This document shows, piece after piece, positions 1-64,000 of a DNA stretch of 64,000 nt. Position 1 is the stretch's first letter; each line of letters begins with the position of its first letter. Both the position numbers and the translations under genes were made by a program. The notes beneath the pieces were generated by a model. That model saw only the letters and a program-made list of their open reading frames with translations, did no database searches and was not told where the DNA came from. Source of the DNA: Nocardioides sp. InS609-2 (lineage in GTDB: Bacteria; Actinomycetota; Actinomycetes; Propionibacteriales; Nocardioidaceae); NCBI RefSeq assembly GCF_023208195.1, contig NZ_CP060034.1, positions 4,278,001 through 4,342,000 of the forward strand. The letters run 5' to 3'.

Positions 1-10
1 CCGCGCGTCC

Positions 11-54
11 CGGCACCATCTGACAGGGTGGTGCCGTCCGGCACGCCGTGCCGG
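11..54. other. Two GC-rich inverted repeats before tyrS
   Basis: Two small hairpins lie just before tyrS. CGGCACCA (11-18) pairs with TGGTGCCG (29-36), and CCGGCAC (38-44) pairs with GTGCCGG (48-54). They could end an upstream transcript or form the tyrS leader. No T-run follows, so the role is open. Confidence 0.3.
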
Positions 55-74
55 CCACACCGAGAGGATCCACC

Positions 75-1343
75 GTGTCGAGCCCGAACATCCTGGACGA
101 CTTCGAATGGCGCGGGCTCATCGCGCATTCGACCGACCTCGACGCGCTGCGTGCTGCGCTGGGCGAGACCAACGTCCGGTTCTATGTCGGTTTCGACCCG
201 ACGGCGCCGAGCCTCCACATGGGCAACCTGCTCCAGATCGTCACGGCCAGACGGTTGCAGGACGCCGGCCACACGCCGTACCTGCTCGTGGGCGGCGCCA
301 CCGGCATGATCGGTGACCCGAAAGACTCCGGCGAGCGCGTCCTCAACTCCCTCGACACGGTCAAGGGATGGGTCGAGAAGGTGCATGACCAGATCGCGCC
401 GTTCCTCTCGTTCGAGGGCCGCAACGCCGCCACCATGGTCAACAACTACGACTGGACCGCGTCGATGTCGGTCATCGACTTCCTGCGGGACGTCGGGAAG
501 CACTTCCCGGTCAATCGGATGCTGGGTCGCGACACCGTCAAGCGTCGTCTCGAGTCGGGCATCAGCTACACCGAGTTCTCCTACGTCCTGCTGCAGTCGA
601 TGGACTACCTCACCCTTCACCGCGACCACGGCATCACGCTCCAGTTCGGTGGGTCCGACCAGTGGGGCAACATCACCGGGGGAGCGGAGCTGATCCGGCG
701 CGCGACGGGTGAGCACGTGCACGCGTTCGCGACGCCGCTCGTGACGCGCGCCGACGGCACCAAGTACGGCAAGACCGAGGCGGGCGCGCTCTGGCTCGAC
801 GCGGAGATGATGGCGCCGTACGCCTTCCACCAGTTCTGGCTCAACGTCGAGGACGAGAAGGTGGTCGAGATGCTTAGGCTCTTCACGTTCCTCTCCCACG
901 ACGAGATCGACGACCTGGCGGCGCAGACCGCCGAGAAGCCGTTCCTGCGGAAGGCCCAGAAGCGGCTGGCCGACGAGGTCACGACCTTCGTCCACGGCGC
1001 GGCCGAGACCACAGCGGCCAAGGACGCCGCCGGAGCCCTGTTCGGCGGCGGCGAGCTGCACTCCCTCAGTACGACGACGCTCGGTGCCGCCCTGCGCGAG
1101 GCGGGCTCGGCCGCGGTCGACCGTGCTGGGGGACTCCCGTCGATCGTCGACCTGCTTGTCACGACCGGGCTGGCCGCCAGCAAGGGAGAAGCGCGACGCA
1201 CAATCGGTGAGGGCGGCGCCTACCTCAACAACGTGCGCGTCGAGGATCCTGACACGGTACCCAGCGAGGACGACCTGATCGGCGGCACTTGGCTCGTGCT
1301 GCGGCGCGGCAAGAAGAAGCTTGCCGGGGTCGAGGTCCGCTGA
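75..1343 (+). CDS. tyrS: Tyrosyl-tRNA synthetase
   Basis: Cytoplasmic class I aminoacyl-tRNA synthetase that charges tRNA-Tyr with tyrosine. The 422-residue protein has the HIGH-type signature as HMGN near residues 48-51 and the KMSKS-type loop as KYGKT near 229-233. A C-terminal S4 RNA-binding domain (about 345-410) has the usual motif around LLVTTGLAASKGEARR. Length is normal for bacterial TyrS. I chose the GTG at 75 because GAGAGG lies just upstream and family members begin near this residue; an ATG at 48 would add nine unlikely residues. The gene stands alone upstream of the rRNA operon. Confidence 0.96.
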   Translation: MSSPNILDDFEWRGLIAHSTDLDALRAALGETNVRFYVGFDPTAPSLHMGNLLQIVTARRLQDAGHTPYLLVGGATGMIGDPKDSGERVLNSLDTVKGWVEKVHDQIAPFLSFEGRNAATMVNNYDWTASMSVIDFLRDVGKHFPVNRMLGRDTVKRRLESGISYTEFSYVLLQSMDYLTLHRDHGITLQFGGSDQWGNITGGAELIRRATGEHVHAFATPLVTRADGTKYGKTEAGALWLDAEMMAPYAFHQFWLNVEDEKVVEMLRLFTFLSHDEIDDLAAQTAEKPFLRKAQKRLADEVTTFVHGAAETTAAKDAAGALFGGGELHSLSTTTLGAALREAGSAAVDRAGGLPSIVDLLVTTGLAASKGEARRTIGEGGAYLNNVRVEDPDTVPSEDDLIGGTWLVLRRGKKKLAGVEVR

Positions 1344-1876
1344 GTTCGCTCGCGAGTCGGTGTCCGACGCGCGCGGGACGATGCCCGATCGGCCTCTGAC
1401 CTGCGCAAACGCACATGTGGTCGCCGTCACGTTCGTTGGATTTGCACGTGTCCGAGCCTTCACCTAATGTTCTCCGAGTCGCCAGGGAGCGGCGGGGAGC
1501 AAGATCGAGAGATCGGGTTCCCGGCCCCGGGTAGACCAACCCACCACCACACCTCAACCGAGGTCGATGAGTGTGCGCTTCGGCGGCCTCGTCAAAACTC
1601 GGGGCCAATGTGGTGCGCCAGCTTGCTGGCAGGGAAGGCCGGAATGCCCGCCGATTTGCATCGGCGCAATACCAGCCGCTAAGTTTTAACCAGCAGCACC
1701 GCAGCTTGACCCTCACAAGGGCGATGGCACGGATAGCGTCTGATTCTTGAGAACTCAACAGTGTGTCATAGTCGACGAATTAGTTTGTTATGCCCTTCGG
1801 TTTTTTTGTTGGGTTTTGTTTTTTTCGGCAATGATTCTGGCGATAATGCTGGGGTTTGTTTGTCGGGAGCAAGTTT
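1344..1876 (+). other. rRNA operon leader region
   Basis: This 533-nt stretch holds no convincing gene. It carries the main rrn promoter at 1442-1470. A leader element at about 1745-1765 (TTGAGAACTCAACAGTGTG) resembles the conserved actinobacterial rrn leader and antitermination region. A T-rich tract follows (about 1800-1835) and runs into the 16S rRNA. A TTGACC at 1706-1711 might mark a second promoter, but no -10 lies at proper spacing. Confidence 0.7.
1442..1470 (+). promoter_or_regulatory. rRNA operon promoter
   Basis: TTGCAC at 1442-1447 and TAATGT at 1465-1470 are separated by exactly 17 bp. This is the best sigma-70-type promoter in the region upstream of the 16S gene. Transcription would start near 1477, giving a leader of about 400 nt. 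Confidence 0.65.
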
Positions 1877-7080
<5,204 letters not shown>

Positions 7081-7138
7081 CCGTACAAAACCACTCAAAC
7101 ACGAGTGACCACGTACATACCGCGCACCCAAGATGAAC

Positions 7139-7163
7139 CGCGTCCACTAATCAGATCCCAAAC
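7139..7163 (+). other. 23S processing stem, 3' arm
   Basis: Complement of the 5' arm at 3779-3803. It lies in the 23S-5S spacer (7081-7262), which has no gene and is unusually A/C rich. Confidence 0.7.
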
Positions 7164-7262
7164 CACAAAACCACACCCCAACAACCACGGGGTGAACCAC
7201 GGTTACACAAGTTTGGAACACCACAACACAACAAAACACCTGTGTGTCTGTGTTCCGCCAGA

Positions 7263-7381
7263 GTTACGGCGGCCATAGCGAAAGGGAAACACCCGGTCCC
7301 ATACCGAACCCGGAAGTTAAGCCTTTCAGCGCCGATGGTACTGCAACCGAGAGGCTGTGGGAGAGTAGGACGCCGCCGGAC
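7263..7381 (+). rRNA. rrf: 5S ribosomal RNA
   Basis: A 119-nt 5S rRNA. The ends GTTACGGCGGCC and GGACGCCGCCGGAC pair to form helix I, and the conserved internal block CCGAACCCGGAAGTTAAG is present at about 7305. It is the last gene of the rrn operon and is followed 9 nt later by a strong terminator hairpin. Confidence 0.95.
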
Positions 7382-7390
7382 ATACACTCC

Positions 7391-7421
7391 GTAGAGGCCA
7401 CCCGGATAGGGTGGCCTCTAC
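7391..7421 (+). terminator. rRNA operon terminator
   Basis: Perfect 13-bp stem GTAGAGGCCACCC (7391-7403) / GGGTGGCCTCTAC (7409-7421) with a 5-nt loop (GGATA), placed directly after the 5S gene. The downstream tract is only weakly T-rich. Confidence 0.85.
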
Positions 7422-7477
7422 GCCATTTGGGCCCCCCGTGTGCAGTCGCAGTGAGCAGTCCCCTGAAAGGTGAAGTC

Positions 7478-8419
7478 GTGGCCGAGGAACGTCGCAGTCA
7501 GCGCCCCAGTCGCCCCGGAAGTGGTGGGCGTCCCGGAAGCTCGAACGGTCGAGGCAAGCCTGAGCGCGGTGGTGCCCCCGGGCGTCCCGAGCGCGGTGGT
7601 CAACCGGACCGTGCGGGAGGTGGCCGTTCCGAACGTCCCACGGGCCAGCGGGGTGGTGGCCAGCGCAGCGGCGACTTCAACCGCCGCGACGATCGCCGTG
7701 GACCGCGCGAGGAGCGTGAGCCCCGCAGCGTCGACCAGGCGAAGTACGACGGCCCGGACCTGCCCGAGGAGATCACCGGGAAGGAGCTCGACGCTTCGGT
7801 CATCGCCCAGCTGAAGGGGCTGCCCGAGAAGCTCGCTGCCCGCGTCGCTCGTCACCTGGCAGCCGCCGGCATGTTGATCGACGACGACCCCGAGGCTGCT
7901 TACCAGCACGCCCTGGCCGCGCGCGCCCGGGCCTCGCGGCTCGCGGTGGTGCGAGAGGCCGTTGGTGAGTCGGCGTACGCCGCAGGCCACTACGCGGAGG
8001 CGTTGTCCGAGCTGCGCGCAGCGAAGCGCATGAACGGCGCCACCGCCTACCTGCCGATCATGGCCGACTGTCACCGTGCGCTCGGTCATCCCGGGCAGGC
8101 CATCAAGCTGGCCAAGAGCCCGTCGGTGCCGAACTTCACCGCCGAGGCCAAGGCCGAGATGACGCTCGTCGAGGCAGGAGCTCGGCGTGACATGGGTCAG
8201 CTCGACGCAGCGCTGCGCACCCTCGAGCTCGCGCCACTGACGTCCAAGAGCCGCTCTTCGTGGGTGGTGCGCCTGCGCTATGCGTACGCCGACACCCTGG
8301 AGTCCGCAGGCCGCGAGAGCGACGCCCTGGCGTGGTTCCACCGCACCCACTCGATCGACAGCGACGAGATCACCGACGCGGCGCTGCGAGCCGAGCTGCT
8401 CGAGAAGCGGATGGGCTGA
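7478..8419 (+). CDS. TPR-like helical repeat protein with disordered RG-rich N-terminus
   Basis: A 313-residue protein of unknown biochemical role. The first ~85 residues are low-complexity and rich in Gly, Arg, Pro and Ser with RG/RGG-like runs, a composition often linked to RNA binding or disorder. The rest is alpha-helical with tetratricopeptide-like repeats (A/L/Y-rich 34-residue periodicity, for example around DPEAAYQHALAARAR, YAEALSELRAAKRM and GQLDAALRTLELAP). I chose the GTG at 7478, preceded by AAAGGTGA; upstream in-frame codons run into 5S rRNA. It follows the rrn terminator and is not in an evident operon. Function unassigned. Confidence 0.8.
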   Translation: MAEERRSQRPSRPGSGGRPGSSNGRGKPERGGAPGRPERGGQPDRAGGGRSERPTGQRGGGQRSGDFNRRDDRRGPREEREPRSVDQAKYDGPDLPEEITGKELDASVIAQLKGLPEKLAARVARHLAAAGMLIDDDPEAAYQHALAARARASRLAVVREAVGESAYAAGHYAEALSELRAAKRMNGATAYLPIMADCHRALGHPGQAIKLAKSPSVPNFTAEAKAEMTLVEAGARRDMGQLDAALRTLELAPLTSKSRSSWVVRLRYAYADTLESAGRESDALAWFHRTHSIDSDEITDAALRAELLEKRMG

Positions 8420-8512
8420 CCTGGCCGCCGGCAGGACACGCCGGCGCGAGCGTGGTCGTATCACTGGCGCTCTGCTGCCTCATGGGTCACAATGGGTTCA
8501 ACAACCACATAC

Positions 8513-8528
8513 GTGTCACCTGTAACAC
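8513..8528. promoter_or_regulatory. Inverted-repeat operator candidate
   Basis: GTGTCAC-CT-GTAACAC is a 16-bp imperfect palindrome (6 of 7 positions per arm) in the 170-nt gap before the DUF3145 gene. Its size suits a dimeric repressor, but the regulator is unknown. Confidence 0.4.
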
Positions 8529-8592
8529 CTGATTGCCATATCGAGACCGCTGGGGAAGGCGTACCTCGACGCCGGTGATCAAGGAGGTCATG

Positions 8593-9114
8593 GTGACCGC
8601 TGCAACTGCTGCATCCCGCACTGCCACCCGGGGCGTCATGTACGTCCACTCGGCGCCGTCGGCGCTGTGTCCCCACATCGAGTGGGCCGTGGGCGGTGTG
8701 CTTGGCGTTGCCGTGAGTCTCGACTGGACCCCACAGCCGGCCCAGCCCGGCACGTACCGTGCCGAGCTCTCCTGGGGCGGGTCCGTCGGCTCCGCTGCCG
8801 CCGTGGCGTCCGCGCTACGTGGCTGGAACCACCTGCGCTTCGAGATCACCGAGGAGCCCACGGCGGGCACCGAGGGCGCGCGCTTCTCCTTCACCCCCGA
8901 GCTCGGCGTCTTTCATGCTGTGACGGGTCTCCATGGCGACCTGATGATCCCCGAGGACCGGCTCAAGGCCGCCGTCGTCAAGGCTGCTCTCGGCGACACC
9001 ACGTTGCTCAACGAGATCGACAAGCTGCTCGGCAAGCCGTGGGACGACGAGCTCGAGACCTTCAGGCACGCCGGTGAAGGCGCGCCTGTCAGGTGGCTGC
9101 ACCAGGTGGTGTGA
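8593..9114 (+). CDS. DUF3145 family protein
   Basis: A 173-residue conserved actinobacterial protein. The N-terminal signature RGVMYVHSAPSALCPHIEW is typical of DUF3145, a family of unknown function often encoded beside the fab cluster, as here. AAGGAGG at 8581-8587 ends 2 nt before an ATG (8590) and 5 nt before a GTG (8593); the GTG is the better spaced start, so the true start is one of these two adjacent codons. The gene converges with accD, with a shared hairpin between them. There is no signal peptide or membrane segment. Confidence 0.88.
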   Translation: MTAATAASRTATRGVMYVHSAPSALCPHIEWAVGGVLGVAVSLDWTPQPAQPGTYRAELSWGGSVGSAAAVASALRGWNHLRFEITEEPTAGTEGARFSFTPELGVFHAVTGLHGDLMIPEDRLKAAVVKAALGDTTLLNEIDKLLGKPWDDELETFRHAGEGAPVRWLHQVV

Positions 9115-9138
9115 CCCCGGCGCCGGCGAGGAGCCGCG

Positions 9139-9169
9139 GTCGAGAAGACACCATGGGGGTGTTCTCGAC
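9139..9169. terminator. Bidirectional terminator between DUF3145 gene and accD
   Basis: GTCGAGAAGACACC (9139-9152) pairs with GGTGTTCTCGAC (9158-9169) with a 2-nt bulge. It lies between two convergent genes. Confidence 0.6.
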
Positions 9170-9181
9170 GAGCAGTTCGGA

Positions 9182-10615
9182 TCAGAGCGGGATGTTGCCG
9201 TGTGCCCCGCGTCGTACGCCAACGGTGTCCACGGCAGCAACGATCGCGTGCGCGATCGCCGACCGCGTGGCTGACGGCTCGACCACTTCGTCGACCACGC
9301 CGATCTCGACGGCCTTGTCGACGCCGCCGGCGATGCGCTCGTGCTCGGCGGCCAGCTCGGCCTCGACCTGCGGGCGGATCTCGGGGGAGACCTCGGCGAG
9401 CTTGCGTCGGTGCAGGATCCGGATCGCGGCAACGGCGCCCATGACGGCAACCTCGGCGCCCGGCCAGGCAAACACGCGGGTGGCGCCCAGTGAGCGGGCG
9501 TTCATGGCGATGTAGGCGCCGCCGTAGGTTTTGCGGGTTACCAGGGTGACCCGGGGCACGACGCACTCGCCGAAGGCGTGCAGCAGCTTCGCGCCGCGGC
9601 GTACGACGCCGTCCCACTCCTGACCGACACCCGGGAGGTAGCCGGGCACGTCGACCACGACGATGAGCGGCACGCCGAACGCGTCGCACATGCGCACGAA
9701 GCGCGAGGCCTTCTCGGCCGACAAAGAGTCGAGGCAACCGCCGAGGCGCAGCGGGTTGTTGGCGACGACACCGACGGTGCGGCCACCGAAACGACCCAGC
9801 GTCGTGACGATGTTGGGGGCCCAGCGGGTGTGCAGCTCCTGGGCGGTGCCTTCGTCGAGAATCGACTCGACGAGCGGATGCACGTCGTAGGCGCGCTTCT
9901 TCGACTCCGGCAGCAGTGCCGCGAGGTCGCGGTCCTCGACAGTCTCGGCGACGAGGCTGCCCTGCGAGCCGAGCAGGGTGGCGACGGTGCGGGCGCGCTC
10001 GAGCGCCTCCTGCTCCGACTCCGTGAGGATGTGTACGACGCCCGAGCGGCGCCCGTGCGGCTCGGGGCCGCCCAATCGCAGCATGTCGACGTCCTCGCCC
10101 GTGACCGAGCGGACGACGTCGGGGCCGGTGACGAAGATGCGACCCTCGGGGCCGAGGATGACCACGTCGGTGAGGGCGGGGCCGTAGGCGGCGCCACCGG
10201 CGGCCGGGCCGAGCACGACGGAGACCTGCGGGATGACGCCTGATGCCTGTGTCATCACGTGGAAGATGCGACCGACCGCGTGCAGCGAAAGCACGCCCTC
10301 GGCCAGCCGCGCGCCACCTGAGTGCCAGAGCCCGATGATCGGGATGCCGTCGGTGATCGCGCGATGATAGGCGTCGACGACGACGCGGCAACCCACGTCA
10401 CCCATCGCCCCACCCATGACGGTGGCGTCGGAGCAGAAGGCGACCGCAGAGGTGCCGTTGACGCGACCGACCGCGGCAAGCATCCCGGAGTCGTCGTCGG
10501 GCGTGATCAGCTCGAGCGTGCCCTCGTCGAAGAGGGCGGTAAGCCGGCGCACCGGGTTGCGGGGGTCTTCCTCGCGGGGCGGCTTGGCCGGCTTCGCGGC
10601 GGCGGTGGTGGTCAT
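9182..10615 (-). CDS. accD: Acyl-CoA carboxylase beta (carboxyltransferase) subunit, AccD6-like
   Basis: A 477-residue biotin-dependent carboxyltransferase subunit that moves CO2 from biotin on the alpha subunit to acetyl- or propionyl-CoA, supplying malonyl-CoA. N- and C-terminal crotonase-fold halves are visible; glycine-rich oxyanion-hole segments appear around GIPIIGLWHSGGARL and GPAAGGAAYGPAL and, in the second half, near VPGYLPGVGQEWDGVVRRGAKLL. The ATG at 10615 was chosen because residues from there match the family N-terminus. It is last in a leftward fab operon, the same position as accD6 in Mycobacterium. No alpha subunit lies nearby, so it must partner with one encoded elsewhere. 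Confidence 0.92.
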   Translation of the reverse strand: MTTTAAAKPAKPPREEDPRNPVRRLTALFDEGTLELITPDDDSGMLAAVGRVNGTSAVAFCSDATVMGGAMGDVGCRVVVDAYHRAITDGIPIIGLWHSGGARLAEGVLSLHAVGRIFHVMTQASGVIPQVSVVLGPAAGGAAYGPALTDVVILGPEGRIFVTGPDVVRSVTGEDVDMLRLGGPEPHGRRSGVVHILTESEQEALERARTVATLLGSQGSLVAETVEDRDLAALLPESKKRAYDVHPLVESILDEGTAQELHTRWAPNIVTTLGRFGGRTVGVVANNPLRLGGCLDSLSAEKASRFVRMCDAFGVPLIVVVDVPGYLPGVGQEWDGVVRRGAKLLHAFGECVVPRVTLVTRKTYGGAYIAMNARSLGATRVFAWPGAEVAVMGAVAAIRILHRRKLAEVSPEIRPQVEAELAAEHERIAGGVDKAVEIGVVDEVVEPSATRSAIAHAIVAAVDTVGVRRGAHGNIPL

Positions 10616-10694
10616 CAGGGTCCTTCCGGGGTCCCCGCGACTGGTTCGCGGAGGATCAGAGCGGGGGAGCGAAGAGCTTCGTGGGGTGGGTGGC

Positions 10695-11933
10695 TCAGGC
10701 CGAACCGAACACGACGGCGACGTTGGCGCCACCGAAGCCGAAGGAGTTGTTGATCGCGACGGCGTCACCGCTGCGCAGCTCACGCTTCTCGGTCGGGATG
10801 TCAAGGTCGACCCTGGCGTCCTTGTCGTCGAGGTTGATCGTCGGCGGCGAGACCCGGTCGCGGAGTGCCAGCACGGTGGCCACGGCCTCCAGGGCGCCGG
10901 CACCACCGAGCAGGTGACCGGTCATCGACTTGGTGCTCGTCACGACCACGTCGCCCGCGGAGTCACCGAGGACCGAGTGGATCATCAAGCCCTCGGCGAT
11001 GTCGCCCTGAGGGGTCGACGTGGCGTGGGCGTTGATGTGGATGACGTCGGACGGCGCGATGTCGGCGTCCTTGATGGCACCGGCCATCGCCCGTGCGCCG
11101 CCCTGGCCGCTCGGGTCGGGTTGCGCGATGTCGTGGCCGTCGTTGGTCACCGCCGCACCGAGCACCACGGCGTAGATGTGGGCGCCACGGGCCAACGCGT
11201 GCTCCTCGGACTCGAGCACCAGCACGCCTGCACCCTCGCCCAGCACGAAGCCGTCGCGGGCGACGTCCCACGGGCGCGACACGGTGGTCGGGTCGCCTGC
11301 GTTCTTGGACAGGGCCATCATCTGGGCGAACGCCGCCATCGGCAGCGCGTGGATCGCTGCCTCGGTGCCGCCGCAGAGCACGACGTCGGCGCGGCCGAGC
11401 CGGATCTGGTCGAGACCGAGCGCGACCGCCTCGTTGCCGGAGGCACAGGCGGACACGGGGGTGTTCACCCCGGCGCGCGCCCCGAGGTACAGACCGACGT
11501 TGGCGGCCGGGGCGTTCGGCATGAGCATGGGTACGGCGAGGGGGGAGACCCGCCGGAAGCCCTTCTCCTTGAGCGTGTCGTAGTTGGCGAGCAGGGTGTG
11601 CACGCCGCCGATGCCCGACGCCAGTGCGACGCCCAGCCGCTCCGCCTCCACACCCCCGCCGTCGAGGCCGGAGTCGGCCCAGGCCTCCATCGCAGCGACC
11701 AGGGCCAGCTGCGACGATCGGTCGAGCCGCCGGGCCTTGACCCGGTCGAGCACGCCGGCCGGGTCGACCTTGGCGGTCCCGGCGATCTTCACCGGGAAGT
11801 CGTCGCCCCAGTCCTCTTCGATCCGGCGGACGCCGGACTCGCCCTTGAGCAGGGCCTCCCAGGTGCTGGCGACGTCTCCGCCGACGGGGTTGGTGGTGCC
11901 GAGTCCGGTCACGACCACACGGGTGCTGCTCAT
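10695..11933 (-). CDS. fabF: 3-oxoacyl-[ACP] synthase II
   Basis: A 412-residue KAS II that condenses malonyl-ACP with acyl-ACP in chain elongation. The thiolase fold has the nucleophile Cys in SACASG (about residue 162) and catalytic His residues in INAHATSTPQGD (about 302) and KSMTGHLLGG (about 338). The C-terminal NNSFGFGGAN motif is intact. It lies between acpP (49 nt upstream) and accD (79 nt downstream) on the same strand, in a Streptomyces-like fabD-fabH-acpP-fabF order. Cytosolic, type II FAS. Confidence 0.96.
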   Translation of the reverse strand: MSSTRVVVTGLGTTNPVGGDVASTWEALLKGESGVRRIEEDWGDDFPVKIAGTAKVDPAGVLDRVKARRLDRSSQLALVAAMEAWADSGLDGGGVEAERLGVALASGIGGVHTLLANYDTLKEKGFRRVSPLAVPMLMPNAPAANVGLYLGARAGVNTPVSACASGNEAVALGLDQIRLGRADVVLCGGTEAAIHALPMAAFAQMMALSKNAGDPTTVSRPWDVARDGFVLGEGAGVLVLESEEHALARGAHIYAVVLGAAVTNDGHDIAQPDPSGQGGARAMAGAIKDADIAPSDVIHINAHATSTPQGDIAEGLMIHSVLGDSAGDVVVTSTKSMTGHLLGGAGALEAVATVLALRDRVSPPTINLDDKDARVDLDIPTEKRELRSGDAVAINNSFGFGGANVAVVFGSA

Positions 11934-11982
11934 GGGCGACTACTTCCTGTGCGAGGGATGTGCTGGGGCGACGTCAGGGCGC

Positions 11983-12228
11983 TCAGCCCTGGGCGCGCTC
12001 GATGAACGCGACGGCGTCGCCGACGGTCTTGAGGTTCTTGACCTCGTCGTCGGGGATCGCTACGCCGAACTTCTCCTCGGCTGCCACGACCACCTCGACC
12101 ATCGACAGCGAGTCGACGTCGAGGTCGTCGACGAACGACTTGTCGAGCTGGACATCCTCGGCGGGGATGCCGGCGACCTCGTTGACGATGTCGGCGAGGT
12201 CGGTGCGGATCTCTTCGGTGGTGGCCAT
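11983..12228 (-). CDS. acpP: Acyl carrier protein
   Basis: An 81-residue acidic helical carrier that holds growing acyl chains on a 4'-phosphopantetheine arm. The attachment site is Ser40 in DVDSLSMVEVV. Longer in-frame extensions exist upstream, but the ATG at 12228 gives the canonical ACP length and start (MATTEEIRTDL). It sits between fabH and fabF and is the shared substrate carrier for all enzymes of this operon. Confidence 0.97.
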   Translation of the reverse strand: MATTEEIRTDLADIVNEVAGIPAEDVQLDKSFVDDLDVDSLSMVEVVVAAEEKFGVAIPDDEVKNLKTVGDAVAFIERAQG

Positions 12229-12277
12229 CTGGGTTCCTTTTCTAGTGGTGGATCTGGTGGTGGAGCTGGTTGAACGG

Positions 12278-13291
12278 TCAGGGGACGACGACGACCTGGG
12301 CGGCGTAGGAGAGTCCGGCGCCGAAGGCGATGAGCAGGGCGGTGTCGCCGGACTTGGCGTCACCGTCGGCGATCATCCGATCGAGGGCGAGCGGCACCGA
12401 CGCGGCCGAGGTGTTGCCCTGGTCGGCGACGTCGCGGGCGATGCGCACCCGCGCGGGCAGCTTCATCGAGCGCGCCATCGCGTCGATGATGCGCATGTTG
12501 GCCTGGTGGGGCACGAAGACGTCGAGCTCGTCGAGGGTGATGCCGGCCTTGTCGAGCGCCTGCTGGCCGATCTTAGCCATCGCGAACGACGCCCAGCGGA
12601 AGACCGGGTTGCCCTGCATCATCAGGTGCGGCATCACGCCGCTGCCGGGCACCTCGGGTGTGCCGACGACGTCGCGCCAGTCTTCACGCTGGCGGATCAG
12701 GTCGAACTGCTCGCCGTCGGAGCCCCACACGACCGGGCCGATGCCCGGGGTGTCGCTGGGTCCGACGACTGCCGCACCCGCACCGTCGGCGAAGATGAAG
12801 GCGGTGCCGCGGTCGGTGAGGTCGAGGATGTCGGTGAGCCGCTCGACGCCGATGACCAGCACGTGGCGGGCGCTCCCGGCGCGGACGAAGTCGGAGGCCA
12901 GGGAGATGCCGTGGCAGAAGCCCGAGCACGCCGCCGAGATGTCGAAGGCCGCGGCCTGCTCGGTGCCGAGCTCGTGGGCGATCGCGGTTGCGACGGCCGG
13001 GGTCTGGAGCATGTGGCTGACGGTCGCGACGACTACGCAGTCGATCTGACGGGCGTCGAGGCCCGCCCGCTCGAGAGCGATCCGGGATGCCTCGACCGAC
13101 ATCATCTGCACGGTCTCCTCAGGACCCGCCCAGCGACGGGTCTTGATGCCCGAGCGCTGCTGGATCCACTCGTCGCTGGAGTCGATCGCCTCGACGACCT
13201 CGGAGTTGGGTACGACGCGGACGGGCCGGTAGGCGCCGACGCCGAGGATCGCCGCGTGGGCTGCCCCGGTCGGGGTGGTGAGGACGGCCAT
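12278..13291 (-). CDS. fabH: 3-oxoacyl-[ACP] synthase III
   Basis: A 337-residue KAS III that starts fatty-acid synthesis by condensing an acyl-CoA primer with malonyl-ACP. The Cys-His-Asn triad is visible: Cys in SAACSGF (about 121), His in VPHQANMRI (about 261) and Asn in GNTSAASVP (about 292). The ATG shares one base with the fabD stop (TGATG), so the two are probably translationally coupled. In actinomycetes FabH often sets branched-chain primer choice; the specificity here cannot be read from sequence. Confidence 0.96.
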   Translation of the reverse strand: MAVLTTPTGAAHAAILGVGAYRPVRVVPNSEVVEAIDSSDEWIQQRSGIKTRRWAGPEETVQMMSVEASRIALERAGLDARQIDCVVVATVSHMLQTPAVATAIAHELGTEQAAAFDISAACSGFCHGISLASDFVRAGSARHVLVIGVERLTDILDLTDRGTAFIFADGAGAAVVGPSDTPGIGPVVWGSDGEQFDLIRQREDWRDVVGTPEVPGSGVMPHLMMQGNPVFRWASFAMAKIGQQALDKAGITLDELDVFVPHQANMRIIDAMARSMKLPARVRIARDVADQGNTSAASVPLALDRMIADGDAKSGDTALLIAFGAGLSYAAQVVVVP

Positions 13292-14475
13292 CAGTTCGAG
13301 CCTTCCGGGTGAAGGCGCAGCAGTGGCTGGCCGGGGGAGACGGGGTCACCGTCCTCGACGAGCCACTCGACGATCTGGCCGCCGTGGGCGGTGCTGATGG
13401 TGACGCGGTCACGCGAGCTCGCGACATCGCCGATCGGGGTGCCGGCGGGCAGCAGGTCGCCGTCGATCGCCTCGTCGGTGCGGTGGAACATGCCCTTGAC
13501 GGGGGAGACGACCATCCGCCAGGTCGGGGAGTTCTCCATCGGGGACGCCTCGCCGTGCTTGTCGCAGAAGTCGCGGGCGGCGTCGAGCTGGTCGGGCGTC
13601 TTGAGCGCGAACGTCTCGACACCCTTCATCGCCCGCTTCGCGATGCCGGTGAGCGTGCCGGCCGGCGGCATCTCGAGGATGCCGGTGACACCGAGGTCGA
13701 GCATGGTGTCCATGCAGAGGTCCCAGCGGACCGGGTTGGCGATCTGGCCGACCATCCGTGCCAGCACGTCGCGGCCGTCGTGGATGACGTTGCCGTCCTT
13801 GTTGGAGATGACGCGGGTGCGCGGGTCATGGGTGGAGACCGACCGGGCGTGTGCGGCCAGCTGACCGACCGCGGGCTCCATGTGGACGGTGTGGAAGGCG
13901 CCGGCGACGCTCAGCGGCATCAGACGGGCCTTCTCGGGCGGGTCGTCGGCGAAGGCGGCGAGCTGCTCGATGGTGCCGGCAGCGACGATCTGGCCGGGGC
14001 CGTTGTCGTTGGCGGGCGTCAGCCCATGCTTGTCGAGCGAGGAGAGTACGGCGTCGCGGTCGCCGCCGAGGACCGCGGTCATGCCCGTCGGGGTGACTGC
14101 GGCGGCCGAGGCCATCGCCTTGCCGCGCTCGCGCACGAGCACCATCGCCTGCTCGGCGGTGATGACGCGGGCACCGGTGGCGGCTGTCAGCTCACCGACG
14201 CTGTGGCCGGCCACGGCGCCGATGCGGGCAAACGCGTCGGCCGGGTGCGGGAACAGCTCGAGAGCGGCGATCAGGCCGGTCGCCACCAGCAGCGGCTGGG
14301 CGATCTGGGTCTCGCGGATCGCGTCGGCGTCGGCCACGGTGCCGTAGTGCACCAGGTCGATCCCGGCGACGGTCGAGAGCCACTCGAAGCGGGAGCGAAA
14401 GGTGCGGTCCTCCAGCCAGGGCTGTAGGAAGCCGGGGGTCTGGGCCCCTTGGCCGGGAGCGACGATGACGAGCAC
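13291..14475 (-). CDS. fabD: Malonyl-CoA:ACP transacylase with C-terminal biotinyl/lipoyl-like domain
   Basis: A 394-residue protein. Residues 1 to about 312 are a standard malonyltransferase domain with GQGAQ near the N-terminus and the nucleophile Ser in GHSVGEL (about residue 91). Residues about 318-392 form an extra domain built like a biotinyl/lipoyl hammerhead: VSPVKGMF, then GQIVEWLVEDGDPV, then GQPLLRLHP. The usual AMKM (biotin) or DK (lipoyl) turn is replaced by SSRDRVTI, so no modifiable Lys is visible. Ordinary FabD is about 300-320 residues, so this is a fusion or extension. First gene of the fab operon; a palindrome about 70 nt upstream may bind FasR. Confidence 0.9.
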   Translation of the reverse strand: MLVIVAPGQGAQTPGFLQPWLEDRTFRSRFEWLSTVAGIDLVHYGTVADADAIRETQIAQPLLVATGLIAALELFPHPADAFARIGAVAGHSVGELTAATGARVITAEQAMVLVRERGKAMASAAAVTPTGMTAVLGGDRDAVLSSLDKHGLTPANDNGPGQIVAAGTIEQLAAFADDPPEKARLMPLSVAGAFHTVHMEPAVGQLAAHARSVSTHDPRTRVISNKDGNVIHDGRDVLARMVGQIANPVRWDLCMDTMLDLGVTGILEMPPAGTLTGIAKRAMKGVETFALKTPDQLDAARDFCDKHGEASPMENSPTWRMVVSPVKGMFHRTDEAIDGDLLPAGTPIGDVASSRDRVTISTAHGGQIVEWLVEDGDPVSPGQPLLRLHPEGSN

Positions 14476-14543
14476 TAGTCCAGCCTGCCGGGTCGGGGGC
14501 CTCCGGCGCGCGTCGGACGCGCACGAAAACGCCCGGCAAAAGT

Positions 14544-14560
14544 TTGTAGGGTTCCTACAA
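14544..14560 (-). promoter_or_regulatory. Palindromic operator upstream of fabD (FasR-site candidate)
   Basis: TTGTAGG-AAC-CCTACAA (minus-strand reading) is a perfect 7-bp inverted repeat with a 3-nt spacer. It overlaps the stop codon of the fasR-like gene and lies 69 nt upstream of fabD. In Streptomyces coelicolor FasR activates the fabD operon from the same intergenic region, so this is the natural binding-site candidate. Confidence 0.55.
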
Positions 14561-15757
14561 GGAATCGCGGCCGGACTGCCGGCCGAGAACGAGCGCTATC
14601 TGCAACGTGAACGCATCGCGCGGCGTACCCGGCGCGTAGCCGGTCAGGTCGGCCACCTGGCGCAGGCGGTAGCGCACGGTGTTGGGGTGCACGAAGAGCA
14701 TCCGGCCGGCGCCCTCGAGGGACGCGCCGGAGGCGAAGTAGGCCGAGAGCGTCTCGACGAGGGGGCCCTTGGCGGTGGCCAGCGGCAGGTAGATCTCGTC
14801 GACCAGGTGGCGCCGGGCGTGGCCGTCGCCCCCGAGGGCGCGTTCGGCCAGCAGGTCTGTCGTGCGCACCGGCCGGGGCGCGTCGGGCCAGCCTCCGGCG
14901 CTGCGGTGGGCAGAGAGCGCCGCCCGCGCGGAGAGGTGGGCGTGATTGAGGTCGGAGGTGATCGGGCCGACCACGACCGGGCCCGGGCCGAAGACCGAGA
15001 CCACCTGTTGGGCGCCCTTGAGCGCGTCCCGCACACCACCGAGTATGACGACGAGCCGGTCGCCCTGGGTCGCGCACAACGCATCCATATCGGCGTTGCC
15101 CGCGAGGCGACGTACCTCGTCGAAGAGATGATGCTCGGCGTGCTCACGGCGTACGGAACCGAGCACCACAACTACGTCGCCGTGGTCGCCCCAGCCCAGT
15201 GCGCTGGCACGCGAGAGCACGCTCTCGTCGGCCTCCGAGCGGAGCACCGCGTCGACCACGAGGGCCTCGAGTCGGGCGTCCCAGGCGCCGCGCACCTCGG
15301 CGGCCCGGGCGTAGACCTCCGCCGTGGCGAACGCGACCTCGCGTGCGTAGCGCAGCACGGCAGCGTGCACGGCCGGGGCGTCGTCGGCGTCGAGGATCTC
15401 GTCGACGTTGCCCTCGACGACGTCGATGCTCAGGCGCACGAGGTCGACGGTCTGCTGGAGGTTGATGACACCGGTGAGGGCGCGCGGGGCGGCGCCGAAG
15501 ACGGACGTCGCCAACTCGCCGCCGTCGTGGTCGTCGTTGGACCTGCGGTACCAGTCGACGAACCCCTTGATGCCGGACTGCACGATCAGGCCGACCCAGG
15601 AGCGGTCCTCGGCGCTGAGCTCGCGGAACCAGCCCATGTCGGACTCCATGCGGGCCATGGCGGACCTGCTGAGCGCGCCCGTCGACCTGGCCAGGGCGTC
15701 GGCGACCCGGCCGCGGGAGGTGTCCGGCCGCCGGACCTCGCTCTTATCCACAGCCAT
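14555..15757 (-). CDS. fasR: PucR-family transcriptional regulator, FasR-like
   Basis: A 400-residue regulator with a mid GGDEF-like/CdaR-type segment and a C-terminal PucR helix-turn-helix (about 345-395: LVETLSAYFASGASLEGAG followed by HPNTVRYRLRQVADLTG). Gene position directly upstream of fabD-fabH-acpP-fabF matches Streptomyces FasR, which activates fatty-acid synthesis. I chose the ATG at 15757: a TAACCT -10 box lies 7 nt before it with no Shine-Dalgarno, a leaderless layout. The regulator assignment rests on family and context, not on tested binding. Confidence 0.85.
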   Translation of the reverse strand: MAVDKSEVRRPDTSRGRVADALARSTGALSRSAMARMESDMGWFRELSAEDRSWVGLIVQSGIKGFVDWYRRSNDDHDGGELATSVFGAAPRALTGVINLQQTVDLVRLSIDVVEGNVDEILDADDAPAVHAAVLRYAREVAFATAEVYARAAEVRGAWDARLEALVVDAVLRSEADESVLSRASALGWGDHGDVVVVLGSVRREHAEHHLFDEVRRLAGNADMDALCATQGDRLVVILGGVRDALKGAQQVVSVFGPGPVVVGPITSDLNHAHLSARAALSAHRSAGGWPDAPRPVRTTDLLAERALGGDGHARRHLVDEIYLPLATAKGPLVETLSAYFASGASLEGAGRMLFVHPNTVRYRLRQVADLTGYAPGTPRDAFTLQIALVLGRQSGRDSL

Positions 15758-15764
15758 GTCAGCG

Positions 15765-15770
15765 AGGTTA
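15765..15770 (-). promoter_or_regulatory. -10 box of leaderless fasR promoter
   Basis: TAACCT on the minus strand, 7 nt before the fasR ATG. The transcript would begin at or next to the start codon. Confidence 0.45.
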
Positions 15771-15843
15771 GTGCAGGGTCGGTGCACGCCCGACCGGATG
15801 GTTGATGATTGAATCCTCCGATCGGTCACCCGCAGGAGGATCT

Positions 15844-16824
15844 GTGACAGGCAGTGGGCACGAGGTGTCGTACGTCGACATCCACGGACATCGCCGCGCG
15901 TACGTGAAGGTCGGGGAGGGTCCGGCCCTGCTCCTGCTGCACGGGCTCGGCTGCGACCACACCACGTGGCACCCGATCATCGAGTCGCTGGCCCGTCGCT
16001 ACACCGTGATCGCGCCCGACCTGCTCGGCCACGGCATGTCCGACAAGCCGCGTGCCGACTACAGCGTCGGTGGCTACGCCAACGGCATGCGCGACCTGCT
16101 CACCGTGCTGGGCATCGACAGGGTGACCGTGGTCGGCCACAGTTTCGGCGGCGGCGTGGCGATGCAGTTCGCCTACCAGTTCCCCGAGCGCACCGAGCGA
16201 ATGATGCTCGTCTCCACCGGCGGTCTCGGCCCCGAGGTCTCCCCGGCGATCCGCGCCATCACCACGCCCGGGTTCCACTACACAATGGGCGTGCTGACCC
16301 TGCCGGGCGTCCGGCACATCGGTGTTGCCGGTCTGCGGGCCCTGGCGGCCACTGGCTGGAAGCCGGCCCGCGACCTCGACGAGGTCGCCGACATCTACGA
16401 GTCGTTCAAGGACCCGCGCTCGCGGGCGGCCATCCGGCACGTCGTACGCGCGGTGGTCGACTGGCGCGGCCAGATCGTCACGATGTCCGACCGTGCCTAC
16501 CTGACCGAGGCCCTGCCGATGTGCGTGATCTGGGGCCAGGACGATGCTGTGATCCCGGTGCGGCACGCCAGCAACGCCGCCGTCCTCGCGCCGATGGCGC
16601 GGGTCGAGGTGATCCCGAACGCCGGGCACTTCCCGCACAAGGACCACCCGCAGCGGTTCGTGAAGATCCTCAACGAGTTCATCCGCACCACCCAGCCCGC
16701 GGCGTACACGCGTGGGCGCTGGCGGTCGCTGCTCACGAACGGCCCGGCCCGGCCCGCATTGCAGGCCGAGGCCGGTGTTGCGCCGATCGCACCGGTGCAC
16801 GCGATCGGCAACGCAGGCGCCTGA
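15844..16824 (+). CDS. Alpha/beta hydrolase
   Basis: A 326-residue alpha/beta-hydrolase-fold enzyme. The oxyanion region LLLHGLGCDHTTW, the nucleophile elbow GHSFGGG (Ser near residue 100), an acid candidate in WGQDDAVIPV and the catalytic His in PNAGHFPHKDHP are all in order. The GTG at 15844 is preceded by a strong AGGAGG 4 nt away, so I prefer it over the ATGs upstream. Substrate is unknown; the fold covers esterases, lipases, epoxide hydrolases and haloperoxidases. It is transcribed away from fasR. There is no signal peptide; the tail after residue 295 is probably disordered. Confidence 0.85.
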   Translation: MTGSGHEVSYVDIHGHRRAYVKVGEGPALLLLHGLGCDHTTWHPIIESLARRYTVIAPDLLGHGMSDKPRADYSVGGYANGMRDLLTVLGIDRVTVVGHSFGGGVAMQFAYQFPERTERMMLVSTGGLGPEVSPAIRAITTPGFHYTMGVLTLPGVRHIGVAGLRALAATGWKPARDLDEVADIYESFKDPRSRAAIRHVVRAVVDWRGQIVTMSDRAYLTEALPMCVIWGQDDAVIPVRHASNAAVLAPMARVEVIPNAGHFPHKDHPQRFVKILNEFIRTTQPAAYTRGRWRSLLTNGPARPALQAEAGVAPIAPVHAIGNAGA

Positions 16825-16857
16825 GTCGAGGCCGACTACTCGCTGGTCGGTTTCGAC
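16825..16857. terminator. Hairpin between convergent genes
   Basis: GTCGAGGCCGAC (16825-16836 region) pairs with GTCGGTTTCGAC (16846-16857), 12 bp including two G-U pairs. It begins right after the hydrolase stop and faces the end of aceE. Confidence 0.5.
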
Positions 16858-16947
16858 GCGTCCGTCGCGAACTCGCAGGCTCGGTCGCGGGACTTGCTCA
16901 ACCTGCCTGAGCCCACGCCGCCGCGCTCGTTCCTCGCGCGCGGCTGC

Positions 16948-19737
16948 TCACGCATCCCCGCCTTCCTGGGCCACACCGCGGACGGCCGTCGGGTCGTCGA
17001 TGCGGTACTTGACGAACGCCTCGGCGACCTTCTCGCGTGGGATCTCGCCGGCGTCGGCGAGCGACTGGAGGGCTGCGACCACGACCGACGGAGCGTCGAC
17101 CTGGAAGTAGCGTCGGGCGGCCGCGCGGGTGTCGGCGAAGCCGAAGCCGTCGGTGCCGAGCACGCGGTAGTCACCGGGCACCCAGCGGGCGATCTGCATC
17201 GGGACGGCCCGCATGTAGTCGGTGACGGCAACCTTCGGGCCGACCGCGTCGGCCAGCTTGTCGGCGACGTAGGCCTTGCGGGGCTCCTGGTCTGGGTGGT
17301 TGAGGTTCCACTTCTCGGCCTCGATGGCGTCGCGGGACAGCTCGTTCCACGAGGTCACCGACCAGGTCTCGGCGGCCACGCCCCACTCGTCGGCCAGCAT
17401 CTGCTGGGCCTCGACGATCCACGGGAAGCCGACTCCCGACGCGAGCAGCTGCACGCGAGGACCGTCGGACTCGGTGGACGACACCTGGTGGATGCCGCGC
17501 AGGATGCCGTCGACATCGACGTCGTCGGGCTCCTTGGGCTGCGAGACAGGCTCGTTGTAGACGGTGAGGTAGAAGATGACGTTCTCGGCGTCGGCGCCGT
17601 ACATCCGCTCCAGACCCGACTGCATGATGTGGCTGATCTCGTAGGCGAACGACGGGTCGTAGTGCACGATCGCCGGGTTGGTCGCCGCGATCAGCGGCGA
17701 GTGCCCGTCGGCGTGCTGGAGGCCCTCACCGGTCAGCGTGGTGCGACCGGCGGTGGCGCCGATGAGGAAGCCGCGCGCCATCTGGTCGGCCATCGCCCAG
17801 ATGGAGTCACCGGTGCGCTGGAACCCGAACATCGAGTAGAAGATGTAGAACGGGATCATGTGCTCGCCGTGCGTGGAGTACGCCGAGCCGGCAGCGGTCG
17901 CGGACGCCATTGCCCCGGCCTCGGAGATGCCCTCATGGAGCATCTGGCCCTGTTGCGACTCCTTGTAGGCCAGCAACAACTTGCGGTCGACGGCTTCGTA
18001 CTGCTGACCCCCCGGGTTGTAGACCTTCGCGGTCGGGAACATCGCGTCCATGCCGAACGTGCGGTACTCGTCGGGCGCGATCGGCACGATGCGCTTGCCG
18101 ATCTCGGGGTCCTTCATCCAGTCCTTGAGCAGGCGGACGACAGCCATCGTCGAGGCGATCTTGTTCTTGCCCGAGCCCTGCTTGAGCTCGGAGTACATCG
18201 AGTCGGCCGGCAGCTTCAGCGTGGAGGAGCGGTCGAGGCGTCGTGGCACCGACCCGCCCAGCGCCTTGCGGCGGTCGAGCATGTACTGGACCTCGGGGGA
18301 CTCCATGCCGGGGTGGAAGAACGGTGCCCCCCCGGTGTTCTCGTAGGACTCGTCGAGGTCGCGGTCGCTGATCGGCAGGTAGAGCCGGTCGCGGTACTTC
18401 TTGAGGTCCGCGAGGGAGAGCTTCTTCATCTGGTGGGTGGCGTTCTTGCCCTCCAGTGAGTCGATGGTCCAGCCCTTGATGGTGTGGGCAAGGATCACCG
18501 TCGGCTGACCGACGTGCTTGGTCGCGGCGTCGAACGCGGCGTACACCTTGCGGTAGTCGTGGCCACCGCGGGGCAGGTGCTCGATCTGGCTGTCGGACAT
18601 GTGCTCGACCATCGCGCGCAGGCGCTGGTCACCACCGAAGAAGTGCTCGCGGATGTAGCCGCCGTTCTCGGTGGAGTAGGTCTGGAAGGCGCCGTCCGGG
18701 GTGGTGTTCATCTGGTTGACGAGCACGCCGTCGACGTCGCGGGCGAGCAGCTCGTCCCACTCGCGGGCCCAGATCACCTTGATGACGTTCCAGCCGGCGC
18801 CGCGGAAGTTGGCCTCCAGCTCCTGGATGATCTTGCCGTTGCCGGTGACCGGGCCATCGAGCTGCTGGAGGTTGCAGTTGATGACCCAGGTGAGGTTGTC
18901 GAGCTCCTCGCGCGCAGCGATCCTGATCGCGCCCAGCGACTCGGGCTCGGCCATCTCGCCGTCGCCGAGGAAGGCCCAGACGTGCTGCTGGCTGGTGTCC
19001 TTGATGCTGCGGTTGTGCAGGTAGCGGTTGAAGCGCGCCTGATAGATCGAGTTGATGCCGGTCAGGCCCATCGAGACGGTGGGGAACTCCCAGAACTCCG
19101 GCATCAGCCGCGGGTGCGGGTACGACGGCAGGCCCTTGCCCACGCCGTGCTGGACCTCCTGGCGGAACCGGTAGAGCTGCTCCTCGTTGAGCCGGCCCTC
19201 GAGGAACGCCCGGGAGTAGATGCCGGGGGAGGCGTGGCCCTGGAAGTAGATCTGGTCGCCGCCGCCGGGGTGGTCGTGGCCGCGGAAGAAGTGGTTGAAG
19301 CCGACCTCGTAGAGGCTCGCCGACGACTGGTACGTCGCGATGTGCCCGCCGACCTCGAGGCCCTTGCGGTTGGCGCTGGACACCATCACGGCGGCGTTCC
19401 AGCGGATGAACGCGCGGATGCGTCGCTCGACCTCTTCGTCGCCGGGGAACCACGGCTCACGCTGCGGCGTGATCGTGTTGATGTAGTCGGTGCTGCGCAG
19501 CGCCGGGACGCCGACCTGCTTCTCGCGCGCTCGTTCGAGCAGGCGGAGCATGACGTAGCGGGCGCGATCGCGACCGCGGTCGTCGATCATCGCGTCGAAC
19601 GAGTCGATCCACTCGGTCGTCTCGTCGGGATCGATGTCCGGAAGCTGGGTGGGCAGACCCTCGTGGATCACTGCCTTCATCGGCGTTTCCGGGAGGGCGG
19701 GGATGCTCTTGCTCGGTGCGCTGGGCTGATCGGTCAC
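16948..19737 (-). CDS. aceE: Pyruvate dehydrogenase E1 component, homodimeric
   Basis: A 929-residue thiamine-diphosphate enzyme that decarboxylates pyruvate and passes the acetyl group to lipoyl-E2. The TPP/Mg motif runs from [10 protein letters not shown] to [13 protein letters not shown] (about residues 260-290), and the active-site region [23 protein letters not shown] lies around 165. Length and sequence match the single-chain AceE of actinobacteria. The GTG at 19737 is preferred (GACGAGG upstream); an ATG 33 nt further up is possible. E2 and E3 are not in the window. The divergent DUF3052 gene beside it is a conserved pairing. Confidence 0.95.
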
Positions 19738-19900
19738 CTCGTCATCGTCGCATGTGCGTGGTGTATCCAAAATCTACCGACGGGTACTTGAACACAGGCC
19801 TGGAGTGCGCAGGGTTGCGCCCCCGTCCCAACTCCGCTGGACTACTCCCCAATCCCTGCCGTTGGCGGGGGCTTAGCAACCAAGACTTAGGAGGCGTGCG

Positions 19901-20368
19901 GTGAGCGCGACGATGGGCGGCGAGTCCGCCCAGACCGGTGATCAGCCCGGTGACCAGCAGAAAGAGGGTGCCGATTCTTCTGCATCCCGACTCGGACTCA
20001 AGCAGGGCATGGTCGTCCAGGAGCTCGGCTGGGACAACGACACCGACGACGAGCTGCGCATGTCAGTCGAGGACACCATCGATGCCGACATGGTGGACGG
20101 TGACTACGGCAACGTCGTGGACGCGGTGCTCCTGTGGTGGCGCGATGACGACGGCGACCTCGTCGACGGTCTCGTCGACGCCCTGACCGACCTCGTTGGC
20201 GGTGGCGCGATCTGGCTACTCAGCCCGAAGGTGGGCCGGCCCGGCAGCGTCGAGGCGGCGGACATCGCCGAGGCGGCACCCATCGCCGGGCTCGCGCAGA
20301 CCACCACGGCCCCGGTCAGCAAGGACTGGCAGGCCACCCGGCTCGTGGCGCCCAAGACGCCTGCATGA
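19901..20368 (+). CDS. DUF3052 family protein
   Basis: A 155-residue conserved actinobacterial protein. The first 30 residues are polar and probably disordered. The core (RLGLKQGMVVQELGWDNDTDDELRMSVE onwards) contains the DUF3052 signature and an acidic patch WWRDDDGDLVDGLVDAL. The GTG at 19901 follows TAGGAGG with good spacing. DUF3052 genes sit next to aceE and an AhpE-type peroxiredoxin in Streptomyces too, which this layout repeats. Function is not known. The 163-bp region shared with aceE probably holds both promoters, but I cannot place them firmly. Confidence 0.9.
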   Translation: MSATMGGESAQTGDQPGDQQKEGADSSASRLGLKQGMVVQELGWDNDTDDELRMSVEDTIDADMVDGDYGNVVDAVLLWWRDDDGDLVDGLVDALTDLVGGGAIWLLSPKVGRPGSVEAADIAEAAPIAGLAQTTTAPVSKDWQATRLVAPKTPA

Positions 20369-20415
20369 GACACCCTTCGTAACCCGGCACGCTCACCCGC
20401 GTTCGACAGGTCACC

Positions 20416-22017
20416 ATGAAGAAGCTCATCGGACACGCGGCCTATGCCGTCGTCAGCCTCAAGGTCCTGACCGAGGCCGGGATCGTGCGGCCCTACTCGC
20501 CGCGCGCGCTGGCCGGTGTCCTCCAGTCCGTACGTCGCTGGGGCACCGGCCCTGCGGGTGGTTTCGCGGCCCTGGCGGCCCGGTCACCCGACCGCGTCGG
20601 CCTGGTCGACGAGCTCGGGTCGCTGACGTTCGGCGACCTGCACCGGCGCAGCAACGCACTGGCCCATGCGCTCTCCGAGCGCGGCATCTCCGAGGGTGAC
20701 TCGGTGGCAGTGATGTGCCGCAACCACCGCGGTTTCGTCGACGCGTCGGTGGCGGTCGCCAAGCTCGGCGCGGACATCCTCTATCTCAACACCGCCTTCG
20801 CGGGGCCCCAGCTGGTCGACGTACTCGAGCGTGAGAAGCCTGGTGTGGTCATCCACGACGAGGAGTTCACCGACCTGCTGGCGGCCGCCGACATCGCCGA
20901 CCGGCTGATCGCCTGGACCGACGACACCGACTCCGACGAGACGACCATCGAGAAGCTGATCGCGACGTACCCGGTCACCGACCTCACTGCGCCCGAGCGG
21001 CACGCGCGCATCGTGATCCTGACCTCCGGCACCACCGGCACGCCCAAGGGTGCGCCGCGCAACGAGGCCGGCATCGACGCCGCCGTCGCGCTCCTGTCAC
21101 GTCTGCCGTTGCGGCACGGCTGGCGCACCCACATCGCGGCTCCGCTCTTCCACACGTGGGGTTTCGCCCACTTCGCGCTGGCGATGCTGCTCGGCTCCAC
21201 CGTCGTGCTACGCCGCAAGTTCGACCCCGAGCAGGCGCTGCGCGTCGTCCGCGACGAGAACTGTGAGTCGCTGGTCGTCATCCCGGTGATGCTGCAGCGG
21301 ATCCTCTCGCTGCCGACCGAGACGCTCGACGAGCTCGACGAGACCCGGTTGCGCGTGGTTGCCGCGTCCGGCTCCTCGCTGCCCGGTGACCTCGCGCTGG
21401 CGTGGATGGAGCGCTTCGGCGACAACCTCTACAACATCTACGGATCCACCGAGGTCGCCTACGCCAGCGTGGCGACTCCCGAGGACCTCAGGGAGGCGCC
21501 CTCGTCGGCCGGCCGGCCGCCGTACAGCACCATCGTCAAGCTGTACGACGCCCAGGGCGAGGCCGTGCCCGACGGCGAGTCCGGGCGCATCTTCGTCGGC
21601 AACTCGCTGCTGTTCGAGGGCTACACCGGCGGCGGCCACAAGGACATGATCGACGGCCTGATGTCGACCGGCGACGTCGGCCGCTTCGGGCCCGACGGGC
21701 GGCTCTACGTCGAGGGCCGCGACGACGAGATGATCGTCAGCGGCGGCGAGAACGTCTTCCCCAAGGAGGTCGAGGACTGCCTGGCCCGCCACGACGCGGT
21801 GCTCGAGGTGGCCGCGATCGGGGTCGCCGACGACGACTACGGCAAGCGGCTGCGGGCCTTCGTCGTGCTGGTCGACGCCGAGGCCGCGTCCGAGGAGGAC
21901 CTCAAGGGCTGGGTGAAGGACAACCTGGCGCGCTTCAAGGTGCCGCGCGAGATCGTGTTCATGGACGAGCTGCCCCGCAACGCCACCGGCAAGATCCTCA
22001 AGCGCGATCTGGCCTGA
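20416..22017 (+). CDS. AMP-dependent acyl-CoA synthetase (FadD family)
   Basis: A 533-residue ANL-superfamily ligase that activates a carboxylic acid to acyl-AMP and then acyl-CoA. Motifs in order: P-loop ILTSGTTGTPKG (about 200), APLFHTWGF (about 240), NIYGSTEVAYA (about 340), LMSTGDVGRF, YVEGRDDEMIVSGGENVFP, and the C-terminal catalytic Lys in PRNATGKILKRDL. A hydrophobic N-terminal stretch resembles mycobacterial FadD-type proteins. The chain-length specificity is not readable. It starts 47 nt after DUF3052 and may share its transcript; the peroxiredoxin follows. Confidence 0.9.
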   Translation: MKKLIGHAAYAVVSLKVLTEAGIVRPYSPRALAGVLQSVRRWGTGPAGGFAALAARSPDRVGLVDELGSLTFGDLHRRSNALAHALSERGISEGDSVAVMCRNHRGFVDASVAVAKLGADILYLNTAFAGPQLVDVLEREKPGVVIHDEEFTDLLAAADIADRLIAWTDDTDSDETTIEKLIATYPVTDLTAPERHARIVILTSGTTGTPKGAPRNEAGIDAAVALLSRLPLRHGWRTHIAAPLFHTWGFAHFALAMLLGSTVVLRRKFDPEQALRVVRDENCESLVVIPVMLQRILSLPTETLDELDETRLRVVAASGSSLPGDLALAWMERFGDNLYNIYGSTEVAYASVATPEDLREAPSSAGRPPYSTIVKLYDAQGEAVPDGESGRIFVGNSLLFEGYTGGGHKDMIDGLMSTGDVGRFGPDGRLYVEGRDDEMIVSGGENVFPKEVEDCLARHDAVLEVAAIGVADDDYGKRLRAFVVLVDAEAASEEDLKGWVKDNLARFKVPREIVFMDELPRNATGKILKRDLA

Positions 22018-22062
22018 GCCACCGCCCGGCCCTCGCGGGTGGGGTGGGAGGATGAAGCCACC

Positions 22063-22527
22063 ATGAGCGGACTCTCCCTGGGCGGACCGGCCCCTGACTT
22101 CACCCTGCGCGACCAGTTCGGAGCCGACGTCACCCTGTCGAGCTTCCGCGGCCGCAAGGCAGTCGCCATCTTCTTCTACCCCTACGCCTTCTCGGGCGTC
22201 TGCACGGGCGAGATGGCGGGCATCCGCGACCGGCTCGCACAGTTCATGACCTTCGACACCGAGGTGCTCGGCATCTCCTGCGACCCGGTTTACTCGCTGC
22301 GCGCCTTCGCCGACTCCGACGGGCTGAACTTTCCGCTGCTCTCCGACTTCTGGCCGCACGGCGCAGTCTCGTCGGCGTACGACGTCTTCGACGACGCCAA
22401 GGGCTGCCCGCGCCGGTCGTCGTACGTCATCGACCGCGACGGGAACCTCGCCTGGGCGGTCCACAACGCCATGCCCGAGGGCCGCGATCTCGACGAGCAC
22501 CTGAGCCAGCTCCAGGCACTGGTCTAG
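22063..22527 (+). CDS. Peroxiredoxin, AhpE-like
   Basis: A 154-residue thioredoxin-fold peroxidase that reduces peroxides through a reactive Cys. The peroxidatic Cys lies in PYAFSGVCTGEM (about residue 47). No typical C-terminal resolving Cys is visible, so it fits the one-Cys AhpE type of Mycobacterium and Streptomyces. The ATG at 22063 follows GGGAGG. Proximity to aceE and DUF3052 is the conserved actinobacterial arrangement. Cytosolic. Confidence 0.9.
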   Translation: MSGLSLGGPAPDFTLRDQFGADVTLSSFRGRKAVAIFFYPYAFSGVCTGEMAGIRDRLAQFMTFDTEVLGISCDPVYSLRAFADSDGLNFPLLSDFWPHGAVSSAYDVFDDAKGCPRRSSYVIDRDGNLAWAVHNAMPEGRDLDEHLSQLQALV

Positions 22528-22604
22528 AACACCGATGGGGAAGTTTTCAACAATTTCCGCGATTCGGGTGACAAGGTTTGGCTCGACGTCGTAATGTTCT
22601 ACAT

Positions 22605-22642
22605 GTCGAGCCGCTGATGACCCGAGACGTCAGCGGCTCGAC
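22605..22642 (+). terminator. Terminator hairpin before tRNA-Val
   Basis: Perfect 13-bp stem GTCGAGCCGCTGA (22605-22617) / TCAGCGGCTCGAC (22630-22642), 12-nt loop, followed by TCTTTGCATTTG. It ends the peroxiredoxin transcript before the tRNA. Confidence 0.75.
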
Positions 22643-22693
22643 TCTTTGCATTTGCAGGTCTTTGCTCGCGGCTCCCGTAAGGTGAGCGCTCCT

Positions 22694-22768
22694 GCGTCGG
22701 TAGCTCAGCGGTAGAGCACTCGGTTTACACCCGAGCGGTCGGCGGTTCGAAACCGTCCCGACGCACCA
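22694..22768 (+). tRNA. tRNA-Val (anticodon TAC)
   Basis: A 75-nt cloverleaf. Acceptor GCGTCGG pairs with CCGACGC, D-arm is TAGCTCAGCGGTAGAGCA, anticodon stem CTCGG/CCGAG has loop TTTACAC (anticodon TAC, reads GUA), and the T-arm is GCGGTTCGAAACCGT. CCA is encoded at 22766-22768. It stands alone, 100 nt before the acyl-CoA synthetase gene. Confidence 0.96.
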
Positions 22769-22868
22769 ACTCTGCCTGCTCGCCGCTCATCGGCGCCCGG
22801 GCAACCTGGAGGCAACCCAGGCGTCACTAGAGTGACGACGGTCACGACCAGTGTCCTCAGGAGGCGCC

Positions 22869-24434
22869 GTGTTCGTTCCGTTCAGTGTCACCGACTTCAT
22901 CCAGCGCGCCGAGACCGTGTACGCCGACCGCGTCGGTGTGGTCGACGAGCCGGACCAGCCGGCGGCGTCCCTCGGATCGCCGACGTACGGCGAGATCGCG
23001 AAGCTGGCCAGGCGCCAGGCCGCCAAGCTCGACGAGCTCGGTGTCGCCGTCGGCGAGCGGGTCGCGGTGGTGTCCCACAACAGCGCGCGGCTGCTCACGT
23101 CGTTCTTCGGTGTGGCCGGCTCCGGACGGGTGCTGGTGCCGGTCAACTTCCGGCTCCGGCCCGACGAGGTCTCCTACATCGTCGAGCACTCCGGCGCGAA
23201 GGTGCTGTACGTCGACCCCGAGCTCGACGAGGCGCTCGACGGGGTGAAGGCCGAGCACCGGTTCGTGCTGGGCAATGACGACGACCTCTACGCGGCCTCC
23301 CCGGATGACGGAGGTGTGGAGCCGGTTGCCTGGGAGGCCGACGAGAACGCCACCGCCTGCATCAACTACACCTCCGGCACGACCGCCCGACCCAAGGGCG
23401 TGCAGATCACCCACCGCAACATCTGGGTCAACGCCGTCACCTTCGCGATGCACTCCGCAGTGACCGACCGCGACGTCTACCTCCACACGCTGCCGATGTT
23501 CCACGCCAACGGCTGGGGCATGCCGTTCGCGATGACCGGGCTGGGTGTGAAACAGGTCGTGATCCGCAAGATCGACGGCGCCGAGATCCTGCGTCGCGTC
23601 GAGGAGCACGGCGTGACCGTCATGTGTGCCGCGCCGGCCGTCGCCGCCGCCGTACTCGATGCCGCCCAGGACTGGGACGGCGAGATCCCCGGCCGGGGCA
23701 AGGTGCGCATCATCATGGCCGGGGCACCGCCGCCGACGAAGACGGTCGTGCGCGTCGAGGAGGAGCTGGGCTGGGAGTTCATCCAGATCTACGGCCTCAC
23801 CGAGACCTCGCCGCTGCTGACGTTCAACCGCACCCGCGAGGAGTGGGACGACCTCAGCGCCGAGGAGCGGGCCCAGAGACTCGTCCGCGCGGGTGCTCCC
23901 GCTCTGGGCGTGACGCTGTCGACCTCGGAGCCCGACGCCGAGGGGGAGGGCGGCGGCGAGGTGCTGGCGCGCTCCAACGTCGTGCTCGAGGGCTACTGGG
24001 AGCAGCCCGAGGCGAGCGCGAAGGCCCTGGCCGACGGCTGGTTCCACACTGGCGACGGCGGCGTCATCGGTGACGACGGCTACCTCTCGATCAGCGACCG
24101 CAAGAAGGACGTCATCATCACCGGCGGCGAGAACGTCTCGTCGATCGAGGTGGAGGACGTGCTCTTCTCACACCCGGCCGTGTCCGAGGTCGCGGTGATC
24201 GGCGTACCCAGCGACAAGTGGGGCGAGACGATCATGGCGCTCGTCGTGCTGGCCGAGGGCCAGGAGGCCACCGAGGCCGAGCTGATCGCCTGGTGCAAGG
24301 ACAAGGCCGCGGGCTACAAGGCGCCCACGGTCGTCGAGTTCCGCGAGGAGCTCGCGCGCACCGCCACCGGCAAGCTGCAGAAGTTCAAGCTGCGCAAGCC
24401 CTACTGGGAAGGGCACGACCGCCAGGTCAACTAG
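22869..24434 (+). CDS. AMP-dependent acyl-CoA synthetase
   Basis: A 521-residue ANL-superfamily ligase. Motifs: NYTSGTTARPKGVQITHRN (about 165-183), HTLPMFHANGWG, QIYGLTETSPLLTFN (about 300), FHTGDGGVIGDDGYLSISDRKKDVIITGGENVSS, and the catalytic Lys in ELARTATGKLQKFKLR near the C-terminus. The motif set resembles the FadD-type/acetate- or medium-chain-like ligases; substrate unknown. Start: GTG at 22869, four nt after AGGAGG. A GTG 18 nt upstream would place the Shine-Dalgarno inside the gene. It is about 35% similar by eye in motif layout to the other synthetase at 20416, not a tandem copy. Confidence 0.88.
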   Translation: MFVPFSVTDFIQRAETVYADRVGVVDEPDQPAASLGSPTYGEIAKLARRQAAKLDELGVAVGERVAVVSHNSARLLTSFFGVAGSGRVLVPVNFRLRPDEVSYIVEHSGAKVLYVDPELDEALDGVKAEHRFVLGNDDDLYAASPDDGGVEPVAWEADENATACINYTSGTTARPKGVQITHRNIWVNAVTFAMHSAVTDRDVYLHTLPMFHANGWGMPFAMTGLGVKQVVIRKIDGAEILRRVEEHGVTVMCAAPAVAAAVLDAAQDWDGEIPGRGKVRIIMAGAPPPTKTVVRVEEELGWEFIQIYGLTETSPLLTFNRTREEWDDLSAEERAQRLVRAGAPALGVTLSTSEPDAEGEGGGEVLARSNVVLEGYWEQPEASAKALADGWFHTGDGGVIGDDGYLSISDRKKDVIITGGENVSSIEVEDVLFSHPAVSEVAVIGVPSDKWGETIMALVVLAEGQEATEAELIAWCKDKAAGYKAPTVVEFREELARTATGKLQKFKLRKPYWEGHDRQVN

Positions 24435-24438
24435 TCTG
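24433..24438 (+). promoter_or_regulatory. -10 box of leaderless Nif3-like gene promoter
   Basis: TAGTCT, 6 nt before the ATG at 24445, overlapping the stop region of the preceding gene. No Shine-Dalgarno is seen. Confidence 0.4.
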
Positions 24439-24444
24439 CGGGCC

Positions 24445-25563
24445 ATGCCAGCCCTCACAGACGTCGTAGATCTGGTCCACGGCTGGTATCCGCCCGCCAT
24501 TGCGGCCGAGTGGGACCGCGTCGGCCTCACGGTCGGTGACCCGACTGCTGACGTACGCCGCATCGTGCTGGCCGTCGATCCGGTGCAGGCGATCGCGCGC
24601 GAGGCGATCGATGCGCGCGCCGACCTGCTGATCACCCATCACCCGTTGCTCTTGCGCGGGGTCTCGACCGTGGCCGCGACCACGCCGAAGGGGCGCGTCG
24701 TGCACGAACTGATCGCGGCCGGCTGCGGTCTGCTCACCGCGCACACCAACGCCGACGCCCCGGCTGGTGGCGTCTCGGAATCGCTGGCGTTGGCGCTGGG
24801 ATTGACCGACCTGCGGCCGCTGGTGCCGTATCCGACCGAGCGGCTGGTCAAGCTGACGACCTACGTGCCGGCCGGAGACGCCGAGGCCATGCGCTCGGCG
24901 CTCGCCGCGGCGGGCGCGGGCAGGATCGGCGACTACGACTCGGCGTCGTTCAGCTCTCCGGGGGAGGGCCGGTTCCGGCCCCTGGCAGGCGCCCGGCCCG
25001 CCATCGGGTCGGTCGGCCGCTTCGAGGTCGTCGACGAGGTACGTATCGAGGCCGTGCTGCCGATGGCTGCCCGGCAGGCCGTGGTGGCCGCGTTGCTGGA
25101 GGCACACCCCTACGAGACCCCGGCGTACGACGTCGTGGAGGTCGTCGGCGAGCCGGCCGCCGACTCGGGTGCCGGCCGGGTGGGCCGGATCGAGGCGGTG
25201 TCGTTGACCGACTTCGCCGCGTCGGTGGCGCACGCACTGCCTCGCACGGCCCACGGTGTCCGGGTCTCGGGAGGGCGCGACGACCGCATCGAGACGGTCG
25301 CCGTACTCGGTGGAGCCGGCGACGACCACCTCGACGACGCGCGTCTTCAGGACGTCGATGCCTACGTCACGAGCGACCTGCGACACCATCCGGCGTCGGA
25401 GTTCCGCGAGCACGGGGGGCCGGCTCTGCTCGACATCTCCCACTGGGCAGCGGAGTGGACCTGGTTGCCGGTGCTCCGGGCGAAGCTGGCGGAGTCGCTG
25501 GGGGATACGGTGGAGGTCATCGTGAGCACGACGTGCACCGATCCCTGGGACTTCCGGGCCTGA
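24445..25563 (+). CDS. Nif3-like dinuclear metal center protein
   Basis: A 372-residue Nif3/YbgI (DUF34) family protein. Family metal-ligand motifs are visible: ITHHPLLLRG (about 72), AHTNADAP (about 100), and the C-terminal pair around DISHWAAEW. A central insertion (about 125-240, including HPYETPAYDVVEVVG) is the PII-like domain seen in longer members. The biochemical activity is not settled; the fold binds two metal ions and has been linked to GTP cyclohydrolase-like and metal-chaperone roles. It starts 10 nt after the acyl-CoA synthetase, and the zinc-ribbon gene follows in the same direction, a pairing common in actinobacteria. Confidence 0.9.
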   Translation: MPALTDVVDLVHGWYPPAIAAEWDRVGLTVGDPTADVRRIVLAVDPVQAIAREAIDARADLLITHHPLLLRGVSTVAATTPKGRVVHELIAAGCGLLTAHTNADAPAGGVSESLALALGLTDLRPLVPYPTERLVKLTTYVPAGDAEAMRSALAAAGAGRIGDYDSASFSSPGEGRFRPLAGARPAIGSVGRFEVVDEVRIEAVLPMAARQAVVAALLEAHPYETPAYDVVEVVGEPAADSGAGRVGRIEAVSLTDFAASVAHALPRTAHGVRVSGGRDDRIETVAVLGGAGDDHLDDARLQDVDAYVTSDLRHHPASEFREHGGPALLDISHWAAEWTWLPVLRAKLAESLGDTVEVIVSTTCTDPWDFRA

Positions 25564-25596
25564 CCCCGTCAGTCCGCCGCCGACAAGGAGCCGACG

Positions 25597-26340
25597 CTGA
25601 AAGCCGATCCGTTCGCCCAACTCAAGCTTCTCGACGTGCAGGAGCTCGATGCCCACGCCGACCAGCTGCGCCACCAGCGGGCATCGCTGCCCGAACTGGC
25701 CGAGATCGCCTCGCTGAACCAGAGCCGTGCCGAGCTGCTCGACCGGCAACGTGACGCACAGATCATGGTCGACGACCTGTCGGTCGACCAGGCCAAGGCC
25801 GATGCCGACGTCGAGCAGGTGAAGGCCCGGCGCAAGCGTGACCGCGAGCGGATGGACCAGGGGCTGATCACCAACCCCAAGGACCTCTCCCGCATGCAGC
25901 AGGAGCTGGTCTCCCTCGAGCGCCGCATCGCGTCGCTCGAGGACACCGAGATCGAGATCATGGAGAAGCTCGAGGAGGCGCAGGCCGGCCTCGACTCGAT
26001 GACCTCGCAGGTGTCCGCCACCGACGTGCGCCTGGCCGATCTCGTCCACAGCCGCGACGAGAAGACCGCCGCCATCGATGCCGACCTGGCCGGCATCGAG
26101 GCCGAACGCGTGCCGACGATCGTTGACCTGCCCGCCGACCTGCTGGCGCTCTACGACAAGCTGCGGGCGAGCAAGAACGGCGTGGGTGCGGCCCTCTTGC
26201 GGGCACGCCAGTGCAGCGGCTGCATGCTCAACATCGACAACGCCGAGCTGGCCGTGATCAAGGCAGCGCCGAGCGACGAGGTCATCCGCTGCGAGGAGTG
26301 CTCGCGCATCCTGGTGCGCACCGGCGAGTCCGGTCTCTGA
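25597..26340 (+). CDS. Coiled-coil zinc-ribbon protein (C4-type), probable CTG start
   Basis: A 247-residue protein. Residues 1 to about 190 are a long coiled coil (heptad-rich from LKADPFAQLKLLDVQELDA onward). The C-terminal zinc ribbon carries CSGC (about 206-209) and CEEC (about 231-234). The family start (KADPFAQLKLLDVQELD) lies upstream of the first GTG (25636). The codon opening it is CTG at 25597, with AAGGAG 7 nt before it, and the in-frame stop of the Nif3 gene at 25561 excludes other starts. It is therefore a likely CTG initiation. Homologues sit beside Nif3-like genes. Role unknown; nucleic-acid binding is plausible. Confidence 0.88.
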   Translation: MKADPFAQLKLLDVQELDAHADQLRHQRASLPELAEIASLNQSRAELLDRQRDAQIMVDDLSVDQAKADADVEQVKARRKRDRERMDQGLITNPKDLSRMQQELVSLERRIASLEDTEIEIMEKLEEAQAGLDSMTSQVSATDVRLADLVHSRDEKTAAIDADLAGIEAERVPTIVDLPADLLALYDKLRASKNGVGAALLRARQCSGCMLNIDNAELAVIKAAPSDEVIRCEECSRILVRTGESGL

Positions 26341-26343
26341 TCC

Positions 26344-27114
26344 TCAGAGATCGCTGACGATCACGTCGAGGCGGGTGCCGGTGCGCTCGGCCGTCGCCTC
26401 GACGTGCCAGCCGAGGTCCTCGAGCACCCGCGCCAGCGCGGCTGGGGTGCCCGGGTTGCGGCCGTCCTCCAGCAGCGCCCGGACGATCCGTCCCTTCGTG
26501 GCCTTGTTGAAGTGGCTGACCACGCTGCGCTTTCCGTCGGTCTCGTGCAGCACCCGCACGGTCGCCGTCCTCCGCGCCAGCTCGACAGGTGGACGCCAGA
26601 ACGCGGCGTACGACGTGGAGCGGAGGTCGACGAGCAGGCCGGTGCCGAGCGCGTCGACGATCGCCGGTCCCAGCTCGGCACGCCACACGCCGGCGACGGA
26701 GCCGACGCCGGGCAGGCTGACATCGCCGGAGAGCCGGTAGGCGGGGATCCGGTCGCCGGGGCGCACGAGTCCGAACAGCGACGAGACGACGGCCACTCGG
26801 CTGGTCGCCCGGCGACGGGCGGCGGGGGAGAGGTCGGCGAATGCCAGGGCGTCGTACAGGACGCCGGTGTAGATCGCGTCGGCCCGTGCGGTGGGCGAGG
26901 TGCGCACCCGGGCGTTGAGTGCCACGAGATCGGTCTGGGTGCCACCGATGCCCAGCACCTGGGCGGCGTCGGGCTGCTCGCTCAGCCGCTCCAGGGCTGT
27001 GACGAGGCGCTCGCGGGCGTCGGTGAGGACGGGCGAGCCCATGGACGACAAGACGAGCGGCTTGCCGCGTCGCGGCGCGGTCTTGCCCTCACTCGGTGGC
27101 AGCAGTATCAGCAC
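26344..27114 (-). CDS. yaaA: Peroxide stress protein YaaA (DUF328)
   Basis: A 256-residue YaaA/UPF0246 family protein. It opens with LILLPPSEGKTAP and has the conserved core YTGVLYDALAF, RVAVVSSLFGLVRPGDRIPAYRLS and the C-terminal VSHFNKATKGRIVRALL. In E. coli YaaA limits iron-driven damage under peroxide stress. I chose the GTG at 27114: the family begins here and a TAGCCT -10 lies 7 nt upstream. It ends 3 nt from the convergent zinc-ribbon gene and is divergent from the RNB gene across 24 bp. Confidence 0.9.
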   Translation of the reverse strand: MLILLPPSEGKTAPRRGKPLVLSSMGSPVLTDARERLVTALERLSEQPDAAQVLGIGGTQTDLVALNARVRTSPTARADAIYTGVLYDALAFADLSPAARRRATSRVAVVSSLFGLVRPGDRIPAYRLSGDVSLPGVGSVAGVWRAELGPAIVDALGTGLLVDLRSTSYAAFWRPPVELARRTATVRVLHETDGKRSVVSHFNKATKGRIVRALLEDGRNPGTPAALARVLEDLGWHVEATAERTGTRLDVIVSDL

Positions 27115-27121
27115 GCGGGCA

Positions 27122-27131
27122 AGGCTAAGGT
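27122..27131. promoter_or_regulatory. Overlapping divergent -10 boxes (yaaA / RNB gene)
   Basis: AGGCTAAGGT holds TAAGGT on the plus strand (27126-27131) and TAGCCT on the minus strand (27127-27122), sharing the central TA. Each lies 7 nt before its start codon (ATG 27139 and GTG 27114). Both transcripts would be leaderless. Confidence 0.5.
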
Positions 27132-27138
27132 GCTGGGC

Positions 27139-28587
27139 ATGTCGAGCAACCGCGTGGTGAGCGTCCGGACGACCGATGACGGCGTGGGGGCCCAGGAGAT
27201 GCGCGACGGGATCGCCGCCATCCAGGCCGAGATGAAGCTGCCGACGGAGTTCCCGGCCGACGTCGAGAAGGCCGCTGCCGAGGCTGCCGCCGACCCGCGC
27301 CTGCCCGAGCTCGACCGGACCGACCTCGAGTTCGTGACCATCGACCCGCCATCGTCGATGGACCTGGACCAGGCGCTGCACCTCGAGCGCGACGGCGACG
27401 GCTACGTCGTGCACTACGCGATCGCCGACCTGGCGGCGTTCATCACGCCCGGCGACGCGGTCGACGTGGAGGCCAACCACCGCGGCGAGACGCTCTACGG
27501 TGCCGACTCGAAGATTCCTCTGCACCCGAAGTCCATCTCCGAGGATGCCGGCTCGCTGCTGCCCGACCAGGTGCGTCCCGCCCTCCTGTGGACGATCAAG
27601 GTCGACTCCACGGGCGAGGGCACCGACGTGGGGGTTGAGCGGGCGCTGGTGAGGTCGCGCGCGAAGCTCGACTACGCCGGCGTGCAGAAGCAGATCGATG
27701 ACGGCACGGCCGACGAGGTGTTCGTGCTGCTCAAGGAGGTCGGTGAGCTGCGGCTGGCGCGCGAAGCGGCCCGCGGCGGGGTGTCCCTGCCGCTGCGCGA
27801 GCAGGAGATCGTCATCGACGACGACCAGTGGCGGCTGGAGTTCCGCGACCTGCTGCCGGTCGAGAGCTGGAACGCCCAGATCTCGCTCCTCACCGGCTTC
27901 GCCGCCGCGTCGCTGATGGTCTACGCCCGGGTCGGACTGCTGCGCACGCTGCCGCCGGCCGACCCGCGGGACATCCAGCGCCTGCACCGCACGGCCCGGG
28001 CGCTGCACATCGAGTGGCCGTCCGAGCAGCCCTACCCCGACTTCATCCGCTCGCTGAACCCCAACGAGCCGTCGCACGCCGCCATGATCGTTTCCTGCAC
28101 GCGGCTGCTGCGCGGGAGCGGGTACGTCGGCTTCAACGGCGAGCTGCCAGAGCAGCCCCTGCACGCCGCGCTGGCGTCGGAGTACGCCCACGTCACCGCG
28201 CCGCTGCGCCGTCTCGTCGACCGCTACGCCGGCGAGATCTGCCTGGCGCTGTGTGCCGGCGACGAGGTGCCGGGCTGGGTGCTCGCGAAGCTCGGCGAGC
28301 TGCCAGACACGATGCGCGACTCCGGCAGGCGGGCCAACCAGTACGAGAACGCGATCATCAACCTTGCCGAGGCGCACGTCCTCGCCGACCGGGTGGGTGA
28401 GACGTTCAACGCCGTGGTCATCGAGCTCGACGAGAAGGACGACAGCCACGGCGACGTGACCGTCCAGGACCCCGCCATCGAGGCGCCCGTCAACGGCGCC
28501 GGCCGGTTGCCGCTGGGGGAGGACGTGCAGGTCACGCTCGCCAGGGCCGACGTACACACGCGTTCGGTGGCGTTCACGCTCTCCTGA
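27139..28587 (+). CDS. RNB-domain ribonuclease (RNase II/R family)
   Basis: A 482-residue 3'-5' exoribonuclease-like protein. The RNB core is clear from FVTIDPPSSMDLDQALHLERDGDGYVVHYAIADLAAFI (about 65-105), which holds the Asp cluster that binds Mg2+ in RNase II/R. It continues through IPLHPKSISEDAGSLLPDQVRPAL to HVTAPLRRLVDRYAGEI (about 350). Cold-shock and S1 domains are not obvious, so it is shorter than E. coli RNase R. The ATG at 27139 is well placed behind a TAAGGT -10 box. Confidence 0.9.
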   Translation: MSSNRVVSVRTTDDGVGAQEMRDGIAAIQAEMKLPTEFPADVEKAAAEAAADPRLPELDRTDLEFVTIDPPSSMDLDQALHLERDGDGYVVHYAIADLAAFITPGDAVDVEANHRGETLYGADSKIPLHPKSISEDAGSLLPDQVRPALLWTIKVDSTGEGTDVGVERALVRSRAKLDYAGVQKQIDDGTADEVFVLLKEVGELRLAREAARGGVSLPLREQEIVIDDDQWRLEFRDLLPVESWNAQISLLTGFAAASLMVYARVGLLRTLPPADPRDIQRLHRTARALHIEWPSEQPYPDFIRSLNPNEPSHAAMIVSCTRLLRGSGYVGFNGELPEQPLHAALASEYAHVTAPLRRLVDRYAGEICLALCAGDEVPGWVLAKLGELPDTMRDSGRRANQYENAIINLAEAHVLADRVGETFNAVVIELDEKDDSHGDVTVQDPAIEAPVNGAGRLPLGEDVQVTLARADVHTRSVAFTLS

Positions 28588-28851
28588 GCCGAGCTCCGGT
28601 CTCAGTCGTGCACCGGTGCACAAATAATCAACCAAATCACACTAGATTCATTTGGATGAAGCAAATCCGGATGCTCGCCTGTTACGAATGACTTCTGACA
28701 CACCCGCCGGATGGTGCACGCAGTCCCGCTGACTAGGAGCGGAGCCCATCCGGCTCGGCCGACAGGCTCCGCCTGTTCGTCGGCTCGCCAGACACCAATC
28801 GTCCGGCGGGTTCCGAGAAGGTGCACGCAACGCATATGCGAAGGAGTCACA
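28588..28851. other. Intergenic region with palindrome before ferritin-like gene
   Basis: A 264-nt gap, partly AT-rich. GTGCACCGGTGCAC at 28608-28621 is a perfect 14-bp palindrome. TTCAT-TTGG-ATGAA (about 28647-28660) is a smaller inverted repeat, and TAGATT (28643-28648) is a -10 candidate for the downstream gene. No coding content is seen. Confidence 0.5.
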
Positions 28852-29775
28852 ATGTTCGGAAAGACTGTTGTACGAGACATGATCAGCCGTAGTGCCGAGA
28901 ACGAGACCGACCGCCGACTGTTCCTGAAGTCGGCGGGCGTCGCGGGTCTCGGTGTCGTCGGTGCTGGTGCCCTCACCGGCATGGGCACCGTCGCTGCCGA
29001 GGCTGCTCCGGTCAGCGACGGGGCGATTCTCAACTTCGCCCTGAACCTGGAGTACCTCGAGGCGGAGTTCTATCAGTACGCCGCCTACGGCGTCGGCCTC
29101 AGGGACAAGCTCACCACGGGCAAGGGCAAGCGCGGAGGCGTGACCGGTGGCCGCCAGGTCCCGTTCAAGACCCCCGCCATCGCCAACTATGCCCGTGAGA
29201 TCGCCGCGGACGAGCTCGACCACGTCGCGTTCCTGCGTAAGGCACTCGGCGGTGCCAAGGTTTCTCGTCCGGCGATCGACATCCAGGGCAGCTTCACCGC
29301 CGCCGCCACCGCTGCTGGGCTGATCAAGCCCGGCCAGACGTTCGACCCGTACGCCAACGAGAACAACTTCCTCCTGGCCGCGTTCATCTTCGAGGACGTC
29401 GGTGTCACGGCCTACAAGGGCGCTGCCCCGCTAATCCAGAACAAGACCTACCTGGGGGCGGCGGCCGGCATCCTGGCGGTCGAGGCTTACCACGCCGCCA
29501 TCATCCGCACGGCGCTGTACGGCAAGGGTCTGCAGACCGCTGCGGAAGCGATCTCGGATGCTCGTGACAGCCTCGACGGCAAGAGGAACCTCGACCAGGG
29601 CATTGGCGGTACGTCGTACTCCAACCTGGTGCCGACGGACAAGAACGGCATTGCGTTCAGCCGTACGCCGGCTCGGGTGCTCAACATTGTGTACCTGAAC
29701 CCGAAGAGGACCAGGAGGGGCGGCTTCTTCCCCAAGGGCGTCAACGGTGCCATCAACACCAGTGGCGGCAGCTGA
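28852..29775 (+). CDS. Tat-exported ferritin-like protein (desiccation-related, Ferritin_2)
   Basis: A 307-residue protein. A twin-arginine signal is visible at residues 20-50 (DRRLFLKSAGVAGLGVVGAG, then AEAAP). The mature part begins AILNFALNLEYLEAEFYQYAAYG, the Ferritin_2 / desiccation-related PCC13-62 type helix with ExxxxEAEFY ligands. A second ligand helix is around AREIAADELDHVAFLR. The fold is a four-helix ferritin-like bundle; metal binding is likely, storage unproven. Start: ATG 28852, with AAGGAG 5 nt before. Two strong hairpins follow the gene, so it is monocistronic. Export makes an extracytoplasmic stress or metal role likely. Confidence 0.88.
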   Translation: MFGKTVVRDMISRSAENETDRRLFLKSAGVAGLGVVGAGALTGMGTVAAEAAPVSDGAILNFALNLEYLEAEFYQYAAYGVGLRDKLTTGKGKRGGVTGGRQVPFKTPAIANYAREIAADELDHVAFLRKALGGAKVSRPAIDIQGSFTAAATAAGLIKPGQTFDPYANENNFLLAAFIFEDVGVTAYKGAAPLIQNKTYLGAAAGILAVEAYHAAIIRTALYGKGLQTAAEAISDARDSLDGKRNLDQGIGGTSYSNLVPTDKNGIAFSRTPARVLNIVYLNPKRTRRGGFFPKGVNGAINTSGGS

Positions 29776-29788
29776 GCCACGGACCATG

Positions 29789-29817
29789 GCGGTCGAACCG
29801 GTTCCTGGTTCGACCGC
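29789..29817 (+). terminator. Terminator 1 after ferritin-like gene
   Basis: Perfect 11-bp stem GCGGTCGAACC (29789-29799) / GGTTCGACCGC (29807-29817) with a 7-nt loop, 13 nt after the stop codon. Confidence 0.75.
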
Positions 29818-29837
29818 TCCGGTCTGAAGTTACGCCT

Positions 29838-29873
29838 CGTGCGGGGGACCGACTGCGGTCGGTCCCCCGCACG
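29838..29873 (+). terminator. Terminator 2 after ferritin-like gene
   Basis: Perfect 16-bp stem from CGTGCGGGGG (29838) to CCCCCGCACG (ending 29873) with a TGCG loop. It ends 10 nt before the mntH -10 candidate TAGGAT (29883-29888), so the stem covers the mntH -35 region. Confidence 0.75.
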
Positions 29874-29882
29874 GAAGCCACG

Positions 29883-29888
29883 TAGGAT
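29883..29888 (+). promoter_or_regulatory. -10 candidate for mntH
   Basis: TAGGAT, 33 nt before the mntH start. Its -35 region falls inside the preceding terminator stem. No manganese riboswitch or DtxR-type box is apparent in the short leader. Confidence 0.35.
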
Positions 29889-29921
29889 CCACTGAACACA
29901 TCCATCCCCATCGGAGACGCG

Positions 29922-31241
29922 ATGTTCCAGACCCGCCGCTATGCACCCAGTCCGCGCCGCCACGGTGCCGCTGTGCCCATTGCGCCCGAGCTCCTGACAT
30001 CGTCGCTGACCGACCGCGAGGCCGACTTACCCCCGTCTCCCGGCCCGCGCCGTACCCGTCAGTTGTGGCCCCTGCTCGGCCCCGCCTTCGTCACCGCGAT
30101 CGCGTACGTCGACCCCGGCAACTTCGCGACCAACATCACCGCCGGCTCCACCTACGGCTACCTGCTGGTCTGGGTGATCATCGTCAGCAACCTGATGGCG
30201 ATGCTGATCCAGTACCTCTCCGCCAAGGCCGGTGTGGCCACCGGCAAGAGCCTGCCGGCGCTGTGCCGGGACAACCTGCCACGCCCGATGGTGCGCGGAC
30301 TGTGGGTCCAGGCCGAGCTGGTCGCCATCGCGACCGACCTGGCCGAGGTCGTCGGTGGCGCCCTCGCCCTCAAACTGCTGTTCGACCTACCGCTGCTGGT
30401 CGGCGGCACCATCACGGCCGTCGTGGCGTTCGCGCTGCTCGGCCTCAAGTCCCGCGGACATCGGCCCTTCGAAGCGGTGATCACAGGTCTGCTGGGCGTG
30501 ATCCTGATGGGCTTCGTCTACGACATCGCCATCAGCGGTGTCGACTCGATGGCCGTCCTGGACGGCACGATGCCGCGCTTCGCCGGCACCGACAGCATCC
30601 TGATCGCCGCCGGCATGCTCGGCGCGACGGTCATGCCGCATGCGATCTACCTGCACGGTGCGCTGACGAGCGAGCGATTCCGCCCTCGCACCGAGCCCGA
30701 GCGCCGTACGGTCATGCGCAGCCAGCGCATCGACGTCGTCGCCGCCATGAGCATCGCCGGCCTGATGAACCTCTCGCTCCTCCTTATCGCCGCCTCGGCA
30801 CTCTCGGGCCAGAACATCGACTCGATCGAGGGCGCCTACGCCGGCCTCAACACCAACCTCGGCCCGGCCTCTGGTCTGCTGTTCGCCCTCGGCCTGCTGG
30901 CGTCGGGCTTCGCCTCCTCGAGCGTCGGCACGCTGTCGGGCCAGATCGTGATGGAGGGCTTCCTGCGTCGCCGGATCCCGCTGACCGTACGACGCCTGGT
31001 CACGCTGCTCCCGGCGCTGATCATCATCGGTGTCGGCGTCGACCCGACGCGCGCGCTGGTGCTCTCGCAGGTGGTGCTGTCGTTCGGCATCCCGTTCGCG
31101 CTGGTCCCGCTGATCTGGTTCACGCGCCGCAGCGACCTGATGGGCTCGCTCGTCAACCGCCGCACCACCACCATCGCTGGTGCGATCGTCGCGGCGATGA
31201 TCATCGCGCTGAACGCCGTGCTGCTCGTGCAGCTGGCATGA
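29922..31241 (+). CDS. mntH: NRAMP-family divalent metal (Mn2+/Fe2+) transporter
   Basis: A 439-residue proton-coupled metal importer with about 11 membrane helices. Helix 1 carries the metal-binding DPGN motif (AIAYVDPGNFATN, about residues 60-72). Helix 6 carries MPHAIYLHG (about 238), the second ligand motif. The 45-residue N-terminus is cytosolic. The ATG at 29922 is preceded by CGGAGA. Its 3' end overlaps by 41 bp the convergent end of the iron-operon acyltransferase fusion gene, so read-through from either side would make antisense RNA. Confidence 0.93.
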   Translation: MFQTRRYAPSPRRHGAAVPIAPELLTSSLTDREADLPPSPGPRRTRQLWPLLGPAFVTAIAYVDPGNFATNITAGSTYGYLLVWVIIVSNLMAMLIQYLSAKAGVATGKSLPALCRDNLPRPMVRGLWVQAELVAIATDLAEVVGGALALKLLFDLPLLVGGTITAVVAFALLGLKSRGHRPFEAVITGLLGVILMGFVYDIAISGVDSMAVLDGTMPRFAGTDSILIAAGMLGATVMPHAIYLHGALTSERFRPRTEPERRTVMRSQRIDVVAAMSIAGLMNLSLLLIAASALSGQNIDSIEGAYAGLNTNLGPASGLLFALGLLASGFASSSVGTLSGQIVMEGFLRRRIPLTVRRLVTLLPALIIIGVGVDPTRALVLSQVVLSFGIPFALVPLIWFTRRSDLMGSLVNRRTTTIAGAIVAAMIIALNAVLLVQLA

Positions 31242-33720
31242 GGGGCCGCAGCCGGTCGTAGGCCCAGGTGGCGGCGATGCCGACCACCAGCGAAGCGGCG
31301 ACCGCCAGCACCGGATGACCCGCGGCCTCGAGTCCCGGGTACACCTGCCAGTGCGTGAGGTAGATCCACAGCGATGCTCCCGCCAGCAGGCCGACCGCGT
31401 CCGACACCAACCTGGGGAGTACGACGCCGCCACGGTGCATCAGGAGCAGAATCCCGGTCGCCACCAGTACCTCACGGCCAAGGTCGCCGAAGAAACCGAC
31501 CGTCGCGACGATCGTCACGACGGCGACCGTCGCCCGCTGGGCAACGGTGCGTGCCTCGGCCACCGCCCAGCCGAGTGCGAGGCACCACAGCACAGTCAGG
31601 GTGCTGTAGCGCTGCAGCGGTCCGGCATGCACCCCCGAGTCGACCAGGCGCACAGTCAGGGCGACCGCGACGACGGCGAGCGCCGTACGGAAGCGATGGC
31701 GGTGCTGCCAGTGCGCCAGCCAGGGCACGGTCAGCAGGGCCGCGAGGCCGAGCGTGCTCCAGACGAGCGTCTCGAGGAACCAGAACTGCCAATCGGGACT
31801 CCAGGTGCGCTCACCGGTGAGACCGTTGAGAAAGACCGCCGTCGCCGGCCGGTAGTCGCGCGTGACGAGGACGCAGGCGCCGATCCAGAGACCGGCGGGC
31901 ACGGCGACCGCACGCGCGGTCGCAAGCAGGTTGCGCACCCGCTGGTGGCGATCGGGATCGGCCAGCGCGAAGCGGGACAGGTTGAAGCCGGCGACCGCGA
32001 GCAGTACGTGCGCGCCACCTGGAACGAGGACCAGATCGGTGTGGGTGATGACGACCAGGGTGATGGCCAGCGCCCGCAGCAGGGCGGGCATCTCGACCAC
32101 GGCCGTGAACCGGCGGCGTGGGCGCGCGGCGTCGGCCAGGTCTGTGAGGGAGCGGTGCTGCCAGTCGGCCGGCAGGGTGCCGAGCTCGTTTCCCAGCCGC
32201 GTGGACACCTCGACGAACGACAATGAGTCACCACCGAGTGACACGAAGCTGTCAGACACGGCTGCGTCGGGCTGACCCAGGACGACGGCGAACATCGCAC
32301 GCAGCGATTCGGCGGTCGTCCCGGTCGAGGTCGCGACGGCAGGTGCGCCGAGCTCGGTGGCCGAGCGCGCAAGGTGCGTCAGGGTGATGAAGTCGGGCTT
32401 GCCCGACGCCGTCATCGGTACGCCGACCACGCGATGCACGCGTACGGCGCCGGCGGGGATGCCGGCTGCCGCAGCCAGCCGGCGGCGTACGTCGGCATCG
32501 ATGCGGGGGCGGGTGACGAACGCGTGCACCGCGTCGTCGACGGTGACCAGCCGGGCTAGGCCGTCGAGCTGCCGCTCGAGGCGGTCGAGGTCGAGCCGGA
32601 CTCCGAAGACCTTCGCGTGCCGGCCGAGCCGGCCGGTGACCTCCCACAGTCCGTCGTCGTGCTGACGGGCCAGGTCGCCCGTGCGCAGGTCGGTGAGCTC
32701 GGCACCCCTGGCCAGGTCGGCGGCGGACTCGGCGTAGCCCATCATCACGTTGGGCCCGGTGTAGACGAGCTCGGCGTCGGCCAGGCCGAGCACGGGCTCG
32801 AGGCGAAAGCTGCCGCCGGGTACGGGCACACCGATGCAGCCCGAGCGGGCGACCGCGAGGTCGGGCGGCAGGTAGGCCATCCGGGCGGTGGCCTCGGTCT
32901 GGCCGTACATCACGAAGAGGTCCCAGCCCTGGCGGCGGCCGAGCGTGGCGAACTCCTCGACCCGCTCCGGCGACATCCGGCCGCCGGCCTGCGTGACGTA
33001 GCGCAGGCTCGGGAGCTCACGGTCGGCGAAGCCGCTCGCCGTGAGCAGGTCGAAGGTGTACGGCACTCCGGCGAAGCTCGACACCCCCGCTCTTGACGCA
33101 AGATCCCAGAAGCAGGCGTCGGACACCGACAGGTCGGTCAGCACCACCGCGGCGCCGTGGAGGAGGTGGCTCGTGAGGACCGAGAGCCCGTAGCAGTAGT
33201 GAAGAGGCAGCGACGTGATCGCGCGGTCGTCGGGCCGGAGGCCGAGGTAGTCGCCGATGCTGCGTGCGTTGGCGAGCACGTTGTCCCGCGAGAGGCGCAC
33301 GAGCTTCGGCGAGCCGGTCGAGCCGGACGTCGACAGCAGCAGGGCCAGGTCGGGGTGGAGATCGTGCGGCGCGCCGTCGCCGGGAGGGGTGACCAGGCCG
33401 CTGGCTGTCGCCCGCGTTGCGGGGGCATAGCGCTCGCACAGCTCGGCGTCTCGACCGTCAGCCCCTTCTCCGACCAGCAGCACCGGATGGTGGCCGGCCA
33501 GCGCGGCCAGGAACGTCACGACGGTGCGGACGTCGTTGGCCGCCTCGAGCATGACGAGGCGGCGGGTGCTCCCGAGGTCGGTGGATACCTCTTCCACAGC
33601 CTGGCGGAGCTCGGCGTACGTCATCTCGCCCGACGCCGTGATCAGCGCCGTGTCGCCGGGGCGGCCGCCGAGCAGGAAGTGGTCGACGTCCGGCTGGATG
33701 GGGAGGCGGACGGCTGTCAT
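31201..33720 (-). CDS. Adenylation / carrier protein / acyltransferase-3 membrane fusion protein
   Basis: An 839-residue three-part protein. Residues 1 to about 450 are an ANL adenylation domain: LLSTSGSTGSPKL (about 128), SLPLHYCYGLS, MYGQTEATARM, LRTGDLA, GRLGRHAKVFGVRL, and the catalytic Lys in MTASGKPDF. The Asp that binds an amino group in amino-acid adenylation domains is not seen at HYCYGLS, so a carboxylic acid is a likelier substrate. Residues about 465-540 are a carrier domain with Ser in SLGGDSLSF (about 499). From about 545 to the end is a membrane domain with about ten helices whose start, RALAITLVVITH, fits the R-X10-H motif of acyltransferase-3 enzymes. It is coupled to fbpC by an ATGA overlap, at the end of an iron-box operon. 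Inference: loads an acyl group and transfers it across or onto a membrane acceptor. Confidence 0.85.
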   Translation of the reverse strand: MTAVRLPIQPDVDHFLLGGRPGDTALITASGEMTYAELRQAVEEVSTDLGSTRRLVMLEAANDVRTVVTFLAALAGHHPVLLVGEGADGRDAELCERYAPATRATASGLVTPPGDGAPHDLHPDLALLLSTSGSTGSPKLVRLSRDNVLANARSIGDYLGLRPDDRAITSLPLHYCYGLSVLTSHLLHGAAVVLTDLSVSDACFWDLASRAGVSSFAGVPYTFDLLTASGFADRELPSLRYVTQAGGRMSPERVEEFATLGRRQGWDLFVMYGQTEATARMAYLPPDLAVARSGCIGVPVPGGSFRLEPVLGLADAELVYTGPNVMMGYAESAADLARGAELTDLRTGDLARQHDDGLWEVTGRLGRHAKVFGVRLDLDRLERQLDGLARLVTVDDAVHAFVTRPRIDADVRRRLAAAAGIPAGAVRVHRVVGVPMTASGKPDFITLTHLARSATELGAPAVATSTGTTAESLRAMFAVVLGQPDAAVSDSFVSLGGDSLSFVEVSTRLGNELGTLPADWQHRSLTDLADAARPRRRFTAVVEMPALLRALAITLVVITHTDLVLVPGGAHVLLAVAGFNLSRFALADPDRHQRVRNLLATARAVAVPAGLWIGACVLVTRDYRPATAVFLNGLTGERTWSPDWQFWFLETLVWSTLGLAALLTVPWLAHWQHRHRFRTALAVVAVALTVRLVDSGVHAGPLQRYSTLTVLWCLALGWAVAEARTVAQRATVAVVTIVATVGFFGDLGREVLVATGILLLMHRGGVVLPRLVSDAVGLLAGASLWIYLTHWQVYPGLEAAGHPVLAVAASLVVGIAATWAYDRLRPLMPAARAARRSAR

Positions 33721-34754
33721 GACGCTGCCCCCGAGAACGCCAGCACGTCACCCACGACCCTCAGGTCGACCCGGTCGCCGGGGGTCGGGATCGCGTCGGC
33801 GGACGTACGCGCCGTGATGCGTTCGCCGGACGTCAGTCGGACCCGGATCGTTGCGTCGTGGCCGAAGAAGCTGACGTCCTCGACCTCGCCGACGGCGCCG
33901 CCGTTGGCGGGCGTTGGCTGCACCTGCTCGGCCCGCAGCGCGAGCCGGACGCGTCCTGGTGTGACCTGGCCACGAACCTGCACCGAGCCGAGGGCGCACG
34001 TGGCGTGACCGTCGGCCCCGAGCGTGCCGTCGATGAGGGTGGCATGGCCGACAAACGCGGCCACTCCGGCGTCTTCGGGGGAGAGGTAGACGTCGGCCGG
34101 CGTGCCGATCTGCACGAACGCCCCGTCGGCCATCACGGCGACCTGGTCGGCCAGTGACAACGCCTCACCCTGGTCGTGGGTGACCAGCACACCCGCCGCA
34201 CCGCTGGCGCGGACCGCGCGCACGACGGCCCGGCCGGTCTCCTCGCGCAACCCTGCGTCGAGTGAGGCGAACGGCTCGTCGAGCAGCACCAGCGTCGGCC
34301 TCGGTGCGAGCGCGCGGGCCAGCGCGACGCGTTGCTGCTGACCCCCCGACAGCTCGTGCGGGTAGCGCTGGGCGAGCTCACGGGGCAGCTCGACGAGCTC
34401 GAGCATCTCGGCCAGCCGCGCCGGTCGGACGGGATCGCGGCGGGGCAGCCCGAAGGTGATGTTGTCCGCCACCGAGAGGTGCGGGAAGAGGGCCCCTTCC
34501 TGCGGCACGTAGCCGATGCCACGGTGCCGCGGCGCCACCGGTCGGCCCCGCCCGGCGACGACCTTGCCGCCGATCGCGACCGTGCCCGAGTCGGGGGAGT
34601 GGAAGCCCGCGATCACGCGCAGCAGCGTGGTCTTGCCACATCCCGACGACCCGAGCATCGCGGTGACGCCGCCGGCGACGTCGAGGTCGACGCCGCGGAG
34701 CACCGGCTGGGCGGCGTACGACGCGGTCAGTCCGGTCACGTGCAGCGCGGTCAT
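33717..34754 (-). CDS. fbpC: Fe3+ ABC transporter ATP-binding protein
   Basis: A 345-residue ABC ATPase that powers ferric-iron import. Walker A GSSGCGKTT (about 35-43), Q-loop VPQEGALFPHLS, signature LSGGQQQRVALARAL (about 133-147), Walker B LVLLDEPFASLD and H-loop VTHDQGEA are intact. A C-terminal TOBE-type domain (about 245-345) is typical of the FbpC/FutC and sulfate/molybdate groups. Longer upstream in-frame readings lie inside fbpB. The start ATG overlaps the fbpB stop (ATGA), and the stop overlaps the start of the acyltransferase fusion gene (ATGA), so all three are translationally linked. Confidence 0.92.
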   Translation of the reverse strand: MTALHVTGLTASYAAQPVLRGVDLDVAGGVTAMLGSSGCGKTTLLRVIAGFHSPDSGTVAIGGKVVAGRGRPVAPRHRGIGYVPQEGALFPHLSVADNITFGLPRRDPVRPARLAEMLELVELPRELAQRYPHELSGGQQQRVALARALAPRPTLVLLDEPFASLDAGLREETGRAVVRAVRASGAAGVLVTHDQGEALSLADQVAVMADGAFVQIGTPADVYLSPEDAGVAAFVGHATLIDGTLGADGHATCALGSVQVRGQVTPGRVRLALRAEQVQPTPANGGAVGEVEDVSFFGHDATIRVRLTSGERITARTSADAIPTPGDRVDLRVVGDVLAFSGAAS

Positions 34755-36331
34755 CGACGACCTCCGACGGTGATGCGGCTCAGCAGCCAGGTGGCCGGGA
34801 TGGACAGCACGATCAGCGCCAATGCGTACGGCGCGGCCGCGCCGTACGCCACGGACGACGCGTCGGACCAGAACTTCGTGGAGAGCGTTGAGGTGCCGAT
34901 CGGCGAGAGCAGCAGGGTCGCGGTGAGCTCGGTCGACACGGCCAGCGCCACCAGAGCGACCGAGGCGCCGAGTCCGGGCAGGATCACCGGCAGGGTGACG
35001 CGTGCGGCGGCGCGGGGGCCGCTGCACCCGAGCGACCGGGCGACGTCCTCCAGGACGGGTGGGGCCAGCTCCAGGCTCGAGCGCACGCTCACGACCGCAC
35101 GCGGGAGGAAGAGGATGGCGTACCCGAGGACCAGCAACGGCAGGGTCTGGTAGAGGAACGGCACACCGCGGATCGACACCGTGACGAGCGCGAGGGCCAC
35201 GACGATGCCCGGCATCGCACCGGTCGTGTAGGTGCTGCGCTCGACGAGCGTGCCCAGCCACCCCGGGTGGCGTACGGCCAGCCACGCGACCGGCAGGGCA
35301 GCGAGGGTGGCGAGCAGCCCGCCGGCCACGGCCAGGCCCACGGTGGTCGACGCAGCTTCGACCAGCTCGCCGACGTCGAGTGCCGTCGACGACCCACGCA
35401 CCAGCCAGCGGGCCAGGCTCACCAGCGGCACGGCCAGGGCGAGCAACGCGAGCGCCGAGAGCGTCGCGAACACCCACGTCGCATGACGGCCAAGGGCGAT
35501 CGGCTGCAGGGTGCGGGCGGTGCCCGAGCCGACGCGCCAGTGCCGCCGCCGGCCGCGTACCAGCAGCTCGAGTGCCAGCAGCGCCAGGCAGAACAGCACG
35601 AGTACGCCGGCAAGCAGGGTCGCGGCCGGCCCGTTGAAAGCGGTGCCGTACTGCTCGAGGATCGCCGTGGTCAGGGTCGGGTAGTTGAGCAGCTGCAGGG
35701 CGCCGTACTCGGCCAGGAGGTGCAGGCCGACGAGCAGCGCGCCACCCAGCACAGCCGGGCTGATGGTCGGGAGCACGACGCCCACGAAGCGGCGTACGGC
35801 GCCGTGCCCGAGCGCCGCGGCGACGTCCTCGAGACCCGGGTCGAGCCGGCGCAGCGCCGCCACGGTCGGCAGGTAGACGAGCGGGTAGTAGGACAGGCTG
35901 ACGACCACCACGGCGCCGCCGAAGCTCTGCACCGCATGCGTGGTGGAGACCCAGCCGTAGCCGTTGACGAATGCCGGGATGGCGAGCGGTGCGCAGAGGA
36001 TGCCGTGCCACCAGCCTCGCCCGGGTACGTCGGTGCGCTCGACCAGCCAGGCACCGCCGACGCCGAGCAGGGCACTGACGACGACACCAGCGACGAGGAG
36101 CCGGGAGGTGTTCCAGAGCAGCTCGCCGATGCGCGGCCGCACCAGGAACTCGATGGCAGCAGACCAGCCCAGCTCGGCGGTCGAGAAGACGACGTAGCCG
36201 AGCGGGAGCAGGCTCACGGCCGCGACTAGAGACCCCGCGACGAACAGGGCTGCCGGTGCCGGTGTGGCTCGTGTGCGCCCGGGAGGGCGGGGCCCGTCGG
36301 GGGCCCGTTCCGGCGCGAGCGGCGCGGTCAG
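34751..36331 (-). CDS. fbpB: Fe3+ ABC transporter permease
   Basis: A two-module permease of about 526 residues with roughly 12 membrane helices. Two EAA-type loops follow the pattern of FbpB/FutB fused permeases (about GVVLPTISPAVLGG and SLGCSGPRAAARVTLPVILPG). The first usable ATG/GTG is GTG at 36217, but that would cut the first helix. In-frame sequence upstream gives ALFVAGSLVAAVSLLPLGYV, a full helix, behind a Pro/Arg-rich tail. The only nearby non-standard start is CTG at 36331, overlapping the fbpA stop as CTGA with GAGG upstream. I report that end; the true start lies between 36217 and 36331. Confidence 0.88.
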   Translation of the reverse strand: MTAPLAPERAPDGPRPPGRTRATPAPAALFVAGSLVAAVSLLPLGYVVFSTAELGWSAAIEFLVRPRIGELLWNTSRLLVAGVVVSALLGVGGAWLVERTDVPGRGWWHGILCAPLAIPAFVNGYGWVSTTHAVQSFGGAVVVVSLSYYPLVYLPTVAALRRLDPGLEDVAAALGHGAVRRFVGVVLPTISPAVLGGALLVGLHLLAEYGALQLLNYPTLTTAILEQYGTAFNGPAATLLAGVLVLFCLALLALELLVRGRRRHWRVGSGTARTLQPIALGRHATWVFATLSALALLALAVPLVSLARWLVRGSSTALDVGELVEAASTTVGLAVAGGLLATLAALPVAWLAVRHPGWLGTLVERSTYTTGAMPGIVVALALVTVSIRGVPFLYQTLPLLVLGYAILFLPRAVVSVRSSLELAPPVLEDVARSLGCSGPRAAARVTLPVILPGLGASVALVALAVSTELTATLLLSPIGTSTLSTKFWSDASSVAYGAAAPYALALIVLSIPATWLLSRITVGGRR

Positions 36332-37338
36332 AGGAACCCGACCTCGGTCATCATGTCGACGACCCGATCGCTGTCGAGGTCGGAGACGTTGACTGCCGGC
36401 GGCGCCAGCTCGCTGAACGGCTTGACGGGCTCGGGCAGCGACACGGCCGGATTGAGCGGGTACTCCAGCGCATAGCTGTCGGCGAGGCCCTGCTGCCCGG
36501 TCTCGCTGACCAGGAACTCGACGAACTTCTGCGCATCCGACTGCTTGTCGCTCGAGGCGAGTACGCCGGCGCCGGAGACGCTGACGAACGCGCCGGGGTC
36601 CTGGTTGCCGAAGAAGTACAGGGCGCTGTCGTCGCTGACGTCGCCGGACTCCGCTTGGTCGCGGTCCCAGTAGTAGTGGTAGATGATCCCGACCTCGGAC
36701 TCGCCGGAGTTGACCGACTCGAGCACCACGTTGTTGCCGTCGTACACCGTGCCGTTGGCCTTGATGCCCTCGAGCCAGGCCCGGGTCGCGTCCTCACCCT
36801 CGAGCTCCAGGATCGCGGCGACGATCGCCTGGAAGTCGGCGCCGGTCGGCGAGAGCGAGATGCGGCCGGCCCACTCGGGGTCGGCGAGATCCATGATCGA
36901 CCCCGGCAGCTCCGACTCCCCGACCAGGTCGGTGTTGTAGGCGAGCACCGTCGAGCGGGCCACGAAGCCGGTCCACAGGCCGCTGGTGGGGCGGTACTGC
37001 GCGGGGATCGGGGCGACCAGGTCGGCCGGCAGCTTCGAGAACATGCCCTCGGACTCGACCCGCGACATGGCGGGGGAGTTCTCGGTGAGGAACACGTCGG
37101 CCGGCGACTTGTCGCCCTCTTGGACCAGCTGCGCGGCCAGTTCGAGGTCCTTGCCGTTTCGCAGCTCGACGTCGATGCCGGTCTCCTCGGTGAACGCCGG
37201 CGCGAGTTCTTCGATCAGCTGCTCGTGCTGGGCGTTGTAGACCACGATCGAGGGTCCGCCGAGGCCACAACCGGACAGCAGACCACCGGTCATCGCGAGG
37301 GTCAGACCGAGGCAGGACAAGGAGAGCGCGCGCAACAT
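36328..37338 (-). CDS. fbpA: Fe3+-binding lipoprotein of ABC transporter
   Basis: A 336-residue periplasmic-type iron-binding protein anchored as a lipoprotein. The signal peptide ends in lipobox LSGC (Cys24). The mature part begins IVVYNAQHEQLIEELAPAFTEETGI, and the consecutive tyrosines in IIYHYYWDRD (about 215-225) match the di-Tyr iron site of FutA/FbpA proteins. The ATG at 37338 has GAAGG upstream. First gene of fbpA-fbpB-fbpC-acyltransferase fusion. An iron-box-like palindrome covers its promoter, so iron repression by a DtxR/IdeR homologue is expected. Confidence 0.93.
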   Translation of the reverse strand: MLRALSLSCLGLTLAMTGGLLSGCGLGGPSIVVYNAQHEQLIEELAPAFTEETGIDVELRNGKDLELAAQLVQEGDKSPADVFLTENSPAMSRVESEGMFSKLPADLVAPIPAQYRPTSGLWTGFVARSTVLAYNTDLVGESELPGSIMDLADPEWAGRISLSPTGADFQAIVAAILELEGEDATRAWLEGIKANGTVYDGNNVVLESVNSGESEVGIIYHYYWDRDQAESGDVSDDSALYFFGNQDPGAFVSVSGAGVLASSDKQSDAQKFVEFLVSETGQQGLADSYALEYPLNPAVSLPEPVKPFSELAPPAVNVSDLDSDRVVDMMTEVGFL

Positions 37339-37363
37339 GGGGACCTTCAGCGTCGACGACTAG

Positions 37364-37382
37364 TTAGGAATGCCTAACCATA
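37364..37382 (-). promoter_or_regulatory. DtxR/IdeR-type iron box
   Basis: On the minus strand the 19-mer TATGGTTAGGCATTCCTAA matches 14 of 19 bases of the IdeR/DtxR consensus TTAGGTTAGGCTAACCTAA, with GTTAGG/CCTAAC arms intact. It overlaps the probable -10 region of fbpA; TTGGCA (37398-37393, minus) is a fair -35. Expected effect: repression when Fe2+ is plentiful. Confidence 0.75.
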
Positions 37383-37398
37383 CTGGATCCGCTGCCAA

Positions 37399-37671
37399 GC
37401 GATGCGCGCCTCCGGCGAAGGGGCTCTGGATGGGTATCTTGCGACGGATGACCGGGCCTCACAGCGAGGGTCGCGACGTGCGACTGTGAGCGGGCGCAAG
37501 CACCCAAGCCAAGCCTGCGCGTGGAGACCGCGACTGGGAGTAGAAGGCGATTACGCCCAGTTGTCCGGTCGTCGCGACGCCGGGCAACGGCCCAGCGACC
37601 CAGACCCTGTCGAGGGACCGTTGGGCCGGGGAGTTTTCCGTTCGTGGTGGAGGCGAATGGGCTGCCTGTAG
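37399..37671. other. Non-coding tract between fbpA promoter and island repeat
   Basis: No credible gene is seen. Open frames here show no family motif, no ribosome-binding site and mixed third-position use. It may hold decayed sequence from the element to its right. Confidence 0.5.
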
Positions 37672-37676
37672 GCCGG
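37652..37676. repeat. Left copy of rnpB 3'-end repeat (attachment-site-like)
   Basis: GGCGAATGGGCTG followed by CCTGTAGGCCGG. This equals 41937-41962, the rnpB 3' end, except for one missing G. Together they bracket about 4.3 kb of foreign-looking sequence in direct orientation, as att sites of integrated elements do. Confidence 0.7.
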
Positions 37677-37851
37677 CGTCGCGAAGCTCTGCGCCTACCG
37701 GGAGAAGGACCTCAACTTCGTCGGCGCACTAATCGACGCGGGCCTCGTCAATCCGCACGAGATCGCCCGGCGACTACCGACCGTTGAGGACCGACACCGG
37801 CCCGCGATAGATCGTGCGCTGATCTGGTTGGTGTCGCGTACCTCGCGCTGA
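37675..37851 (+). pseudogene. C-terminal remnant of a DUF6036-type nucleotidyltransferase-like gene
   Basis: In frame from about 37675 the reading is VAKLCAYREKDLNFVGALID, AGLVNPHEIARRL, then WLVSRTSR and stop. This matches the end of DUF6036 proteins (REKD.xFV.ALI.AGLV), which often accompany toxin-antitoxin-like modules. There is no start codon or N-terminal part: the reading begins exactly at the left island repeat, so the gene was cut there. Non-functional fragment. Family naming is from recall of the motif. Confidence 0.55.
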
Positions 37852-37910
37852 CTCGGATCGGGCCACAGCGTGGCTGGCCGGTCGCGCTGCATTCCGGCTC
37901 CCTTCTGTTG

Positions 37911-38252
37911 TCAAACGGTGGCTTCGAGAGTCCTGGGGAGTTCGGTCTTCCGGGACGTCGATGCCGGGCGTAGCGTTGGGTCCGCGGGTCCGGGAAGTGG
38001 CTGATCCGAAGTGTCGATGTGCGGGGGAAGGTCGACCGCGCTGGATTCTTGAGACGCCCCGTGGTGCCCTCCCGGGCCCGCGCCTTCCCCTCGTTGGGCG
38101 TCGTCGAGCAGCCGGCGGTAGACCCGGTCGGAGATCCTGCGCTTGAGGCACCTCATCGCCTCCATTGGTTTCTTGCCCTCGGCTCGCTTGCGTCGGTAGT
38201 AGACGCGGCCTTCGGTATCGAGGCGGACCGAAATCTTCCACGAAAGAGACAC
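37911..38252 (-). pseudogene. IS110-family transposase C-terminal remnant
   Basis: The minus-strand reading RLDTEGRVYYRRKRAEGKKP, EAMRCLKRRISDRVYRRLLDDA (about 38228-38110) is the typical C-terminus of IS110-type transposases. The catalytic DEDD N-terminal domain and the body are missing, and the tail beyond residue 50 reads through into unrelated sequence. It marks an older insertion inside the island. Confidence 0.65.
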
Positions 38253-38429
38253 AGACAGCGTTGACTACATCGTCATCACCGTCGCGAAGACATCGATCAA
38301 CGAAGGCTAGCCCGGATCATTCACGGGTCGGCGGCTTGATCGGCGCGTAGAAACACAGAAGTGCCTGCCCAGCAGGGGAAACTTGGTCTTGCGACGGAAC
38401 AAGTTCTCCAACTGGAAGGCACTCTGCAG

Positions 38430-39830
38430 GTGAAGCGTAGTTCGTGGTCGAGGGGTCTGTCAGTAACTGGGGGCGGTGTCGGCGTGGTGGCCCACGCGGG
38501 AAGCGTCGGGCTGCGTCTCGTAGGTGATCGGACCGGGCTGACTGGACAGCTCTCGAAGGCCCTGGCACGACGTTCGTTCACCCCTGCCCATGACCGCGGC
38601 CGGGTCCTGGTCGATGTCGCGGTGATGATCGCCGACGGCGGTGAAGCGATCGCTGACATCGAGGTCCTGCGCCACCAGGAACCCGTGCTCGGTGCGGTGG
38701 CCTCGCAGGCCACGGTCTGGCGGGCTTTGGATGAGATCAGCCCCGGGCAGGTCAAGAAAATCGCCGTGGCCAGAGCCAGGACACGGCGCCACGTCTGGGC
38801 ACTCATGAACGCCTCACCCGAAGGGTTCCCTGCCTCGAAGGTCGCCGGCACCGACCTCGGTGAGGTGGTCGTGCTCGATGTCGATGCCACGGTCGTGATC
38901 ACCCACTCCGAGAAAGAGTTGGCATCGGCGACGTTCAAGCGGACGTTCGGGTACCACCCGATCGGGGTGTGGTGCGACAACACAGGCGAGTTCCTCGCCG
39001 CCACGTTGCGGACCGGGAAGGCGGGGTCGAACACCGCGACCGATCACATCGAAGTCCTCACCGCGGCAATCGCCCAGGTCCCCGCCGCACAACGCAAGAA
39101 CCTGCTGATCCGCAGCGATGGCGCGGGTGCCTCCCACAAGCTCCTGGCCTGGCTCACCGAACAAGGCCGCGTGCGGGGACGTCGCTTGGAGTACAGCGTC
39201 GGCTACGCAGTCACCGAGAAGATCCGCGAAGCCATCAAGGTCGTCCCCAAGCACGTGTGGACACCCGCGTCCGATGCTGATGGTGGGGTCCGCGAAGGTG
39301 GTGACGTCGCCGAGCTCACCGACCTCCTTGACCTGACGGCATGGCCGCCCGGGATGCGGCTCATCGTGCGCCGCGAACGACCCCACCCCGGTGCGCAGCT
39401 GTCGCTGTTCGAAGAAGCCGACGGGTGGCGCTACCAAGTGATCGCGACCAACACCACCACCGGACAGCTGGCGTTCCTCGAAGCCCGTCACCGTGCTCAC
39501 GCCCGCGTCGAGGACCGGATCCGGATCGCCAAGGACACCGGCCTGGGCAGATTCCCCTCACGTGAGTTCGCGATCAACCAGGCCTGGCTGACAGCGACCA
39601 TGATCGCTGCCGACCTCACCGCCTGGACCAGACTTCTGGCCTTCACCGGCGAGGCTGCTGTGCTCGCCGGCTGTGAGCCGAAAGCGTTGCGCTACCGACT
39701 CCTGCACGCACCAGCACGCCTGGTCCACACCGGGCGCCGGCGACAACTCCGGATCCCCGACACCTGGCCCTGGGCGGCAGCGATCGTCGCGACATTCGCC
39801 AACATCGCAGCGATCCCACCACCAGCCTGA
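38430..39830 (+). CDS. IS1380-family transposase
   Basis: A 466-residue DDE transposase. The N-terminus WSRGLSVTGGGVGVVAHAGS is characteristic of the actinobacterial IS1380 group, followed by DRTGLTGQLSKAL. DDE candidates are Asp in VVLDVDATVVITHSE (about 150-160), Asp in LLIRSDGAGASHKL (about 228) and Glu in LAFLEARHRAHARVEDRI (about 355). The GTG at 38430 gives the family start, with GGAAGG 10 nt upstream. The frame is intact, so it may be active. I could not identify convincing terminal inverted repeats or target duplications at the flanks. Confidence 0.88.
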   Translation: MKRSSWSRGLSVTGGGVGVVAHAGSVGLRLVGDRTGLTGQLSKALARRSFTPAHDRGRVLVDVAVMIADGGEAIADIEVLRHQEPVLGAVASQATVWRALDEISPGQVKKIAVARARTRRHVWALMNASPEGFPASKVAGTDLGEVVVLDVDATVVITHSEKELASATFKRTFGYHPIGVWCDNTGEFLAATLRTGKAGSNTATDHIEVLTAAIAQVPAAQRKNLLIRSDGAGASHKLLAWLTEQGRVRGRRLEYSVGYAVTEKIREAIKVVPKHVWTPASDADGGVREGGDVAELTDLLDLTAWPPGMRLIVRRERPHPGAQLSLFEEADGWRYQVIATNTTTGQLAFLEARHRAHARVEDRIRIAKDTGLGRFPSREFAINQAWLTATMIAADLTAWTRLLAFTGEAAVLAGCEPKALRYRLLHAPARLVHTGRRRQLRIPDTWPWAAAIVATFANIAAIPPPA

Positions 39831-40550
39831 ACATCCCCGCCCACCCACAACCCGAGGACCCGGAGAACCGCACCCGACAGCGACAGTCGGCCTACAGGTC
39901 AACCCCGGAACCAGCCCAGGCAACGCACACGTCGTCAACCTCGACGCGCAGCCGTCCGACTACCTCCATGAAAGACCGGGGCTAGTGCGCGGTCTACGAC
40001 CTCAAGTCGCCCGTCGAGAAAGGTGCTCACTGTCAACCTCAAGAGGTCACTCATGAGCAGGTGCAGGATGAGTTCATCGTTGTCGGAGAGGTGCTCGGCC
40101 ACGAGGTCACGGGTTTGGGACTCTGCTCTCGTCAGTTCATCGACGAAGCCGCCACGCGAAATGATGGGCGGCATGCCGCCTTTTGCCCTGGGAGATCGCT
40201 CATCGGCATGAGCGAGGGGATCGCGGCATGTCCGGATGGCCGCAACGCACGCTATCTGCGGTAGTTGAGCGCACTGTTTGCGGCAGATCAGCGCGTTCCT
40301 GGGCGATACTGCGACAGCTGTGCTGGTTCGGTCCGAATGTCCGCGAGGTCGTGTAACTGGCCCCGATGAAAGCGAGATCTTCGAGTCGGCTGGGGGTGGG
40401 AACGGCGGGCAGGCGGCAATGCTCGTCCTCCCGGGGGCGGTTACGCGCGCGGTTCAACGAGCCTGGGACGCTCGTGCAGCACAATGTGCGCGGGCGGCCC
40501 TACTGCCCGCGGCGATCGACCATCCAGAAGGCTGAGAGAGGTTCAATTAC
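39831..40550. other. Island interior with no clear gene except a short minus-strand frame
   Basis: Apart from 39935-40174 nothing is supported here. Frames between 40180 and 40550 show no motif or ribosome-binding site. GC content and codon pattern are uneven, in keeping with decayed mobile DNA. Confidence 0.5.
39935..40174 (-). CDS. Hypothetical short protein, possibly truncated
   Basis: A 79-residue frame. Residues 1-65 look protein-like: FVDELTRAESQTRDLVAEHLSDNDELILHLLMSDLLRLTVSTFLDG. They suggest an alpha-helical protein with an acidic, leucine-rich core, somewhat like small helical domains of immunity-type or DUF7674-like proteins. The last 15 residues look like read-through. It lies in the island, next to the IS1380 gene, and may be the 5' part of a gene cut by insertion. 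I do not recognise it with confidence. Confidence 0.35.
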   Translation of the reverse strand: MPPIISRGGFVDELTRAESQTRDLVAEHLSDNDELILHLLMSDLLRLTVSTFLDGRLEVVDRALAPVFHGGSRTAARRG

Positions 40551-41636
40551 ATGCGGGCAATCCTGCTTAGCAGCGGGCTGGCGATTATCTGCTCCCTGCT
40601 CGGGACCCGACTAGCCATTGGATGGTTCACGAGACACGGCTTCGGCCAGCCGATCAGGGACGACGGCCCGATGACACACCACGTCAAACGGGGCACGCCG
40701 ACTATGGGCGGGCTGGTGATCCTGTTGAGCGCCACGGTGGCCTACCTCGTGGCCACGATGCTGACCGGCGGGCTGCCCAGCGCCAGCGCCTGGCTCCTCC
40801 TTATCCCGTTCTTTGGCTGCGGAGTCGTCGGGTTCCTCGACGACTTCATCAAGGTCTACACCCAGAACAACCGGGGGTTGACCAGCCGCGGAAAGATGGC
40901 CGGACAGACGGTGGTCGCCTTCGGATTCGGGCTCCTGGCGACGCAATTCTTCGCCGATGAACGAGGCGTCAGGCCCGCATCGCAGTACATCTCCACCACT
41001 CACGACTGGGGGATCAAGCTGCCCCTGGTCGTGGTCCTGCTAGTGATCTGGTTCATCGTGACGGCGACCTCCAATGGTGCCAACCTCGCGGACGGCGCCG
41101 ACGGCCTGCTTGCCGGCACCTCAGCCATGATCTTCGGCGCGTACACGATCGTGAACTTCTGGCAGAACAGCCAGCAATGCGGATCCCTCAAGCCCACAAT
41201 GGTGGAGTCCCAGTGCTACCAAACGCGAGACCCCCTCGACCTCGCGGTCTTCGCAGCAGCCATAGCCATGGCCTGCATCGGCTTCCTCTGGTGGAACGCC
41301 AAACCAGCCCGGATCATCATGGGCGACGTCGGCTCGCTCGCCATCGGAGGCGCTCTGGCCGGTCTAGCGATCATGTCCAGGACCGAACTCCTCATGGCCG
41401 TCATCGCGGGACTGCTCGTGCTTGAGACATTGTCCGTGCTCCTGCAGATGAGCTACTTCAAACTCACCAGGCGCATCACGGGCACCGGGCGCCGCATCTT
41501 CCGAATCGCACCCATCCACCATCACTTCGAACACCTGGGATGGGACGAGGTCACCGTGGTCATCCGCTTCTGGATCATCGCCGGTCTGTGCGTTGCGGCC
41601 GGCCTCGGGATCTTCTACGCCGATTGGCTCAGCTGA
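40551..41636 (+). CDS. mraY: Orphan phospho-MurNAc-pentapeptide transferase (MraY)
   Basis: A 361-residue integral membrane enzyme with ten helices that transfers phospho-MurNAc-pentapeptide to undecaprenyl phosphate to form lipid I. Family motifs: IRDDGPMTHHVKRGTPTMGG (about 36-55), GFLDDFIKV (Asp pair about 98-99), NGANLADGADGLLAG (about 177-191), MGDVGSLAIGG (about 252) and PIHHHFEHLGWDE (about 314-326). The usual motif is NLTDGLDGLA; here T, L and the MGDTGS threonine are replaced, but the acidic residues remain. GAGAGG precedes the ATG. It stands alone, not in a dcw (mur/fts) cluster, in the island bounded by rnpB repeats. Inference: a second copy, perhaps an antibiotic-insensitive variant. 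Confidence 0.9.
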   Translation: MRAILLSSGLAIICSLLGTRLAIGWFTRHGFGQPIRDDGPMTHHVKRGTPTMGGLVILLSATVAYLVATMLTGGLPSASAWLLLIPFFGCGVVGFLDDFIKVYTQNNRGLTSRGKMAGQTVVAFGFGLLATQFFADERGVRPASQYISTTHDWGIKLPLVVVLLVIWFIVTATSNGANLADGADGLLAGTSAMIFGAYTIVNFWQNSQQCGSLKPTMVESQCYQTRDPLDLAVFAAAIAMACIGFLWWNAKPARIIMGDVGSLAIGGALAGLAIMSRTELLMAVIAGLLVLETLSVLLQMSYFKLTRRITGTGRRIFRIAPIHHHFEHLGWDEVTVVIRFWIIAGLCVAAGLGIFYADWLS

Positions 41637-41936
41637 CCTCTGTAAGTTCCGCCCGCGCCAACCAATTGAACGTCCGCAACTCGGCAGATCCGGTAGACGG
41701 CGTACGCCCACACTGTCCTTCCGACAGGGACACACCCAGTGAGGCATGTCGAGCACGCGAGCGCCGACCTGCAGGGATAGGCCGGGAAGGCTTGCCGCAG
41801 GTCGAGGAGATCCTCGCGTTTGGCTACGAGGACATCCGCTTCAGGTCGGTCATGCGAAGCGGCTTTTGAAAATTCTGTGCACAGTGTGTGCACAGCGGGA
41901 CGCCTGAAATGCGTTTCCGCAGGTCAGATGGGGTGT
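41637..41936. other. Gap between mraY and rnpB
   Basis: A 300-nt stretch with no supported gene. Its only clear structure is a pair of TGTGCACAG direct repeats at 41876-41895. Confidence 0.5.
41876..41895. repeat. TGTGCACAG direct repeats, 11-bp period
   Basis: TGTGCACAG at 41876-41884 and again at 41887-41895. Each contains the palindrome TGTGCACA, and the copies lie one helical turn apart, 42 nt inside the right island end. They may be binding sites for a dimeric repressor or arm sites of a lost recombinase. Confidence 0.45.
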
Positions 41937-41962
41937 GGCGAATGGGCTGGCCTGTAGGCCGG
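41937..41962. repeat. Right island repeat, within rnpB 3' end
   Basis: GGCGAATGGGCTG-G-CCTGTAGGCCGG. It differs from 37652-37676 only by one extra G. As part of the intact RNA gene this is the parental copy; the left copy is the duplicated or recombined end. Confidence 0.7.
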
Positions 41963-42335
41963 GTTCTGTACGACGCCCGAAGGCGCCATGGCGACCATCC
42001 ATCTACGACGACCGTTGCCGGCCGCCTCCAGCGATCTACCCGCGTACTCGGGCGGGCCGCCCTCGAACGCACACGCGCTTCCGTTGTTGCGGAAGCTTCT
42101 TGATCTTGCCCCAGGTGGGGTTTGCCTAGCCGCTCCGGTTGCCCGGGGCGCTGGTGGTCTCTTGCACCGCCGTTTCACCCTTACCGCTCCCCGTGAGGAG
42201 CGGCGGTCTGTTTTCTGTGGCACTTTCCCGCGGGTTGCCCCGGGTGGGTGTTACCCACCACCTTGCCCTGTGGAGCCCGGACCTTCCTCGGTCTCCCCGT
42301 GAGGAGAACGCGGTCGCCCGGCCAGCCCATTCGCG
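41939..42335 (-). ncRNA. rnpB: RNase P RNA (type A)
   Basis: The minus strand, about 397 nt, reads as bacterial RNase P RNA, the catalytic part that matures tRNA 5' ends. The 5' CGAATGGGCTGGCC pairs with the 3' GGCCAGCCCATTCG to form helix P1. The conserved core GAGGAAGGTCCGGGCTCC (P3-P4) lies near 42290-42270. AGGGTGAAACGGCGGTGCAAGAG is near 42185, and the 3' universal ACAGAACCCGGCCTA is near 41968. All frames called through this region are artefacts. Exact ends are placed by helix P1. Confidence 0.92.
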
Positions 42336-42340
42336 TGGCC

Positions 42341-42346
42341 ACCCTA
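42341..42346 (-). promoter_or_regulatory. rnpB -10 box
   Basis: TAGGGT on the minus strand, about 6 nt before the first rnpB base. The -35 is not clear: a TTGACC lies further up at 32-nt spacing, too far. Confidence 0.45.
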
Positions 42347-42613
42347 GCGGTCGCCACGGGCGTGCTCGCACTGGTGTCGGTCAAAAGCTCCTACGCCTTC
42401 GTTGCTGCGCAATCCCCTCAATCAGCGACTTCTCCGGCGAGGTCAGGGGTCAAGCTGTCATCATGGTGGTTGATCACCTGTATTGAGGATGCGTGTATCT
42501 GCTGGAGGTGTAGGTAGTTGACCCGACACCGGGCGACTGCTTCTCTTTGCCACAGTTGCCGTGGCCGTCCTCTGGAGTCACGGCTCAGATGTTCGACCTC
42601 AAGGAGAAACACA
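42347..42613. other. Spacer between rnpB and the GIEK repeat gene
   Basis: A 267-nt region with no gene. TTGATC (42470-42475) with TGTATC (42494-42499) at 18-bp spacing is a weak plus-strand promoter candidate for the small secreted protein. GGTCAGGGGTCA (about 42441-42452) is a short direct repeat just upstream of it. Confidence 0.4.
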
Positions 42614-42811
42614 ATGACCATATCTCGCACTCGGGCCCTCACCGGGGCAGCCGCCGCGGCGGCGCTCGCCGTCATGACGACCTTCGGTGTCGGCGGCGTG
42701 ATCGCTGCGTCTGCTGCGCAGCCCTCCGCCGAGAAGAGCGGCATTGAAAAGGCCGGCATCGAAAAGGCCGGCATCGAAAAGCGCGGCATCGAAAAGCGCG
42801 GCATCGAGTAG
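42614..42811 (+). CDS. Small secreted protein with GIEKx pentapeptide repeats
   Basis: A 65-residue protein. Residues 1 to about 34 are a Sec signal peptide (MTISRTRALTGAAAAAALAV, hydrophobic core, then ASAAQ cleavage region). The mature part is about 30 residues: a short AQPSAEKS stem followed by five copies of GIEK with A, A, R, R spacers and a final GIE. AAGGAG ends 7 nt before the ATG, good initiation evidence, and codon use in the signal peptide is normal. The repeats are exact at DNA level. I know no described family. Possible roles, all inference: a secreted peptide or precursor, a surface-active repeat, or a lysine/glutamate-rich ligand. No processing enzyme is nearby. Confidence 0.75.
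   Translation: MTISRTRALTGAAAAAALAVMTTFGVGGVIAASAAQPSAEKSGIEKAGIEKAGIEKRGIEKRGIE
42740..42806 (+). repeat. 15-bp tandem repeat encoding GIEKx
   Basis: About 4.5 copies of GGCATCGAAAAGGCC or GGCATCGAAAAGCGC. GAA is uncommon in this GC-rich genome but is kept in every unit, which points to recent duplication by slippage. Confidence 0.85.
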
Positions 42812-42849
42812 AACGGCCAGCCGCCAGAGCAACGGAGATGCCGGCCGGG

Positions 42850-43698
42850 TCAGGGGTTCGTCAGGACCTCTGCCCCGGTCGGGGTCACCAACAGGGTGTG
42901 CTCGAACTGCGCGCTGCGCCGCAGGTCCTTGGTGACGACGGTCCAGTCGTCGTCCCACATGGTCCACTCGTGGGTGCCGAGGTTGAGCATCGGCTCGATG
43001 GTGAAGGTCATGCCGACCTCGATCACGTCGTCGTAGTGCTCGGCGTCGTAGTGGGGGATGACCAGCCCCGAGTGGAACGCCGTACCGACGCCGTGACCGG
43101 TGAAGTCGCGGACGACGCCGTAGCCGAACCGCCGGGCATACGACTCGATCACCCTGCCGATGACGTTGATGCGGCGGCCGGGCTTGACCGCCTTGATGCC
43201 CCGGTCGAGGGCCTCGCGCGTGCGCTCGACGAGCAGCCGGGACTCCTCGTCGACGTCGCCGGCGAGGAACGTCGCGTTGGTGTCGCCGTGGACGCCGTCG
43301 AGGAACGCGGTGATGTCGATGTTGACGATGTCGCCGTGCTCGACGACCCGCGAGTCGGGGATGCCGTGGCAGACGACCTCGTTGACGCTGCTGCACAGCG
43401 ACTTCGGGAACCCGCGGTAGCCCAGGGTCGACGGGTAGGCGTTGTGGTCGCACAGGAACTCGTGACCGATGCGGTCGAGCTCGTCGGTCGTGACGCCGGG
43501 GACGATGGCTGCGCCCACGAGCTCGCGTGCCTGCGCGGCCAGCTTGCTCGCGACGCGCATCTTCTCGATGGTCTCGTCGTCCTTGACCTCGCTGCCGGTG
43601 AACCGCTCAGGCCCCGGCTTGTCGACGTATTCGGGTCGCGGGATGTGCGCGGGCACCGGACGGCGCGCGGAGATGACGGCAGGGGCTACAGCACTCAC
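42850..43698 (-). CDS. map: Methionine aminopeptidase, type I
   Basis: A 282-residue dinuclear metalloprotease that removes the initiator Met. Metal ligands fit the family: Asp in [16 protein letters not shown] (two Asp, about 130-141), His in [14 protein letters not shown] (about 204), Glu in TIEPML (about 237) and Glu in QFEHTLLVT (about 268). An N-terminal extension of about 40 residues ([17 protein letters not shown]) is typical of actinobacterial MapB-type enzymes. GTG at 43698 is chosen because the family begins here and a TACACT -10 lies 7 nt upstream. Confidence 0.95.
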
Positions 43699-43705
43699 GC
43701 CAGCG

Positions 43706-43715
43706 AGTGTAGTTT
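43706..43715. promoter_or_regulatory. Overlapping divergent -10 boxes (map / small protein)
   Basis: AGTGTAGTTT contains TAGTTT (plus, 43710-43715) and TACACT (minus, 43711-43706), sharing TA. Each lies 7 nt before its start codon (ATG 43723; GTG 43698). The 24-bp gap equals that of the yaaA/RNB pair. Confidence 0.5.
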
Positions 43716-43722
43716 CACCGAC

Positions 43723-43920
43723 ATGAGCGACTCGGACACGGAGTACTGGTTCTGCCTCACCCACCACACGGTCGAGGGCGCCGACGGCTGCAAGAACGCC
43801 GACCGCCTCGGTCCCTACGCCAGCGCTGCGGAAGCGTCGCGGGCCCTCGACAAGGTCGAGGAACGCAACGAGGAGTGGGACAACGACCCGAAGTGGAACG
43901 ACACCCAGCTCGAGGACTGA
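43723..43920 (+). CDS. Conserved small actinobacterial protein (SPOR-domain-like annotation in relatives)
   Basis: A 65-residue acidic protein: [36 protein letters not shown], then [13 protein letters not shown]. It has two Cys and two adjacent His in the first 25 residues. The GPYAS..EASRAL..V.ERN pattern recurs in short actinobacterial proteins sometimes labelled SPOR-domain. No signal peptide or membrane segment. It is divergent from map across 24 bp with a probable leaderless promoter, and converges with the H1-like gene (3 nt apart). Function unknown. Confidence 0.8.
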
Positions 43921-43923
43921 CCG

Positions 43924-44406
43924 CTACTTCTTGCCCTTCTTCTTGCGCTTCTTGCCGGGCAACAGGTCGGCGCCCTGCTGGGCCTGCCGCATCGCGATCA
44001 GGACCGCCTTCTGCACGGTCCTGGAGAGCTCCTTGGTGAAGGCGTTCGAGCTGACCTGAGCGGCCACCCTGGCGGCGACCTCGGTCGCGACCTTCTCGGC
44101 AGCAGCCTGCGCCATCTTCACCGTGGCCTCCGCAGTGGCGACCGCCGCCGTGAGCTGGGCAGCGGCCGTGGGGGCGGGCACGGGCTCGGGAGAGCCATTG
44201 GGAGCCGTGGGCGGCGGGGCCGCGACCCGGGGGGCCTCGACGACCGGGGAAGCCTTCTTGGCTGCCGACTTCTTGACCGGCGCCCTCTTGGCGGCGGTCT
44301 TCTTCGTCGCGGTCTTCTTGGTCGCCGACTTCGTCGCAGGCGCCTTCTTGGCGGCGGCCTTCTTCGCGGAGGTCTTCTTGGCCGGGGTGCTCGGGGTCTC
44401 GCTCAT
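43924..44406 (-). CDS. Histone H1-like Ala/Lys/Pro-rich protein
   Basis: A 160-residue basic protein. Residues 8-52 are AKKTSAKKAAAKK-type repeats like the C-terminal tail of histone H1 and HupB of mycobacteria. Residues 53-90 are Pro/Ala-rich. Residues 85-145 form a predicted amphipathic helix region (TAAAQLTAAVATAEATVKMAQAAA). The end is a KKRKKKGKK patch. DNA or nucleoid binding is likely from composition; there is no HU core, so it is not HupB itself. The ATG at 44406 is the first good start. Confidence 0.75.
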   Translation of the reverse strand: MSETPSTPAKKTSAKKAAAKKAPATKSATKKTATKKTAAKRAPVKKSAAKKASPVVEAPRVAAPPPTAPNGSPEPVPAPTAAAQLTAAVATAEATVKMAQAAAEKVATEVAARVAAQVSSNAFTKELSRTVQKAVLIAMRQAQQGADLLPGKKRKKKGKK

Positions 44407-44455
44407 GGCGTAACCCTGCCACGGCGGCCCCAGCAGGGACAGACCGTGTCACGGC

Positions 44456-44461
44456 TAGGTT
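44456..44461 (+). promoter_or_regulatory. -10 box of leaderless small membrane protein gene
   Basis: TAGGTT, 6 nt before the GTG at 44468. Confidence 0.4.
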
Positions 44462-44467
44462 GACCCC

Positions 44468-44752
44468 GTGGCCAACGGACGTCAGCAGCACAACCCGCAC
44501 GCGACACCGGCGTGGCCGTTCATCGGGATGATCGGCATGGCCGCCGCCTTCTTCCTGTACGCCGCGAGCGGGCTCGTGGCGCCGTGGTGGGCCGTGACGC
44601 TCCTGATGGTGCTGTGGTGCGTGCTCTTCGTCGTCGCCACGAGGTGGTGGACCCCGCATCCCCAGCGGGTCGTGGCGCTGCCGATCGTCGCGGTGGCCGT
44701 GTGGTTCGTAGTACTCAACGCCGGCGCCCGTTGGCTCGGCTGGACTGCCTGA
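44468..44752 (+). CDS. Small hydrophobic membrane protein
   Basis: A 94-residue protein with three membrane helices: about 17-35 (WPFIGMIGMAAAFFLYAAS), 40-57 (WWAVTLLMVLWCVLFVVA) and 68-88. Trp-rich. No family recognised. The GTG at 44468 follows a TAGGTT -10 box directly, so it is probably translated from a leaderless message. It converges with panB (6 nt between stops). Confidence 0.7.
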   Translation: MANGRQQHNPHATPAWPFIGMIGMAAAFFLYAASGLVAPWWAVTLLMVLWCVLFVVATRWWTPHPQRVVALPIVAVAVWFVVLNAGARWLGWTA

Positions 44753-44758
44753 GCAGGC

Positions 44759-45622
44759 CTAGAAGGAGTGCTCGGGGCCGGGGAACGAGCCGCCGCGTAC
44801 GTCGTCGGCGTAGGCCCGGGCCGCTTCGAGGAGTACGCCGTGCACGTCGGCGTACTGCTTGACGAAGGTCGCCATCCGGCCGGTGCGCAGACCGAAGGCG
44901 TCCTGCCAGACCAGCACCTGGCCGTCGCAGTCGGGCCCGGCGCCGATGCCGATGGTCGAGATGTCCAGCTCCTTGGTGACCCGCGCGGCGACGTCGGCGG
45001 GCACCATCTCCATGACGACGGCGAACGCGCCCGCTTCCTGCACGGCATGGGCGTCAGCGAGGATGCGGTCGGCCTGCTCGCCGCGACCCTGCACGCGGTA
45101 GCCACCCAGGGTGTGCTCGCTCTGCGGTGTGAAACCGATGTGGGCCATCACGGGGATGCCGCCGCGGGTGCACTTCTCGATCACAGGCGCCATCTCGGCG
45201 CCGCCCTCGAGTTTCACGCAGTGCGCGCCGGCTTCCTTCATGAAGCGCACGGCGGTGAGATAGCCCTGCTCGGGCGACGCCTGGTAGGAGCCGAACGGCA
45301 GGTCACCGACGACCATGGCACGCTTGACCGAGCGGGCCACCGCACGGGTCAAGGGGAGTAACTCGTCGACCGTGACCGGCAGGGAGGTCTCGTTGCCGAA
45401 GACGTTGTTGGAGGCGCTGTCGCCCACGAGGAGCAGCTCGACGCCGGCCTCGTCGAACGTGGCCGCGGTGTACATGTCGTAGGCGGTGAGCATCGTGACC
45501 TTCTCGCCGCGCTCCTTCATCTCCCGCAGATGATGGGTGCGCACCCGCTTGACGGGCTTTGCGGGGGAGGCCGACCCGGTGCCGTACGGCGCGGCGATCT
45601 CACCTGACTGCTGCTCGCTCAT
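44759..45622 (-). CDS. panB: 3-methyl-2-oxobutanoate hydroxymethyltransferase
   Basis: A 287-residue TIM-barrel enzyme that converts 2-oxoisovalerate to ketopantoate using methylene-THF, the first step of pantothenate (CoA) synthesis. Family motifs: [33 protein letters not shown] (about 42-74), KLEGG (about 140), MAHIGFTPQ, and the catalytic Glu region [30 protein letters not shown] is intact. The ATG at 45622 is preceded by AGGAG. The N-terminal 25 residues are extra and probably disordered. Confidence 0.96.
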
Positions 45623-45718
45623 TGCGACTCTCCTGACGTCATCTCGCGGCCTCCTGGCGAGGTCCACGGACCGTGTTCAGGCTAGTCCCGACCGGGGCTC
45701 ATCGTGCTGTGGCGCCGG

Positions 45719-46240
45719 TCACTTCAGGTAGGCGAGGTAGTCCTCGGGTTCGGCGTCCTCCGCGAAGTCGTCGCCCGACTTCAGCCGGTCGATCGAGGAG
45801 ATCCTGACATTGAGACCGCTCACTGTCTCCACGTCCGCCTCGAGGGCGCGCTGCACCAGGACCCCGATGTTGCCCTTCATCGCAGAGATGTCCTGGCTGC
45901 CCGCAGGCCGCTCGATCTCCATGCCCTGTTGCGCGAGGACCTCCTCGACGGAGTCGAGCACGTCCTCGGCGGTGCCGGGGGGCTCGATGAACTCACCCCC
46001 GGCCTCGTAGGACCACTGCCCGAAGTTGCCCCCGGGCTCGTAGAACTTGGCCTGCATGCCCTTGAGCTCGGCATCGCCCAGAGCAGCTTGCAGCTCGGGG
46101 AGCAGGGCGCTGGCGAACTGGTCCATCTCGGCCTTGAACGTCTTGGCATCGTCGGCGGCCGGCTCAGCTGAGTCGGAGTCCCCGGGCGAACAGGAGGACA
46201 GCACGAGAATGGCGATCAGCCCGAGAACCATGCGAGTCAT
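45719..46240 (-). CDS. Lipoprotein, paralogue of 48993-49526
   Basis: A 173-residue secreted lipoprotein. The signal peptide MTRMVLGLIAILVLSSC ends with lipobox LSSC (Cys17). The acidic mature protein contains FYEPGGNFGQWSYEAGGEF (about 66-84), which aligns with FYECGGGYGVWTYQVGGQM of the lipoprotein at 48993-49526. Family not recognised. It follows, 9 nt away on the same strand, the alpha/beta-hydrolase gene of a secretion-like operon and probably shares its transcript. It may act at the cell surface with that protein. Confidence 0.78.
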   Translation of the reverse strand: MTRMVLGLIAILVLSSCSPGDSDSAEPAADDAKTFKAEMDQFASALLPELQAALGDAELKGMQAKFYEPGGNFGQWSYEAGGEFIEPPGTAEDVLDSVEEVLAQQGMEIERPAGSQDISAMKGNIGVLVQRALEADVETVSGLNVRISSIDRLKSGDDFAEDAEPEDYLAYLK

Positions 46241-46249
46241 GTGGGGAGC

Positions 46250-48109
46250 CTAGAACAGGCCGGTGACGTCGTCCCACCGATCGCCTGCCCACTCCTTGCC
46301 GCCCTCGTAGACCTCGTTGGCTTCGTCGATCGTCGTGCGGACCTCTTCGACGACAACGTCGGCGGCCCGATCGACCTGGTGGACGGCCTCGTCCTTGGCC
46401 CAGTCCTTGGCGTAGTCGTTGGCCTCCTGGGTGCGTCCGCCGATGAGGTCCGGCTCGTCGCCCTGGGCGATGGAGGTCAGGTTGTCCAGGGACGTCGGGT
46501 TGAGCTGGGGGTCGAAGTACGACGTGTGGTTGTCGACGCCTTGACCGATGTTCTCCACGTGGAAGTCCTTGCCGGGGTCGCTCCCGAAGACCTTGGCCCC
46601 GAAGTCTGCCTGCGTCGGGTCCGGGCCCATGCCGAGGTCGCCGTCGCGGCCCAGCCAGCTGACGAAGTCGTTGTCGGCGGCTCCGGCGTAGACCTTGCCC
46701 TCGGGCATGTGCAGGTCGCCCACGCCGTTCACGTTGTCACCGCCTGCGCCGGGGCTGCCGATCAGTGTGAGGGAGTCGGCGTCGAGACCGTCACCGGCGG
46801 CCGCGTGCGCCGCCGTCGTCGAGCCATAGCTGTGCCCGATGACCGAGAGATGCGACTTGTCGCCCTCGTCGGTCGCCCGCAGGCCGTCGACGAAGTCGGA
46901 GAGTGCGTGCCCGCCGGCGATCGCCTTGTCCTCCTGGACCACGCTGCCGATGTCGAGGCCGTCGCCGGGGTAGTCGAGCACGCCCTCGGGGTTCCAGTTG
47001 GGGGAGTCGTAGCCCATCCAGGCGATGCTCGCCATCGACTCGCCGTTGCGGATGGCGTTCTGGTACAGCGTGTACGCGTCCTTGCCCTGGGCGGCGATGC
47101 TCGACCCGTCGTTCATGATGCCGGGCACGATCACGGCCGTGTTGTCGGCGGTGTCGGGATCGCCGTAGCTCACTGCCGCAGCGCCGTCGCCGTTGAACGC
47201 GGTGGGCTGGTAGACGATGAGATTCACGTCGACGTCGTCCTGGCCCAGTGACGCCGGGATGTCGAGAGCGTCGCGAGCAGCCTTGGCGTTCTTGAGCGTC
47301 GCCTCCTGCTCGGAGGTCAGGTCTTCATGTTCGTCGCCCAGGCCCTCGAGGAAGTCGAGGTCGCGCTGCAACGACGTGCGGTTGGCTTCGTCGCGGTCGC
47401 CGGTCGGGATGCCGTTGACGTTGCCGATGAGGTCGGGGTCGCTGATCTTGAGCGCTTCACGCTCGGCGCCGGAGAGGCCCTTCCACCAGGCCGTGACGGC
47501 CGCGGGGTCGGTGCCGACGTTCTTCAGCTGGTTGACCAGCTCGCCGGTGTTGGGCCGACCGGCGCTGGTGGCCGCGGTCTGCCCCTCGGCCTTCGTGTCG
47601 ACCGACTGCAGGACGTTGATGAAGCGATCCTCGGCCGACGTCACCCGCTCCCAGAAGCTGGTCATCCGGCTGCGCATCGTGGTCGCCCTGTTGCGCAGGG
47701 TCTCGGCCTTTGTCTGGAGCGCGGGTACGTCCTCCTCGGTCGCGCTCTCGATCTCGGTGAGCAGGGCGTCGATGGCGTTGTTGAGTTCGATCCGGTCTGA
47801 CTCCAGGCCTTCACGGTCGGCCGTGAGCTGCACGACCTGGTCGACGTAGACGTCGCACGCGGTGGTCGCCTTCTCCAGAGCGGCTGTGACCGCGTCGGCG
47901 TCCTTGCCGAACGAGGTTATCGCGTGGTCGGCGGCTTCGGCGGCGTCGCCGGTCCAGTCGGCCGGCGCGCCGTGGCTGCTGGTCCAGGTGGCCACATCGC
48001 TCACTGCCGTCGCCGACCCGCGGAGCGCCGTGGTGACCGTGGATGCGGTCGCCTTGGCCTCGAGCTCCTGGATCTCCGCGATCTTGGCTGGCACGTCGAT
48101 CTGGGTCAT
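46250..48109 (-). CDS. Alpha/beta hydrolase (DUF1023-type) with WXG100-like N-terminal domain
   Basis: A 619-residue protein. Residues 1-200 are helical with a WTGDAAEAAD motif like type VII substrates, then a long coiled coil (VVQLTADREGLESDRIELNNAI). Residues about 290-560 form a DUF1023 alpha/beta-hydrolase domain (nucleophile elbow GHSYGSTT near residue 430, preceded by VIVPGIMNDG). There is no Sec signal; export by a WXG100/ESX-like route is the natural inference. The start ATG overlaps the stop of the 110-residue gene (ATGA). Candidates for substrate are lipids or a peptide bond in a target cell. Confidence 0.85.
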   Translation of the reverse strand: MTQIDVPAKIAEIQELEAKATASTVTTALRGSATAVSDVATWTSSHGAPADWTGDAAEAADHAITSFGKDADAVTAALEKATTACDVYVDQVVQLTADREGLESDRIELNNAIDALLTEIESATEEDVPALQTKAETLRNRATTMRSRMTSFWERVTSAEDRFINVLQSVDTKAEGQTAATSAGRPNTGELVNQLKNVGTDPAAVTAWWKGLSGAEREALKISDPDLIGNVNGIPTGDRDEANRTSLQRDLDFLEGLGDEHEDLTSEQEATLKNAKAARDALDIPASLGQDDVDVNLIVYQPTAFNGDGAAAVSYGDPDTADNTAVIVPGIMNDGSSIAAQGKDAYTLYQNAIRNGESMASIAWMGYDSPNWNPEGVLDYPGDGLDIGSVVQEDKAIAGGHALSDFVDGLRATDEGDKSHLSVIGHSYGSTTAAHAAAGDGLDADSLTLIGSPGAGGDNVNGVGDLHMPEGKVYAGAADNDFVSWLGRDGDLGMGPDPTQADFGAKVFGSDPGKDFHVENIGQGVDNHTSYFDPQLNPTSLDNLTSIAQGDEPDLIGGRTQEANDYAKDWAKDEAVHQVDRAADVVVEEVRTTIDEANEVYEGGKEWAGDRWDDVTGLF

Positions 48110-48438
48110 CGCAGGCCCCTCGGCTGCACCGGAGTGGTGTCACGGTCCTCCCACGACAGCAGCCGTTGCATTGCCTCCACCGTGTCCTTGTCGGAGATGC
48201 CGAACTCGCTCGCTGTGTCGCTCAGCTCGCTGCTGTTCAGGTTTGCGCGGACGCGCAACGACTCGATTTCGTCTCCCCAGTTGGTGAGGAAGGTCTTCGC
48301 GACCCCAGCCACCCTCGACCCCAGCAGAGTCGTGTCGGCGGCGGAGATCGTCTTGCTCGCGCCGTGCAGGTCGTCGCCGCGGTCCTCCCAGTCGGCGGCG
48401 GCACTCCTCAGCTTGTGGTTCCACACCTGGAGCGTCAT
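48106..48438 (-). CDS. Small WXG100-like protein, partner of the hydrolase
   Basis: A 110-residue all-helical protein. It carries W-D-R-G-D-D-L (residues 17-23) and W-G-D-E (about 54) spaced as in WXG100-like helical hairpins. It overlaps the downstream hydrolase by ATGA and the upstream gene by ATGA, so the three are made together. Likely a co-secreted partner or chaperone. No signal peptide. Family not certain. Confidence 0.72.
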   Translation of the reverse strand: MTLQVWNHKLRSAAADWEDRGDDLHGASKTISAADTTLLGSRVAGVAKTFLTNWGDEIESLRVRANLNSSELSDTASEFGISDKDTVEAMQRLLSWEDRDTTPVQPRGLR

Positions 48439-48944
48439 GAGTTCGCCGCCAGCCGGCTCAGCGTGTCAGGAGTGAGGTGGAGGGCGTCGGAGACGGCCTC
48501 CACCGACACCGACGTGGCGTTGCCGGTCACCTTGAGGTCGATCGTGCCGACCCGAGCCATGAGGGACGGCTGGTCAGCGGGCGACGGCTGGGGCCTCCAT
48601 CCCAGGTCGAGAAGGGCGCGCGCGATCTCGTTGACGAGGGGCTCGGTCTCGTTCTCCTTCAGCCCGGACACGGCGCCGTTGGCGACGTAGCGGTGCAGGT
48701 GCGGGTTGGCCTGCTGCCACCACAGACCCACCGATGCCGTCGGCGTACGTCCGACGCGGGTCCACAGGGCTGCGAGCACCGCTGTGGTGTGGCGCTGGGT
48801 GGCGGTTGCCTGGCCGATCGTGGCGGGTGGCTCGACCGGCGGAGTGGTGTCCACCGGTGGAAGCAGCACGATGTCGACGTCGGGGTGCTTGCGTCGCAAC
48901 TCCGCGAAGAACGGGTCGTCGCGCGCGGGATCGGGGGCTGCCAT
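48435..48944 (-). CDS. Hypothetical protein, first gene of the secretion-like operon
   Basis: A 169-residue soluble protein. The N-terminus is Pro-rich (IVLLPPVDTTPPVEPPATIG). The rest is helical with a conserved-looking SLMARVGTIDLKVTGNATSVSVEAVSDAL segment. No family recognised. I chose the ATG at 48944 (MAAPDPARDDPFFAEL) over an upstream start that adds eleven unlikely residues. It is coupled by ATGA to the next gene. Possibly a specific chaperone or adaptor by position only. Confidence 0.6.
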   Translation of the reverse strand: MAAPDPARDDPFFAELRRKHPDVDIVLLPPVDTTPPVEPPATIGQATATQRHTTAVLAALWTRVGRTPTASVGLWWQQANPHLHRYVANGAVSGLKENETEPLVNEIARALLDLGWRPQPSPADQPSLMARVGTIDLKVTGNATSVSVEAVSDALHLTPDTLSRLAANS

Positions 48945-48992
48945 GTGGTGACTATCCCGCGCTGAGCAGCGGCTCAAACCCTCGACAGGGAA

Positions 48993-49526
48993 CTAGTCAC
49001 CGACGGAGGCCAGGTCGGAGAAGTCCTCGCCCTCGTAGTCCTCGATGAACGGCTCGTCGTCGCCGGCGTAGTTGACGCAGCTCGGCCCGCCCCAACGCAC
49101 GTCGACCACGCGCGCGCCGGTCTGTACGGTCAGCTGCGGAATCTGCACCAGGGTCGTGAGGCCCTCACGATCGCCTGCGACAGAGAGATCGTCGCGGACC
49201 GCAGTGGTCCAGCCCAGGTCGCGCAGAGCCTCACCAACGGCGCGGCTCATCTTGCGTCGACCACCCGAAGGCGCCAGCATCTGGCCGCCGACCTGGTAGG
49301 TCCAGACTCCGTAGCCGCCGCCGCACTCGTAGAACATGCTGTGCAGGTTGCCGGGCGGTTCCGCCGCCAAGGCAACCGCGAGCGCCGGAACTGCCTGGCG
49401 CGTGGCGGCGTCGACGCTCTCCTTGTCCGCCGCTGCCTGGCCGGCCTCCTCATTGGCGCAGGCCGACGTGGCGAGCAGTACGCCGACCAGCAAGGTCAGG
49501 CGTCCGGGTCCGAGACGGTTCACCAC
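48993..49526 (-). CDS. Lipoprotein, paralogue of 45719-46240
   Basis: A 177-residue lipoprotein. The signal peptide ends at TSAC (Cys about 23). The mature part holds FYECGGGYGVWTYQVGGQM (about 65-83), the shared signature of the two paralogues, and one extra Cys near 148 (GGPSCVNYAG). The end is acidic (FIEDYEGEDFSDLAS). Two adjacent GTG codons (49526, 49523) are both possible starts. It is leftward and 48 nt upstream of the secretion-like operon, divergent from the ECF sigma gene. Confidence 0.75.
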   Translation of the reverse strand: MVNRLGPGRLTLLVGVLLATSACANEEAGQAAADKESVDAATRQAVPALAVALAAEPPGNLHSMFYECGGGYGVWTYQVGGQMLAPSGGRRKMSRAVGEALRDLGWTTAVRDDLSVAGDREGLTTLVQIPQLTVQTGARVVDVRWGGPSCVNYAGDDEPFIEDYEGEDFSDLASVGD

Positions 49527-49622
49527 TGCAGACTACGGATGCCGAGGTCCGGAGCGCCGGACAGGGCCGCCAACCATTTCCGGCCTCCGCAGCGTTGACT
49601 GGGTAGAGGTGAGGGGGCGGGC

Positions 49623-50111
49623 GTGGACGATCGGGAGTTCACCGAGTGGGCGGGTGGGTGCCAGCGCGCGCTGGTGCGTTCGGCGTACCTCCTCACCGGT
49701 GACCTGCATCGGGCGGAGGACCTCGTCCAGGAGGCGCTGGTCAAGGTGGCGATGCGCTGGCCTCGGCTGCGCGACGGCAACCCCACGGCGTACGCGCGTC
49801 AGATCGTGGTGCGCGACAACATCTCGTGGTGGCGTAAAAGGCGCGACTTGCTCATCGAGACGGTCCGCGACACGCACGTCCGTGCCCACGAACCCGAGGT
49901 CGCTCTCGTCGTACGACGCGCGCTCAGCCGCCTCTCGCCGGGGCAGCGTGCCGTCGTGGTGCTGCGCCACTTCGACGACCTGACCGAGCGCGAGACGGCC
50001 GACGCGCTCGGCGTCACCATCGGCACCGTCAAGAGCCAGAACGCCGCTGCGCTGGCGCGACTGCGCACCGGAGCCCCCGAGCTCCTCGACCTGATCGGGA
50101 GGACGCCATGA
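49623..50111 (+). CDS. ECF RNA polymerase sigma factor (SigE-family type)
   Basis: A 162-residue ECF sigma factor. Region 2 is clear (LVRSAYLLTGDLHRAEDLVQEALVKVAMRW, about 15-45) and region 4 holds ERETADALGVTIGTVKSQNAAAL (about 120-142). This compact type is common in Streptomyces and Nocardioides. The GTG at 49623 is preceded by GAGGTG. The gene overlaps the next one by ATGA, so the 401-residue membrane protein is its likely regulator. Confidence 0.88.
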   Translation: MDDREFTEWAGGCQRALVRSAYLLTGDLHRAEDLVQEALVKVAMRWPRLRDGNPTAYARQIVVRDNISWWRKRRDLLIETVRDTHVRAHEPEVALVVRRALSRLSPGQRAVVVLRHFDDLTERETADALGVTIGTVKSQNAAALARLRTGAPELLDLIGRTP

Positions 50112-51313
50112 ACGACTCCGAACTGCACGATGTCCTGCACCGCGCGACCGAGCACGTCGAGTCACCTGACCTCGCGCGCGAGGCGCTGGTTGAGGCGCGG
50201 CGTCGTCATTTCCGTCGCCGTGCCGGGCTCGCGTCGGCTGCTGCGGCCGTCGTGGTGGGAGCGGTGGTCGTCGGGTCGCTCGTGTCGGGGGCCGACCATG
50301 ACGCCACGCCCGCGCCGGCGCCGACCTTGCCGACGAACGTGCCCAGCGAGGTCGAGGCCGTCACCCCGCCGCTCTGGGACCCGTTCACCATCCCTGCCCT
50401 TCCGGTGCGTGCTTCGGTCCTCCCCCAGCACCTCACCCCTCCCGATGACCCGCCGAGCGTGCTCGACCAGCCCATGTCAGCAGCGGTCCTCGCCCTGCCC
50501 GAGGAGGGCCGGCTGCTGCGGTTGCTCGGCACCGACGGGGAGTGGCGCTCGGTGCCCGGCACCAGCAACGCGATCGCCGACTCGCTGCGCCCCGTGGTCG
50601 ATCCGGCAATCTCTCACGACGGACGACAGGTCGCGATGTCCGTCGATTCCGGAATTCTGGTCGTCGACGTGACGGCCGGGGAAAGCCGGATCATCCCGTG
50701 GCCAGAGGAGATCGCCGGGCCATGGGACTTCCCGCTACCGCTGCTGTGGCAGCCGGCGGGCGACGGCTTCGTGGTGCTCTACGGAACCGATACCTGGCAG
50801 ATCGGCCTCGACGGTGACGCACACCCCGCGCCGTACGGTGATAGCTATCCCTACCTGGCCATTGAGCCGGGGGGTGCGGTCTACCAGAACGACTACGACT
50901 GGCGCAGGCTGCTCACCTGGCAGGGGGACGTGCGAGTGGACGACTCGCCGTTCCCGCAGTGTGAGCGACTGGTCGCGGCCCAGGGCATGGTCGCCTGCAC
51001 GACCGGGAGCATCGAGCCGTTCCGCAGCGGCCCCGTGGTCGTGGACGCGGCCAGCGGCGAAGTGCTCGGCTACGCGCCGATCAAGGACAAGAGCGCGGTC
51101 TACAGCGACAATGGCCACCTCACGGCGATGGGGTTCCTCGATGCCGACACGGTGCTGCTGCTCGTGGCGCCCATGGACTCCCGCACTATGGAGATCGGCG
51201 AGGGACAGACGCATCTGGTGGCCTGGCGCTTCCGCACCGGTGAGTTCGAGCGGATCAGCAGTGGCCGTCAGGGCCTGCGCACCATCGAGGTCGCGCCCGC
51301 GCTCGTGGAGTAG
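50108..51313 (+). CDS. Membrane protein coupled to ECF sigma factor (anti-sigma-like)
   Basis: A 401-residue protein. Residues 1-35 are cytosolic and acidic/basic (MNDSELHDVLHRATEHVESPD), then a single membrane helix (about 42-62: ASAAAAVVVGAVVVGSLVSG). The outer part is a long extracytoplasmic domain with WD/beta-propeller-like repeats of D-G, P and aromatic residues. No zinc-binding HxxxCxxC anti-sigma motif is present. Coupling to the sigma factor (ATGA overlap) and topology suggest an anti-sigma-like sensor; this is inference. Confidence 0.7.
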   Translation: MNDSELHDVLHRATEHVESPDLAREALVEARRRHFRRRAGLASAAAAVVVGAVVVGSLVSGADHDATPAPAPTLPTNVPSEVEAVTPPLWDPFTIPALPVRASVLPQHLTPPDDPPSVLDQPMSAAVLALPEEGRLLRLLGTDGEWRSVPGTSNAIADSLRPVVDPAISHDGRQVAMSVDSGILVVDVTAGESRIIPWPEEIAGPWDFPLPLLWQPAGDGFVVLYGTDTWQIGLDGDAHPAPYGDSYPYLAIEPGGAVYQNDYDWRRLLTWQGDVRVDDSPFPQCERLVAAQGMVACTTGSIEPFRSGPVVVDAASGEVLGYAPIKDKSAVYSDNGHLTAMGFLDADTVLLLVAPMDSRTMEIGEGQTHLVAWRFRTGEFERISSGRQGLRTIEVAPALVE

Positions 51314-51322
51314 CGGCAGCCC

Positions 51323-51328
51323 TAGACT
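51323..51328 (+). promoter_or_regulatory. -10 box of leaderless nadE promoter
   Basis: TAGACT, 6 nt before the GTG at 51335. No Shine-Dalgarno is present. Confidence 0.4.
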
Positions 51329-51334
51329 CGTCAC

Positions 51335-53368
51335 GTGGACTTCTACTCCGCCTATGCCCATGGCTTCGCGCGCGTCGCGACGGTGACGGTGCCGGTCGCG
51401 ATCGCCGACCCGGCCGCCAACGCCGCGACGATCCTCGAGGCGGCGCGGGCGTGCCACGACGACGCGGTGGCGGTGGCGGTGTTCCCGGAGCTGGCGTTGA
51501 GCGGCTATGCCATCGACGACCTGCTGCTGCAGGACACCCTGCTCGACGGCGTACACGCGGCGATCGCGACCCTCGTCGAGGCCAGTGCAGACCTGATGAC
51601 GGTGCTGGTGGTGGGTGCGCCGCTGGTGCACGGCACGCGGGTGCTCAACTGCGCCGTGGTGATCCATCGCGGGCGGGTGCTGGGGGTGTCGCCGAAGTCG
51701 TACCTGCCCAACTACCGCGAGTTCTACGAACGTCGGCACTTCGCGCCCGGCGACGACCAACGGGGCGGCATCATCCGCGTCGCGGGCGGAGACGTGCCGT
51801 TCGGGCCCGACCTGATCTTCGACGCAGTCGACGTGCGCGGGCTGAGGCTGCACGTCGAGATCTGCGAGGACATGTGGGTGCCGATCCCGCCGAGCGCCGA
51901 GGCAGCGCTGGCCGGTGCGACGGTGCTCGCGAACCTGAGTGGCAGCCCGATCACGGTGGCCCGGGCGGAGGACCGCCGGCTGCTCGTGCGGAGTGCGAGC
52001 TCGCGCTGCAGCGCGGCGTACCTCTATGCGGCGGCGGGCCAGGGGGAGTCGACGACCGATCTCAGCTGGGACGGCCAGACCATGATCTACGAGTCCGGCG
52101 ACCTTCTCGCCGAGGGTGAACGGTTCCCCGATCACGCTGTCGTGACCATCGCCGACATCGACCTCGACCGGATCCGGCAGGACCGGCTGCGGCAGGGCAC
52201 GTTCGACGACAATCGGCGTACCTTCGGCGACGTCCGTGGCTTCAGGACGATCGAGTTCACGCTCGAACCGCCGGCCGGAGACATCGGGCTGCGGCGCAAG
52301 GTCGACCGGTTCCCGTTCGTGCCCGACGACCCGCAGCGGCTGGCGCTCGACTGCTACGAGGCCTACAACATCCAGGTCTCCGGGCTCGAGCAGAGGATCG
52401 CCGCGATCGGGTCGCCCAGGGCCGTGATCGGTGTCAGTGGCGGGCTCGACTCGACGCACGCGCTGATCGTCGCTGCCAAGGCGATGGACCGGCTGGGCCG
52501 CCCGCGCAGCGACATCCTGGCGTTCACGATGCCTGGGTTCGCGACCGGCGACACGACGAAGTCCTACGCAACGAGGCTCTCCAAGAGCCTCGGCGTCACC
52601 TTCGAGGAGCTCGACATCACCGCGTCCGCGCGGCAGATGCTCGCCGACATCGGGCACCCGTTCGCCGACGGCGAGGAGGTCTACGACGTGACATTCGAGA
52701 ACATCCAGGCCGGGCTTCGCTACGACTACCTCTTCCGGCTCGCCAACCAGCGCGGCGGCATCGTGGTCGGCACCGGCGACCTGTCGGAGCTGGCGCTCGG
52801 CTGGTGCACGTACGGCGTCGGCGACCAGATGTCGCACTACTCGGTCAACGCCGGGGTGCCGAAGACGCTGGTGCAGCACCTGATCCGCTGGGTCGCCGAG
52901 TCGGGCCAGTTCGAGGCCGACACCAACGAGCTGCTCGGCGAGATCCTCACGCAGGAGATCACCCCCGAGCTGATCCCGCACACCGAGGGCGCCAAGCCGC
53001 AGGCCACCCAGGACACCGTCGGCCCCTACAACCTCCAGGACTTCACGCTCTTCCACGTCGTACGACGCGGCTACCGGCCAAGCAAGATCGCCTTTCTCGC
53101 CATGCACGCGTGGGCGGATGCGGCGCAGGGGGAGTGGCCGCCGGGCTACCCCGAGCAGGACCGGCCGTCGTACGACCTGGCGACGATCAGGCACTGGCTG
53201 ACCGTGTTCGTGACGCGCTTCTTCGCCAACCAGTTCAAACGCAGCGCGCTGCCCAACGGCCCGAAGGTCAGCGCCGGCGGCACGATGAGCCCGCGTGGCG
53301 ACTGGCGGATGCCTTCCGACGCATCGGCTGCTGCTTGGCTCGCCGACATCGAGCACATCCCGTCGTGA
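51335..53368 (+). CDS. nadE: Glutamine-dependent NAD+ synthetase
   Basis: A 677-residue cytosolic enzyme that makes NAD+ from deamido-NAD+, ATP and glutamine. The N-terminal nitrilase-like amidase has Glu in FPELALSGY (about 52), Lys in [14 protein letters not shown] (about 121) and Cys in EICEDMWVP (about 177), a full triad. The C-terminal synthetase has the ATP-pyrophosphatase motif SGGLDSTHA (about 367-375). Length matches the actinobacterial two-domain form. GTG at 51335 is supported by a -10 box 6 nt before it. Confidence 0.95.
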
Positions 53369-53605
53369 GCTCGACGACGACCCGGCCGCCACCAGCAGGA
53401 GAGGTCCGCACGACAAGGCCGCCACCGGACTCGGTGGCGGTCTTGTGTGCGATCGAGAACCCCAGTCCTGACGAGTCGGCACCACTGATGACGCGGCGTA
53501 CGACCTCGACGCCGTCGGGGAAGCCCGACCCCTCGTCGTCCACGGTGAGCTCCAGCCCACCGTCGTCACGCGGCGCCATCGTCACCGCGAGGCCGGCCCC
53601 GACGA
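53362..53605 (-). pseudogene. Histidine-kinase ATPase (HATPase_c) C-terminal remnant
   Basis: The minus-strand reading [63 protein letters not shown] has the D.G.G and GLG boxes of the ATP-binding half of histidine kinases. The N-box, dimerisation and sensor parts are gone, and it runs past its natural end into nadE antisense. Upstream of about 53605 the coding signal moves to the other strand, so the gene was truncated. No response regulator is nearby. Confidence 0.6.
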
Positions 53606-53720
53606 CGACGTGGACGCGGTCTTCGCCAACCAGGGTCGCTCGATCGAGATCTACTGCAACCGGGGTGAGCCGACGCTCAGTGACTTCGAACGCAACACCC
53701 TTCCCGAGGACGACTGACCG
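53606..53720 (+). pseudogene. 3' fragment of an unrelated plus-strand gene
   Basis: Plus-strand frame ending at the TGA 53718-53720: DVDAVFANQGRSIEIYCNRG, then EPTLSDFERNTLPEDD. Third positions are almost all G or C, as in real genes here, but there is no start and the reading fades before 53606, where the kinase remnant ends. The two together form a deletion scar. Confidence 0.45.
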
Positions 53721-53764
53721 GACTTCAGGACCGGAATGGCGCTTGCCCAGGCGCTGATGAGGGG

Positions 53765-54082
53765 ATGATGTCGCGCGTGACCTTTGAGCAACTGCCACGG
53801 GACTACCCGCCCTTCCTCTACATCCCGTGCATGGAACATGTGACCGACGGCGCCCACGCCGAAGCCCAGTACCGCACCACCAAGGACGGACGCACGGCGC
53901 TGCTGGTGTACTCGGCGCTCGACCGGCTGCACGCGTGCTGTGGCGATGACCAGCCCTGGTTCGGTCTCCCGGTGAAGGATCTGCAGATGCTCCATGACGG
54001 GCGCGCCTTCGACGTCGTCTACACCGATGTATACGTGCCTGAGGAGCGGCGCGAGCCCGGTCAGGTAGGGCTGACCCGATGA
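53765..54082 (+). CDS. SAV_915-like protein
   Basis: A 105-residue soluble protein. LPRDYPPFLYIPCMEHVTD, TKDGRTALLVYSALDRLHACCGDDQPW and a C-terminal YTDVYVPEE fit the SAV_915/SseB-like small actinobacterial proteins found beside type VII-like genes. Three Cys are present. Two ATGs (53765 and 53768) are possible; both follow GAGGGG closely. The stop overlaps the start of the next gene (ATGA), so this is the first gene of a secretion-related operon. Confidence 0.7.
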   Translation: MMSRVTFEQLPRDYPPFLYIPCMEHVTDGAHAEAQYRTTKDGRTALLVYSALDRLHACCGDDQPWFGLPVKDLQMLHDGRAFDVVYTDVYVPEERREPGQVGLTR

Positions 54083-54396
54083 ACCACGTCGCGGACGGCG
54101 GTGGTGGCGGCGGGTCGTCGAGCTATGTCGTGGACCGCGGGGCACTCACGGCGGTCGCCGCGGGTCTCGGCACGGCCGCGTCGGCGCTCGACGACGTCGG
54201 GAGTGGCCGGCCCTCGCCGAGCGACACCGGGCTCGCCGAGCCACTTCTCCTGATGATCCTGGCCTCCGCCTCCGAGGCAGCCGGTCGGCTGGCCTTCGAG
54301 TCGACCACGCTCGCCGCGGCGGTCGAGGACTGCAACGTGGACGCGGAGACCGTCGACTCCGCGGCCGCAGCCACTTTCCTGGTGGGCAAGAGCTGA
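54079..54396 (+). CDS. Small WXG100/ESX-like helical protein
   Basis: A 105-residue, Ala-rich protein. A glycine-rich start (NHVADGGGGGGSSSYVVD) precedes two helices (ALTAVAAGLGTAASALDDVG and LMILASASEAAGRLAFESTTLAAAV). The shape suits a type VII secretion partner, but no W-x-G is seen. It overlaps the previous gene by ATGA and shares one base with the next start (TGATG), a coupled trio. Confidence 0.62.
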   Translation: MNHVADGGGGGGSSSYVVDRGALTAVAAGLGTAASALDDVGSGRPSPSDTGLAEPLLLMILASASEAAGRLAFESTTLAAAVEDCNVDAETVDSAAAATFLVGKS

Positions 54397-55623
54397 TGGC
54401 GGACCTCGACACCGAGATCAAGGGCGAAGCTGCGAACGTCCGGGCGGTCTCGACCTGGCTGGAGCAGGACCTGCGGACCGGACTGGGTGACCTGGGTGGG
54501 AGGTCGTCCGCCAGCGCCGCGACGTTCAGGGGGACTGGCAGGGAGAGGCGGGCTCGGCGTTCGCCGGACGTGCGCAGACCCTCGTGCAGGCGACCGACGA
54601 CGGCGCCGACGTCACCGGCAAGACGGCCACACTCGTGAGCGACGTCGCCGCCGACCTGAAGACGGCGAAGGACGACATGTCCGACGTTCGTGCCAAGGCT
54701 CGTGCGGGCGACCTCTTGGTGGACGGCTTCGTCATCCGCAACCCCGGCGCCGGCCCCCGGCGGCGGGACCGTCGCCTGCAGCGGATGCTTCCCAGGCTGC
54801 ACGGGACAGCTGGGAGCAGAACGACCAGGCGGTGCAGCAGCACAACGCCAAGGTCGATGTCTGGAACGACTGCGTCGAGCTGGCCAACGCGGCCTGGCAG
54901 CGGTGGTTGGACGCCCTCGAGGCCGCCGCGGACGCCTGGAGCAAGCACGACTCGACCTATGTCGGGTTGAGTGGCCAGCTGCTCTCGGCCGGAGCGCAGC
55001 TCGAGCTCATCCGCAGGGCCACGCCCGCGCTCACGGGGACCGTGGACCACATGCTGACGCGTGCCCAGGAGCTGCGTGCGCATGCCGATGCCTTCAAGGG
55101 ACCCGACGGCCGGATCTCCGATCCCTCCCGCTTCTACGACCTGCTCGACGAGGCCGAGCGTCTGGACGACGCACACCCCGGTGCGCGGGGGGCGCTGTCC
55201 AACTGGGAGCTGCCCAAGGGTCTGACCCGTGGCCTGTGGGCAGTGGACGTGGCCGCTGCCGGCTACGGCATCTACTCCGACTGGGAGGAGGAGGAGGGTC
55301 CCGCGCAGGCCATCACCTCCAACGCCGTCCCTGCGGCGGCCTCGATCGGCTCCGCCATCGTCGCGGGGGCTGCCACCTGCGCGGTGGTCGGCAGCTTCAT
55401 CCCGATCCCCGGGGTCGGTACCGCGGCCGGTGTGGTCGTCGGGGCCGCAGTCGGCACCGTCGTCGGTGCGTTCACCTCCGGCGCGGTCGACAGCCTCTTC
55501 GACTCCGGCGCCGACAGTCTGGGCGACTGGGGCGGGGCGGTGGTCGACGGCGTCGAAGAGGTCGGTGACACCATCGGCAGCGTGGCCGAGGGAGTGGGAG
55601 ACGTCTTTGACTCAATCTTCTGA
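54396..55623 (+). pseudogene. WXG100-like secreted protein gene broken by two frameshifts
   Basis: The intended protein (about 408 residues) is spread over three frames. Frame 1 from ATG 54396 encodes DLDTEIKGEAANVRAVSTWLEQDLRTGL. Near 54497-54503 (a G-run) the frame must shift to reach VVRQRRDVQGDWQGEAGSAF, the WXG-type motif, and continue to FVIRNPGAG. Near 54755-54759 (a five-C run) it shifts again to reach SWEQNDQAVQQHN and the rest. Each shift equals one missing base in a homopolymer. The C-terminal part has helices, then a Gly/Ala-rich hydrophobic segment (GSFIPIPGVGTAAGVVVGAA) that could insert in a membrane. Either a pseudogene or sequencing errors. Overlaps the next start. Confidence 0.7.
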
Positions 55624-56386
55624 GCGACCCACGAGCAACCTCCCCGGCGGCAGGGCGTCGACCTGGACGGTGGCCCTGCTCACCGGTCTCATCGGCCTGT
55701 CCGGTCTCGGCGTGGCGGCCGTAGGCCCCGAACAGCGTGTGCTGGGCCTCGTCATCGGCGTCTTCATGCTGTCGGTGACCTGGCTCCTGCTGGTCTCGGC
55801 GCGGTCGGCGCGCAGCGCCTGGTCGAGCACGACGCTGGCCGGACGACCGGCCTGGTCCGTGCCCGTCGGCGGGTCGAGGGGGTCGGCGCCCGCTGCTGCA
55901 ACGGTCTGCACCGTGCTGGGCGCCGGATTCCTGCTCGGTGCCTTCGTGGCCGACTCCACAGGCGTGACCGTTCTGTCCGGGGCGCTCGCGCTGTTCATGC
56001 TCGTCCTCGGGGCGGAGATGTGGCGCAGCTTCCTCCTCAAGCCCGAGCTGCGGATCTCGGCCGACCTGGTCCAGCTCCACGGCGCGGGCATCGACTCCGA
56101 GCTGGGCTGGGACGATGTCGGTGTGGTGGAGCACGCGCACCTCGGTACCCGGTGGGCGGCACTTGTGCTCACCGCGGCTGTCGACGCGCCGTCGTACCGG
56201 CAGCGGGTCAGCCGGTTCCTCCTGCCCACGGACCGGGTGCCGGACCCCCCGGGCGTCCACCTGAGGGTGGGACTCATCCCCGACGAGCCACGGCTGCGCA
56301 GGCTCCTTCAGGCCATGCATGCCGGCGGCCGGTCCACGCGGGAGGCCATGATCGGTCGCGGCCTGCCGGACGCCTCCGGCTACTGA
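55607..56386 (+). CDS. Membrane protein, TTG start
   Basis: A 259-residue protein with four membrane helices in two pairs: about 20-38 (VALLTGLIGLSGLGVAAVG), 44-62 (VLGLVIGVFMLSVTWLLLV), 98-116 (TVCTVLGAGFLLGAFVADS) and 120-138. A soluble C-terminal domain follows. The start is TTG at 55607, overlapping the previous gene's 3' end by 17 nt, with GGGAGAC before it; the first in-frame ATG/GTG lies far inside. No family recognised. It belongs to the operon of the broken WXG-like gene, so membrane support for secretion is possible. Confidence 0.65.
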   Translation: MTQSSERPTSNLPGGRASTWTVALLTGLIGLSGLGVAAVGPEQRVLGLVIGVFMLSVTWLLLVSARSARSAWSSTTLAGRPAWSVPVGGSRGSAPAAATVCTVLGAGFLLGAFVADSTGVTVLSGALALFMLVLGAEMWRSFLLKPELRISADLVQLHGAGIDSELGWDDVGVVEHAHLGTRWAALVLTAAVDAPSYRQRVSRFLLPTDRVPDPPGVHLRVGLIPDEPRLRRLLQAMHAGGRSTREAMIGRGLPDASGY

Positions 56387-56446
56387 CCCTCGCCCGATCC
56401 GTGGCCGGTGCCGCGGGTGCGGCCACGGCTACGCGATAGTGAGCAC

Positions 56447-57784
56447 ATGGGTAAGCAGGAAGACTTCGTCCTTCGCGCTCTCGAGGAGCGCGACGTCCGG
56501 TTCGTCCGGTTGTGGTTCACCGACGTGCTCGGGTTCTTGAAGTCGGTGGCGGTCGCGCCGGCCGAGCTGGAGGGCGCGTTCACCGAGGGCATCGGCTTCG
56601 ACGGCTCGGCCATCGAGGGCTTCGCGCGCGTCTACGAGGCCGACATGCTGGCCAAGCCCGATCCGGCGACGTTCCAGATCCTGCCGTGGCGCGGCGAGGG
56701 CCCGTCCACCGCGCGGATGTTCTGCGACATCGTGATGCCCGACGGCAGTCCGTCGTACGCCGATCCGCGGCACGTCCTGAAGCGGACCCTGAGCAAGGCC
56801 GCCGACAAGGGGTTCACCTTCTACACGCACCCCGAGATCGAGTTCTACCTCTTCAAGGACACCCCGATGGCCGGCGAGGATCCGGTGCCGGTCGACCGCA
56901 GCGGCTACTTCGACCACACCGCGCAGTCCATGGGTGCCGACTTCCGCCGCGAGGCGATCACGATGCTCGAGTCGATGGGCATCTCGGTGGAGTTCAGCCA
57001 CCACGAGGGCGGGCCGGGGCAGCAGGAGATCGACCTGCGCTACGCCGACGCACTCACCACGGCCGACAACATCATGACGTTCCGGACCGTCATCCGTGAG
57101 GTGGCGCTGAGCCAGGACATCTGGGCGAGCTTCATGCCGAAGCCGTTCACCACCCACCCGGGTTCGGGCATGCACACGCACGTCTCGCTCTTCGAGGGCG
57201 ACCGCAACGCGTTCTTCGAGGCCGGCGCGGAATACCAGCTGTCGGCGACCGGACGCCAGTTCATCGCCGGCATCCTGCGGCACGCGGCCGAGATCACCTG
57301 CGTCACCAACCAGTGGGTGAACTCCTACAAGCGGCTGATCGGCGGCGGCGAGGCGCCGTCGTACATCTGCTGGGGGCACAACAACCGCTCGGCGATGATC
57401 CGGGTGCCGATGTACAAGCCCAACAAGGGCCAGTCGACCCGCATCGAGCTGCGTACCGTCGACTCCGCAGCCAACCCCTACCTCGCGTTCGCGGTGGTCC
57501 TCGCTGCCGGCATGAAGGGCATCGAGGAGGGCTACGAGCTGCCTCGTGAGGCCGAGGACGACGTCTGGTCGCTGACCGAGCGCGAGCGCACGAGCCTGGG
57601 CATCGCGCCGTTGCCGAAGAGCCTGTACGACGCGATCGGCGTCGCCGAGAACTCCGAGCTTCTCGCCGAGACCCTCGGTGAGCACGTCTTCGACTTCTTC
57701 CTGCGCAACAAGCGCTCGGAGTGGGAGGAGTACCGCGGCCAGGTCTCCGCGTTCGAGCGGGACCGCATGCTGCCGGTCATCTGA
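56447..57784 (+). CDS. glnA: Glutamine synthetase, GlnA2-like type I
   Basis: A 445-residue ligase (glutamate + NH3 + ATP to glutamine). Signature GFDGSAIEGFARVYEADM lies near 45-62, HPEIEFYLF (about 126), NxxxxPGSGMHTHVS (about 235-250) and ATP-binding RSAMIRVP (about 315) follow. The Tyr adenylylation site NLYxLP of GlnA1 is absent: the sequence reads YELPREAED instead, which fits GlnA2-type enzymes. The ATG at 56447 is chosen. glnE follows 14 nt away, as in Streptomyces. Confidence 0.93.
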   Translation: MGKQEDFVLRALEERDVRFVRLWFTDVLGFLKSVAVAPAELEGAFTEGIGFDGSAIEGFARVYEADMLAKPDPATFQILPWRGEGPSTARMFCDIVMPDGSPSYADPRHVLKRTLSKAADKGFTFYTHPEIEFYLFKDTPMAGEDPVPVDRSGYFDHTAQSMGADFRREAITMLESMGISVEFSHHEGGPGQQEIDLRYADALTTADNIMTFRTVIREVALSQDIWASFMPKPFTTHPGSGMHTHVSLFEGDRNAFFEAGAEYQLSATGRQFIAGILRHAAEITCVTNQWVNSYKRLIGGGEAPSYICWGHNNRSAMIRVPMYKPNKGQSTRIELRTVDSAANPYLAFAVVLAAGMKGIEEGYELPREAEDDVWSLTERERTSLGIAPLPKSLYDAIGVAENSELLAETLGEHVFDFFLRNKRSEWEEYRGQVSAFERDRMLPVI

Positions 57785-57798
57785 GTCGGGTAGGACCG

Positions 57799-60777
57799 GT
57801 GGCGAGGAACGAGCGACCGACGAGCGGGAGCTTGGCCCGCCTGGGCTTCCAGCAGCCCGACCGCGCGCTCCTTCACCTGGCCTCGCTCGGCGCACCGGGT
57901 GAGGAGCTGCTGGCCATCCTCGGTCGCGCCGCCGACCCCGACCTCGCGCTGCTCGGGCTGGTCCGACTGGTTGAGGCGTCCGACGAGGGTGACGCGATGC
58001 TGGCCGCGCTCGCTGCCGACGAGGGCACGGCGATGCGGCTGCTGCTGGTGATGGGCGCGAGTACGGCGCTCTCCGACCACCTGGTGCGGCACCCGGGCCA
58101 TTGGCTCGAGCTCACCGACCCGACGATGGGCTCGTCGCGGCCCCCGGCGTACGCCGTCCGGGCCGACCTGTTGCGTGCCGTCGGTGCGGATCCGGCCGAC
58201 GTGCTCCCGGTGGCCACGCTGCCGGACGCGGCGGCGCTCGATGCCCTGCGCGTGGAGTACCGCCGCGTGCTGGTGCGGCTGGCTGCCCGCGACCTCGCGC
58301 ACGACCAGGCGCTCGACGACACCGCGGCCGAGCTGTCCGACCTCGCGGCCGGCACCCTGGACGCGGCGCTGGCCGTGGCCCGCGCCCGGGTCGGCGAGGA
58401 CGCCGCGCTGGCCCGGCTCGCGGTGCTCGCGATGGGCAAGTGCGGTGGCCACGAGCTCAACTACGTCTCCGATGTCGACGTCATCTATGCCTTCGAGCCG
58501 GTCGAGGGTGCCGACGAGTCACGGGCGACGCGGGCCGCGACCCAGCTCGCCTCGCACGTGATGCAGGTCTGCTCCGACCACACCAGCGAGGGCACCATCT
58601 GGCCGGTCGACGCGGCGCTGCGACCCGAGGGCAAGTCGGGTCCGCTGGTCCGCACGATGGCGAGCCACCGTGGCTACTACGAGCGCTGGGCCAAGACGTG
58701 GGAGTTCCAGGCGCTGCTCAAGGCCCGGCCGGCTGCCGGCGACCTCGAGCTGGGTCGGCAGTTCGTCGGGATGGTGGCGCCGATGGTGTGGAGCGTCGCC
58801 GGGCGCGACGGCTTCGTGGCCGACGTACAGGCCATGCGTCGTCGCGTCATCGCCCACATCCCGGCGCACGAGGCGGGTCGCCAGCTCAAGCTCGGTGCGG
58901 GTGGGCTGCGCGACGTGGAGTTCGCGGTGCAGCTGCTGCAGCTCGTGCACGGTCGCAGTGACGAGACGCTGCGTTCGTCCACGACGCTGAGCGCGCTCTC
59001 GAGCCTCACCCGCGGCGGCTACGTCGGGCGCGAGGACGGCGAGGCGCTGCACAACGCCTACGTCTTCCTCCGCACCCTCGAGCACCGCATCCAGCTCTTC
59101 GCGCTGCGCCGCACGCACGTCGTACCCGAGGACGAGCCGTCGCTGCGCCGCCTCGGGCGCTCGATGGGCATGCACAAGGACTCGGTCACGACGCTCACCG
59201 CAGAGTGGGCACACCATCGTCGCGAGGTCCGGCGGCTGCACGAGAAGCTCTTCTACCGCCCGCTGCTGACCGCCGTCGCGCGCATCCCCGGCGAAGAGGC
59301 GCGGCTCTCGCCCGAGGCGGCCGAGCAGCGGATGGCCGCCCTGGGGTACGCCGACCCCAAGGCCGCGCTGCGCCACCTCGAGGCCCTGACGAGCGGGGTC
59401 TCGCGCACGGCCTCGATCCAGCGCACCCTGCTGCCGGTGATGCTCGAGTGGTTCGCGGGGGCGCCCGATCCCGACGCCGGGCTGTTCGGCTTCCGGCGGC
59501 TCAGCGAGACTCTAGGCAGCACGCACTGGTATCTCCGCCTTCTGCGCGACGAGGGCGAGGTGGCCGAGCGGCTGGCCACGATCCTCGCGACGTCGCGCTT
59601 CGCCACCGACCTCCTGGTGCGGGAGCCGCAGGGCGTGCGGATGCTGGGCGACGACCTGGCACCCCTGACAGCGGAGGCGCTCGGCGCCGAGATGGCGTCG
59701 ACGGCGTCGCGGCAGGCCGCCCCCGAGGACGCCGTGCGCGCGATCCGGGCCGTCCGCCGCCGCGAGCTGTTCCGCATCGCCGTCGGCGAGCTCCTGGGCG
59801 AGAACGACGTCGAGGCCGTCGGCGCGGGGCTGTCGCGGCTGACCGACGCCACCCTCGAGGCGACGCTGGCGGTGGCCATGGAGTCGGTGCGCGCCCAGCG
59901 GTCGCTCGATGCCGTGCCGACCGTGATGGCGATCGTCGCGATGGGGCGCTACGGCGGCTTCGAGCTGTCCTACTCGTCCGATGCCGACGTGATGTTCGTG
60001 CACGAGCCCGTCGCGGGCGCCGAAGCACCCGGAGCCGCGTCGTTCGCCCAGGCCGTTGCCAACGAGGTACGTCGCCTGCTGGCGCTGCCGGGCACCGACC
60101 CGGCCCTCGAGGTCGATGCGGGTCTACGTCCCGAGGGCAAGCAGGGGCCGCTTGTGCGGACCCTCGAGTCCTACGCCGCCTACTACGCGAAGTGGTCGAA
60201 GGTGTGGGAGTTCCAGGCGCTGCTGCGGGCCGACCCGGTCGTCGGCGACCCCGCGCTGCGCGAGCGCTTCACCGCACTGATCGACCCACTGCGGTTCCCC
60301 GAGCAGGGCATCAGCGAGGACGACGTGGTCGAGGTACGCCGCATCAAGGCGCGCGTCGACATCGAACGGCTGCCGCGCGGCGCCGACCCGCACACCCACT
60401 TCAAGCTTGGTCGCGGTGGCCTTGCCGACGTCGAGTGGACTGTCCAGCTGCTACAGATGCGGCACGCCGGCCGGGTGCCCGAGCTGCGCACCCCTCGCAC
60501 CCTCACCGCACTCGCCGCGGCTGCCGAGGCAGGATTGATCGACGCTGCCGACGCCGACGTACTCGCCTCCGCGTGGCGCACCGTCAGCAAGGTGCGCAAC
60601 GCGGTCACTCTGGTGCGTGGCAAGGCGGCCGACCAGCTGCCGCGCGACGCCACCGAGAAGGCGGCCGTCGCCAGCGTGCTCGACTATCCAGCGGGGGAGT
60701 CGGAGCGGATGGTCAACGACTACCTTCGCATCACCCGGCGTGCCCACACCGTGGTCGAGCGGGTGTTCTGGGGCTGA
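57799..60777 (+). CDS. glnE: Bifunctional glutamine synthetase adenylyltransferase/deadenylyltransferase
   Basis: A 992-residue regulator that adds or removes AMP on glutamine synthetase in answer to nitrogen status. Two nucleotidyltransferase domains are visible: GKCGGHELNYVSDVDVIYAF (about 212-231) and GRYGGFELSYSSDADVMFVH (about 714-733), the deadenylylase and adenylylase halves. GlnD-UR-type linkers (LKLGAGGLRDVEF, FKLGRGGLADVEW) follow each. The GTG at 57799 has TAGGA before it. Fourteen nt after glnA, so the two are likely co-transcribed, though the adjacent GlnA lacks the Tyr site; the GlnE target is probably GlnA1 elsewhere. Confidence 0.94.
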   Translation: MARNERPTSGSLARLGFQQPDRALLHLASLGAPGEELLAILGRAADPDLALLGLVRLVEASDEGDAMLAALAADEGTAMRLLLVMGASTALSDHLVRHPGHWLELTDPTMGSSRPPAYAVRADLLRAVGADPADVLPVATLPDAAALDALRVEYRRVLVRLAARDLAHDQALDDTAAELSDLAAGTLDAALAVARARVGEDAALARLAVLAMGKCGGHELNYVSDVDVIYAFEPVEGADESRATRAATQLASHVMQVCSDHTSEGTIWPVDAALRPEGKSGPLVRTMASHRGYYERWAKTWEFQALLKARPAAGDLELGRQFVGMVAPMVWSVAGRDGFVADVQAMRRRVIAHIPAHEAGRQLKLGAGGLRDVEFAVQLLQLVHGRSDETLRSSTTLSALSSLTRGGYVGREDGEALHNAYVFLRTLEHRIQLFALRRTHVVPEDEPSLRRLGRSMGMHKDSVTTLTAEWAHHRREVRRLHEKLFYRPLLTAVARIPGEEARLSPEAAEQRMAALGYADPKAALRHLEALTSGVSRTASIQRTLLPVMLEWFAGAPDPDAGLFGFRRLSETLGSTHWYLRLLRDEGEVAERLATILATSRFATDLLVREPQGVRMLGDDLAPLTAEALGAEMASTASRQAAPEDAVRAIRAVRRRELFRIAVGELLGENDVEAVGAGLSRLTDATLEATLAVAMESVRAQRSLDAVPTVMAIVAMGRYGGFELSYSSDADVMFVHEPVAGAEAPGAASFAQAVANEVRRLLALPGTDPALEVDAGLRPEGKQGPLVRTLESYAAYYAKWSKVWEFQALLRADPVVGDPALRERFTALIDPLRFPEQGISEDDVVEVRRIKARVDIERLPRGADPHTHFKLGRGGLADVEWTVQLLQMRHAGRVPELRTPRTLTALAAAAEAGLIDAADADVLASAWRTVSKVRNAVTLVRGKAADQLPRDATEKAAVASVLDYPAGESERMVNDYLRITRRAHTVVERVFWG

Positions 60778-60967
60778 GCAGGTGTGAGCCTGCTGCCTGC
60801 GCTGCGCAGGTCGTGACCCTCGTCGCAGCCCTGGCGCTGTGCCACTCACCCACGAGACCCGGCACCATGCCACCTAGATCGCGTAGCTGTCGAGAACCGA
60901 GCAGCGGCAGATCCGGGCGAGCGTAGCCGCCCACAATGCGGCATGGGCGGACGGTTGCACGAAAACG

Positions 60968-61273
60968 TCAGCGAGCGTCTCGGTTCTCTCCCCAGCCGAA
61001 CCGGCTTTCCGCAACGAAGTCGACAAGGTTCGACCGCAGCCGCTCCCGCCACTCCTCAACGCTCGTTTGCGGCGCGAACCCCTGGACGACGTAGTCGCGG
61101 AACGTCTCGCCCCGCGCCGTGAGAGAGAGTGCAACTGAGCCCTCCAACTCGTCCGTGACGCTCAACTCGAACGCGGAAACTTCGTTCTTCTTGAACACGG
61201 CCCGCATGGCTGGTGCCACGACCTCGCAGGCTACGTCGACGAGTTCCATCACGGAGCCGGACTCTAGCGACAT
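60968..61273 (-). CDS. Hypothetical protein
   Basis: A 101-residue soluble acidic protein (SLESGSVMELVDVACEVVAP, NEVSAFELSVTDELEGSVALSLT). Composition is mixed alpha/beta, with no signal peptide or membrane helix. No family recognised. Convergent with glnE (190 nt apart, no gene in between) and on the strand of the next two genes. May share a transcript with the gene at 61301-61732, 27 nt upstream. Confidence 0.5.
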   Translation of the reverse strand: MSLESGSVMELVDVACEVVAPAMRAVFKKNEVSAFELSVTDELEGSVALSLTARGETFRDYVVQGFAPQTSVEEWRERLRSNLVDFVAESRFGWGENRDAR

Positions 61274-61300
61274 GGGGAGCGGACCGAGTCGCAGGCACGC

Positions 61301-61732
61301 TCATCGGCAGGTCAGTGCGCTATCTGCGGCAGCTCCGCTAGACGACTGACGCTGTATCCGTCGAGGGACGGCGTCAGAATCGTCGGTCGACGGCGCCAGG
61401 AAGAGCCACCAGCCCGCGTCGGACGCGACCGTTGCGCGGCGATCTCCGAGGTACTCGATGTCGACGGTCTTTCTGGGTGCGGTCTGCCCCCAGATCGCCA
61501 CCATTCGCCAGGACCACGAGACCCCATCGTCGCCAGCGCTGCCGCTGGCCAAGGCCTGCCAGTCTCCCTCAGAGTCGCGCTCGTATTCGTCGAGGTCGAT
61601 CGAAGCCGCGTCGCCGTTCGTGTCGATGAGCGCTGCGGCGATGTTGTCACCCGCTGCCACGGCAAGAGTCACGCCGAACCGTGAATCCCAACCCCCGGCT
61701 TCGATCGCGGACTGCGCATCTAGATTCTTCAC
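61301..61732 (-). CDS. Hypothetical protein, possible frameshift near the C-terminus
   Basis: A 143-residue soluble protein (SRFGVTLAVAAGDNIAAALID, YLGDRRATVASDAGWWLFLAPSTDDSD). After about residue 120 the reading turns into an unlikely RRIQRQSSSGAAADS tail. The +1 frame instead gives TPSLDGYSVSRLAELPQIAH and stop, which looks like real protein. A 1-nt change near 61375-61395 may have split the end. Start ATG at 61732. No family recognised. Confidence 0.45.
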   Translation of the reverse strand: MKNLDAQSAIEAGGWDSRFGVTLAVAAGDNIAAALIDTNGDAASIDLDEYERDSEGDWQALASGSAGDDGVSWSWRMVAIWGQTAPRKTVDIEYLGDRRATVASDAGWWLFLAPSTDDSDAVPRRIQRQSSSGAAADSALTCR

Positions 61733-61821
61733 GTCAGCATGGTCTCAGGAGAGCGGTTCCACGACGTCCGAATTTCGGCTAGATCCGGTTAGCCGCTGCA
61801 GTTCAGTTCGGCGCGCCACCT

Positions 61822-61849
61822 ACCCCGCCGGCTGTGGTGTCGGCGGGGT
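61822..61849 (-). terminator. Hairpin downstream of the HNH gene
   Basis: ACCCCGCCG (61822-61830) pairs with CGGCGGGGT (61841-61849), 9 bp with a 10-nt loop, 26 nt after the stop codon of the DUF222/HNH gene on the minus strand. Confidence 0.6.
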
Positions 61850-61874
61850 GTGGGGCGGGGTGATGTCAACCCGG

Positions 61875-63155
61875 CTAGGTGCCGGCCTCGTCCCTGACGA
61901 AGGTGTGCCCGTGGGGGCTGGTCCAGATGTACGTCGCGGGGCCGGCGCGCTCGTATCGCCAGGCGGCGTGGGTCTTCAACCGGTGATGTCGCCGGCACAA
62001 CGCTGCGAGGTTTGCCGTCGAAGTGACTCCGCCGGCCTCCCACGGGACGATGTGGTCGAGGTCGCAGGACCTCGCCTGTCGGGTGCACCACGGGAACACG
62101 CAGGTCTGGTCGCGCAGGATCACTTGTTCGCGGAGCCGGGGTGACGGTTGGTAGCCGTCGCAGACGAGGTGCTCGTTGAGGTCGATGACCGGCTTCACGA
62201 CCACGTCGGTGCGGGACTGCGTGCACCACTGGCGAAGCTGGTCGAGGGTGGCGAGATTGCCGCGTTCGAGCCGGGCGACCCGGTCGCCTTCGGTCAGGTG
62301 GACGTGGAGGACGACCTGACGAACTGCGGCCGAGCCTTCGTTTCGAGACGGGCCTTGAAGGCCCTCCTCAACCAGCGGTGACGGGGCCAGCGGGAGGGAG
62401 AGCTGGGATCGGGACATCTCCCCGACCGCAGAAGCACGCCGGGCATCGAGTGACTCTTCGGACCCGAGGCTCTTCAACGCCTCGGCGCCGTGCGCGACGG
62501 CGGCACCGAAGTCGAGGGCGTCGGCCAGGTCGAGCTCAGCGGTCACGCGCATGGTGCCCGCGAAGGAGACCTGCTCCTCATCAATCGTCACGTGCCGCCC
62601 GTCGGCCGCGAGCCGGGCTTCGGCAGCGGCACGGGCGGGGTCGAACCGTGCGATCGCGGCATCGACCAACCGATCGACGGCCGAGGTCGAGGTGCGGTGC
62701 GCGAACGGGGCGAGCTGGGCGTCGACGTACGACGCGGCCTCATGCGACAACGTCGCGTGGATGGTGGCCTCCGCAATCCGACGTGCCCGCCAAGCAGGCA
62801 GGTCACCGGCCTGCGCGCGTCGCCACAACCGCGGGAGCCTGTGTCGCAGCTCGATGGCCTGACCGATCACGTGCTTCGCCGACACCGTCGAGATGCCCAG
62901 GACCGCACCGAACTCGGCGATGCAGAACTCCGCCACCAACGGCGCACCCGGGCCGGCGATCGGCTCCTCATGCTCCGAACCACCGAGCATGAAGGCGGCC
63001 GCATCAAGGACCGACGACGCCGGATGGAGGTCGGCCCACGCGCATGCTGCGACCAACAGCTCGGCCTCGCCGCGATCGGCAGTGGCCCGAGATGAGCGCG
63101 CGAACGCGAGCACCGTGGATGCGGTGTCGGGGAGCTCGCTCGTCGTGATCGCCAT
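61875..63155 (-). CDS. DUF222/HNH endonuclease domain protein (13E12 repeat family)
   Basis: A 426-residue protein of a family expanded in Nocardioidaceae. The N-terminal DUF222 segment (TASTVLAFARSSRATADRGE, about 10-30; VAEFCIAEFGAVLG) precedes a C-terminal HNH nuclease motif: CVFPWCTRQARSCDLDHIVPW, GGVTSTANLAALCRRHHRLKT (about 355-395), with metal-site His and Cys. I chose the ATG at 63155 because homologues begin with this ITTSELPDTAS pattern; no clear ribosome-binding site is seen. These genes are often mobile or repeated; substrate unknown. Confidence 0.88.
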   Translation of the reverse strand: MAITTSELPDTASTVLAFARSSRATADRGEAELLVAACAWADLHPASSVLDAAAFMLGGSEHEEPIAGPGAPLVAEFCIAEFGAVLGISTVSAKHVIGQAIELRHRLPRLWRRAQAGDLPAWRARRIAEATIHATLSHEAASYVDAQLAPFAHRTSTSAVDRLVDAAIARFDPARAAAEARLAADGRHVTIDEEQVSFAGTMRVTAELDLADALDFGAAVAHGAEALKSLGSEESLDARRASAVGEMSRSQLSLPLAPSPLVEEGLQGPSRNEGSAAVRQVVLHVHLTEGDRVARLERGNLATLDQLRQWCTQSRTDVVVKPVIDLNEHLVCDGYQPSPRLREQVILRDQTCVFPWCTRQARSCDLDHIVPWEAGGVTSTANLAALCRRHHRLKTHAAWRYERAGPATYIWTSPHGHTFVRDEAGT

Positions 63156-63384
63156 ACAGAGAAGCCAAGCAGGGACCACCGACATTTCGAGGCCGGATCC
63201 AGGCGAAGAAGCCACATAGTCGACAACTGATCGAAAACTTCTCCCCTGATAGATGACCGGTTCGTCGCTGGCGCTCCTCACACCTCAACCGCCGGCGGGT
63301 TGCTTGCGCATCTCAGACCTCAACCAGCGATCACCCCCTGGTCGCCGACTGTCTCGACGCTCTGGGAGGGTCGGGGTCGGCCGC

Positions 63385-63390
63385 TAGGGT
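63385..63390 (+). promoter_or_regulatory. -10 box of leaderless PEP-mutase-family gene
   Basis: TAGGGT, 7 nt before the ATG at 63398. Confidence 0.4.
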
Positions 63391-63397
63391 GAAATGC

Positions 63398-64000
63398 ATG
63401 ACCAACTCCGACTCCGCTGCCCGCGCCACCAGTCTCCTCGAGCTGCACCGCGCTCCCGAGCTGCTCACCGTCGTCAACGTCTGGGACGTGATCAGCGCAA
63501 AGGCCGTCGCAGGCATGGACGGCACGCGTGCGCTGGCCACCGCGAGCCACTCGATCGCCGCGACGCTCGGCTACGAGGACGGCGAGAACATCCCCGTCGA
63601 CGAGATGCTCGACATGTGCGGCCGGATCGTGAAGGCCACCGACCTGCCGGTCTCGGCCGACCTCGAGGGTGGGTACGGCGACGCCCCCGAGACCATCCGT
63701 CGCGCGATCGGGCTGGGCATCGTCGGTGCCAACATCGAGGACCAGATGAAGCCGCTCGCCGAGGCGGCGGCCCAGGTCGAGGCGATCATGAAGGCCGCCG
63801 AGGCCGAGGGGGTGCCCGACTTCGTGCTCAACGCCCGCACCGACGCGTTCGTGAAGGGCCGCGACCGCGACCCGGCCGACGTACTCGCCGATGCGGTGGA
63901 GCGCGGCAAGGCGTTCCTCGACGCCGGCGCACCGGTCGTGTTCGTGCCGGGCCCGCTCGACGAGGCGATGGTGGCCACGCTCGTCGAGGCCTACGGCCCG
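63398..64000 (+). CDS. Isocitrate lyase/PEP mutase family protein (partial)
   Basis: The first 201 residues; the gene continues past the window. The TIM-barrel pattern of the PEP mutase/isocitrate lyase superfamily is clear: VVNVWDVISAKAVAGM (about 27-42), ATASHSIAATLGYEDGENI, the Mg-binding DLEGGYGD (about 89-96) and IVGANIEDQ, then LNARTDAFV. It resembles the short PEP phosphonomutase-like/oxaloacetate-decarboxylase group. Start ATG is preceded by a -10 box 7 nt away. Exact reaction unknown. Confidence 0.85.
   Translation, partial: MTNSDSAARATSLLELHRAPELLTVVNVWDVISAKAVAGMDGTRALATASHSIAATLGYEDGENIPVDEMLDMCGRIVKATDLPVSADLEGGYGDAPETIRRAIGLGIVGANIEDQMKPLAEAAAQVEAIMKAAEAEGVPDFVLNARTDAFVKGRDRDPADVLADAVERGKAFLDAGAPVVFVPGPLDEAMVATLVEAYGP

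Follow-up and report, generated by a model that had tools for sequence, protein, structure and literature searches.

Organization of the locus

A compact run of four genes occupies the minus strand of the window (the whole 64,000-nucleotide stretch analysed), in a host genome that comprises a single contig of 4.52 Mb and whose closest named relatives are Nocardioides. The order on that strand is an iron box of the DtxR/IdeR type (37364..37382), then fbpA, fbpB, fbpC and a gene for an 839-residue fusion protein. The box lies 25 bp before the ATG of fbpA (36328..37338, minus strand), which encodes a homologue of ferric-iron-binding proteins of the SfuA/YfuA type with a lipobox-like LSGCG motif. 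A permease with two BPD_transp_1 stretches is encoded by fbpB (34751..36331, minus), and an ABC ATPase with a TOBE_2 domain by fbpC (33717..34754, minus). The last gene (31201..33720, minus) joins AMP-binding, PP-binding and Acyl_transf_3 domains in one chain (A-T-AT3). An earlier note on this DNA had described fbpABC and the fusion as closely packed genes downstream of a box with a 14/19 match, an arrangement that is confirmed here. It had also described every junction as an overlap of stop and start codons. ATGA overlaps are indeed present at the fbpB/fbpC and fbpC/fusion junctions, and the CTGA at the fbpA/fbpB junction is an overlap only if fbpB begins at CTG, as its coordinates assume. 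The earliest in-frame ATG, GTG or TTG of fbpB is a GTG at 36217 that falls within the apparent first membrane helix, making the CTG start plausible, if unproven.

The 3' end of the fusion gene overlaps by 41 bp a convergent mntH gene for an Nramp-type Mn/Fe transporter (29922-31241). A Ferritin_2 domain protein (28711-29775) adjoins mntH, and metal-related genes are therefore grouped at the locus. A DDE transposase gene (PF13701, 38361-39830) lies immediately upstream of the operon.

Domain architecture and active sites of the fusion

All three Pfam matches in the fusion exceed their cut-offs: AMP-binding at residues 119-329, PP-binding at 472-531 and Acyl_transf_3 at 547-820. The adenylation domain (residues 1-455; 32356..33720, minus) has the PF00501 core, the TSGSTG and YGxTE motifs and the A10 lysine of an ANL enzyme, with K441 invariant in a 77-row alignment; its pocket comprises C176, Y177, G218, T243, A245, M271, A279, R280 and K441. 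The carrier domain (472-531; 32128..32307, minus) combines PF00550 with an attachment site, Ser499, that is invariant in the same alignment. The membrane domain (547-820; 31261..32082, minus) combines PF01757 with an R549-X10-H560 motif, both residues of which are invariant, and has in addition an RXXR motif (RHQR, 591-594). The earlier description of an adenylation domain without the amino-acid Asp, a carrier SLGGDSLSF motif and an R-X10-H acyltransferase thus holds on every count.

Position 235 of the adenylation pocket is Cys176 in 76 of the 77 fusion sequences and Ser in the other, such that none carries the amine-binding Asp of an amino-acid-activating A domain. The assignment depends somewhat on the template, as a gapped HMMER alignment to LgrA places Gly178 at position 235 and a gap-free stretch to VinN places Cys176 there; neither is Asp. 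The best solved match to residues 110-370 is a VinN-type adenylation enzyme. Because the pocket lacks the amine-binding Asp and retains an Arg proposed as the carboxylate binder in VinN, the predicted substrate is likely to be an acidic, non-amino acyl group. Among the 25 NCBIfam models listed (70 matched), none reached its cut-off, and no A-domain function is named by them. The genomic contexts of A-domain paralogues (an SBP_bac_1 ABC importer, Asn_synthase, PqqD) were also considered and pointed to no substrate. Two paralogues with the same YGQTEATAR motif (L174:6292-7881 and L175:6751-8424) lie near Asn_synthase genes, the latter also with PqqD and an HPr-kinase-like gene, surroundings that we take to resemble a lasso-peptide cluster.

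A structure model of the fusion has a mean pLDDT of 90.5 and a pTM of 0.61, the latter leaving the relative placing of the domains uncertain. The AT3 part is modelled as an all-helical membrane domain. HGSNAT, a transmembrane acetyltransferase, and GWT1 come top in a second structural look, yet none has E <0.001 in plain Foldseek; with the whole fusion model as query, A domains fill the matches. Pfam finds no condensation domain in the fusion, which therefore does not have the make-up of an NRPS siderophore synthetase; two condensation-domain matches lie far from the operon, at about 3.91 Mb of the genome. The fusion likewise has no MBOAT family match, its membrane domain being PF01757, and so differs from a Dlt system.

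Distribution of the fusion and its association with FbpABC

At a threshold of E 1e-40 or better, the fusion is found in 61 of 148 Nocardioidaceae genomes (60 once an A-domain-only match, G134, is dropped) and in 24 of 396 genomes of a phylum sample (23 after G339 is dropped). Two collections of loci were compared. Set A holds the best 80 of 381 relatives from a scan of named genomes and includes Nocardioides, Agromyces, Cryobacterium, Arthrobacter, Rhodococcus, Mycolicibacterium, Nocardia, Micromonospora and other genera; set B holds 68 stretches drawn from both genome samples, with some organisms common to the two sets.

The transporter genes encode a predicted Fe3+ importer: FbpA is closely related to the solved ferric-binding proteins YfuA (E 6.9e-98) and SfuA (E 8.6e-97), keeps the YNAQHE and YHYY motifs, and is accompanied by its permease and ATPase. 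With genome-wide presence of fbpA scored at E 1e-25 or better, the gene occurs in 59 of the 60 Nocardioidaceae genomes with the fusion and in only 9 of the 88 without it. Across the phylum sample, where 129 of 396 genomes have a match, the corresponding counts are 20/23 and 109/373. FbpA is thus common without the fusion, and the reverse dependence does not hold; this one-sided pattern suggests that the fusion needs the importer and the importer does not need the fusion. The earlier note would have been undermined had the fusion occurred without iron genes in most relatives. The opposite is found, even among the 35 set-A loci where no fbpA was detected next to the fusion, since the gene lies elsewhere in 34 of those genomes. 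Contig ends truncate some of these 35 loci, which may in truth be linked.

Gene linkage itself is variable. fbpA lies within 7.5 kb of the fusion at 45 of 80 loci in set A and 50 of 68 in set B: upstream on the same strand at 25 and 33, downstream on the same strand at 11 and 8, convergent at 7 and 7, and divergent at 2 and 2, respectively. A FastTree phylogeny of 148 fusions, representing 140 distinct sequences, requires at least nine changes among these four arrangements with unlinked rows excluded. Between linked and unlinked states it requires at least 15 (13 when three loci truncated at contig ends are left out), and counting five states, with "unlinked" included, gives 17. Such repeated changes argue against a single chance linkage handed down by descent. 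At the convergent locus L107, moreover, the importer's binding protein resembles FutA (7li0, E 2.8e-79) and not SfuA, so that the partners of the fusion span two classes of ferric-binding protein.

Annotation of 20 neighbour proteins of lone fusions revealed no conspicuous conserved extra neighbour; mycobacteria have DUF1206 nearby, Agromyces an MFS gene, and Rhodococcus cadmium and P-type ATPase genes, all of which seem to be peculiar to their lineages. A link to a siderophore synthetase was also considered and set aside, as IucA/IucC shows no association with the fusion in the family (18/60 with, 31/88 without, p 0.59).

Predicted control by iron

The site at 37364-37382, TATGGTTAGGCATTCCTAA, matches 14 of 19 positions of TTAGGTTAGGCTAACCTAA, which we take to be the DtxR/IdeR iron-box consensus and used for scoring. 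Relatives were scanned against this consensus, and a site was assigned to a promoter if it fell no more than 200 bp before the start codon of the fusion or fbpA, or within the first 30 bp of the gene. Such promoter sites of at least 14/19 occur at 60 of 80 loci in set A and 53 of 68 in set B, rising to 66/80 and 60/68 at 13/19. Elsewhere in the same stretches, sites of at least 14/19 number two in 1,637,002 bp (A) and none in 1,216,504 bp (B), or two in 2.85 Mb. Their near-confinement to fusion and fbpA promoters in relatives argues that the match is not due to chance. Where no fbpA is linked, the fusion has its own box of at least 14/19 at 26 of 35 (A) and 12 of 18 (B) loci. The 34 unlinked fbpA copies elsewhere in the genome have a box of 13/19 or better in 33 cases and 14/19 or better in 28; in the one remaining case, L184, a 15/19 site lies at another position in the stretch. 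A 13/19 box is missing at 14/80 (A) and 8/68 (B) loci, including those of several Nocardioides in which the fusion precedes fbpABC and the lone mycobacterial loci L058, L060, L086 and L087. Micromonospora fulviviridis (L080) has two fusion copies (3605-6232 and 9944-12529), each with a 16-17/19 box at or near its called start.

Within the host genome, the iron-box pattern (up to two mismatches) occurs at seven distinct places and its backward control at none. The other six sites adjoin genes for a FecCD permease, a Peripla_BP_2 binding protein, FTR1/imelysin/Dyp, SIP, ferritin and an Rv2525c-like protein, five of the six being beside iron-family genes. A clear DtxR-family gene is present (PF01325, 70 bits), and together with the recurrent 19-bp promoter box it points to a predicted DtxR/IdeR regulon. 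At the FecCD permease ORF (L166:8732-9919), a 16/19 box sits inside the called start, suggesting that the true start lies downstream.

Proposed function and alternatives

The comparative evidence strongly supports predicted iron regulation of the fusion and its functional tie to the ferric importer. It thereby strengthens, through the boxes and the co-occurrence, the part of the earlier interpretation that linked the operon to low iron. The acylated surface or secreted product also proposed there remains a prediction that fits the AT3 domain, an iron-capturing lipid being one speculative option. The present analysis adds the prediction that the acyl group is a carboxylic acid of acidic type. 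The fusion is best read as a putative acylation enzyme induced by iron starvation and serving FbpABC. We give about an even chance to the fuller proposal that fusion and importer work together in taking up iron during starvation, the fusion making an acylated molecule at the membrane's outer face that helps to bring ferric iron to FbpA. Its basis in sequence comprises the conserved iron-box sites, repeated linkage, near-obligate co-occurrence and intact catalytic residues. In such a system, IdeR would release the box in low iron, and the A domain would adenylate an acidic, non-amino carboxylic acid and load it onto its own carrier at Ser499. The phosphopantetheine arm would then enter the AT3 domain from the cytoplasm for His560-dependent acyl transfer to an outside acceptor, perhaps a wall glycan, glycolipid or small molecule, and the added carboxylate could bind or channel Fe3+ for FbpABC.

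The alternative that survives best, though we consider it unlikely, is that the product of the fusion is a small, freely diffusing compound akin to a siderophore: the carrier-bound acid would be coupled at the membrane to an amine or alcohol in solution and released, and FbpA would bind the ferric complex. The iron boxes, the co-occurrence with FbpA, an A-T didomain like that of siderophore assembly, and a host genome with no IucA/IucC (NIS-type) synthetase all agree with this scheme. It is harder to reconcile with the missing condensation domain, with annotated neighbours of lone fusions that include no conserved exporter or tailoring gene, and with box-bearing siderophore-uptake-type genes already present in the genome; FbpA-type proteins, moreover, usually take bare Fe3+. 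Less probable still is remodelling of the envelope in low iron (e.g., O-acylation of a wall polymer) for porosity or stress, with no iron binding of its own. The HGSNAT-like AT3 model, albeit with no match at E <0.001 in plain Foldseek, is compatible with such a role, as is the acylation of diverse carbohydrates by AT3 proteins noted in the available portion of PMC9833829. Remodelling leaves unexplained, however, why an FbpA of either class is present in nearly every fusion genome. Acylation of a protein, such as the FbpA lipoprotein or the transporter, would suit the tight coupling with FbpABC and the lipobox-like LSGCG, but it is very improbable, given partners from two classes of binding protein and, to our knowledge, no AT3 enzyme that acylates proteins.

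A bolder and rather doubtful reading is a novel mode of bacterial iron acquisition with no classical siderophore, conserved across Actinomycetota, in which a membrane enzyme would place carboxylates on the starved cell surface as a fixed ferric antenna feeding an ABC importer. We know of no clear account of how Gram-positive cells keep Fe3+ within reach of such importers. FbpABC-type importers are common, and the widespread, iron-boxed fusion almost never occurs without one, which makes it a partner whose part in iron uptake without siderophores can be put to the test.

Comparison with known systems

Each domain of the fusion is of a known kind, but their union in a single chain and the link of that chain with ferric import seem not to have been described. 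No published description of the fusion or of its acyl-transfer iron route was found in the literature searched, largely without subscription papers. By gene kind, the importer resembles the FbpABC/SfuABC ferric ABC importers and MSMEG_3633-3636 of M. smegmatis, which have the same three kinds of transporter gene. According to the accessible part of its description, msmeg_3633-36 is a putative ferric ABC transporter required for low-iron growth when both siderophores are lacking, and no acyl-transfer fusion is named there (PMC6684656). Two of these genes are up under sodium citrate, as given in the accessible part of a second report (PMC10597346). No paper naming MSMEG_3632 was found in the literature searched.

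With the AT3 acyltransferases OafB and OatA, the fusion shares PF01757, the R-X10-H and RXXR motifs and an all-helical membrane model; unlike them, it has adenylation and carrier domains built into the same polypeptide. The AT3 fusions named in the available portion of PMC9833829 have SGNH or alanine racemase domains, and the likely donor is acyl-CoA. The present protein may be a case of a membrane acyltransferase that draws its acyl groups from in-built adenylation and carrier domains and not from acyl-CoA. In common with VinN, it has an Arg at code position 331, proposed in VinN to bind the carboxylate. The two differ in that Asp230 of VinN aligns with Cys176, the loop before the Arg is one residue longer in the fusion, and the fusion's adenylation domain sits within a membrane protein.

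The Dlt system, comprising DltA, DltC and a membrane acyltransferase, offers the same overall logic of adenylation, carrier loading and membrane transfer to an outside acceptor. The fusion departs from it in having an AT3 and not an MBOAT domain, a single chain, a predicted non-amino substrate and iron boxes. The Pls/PosA poly-amino-acid synthetases likewise place an A-T unit before a membrane part, as does the fusion, in which, however, the amine-binding Asp is missing and the membrane domain is of the AT3 family.
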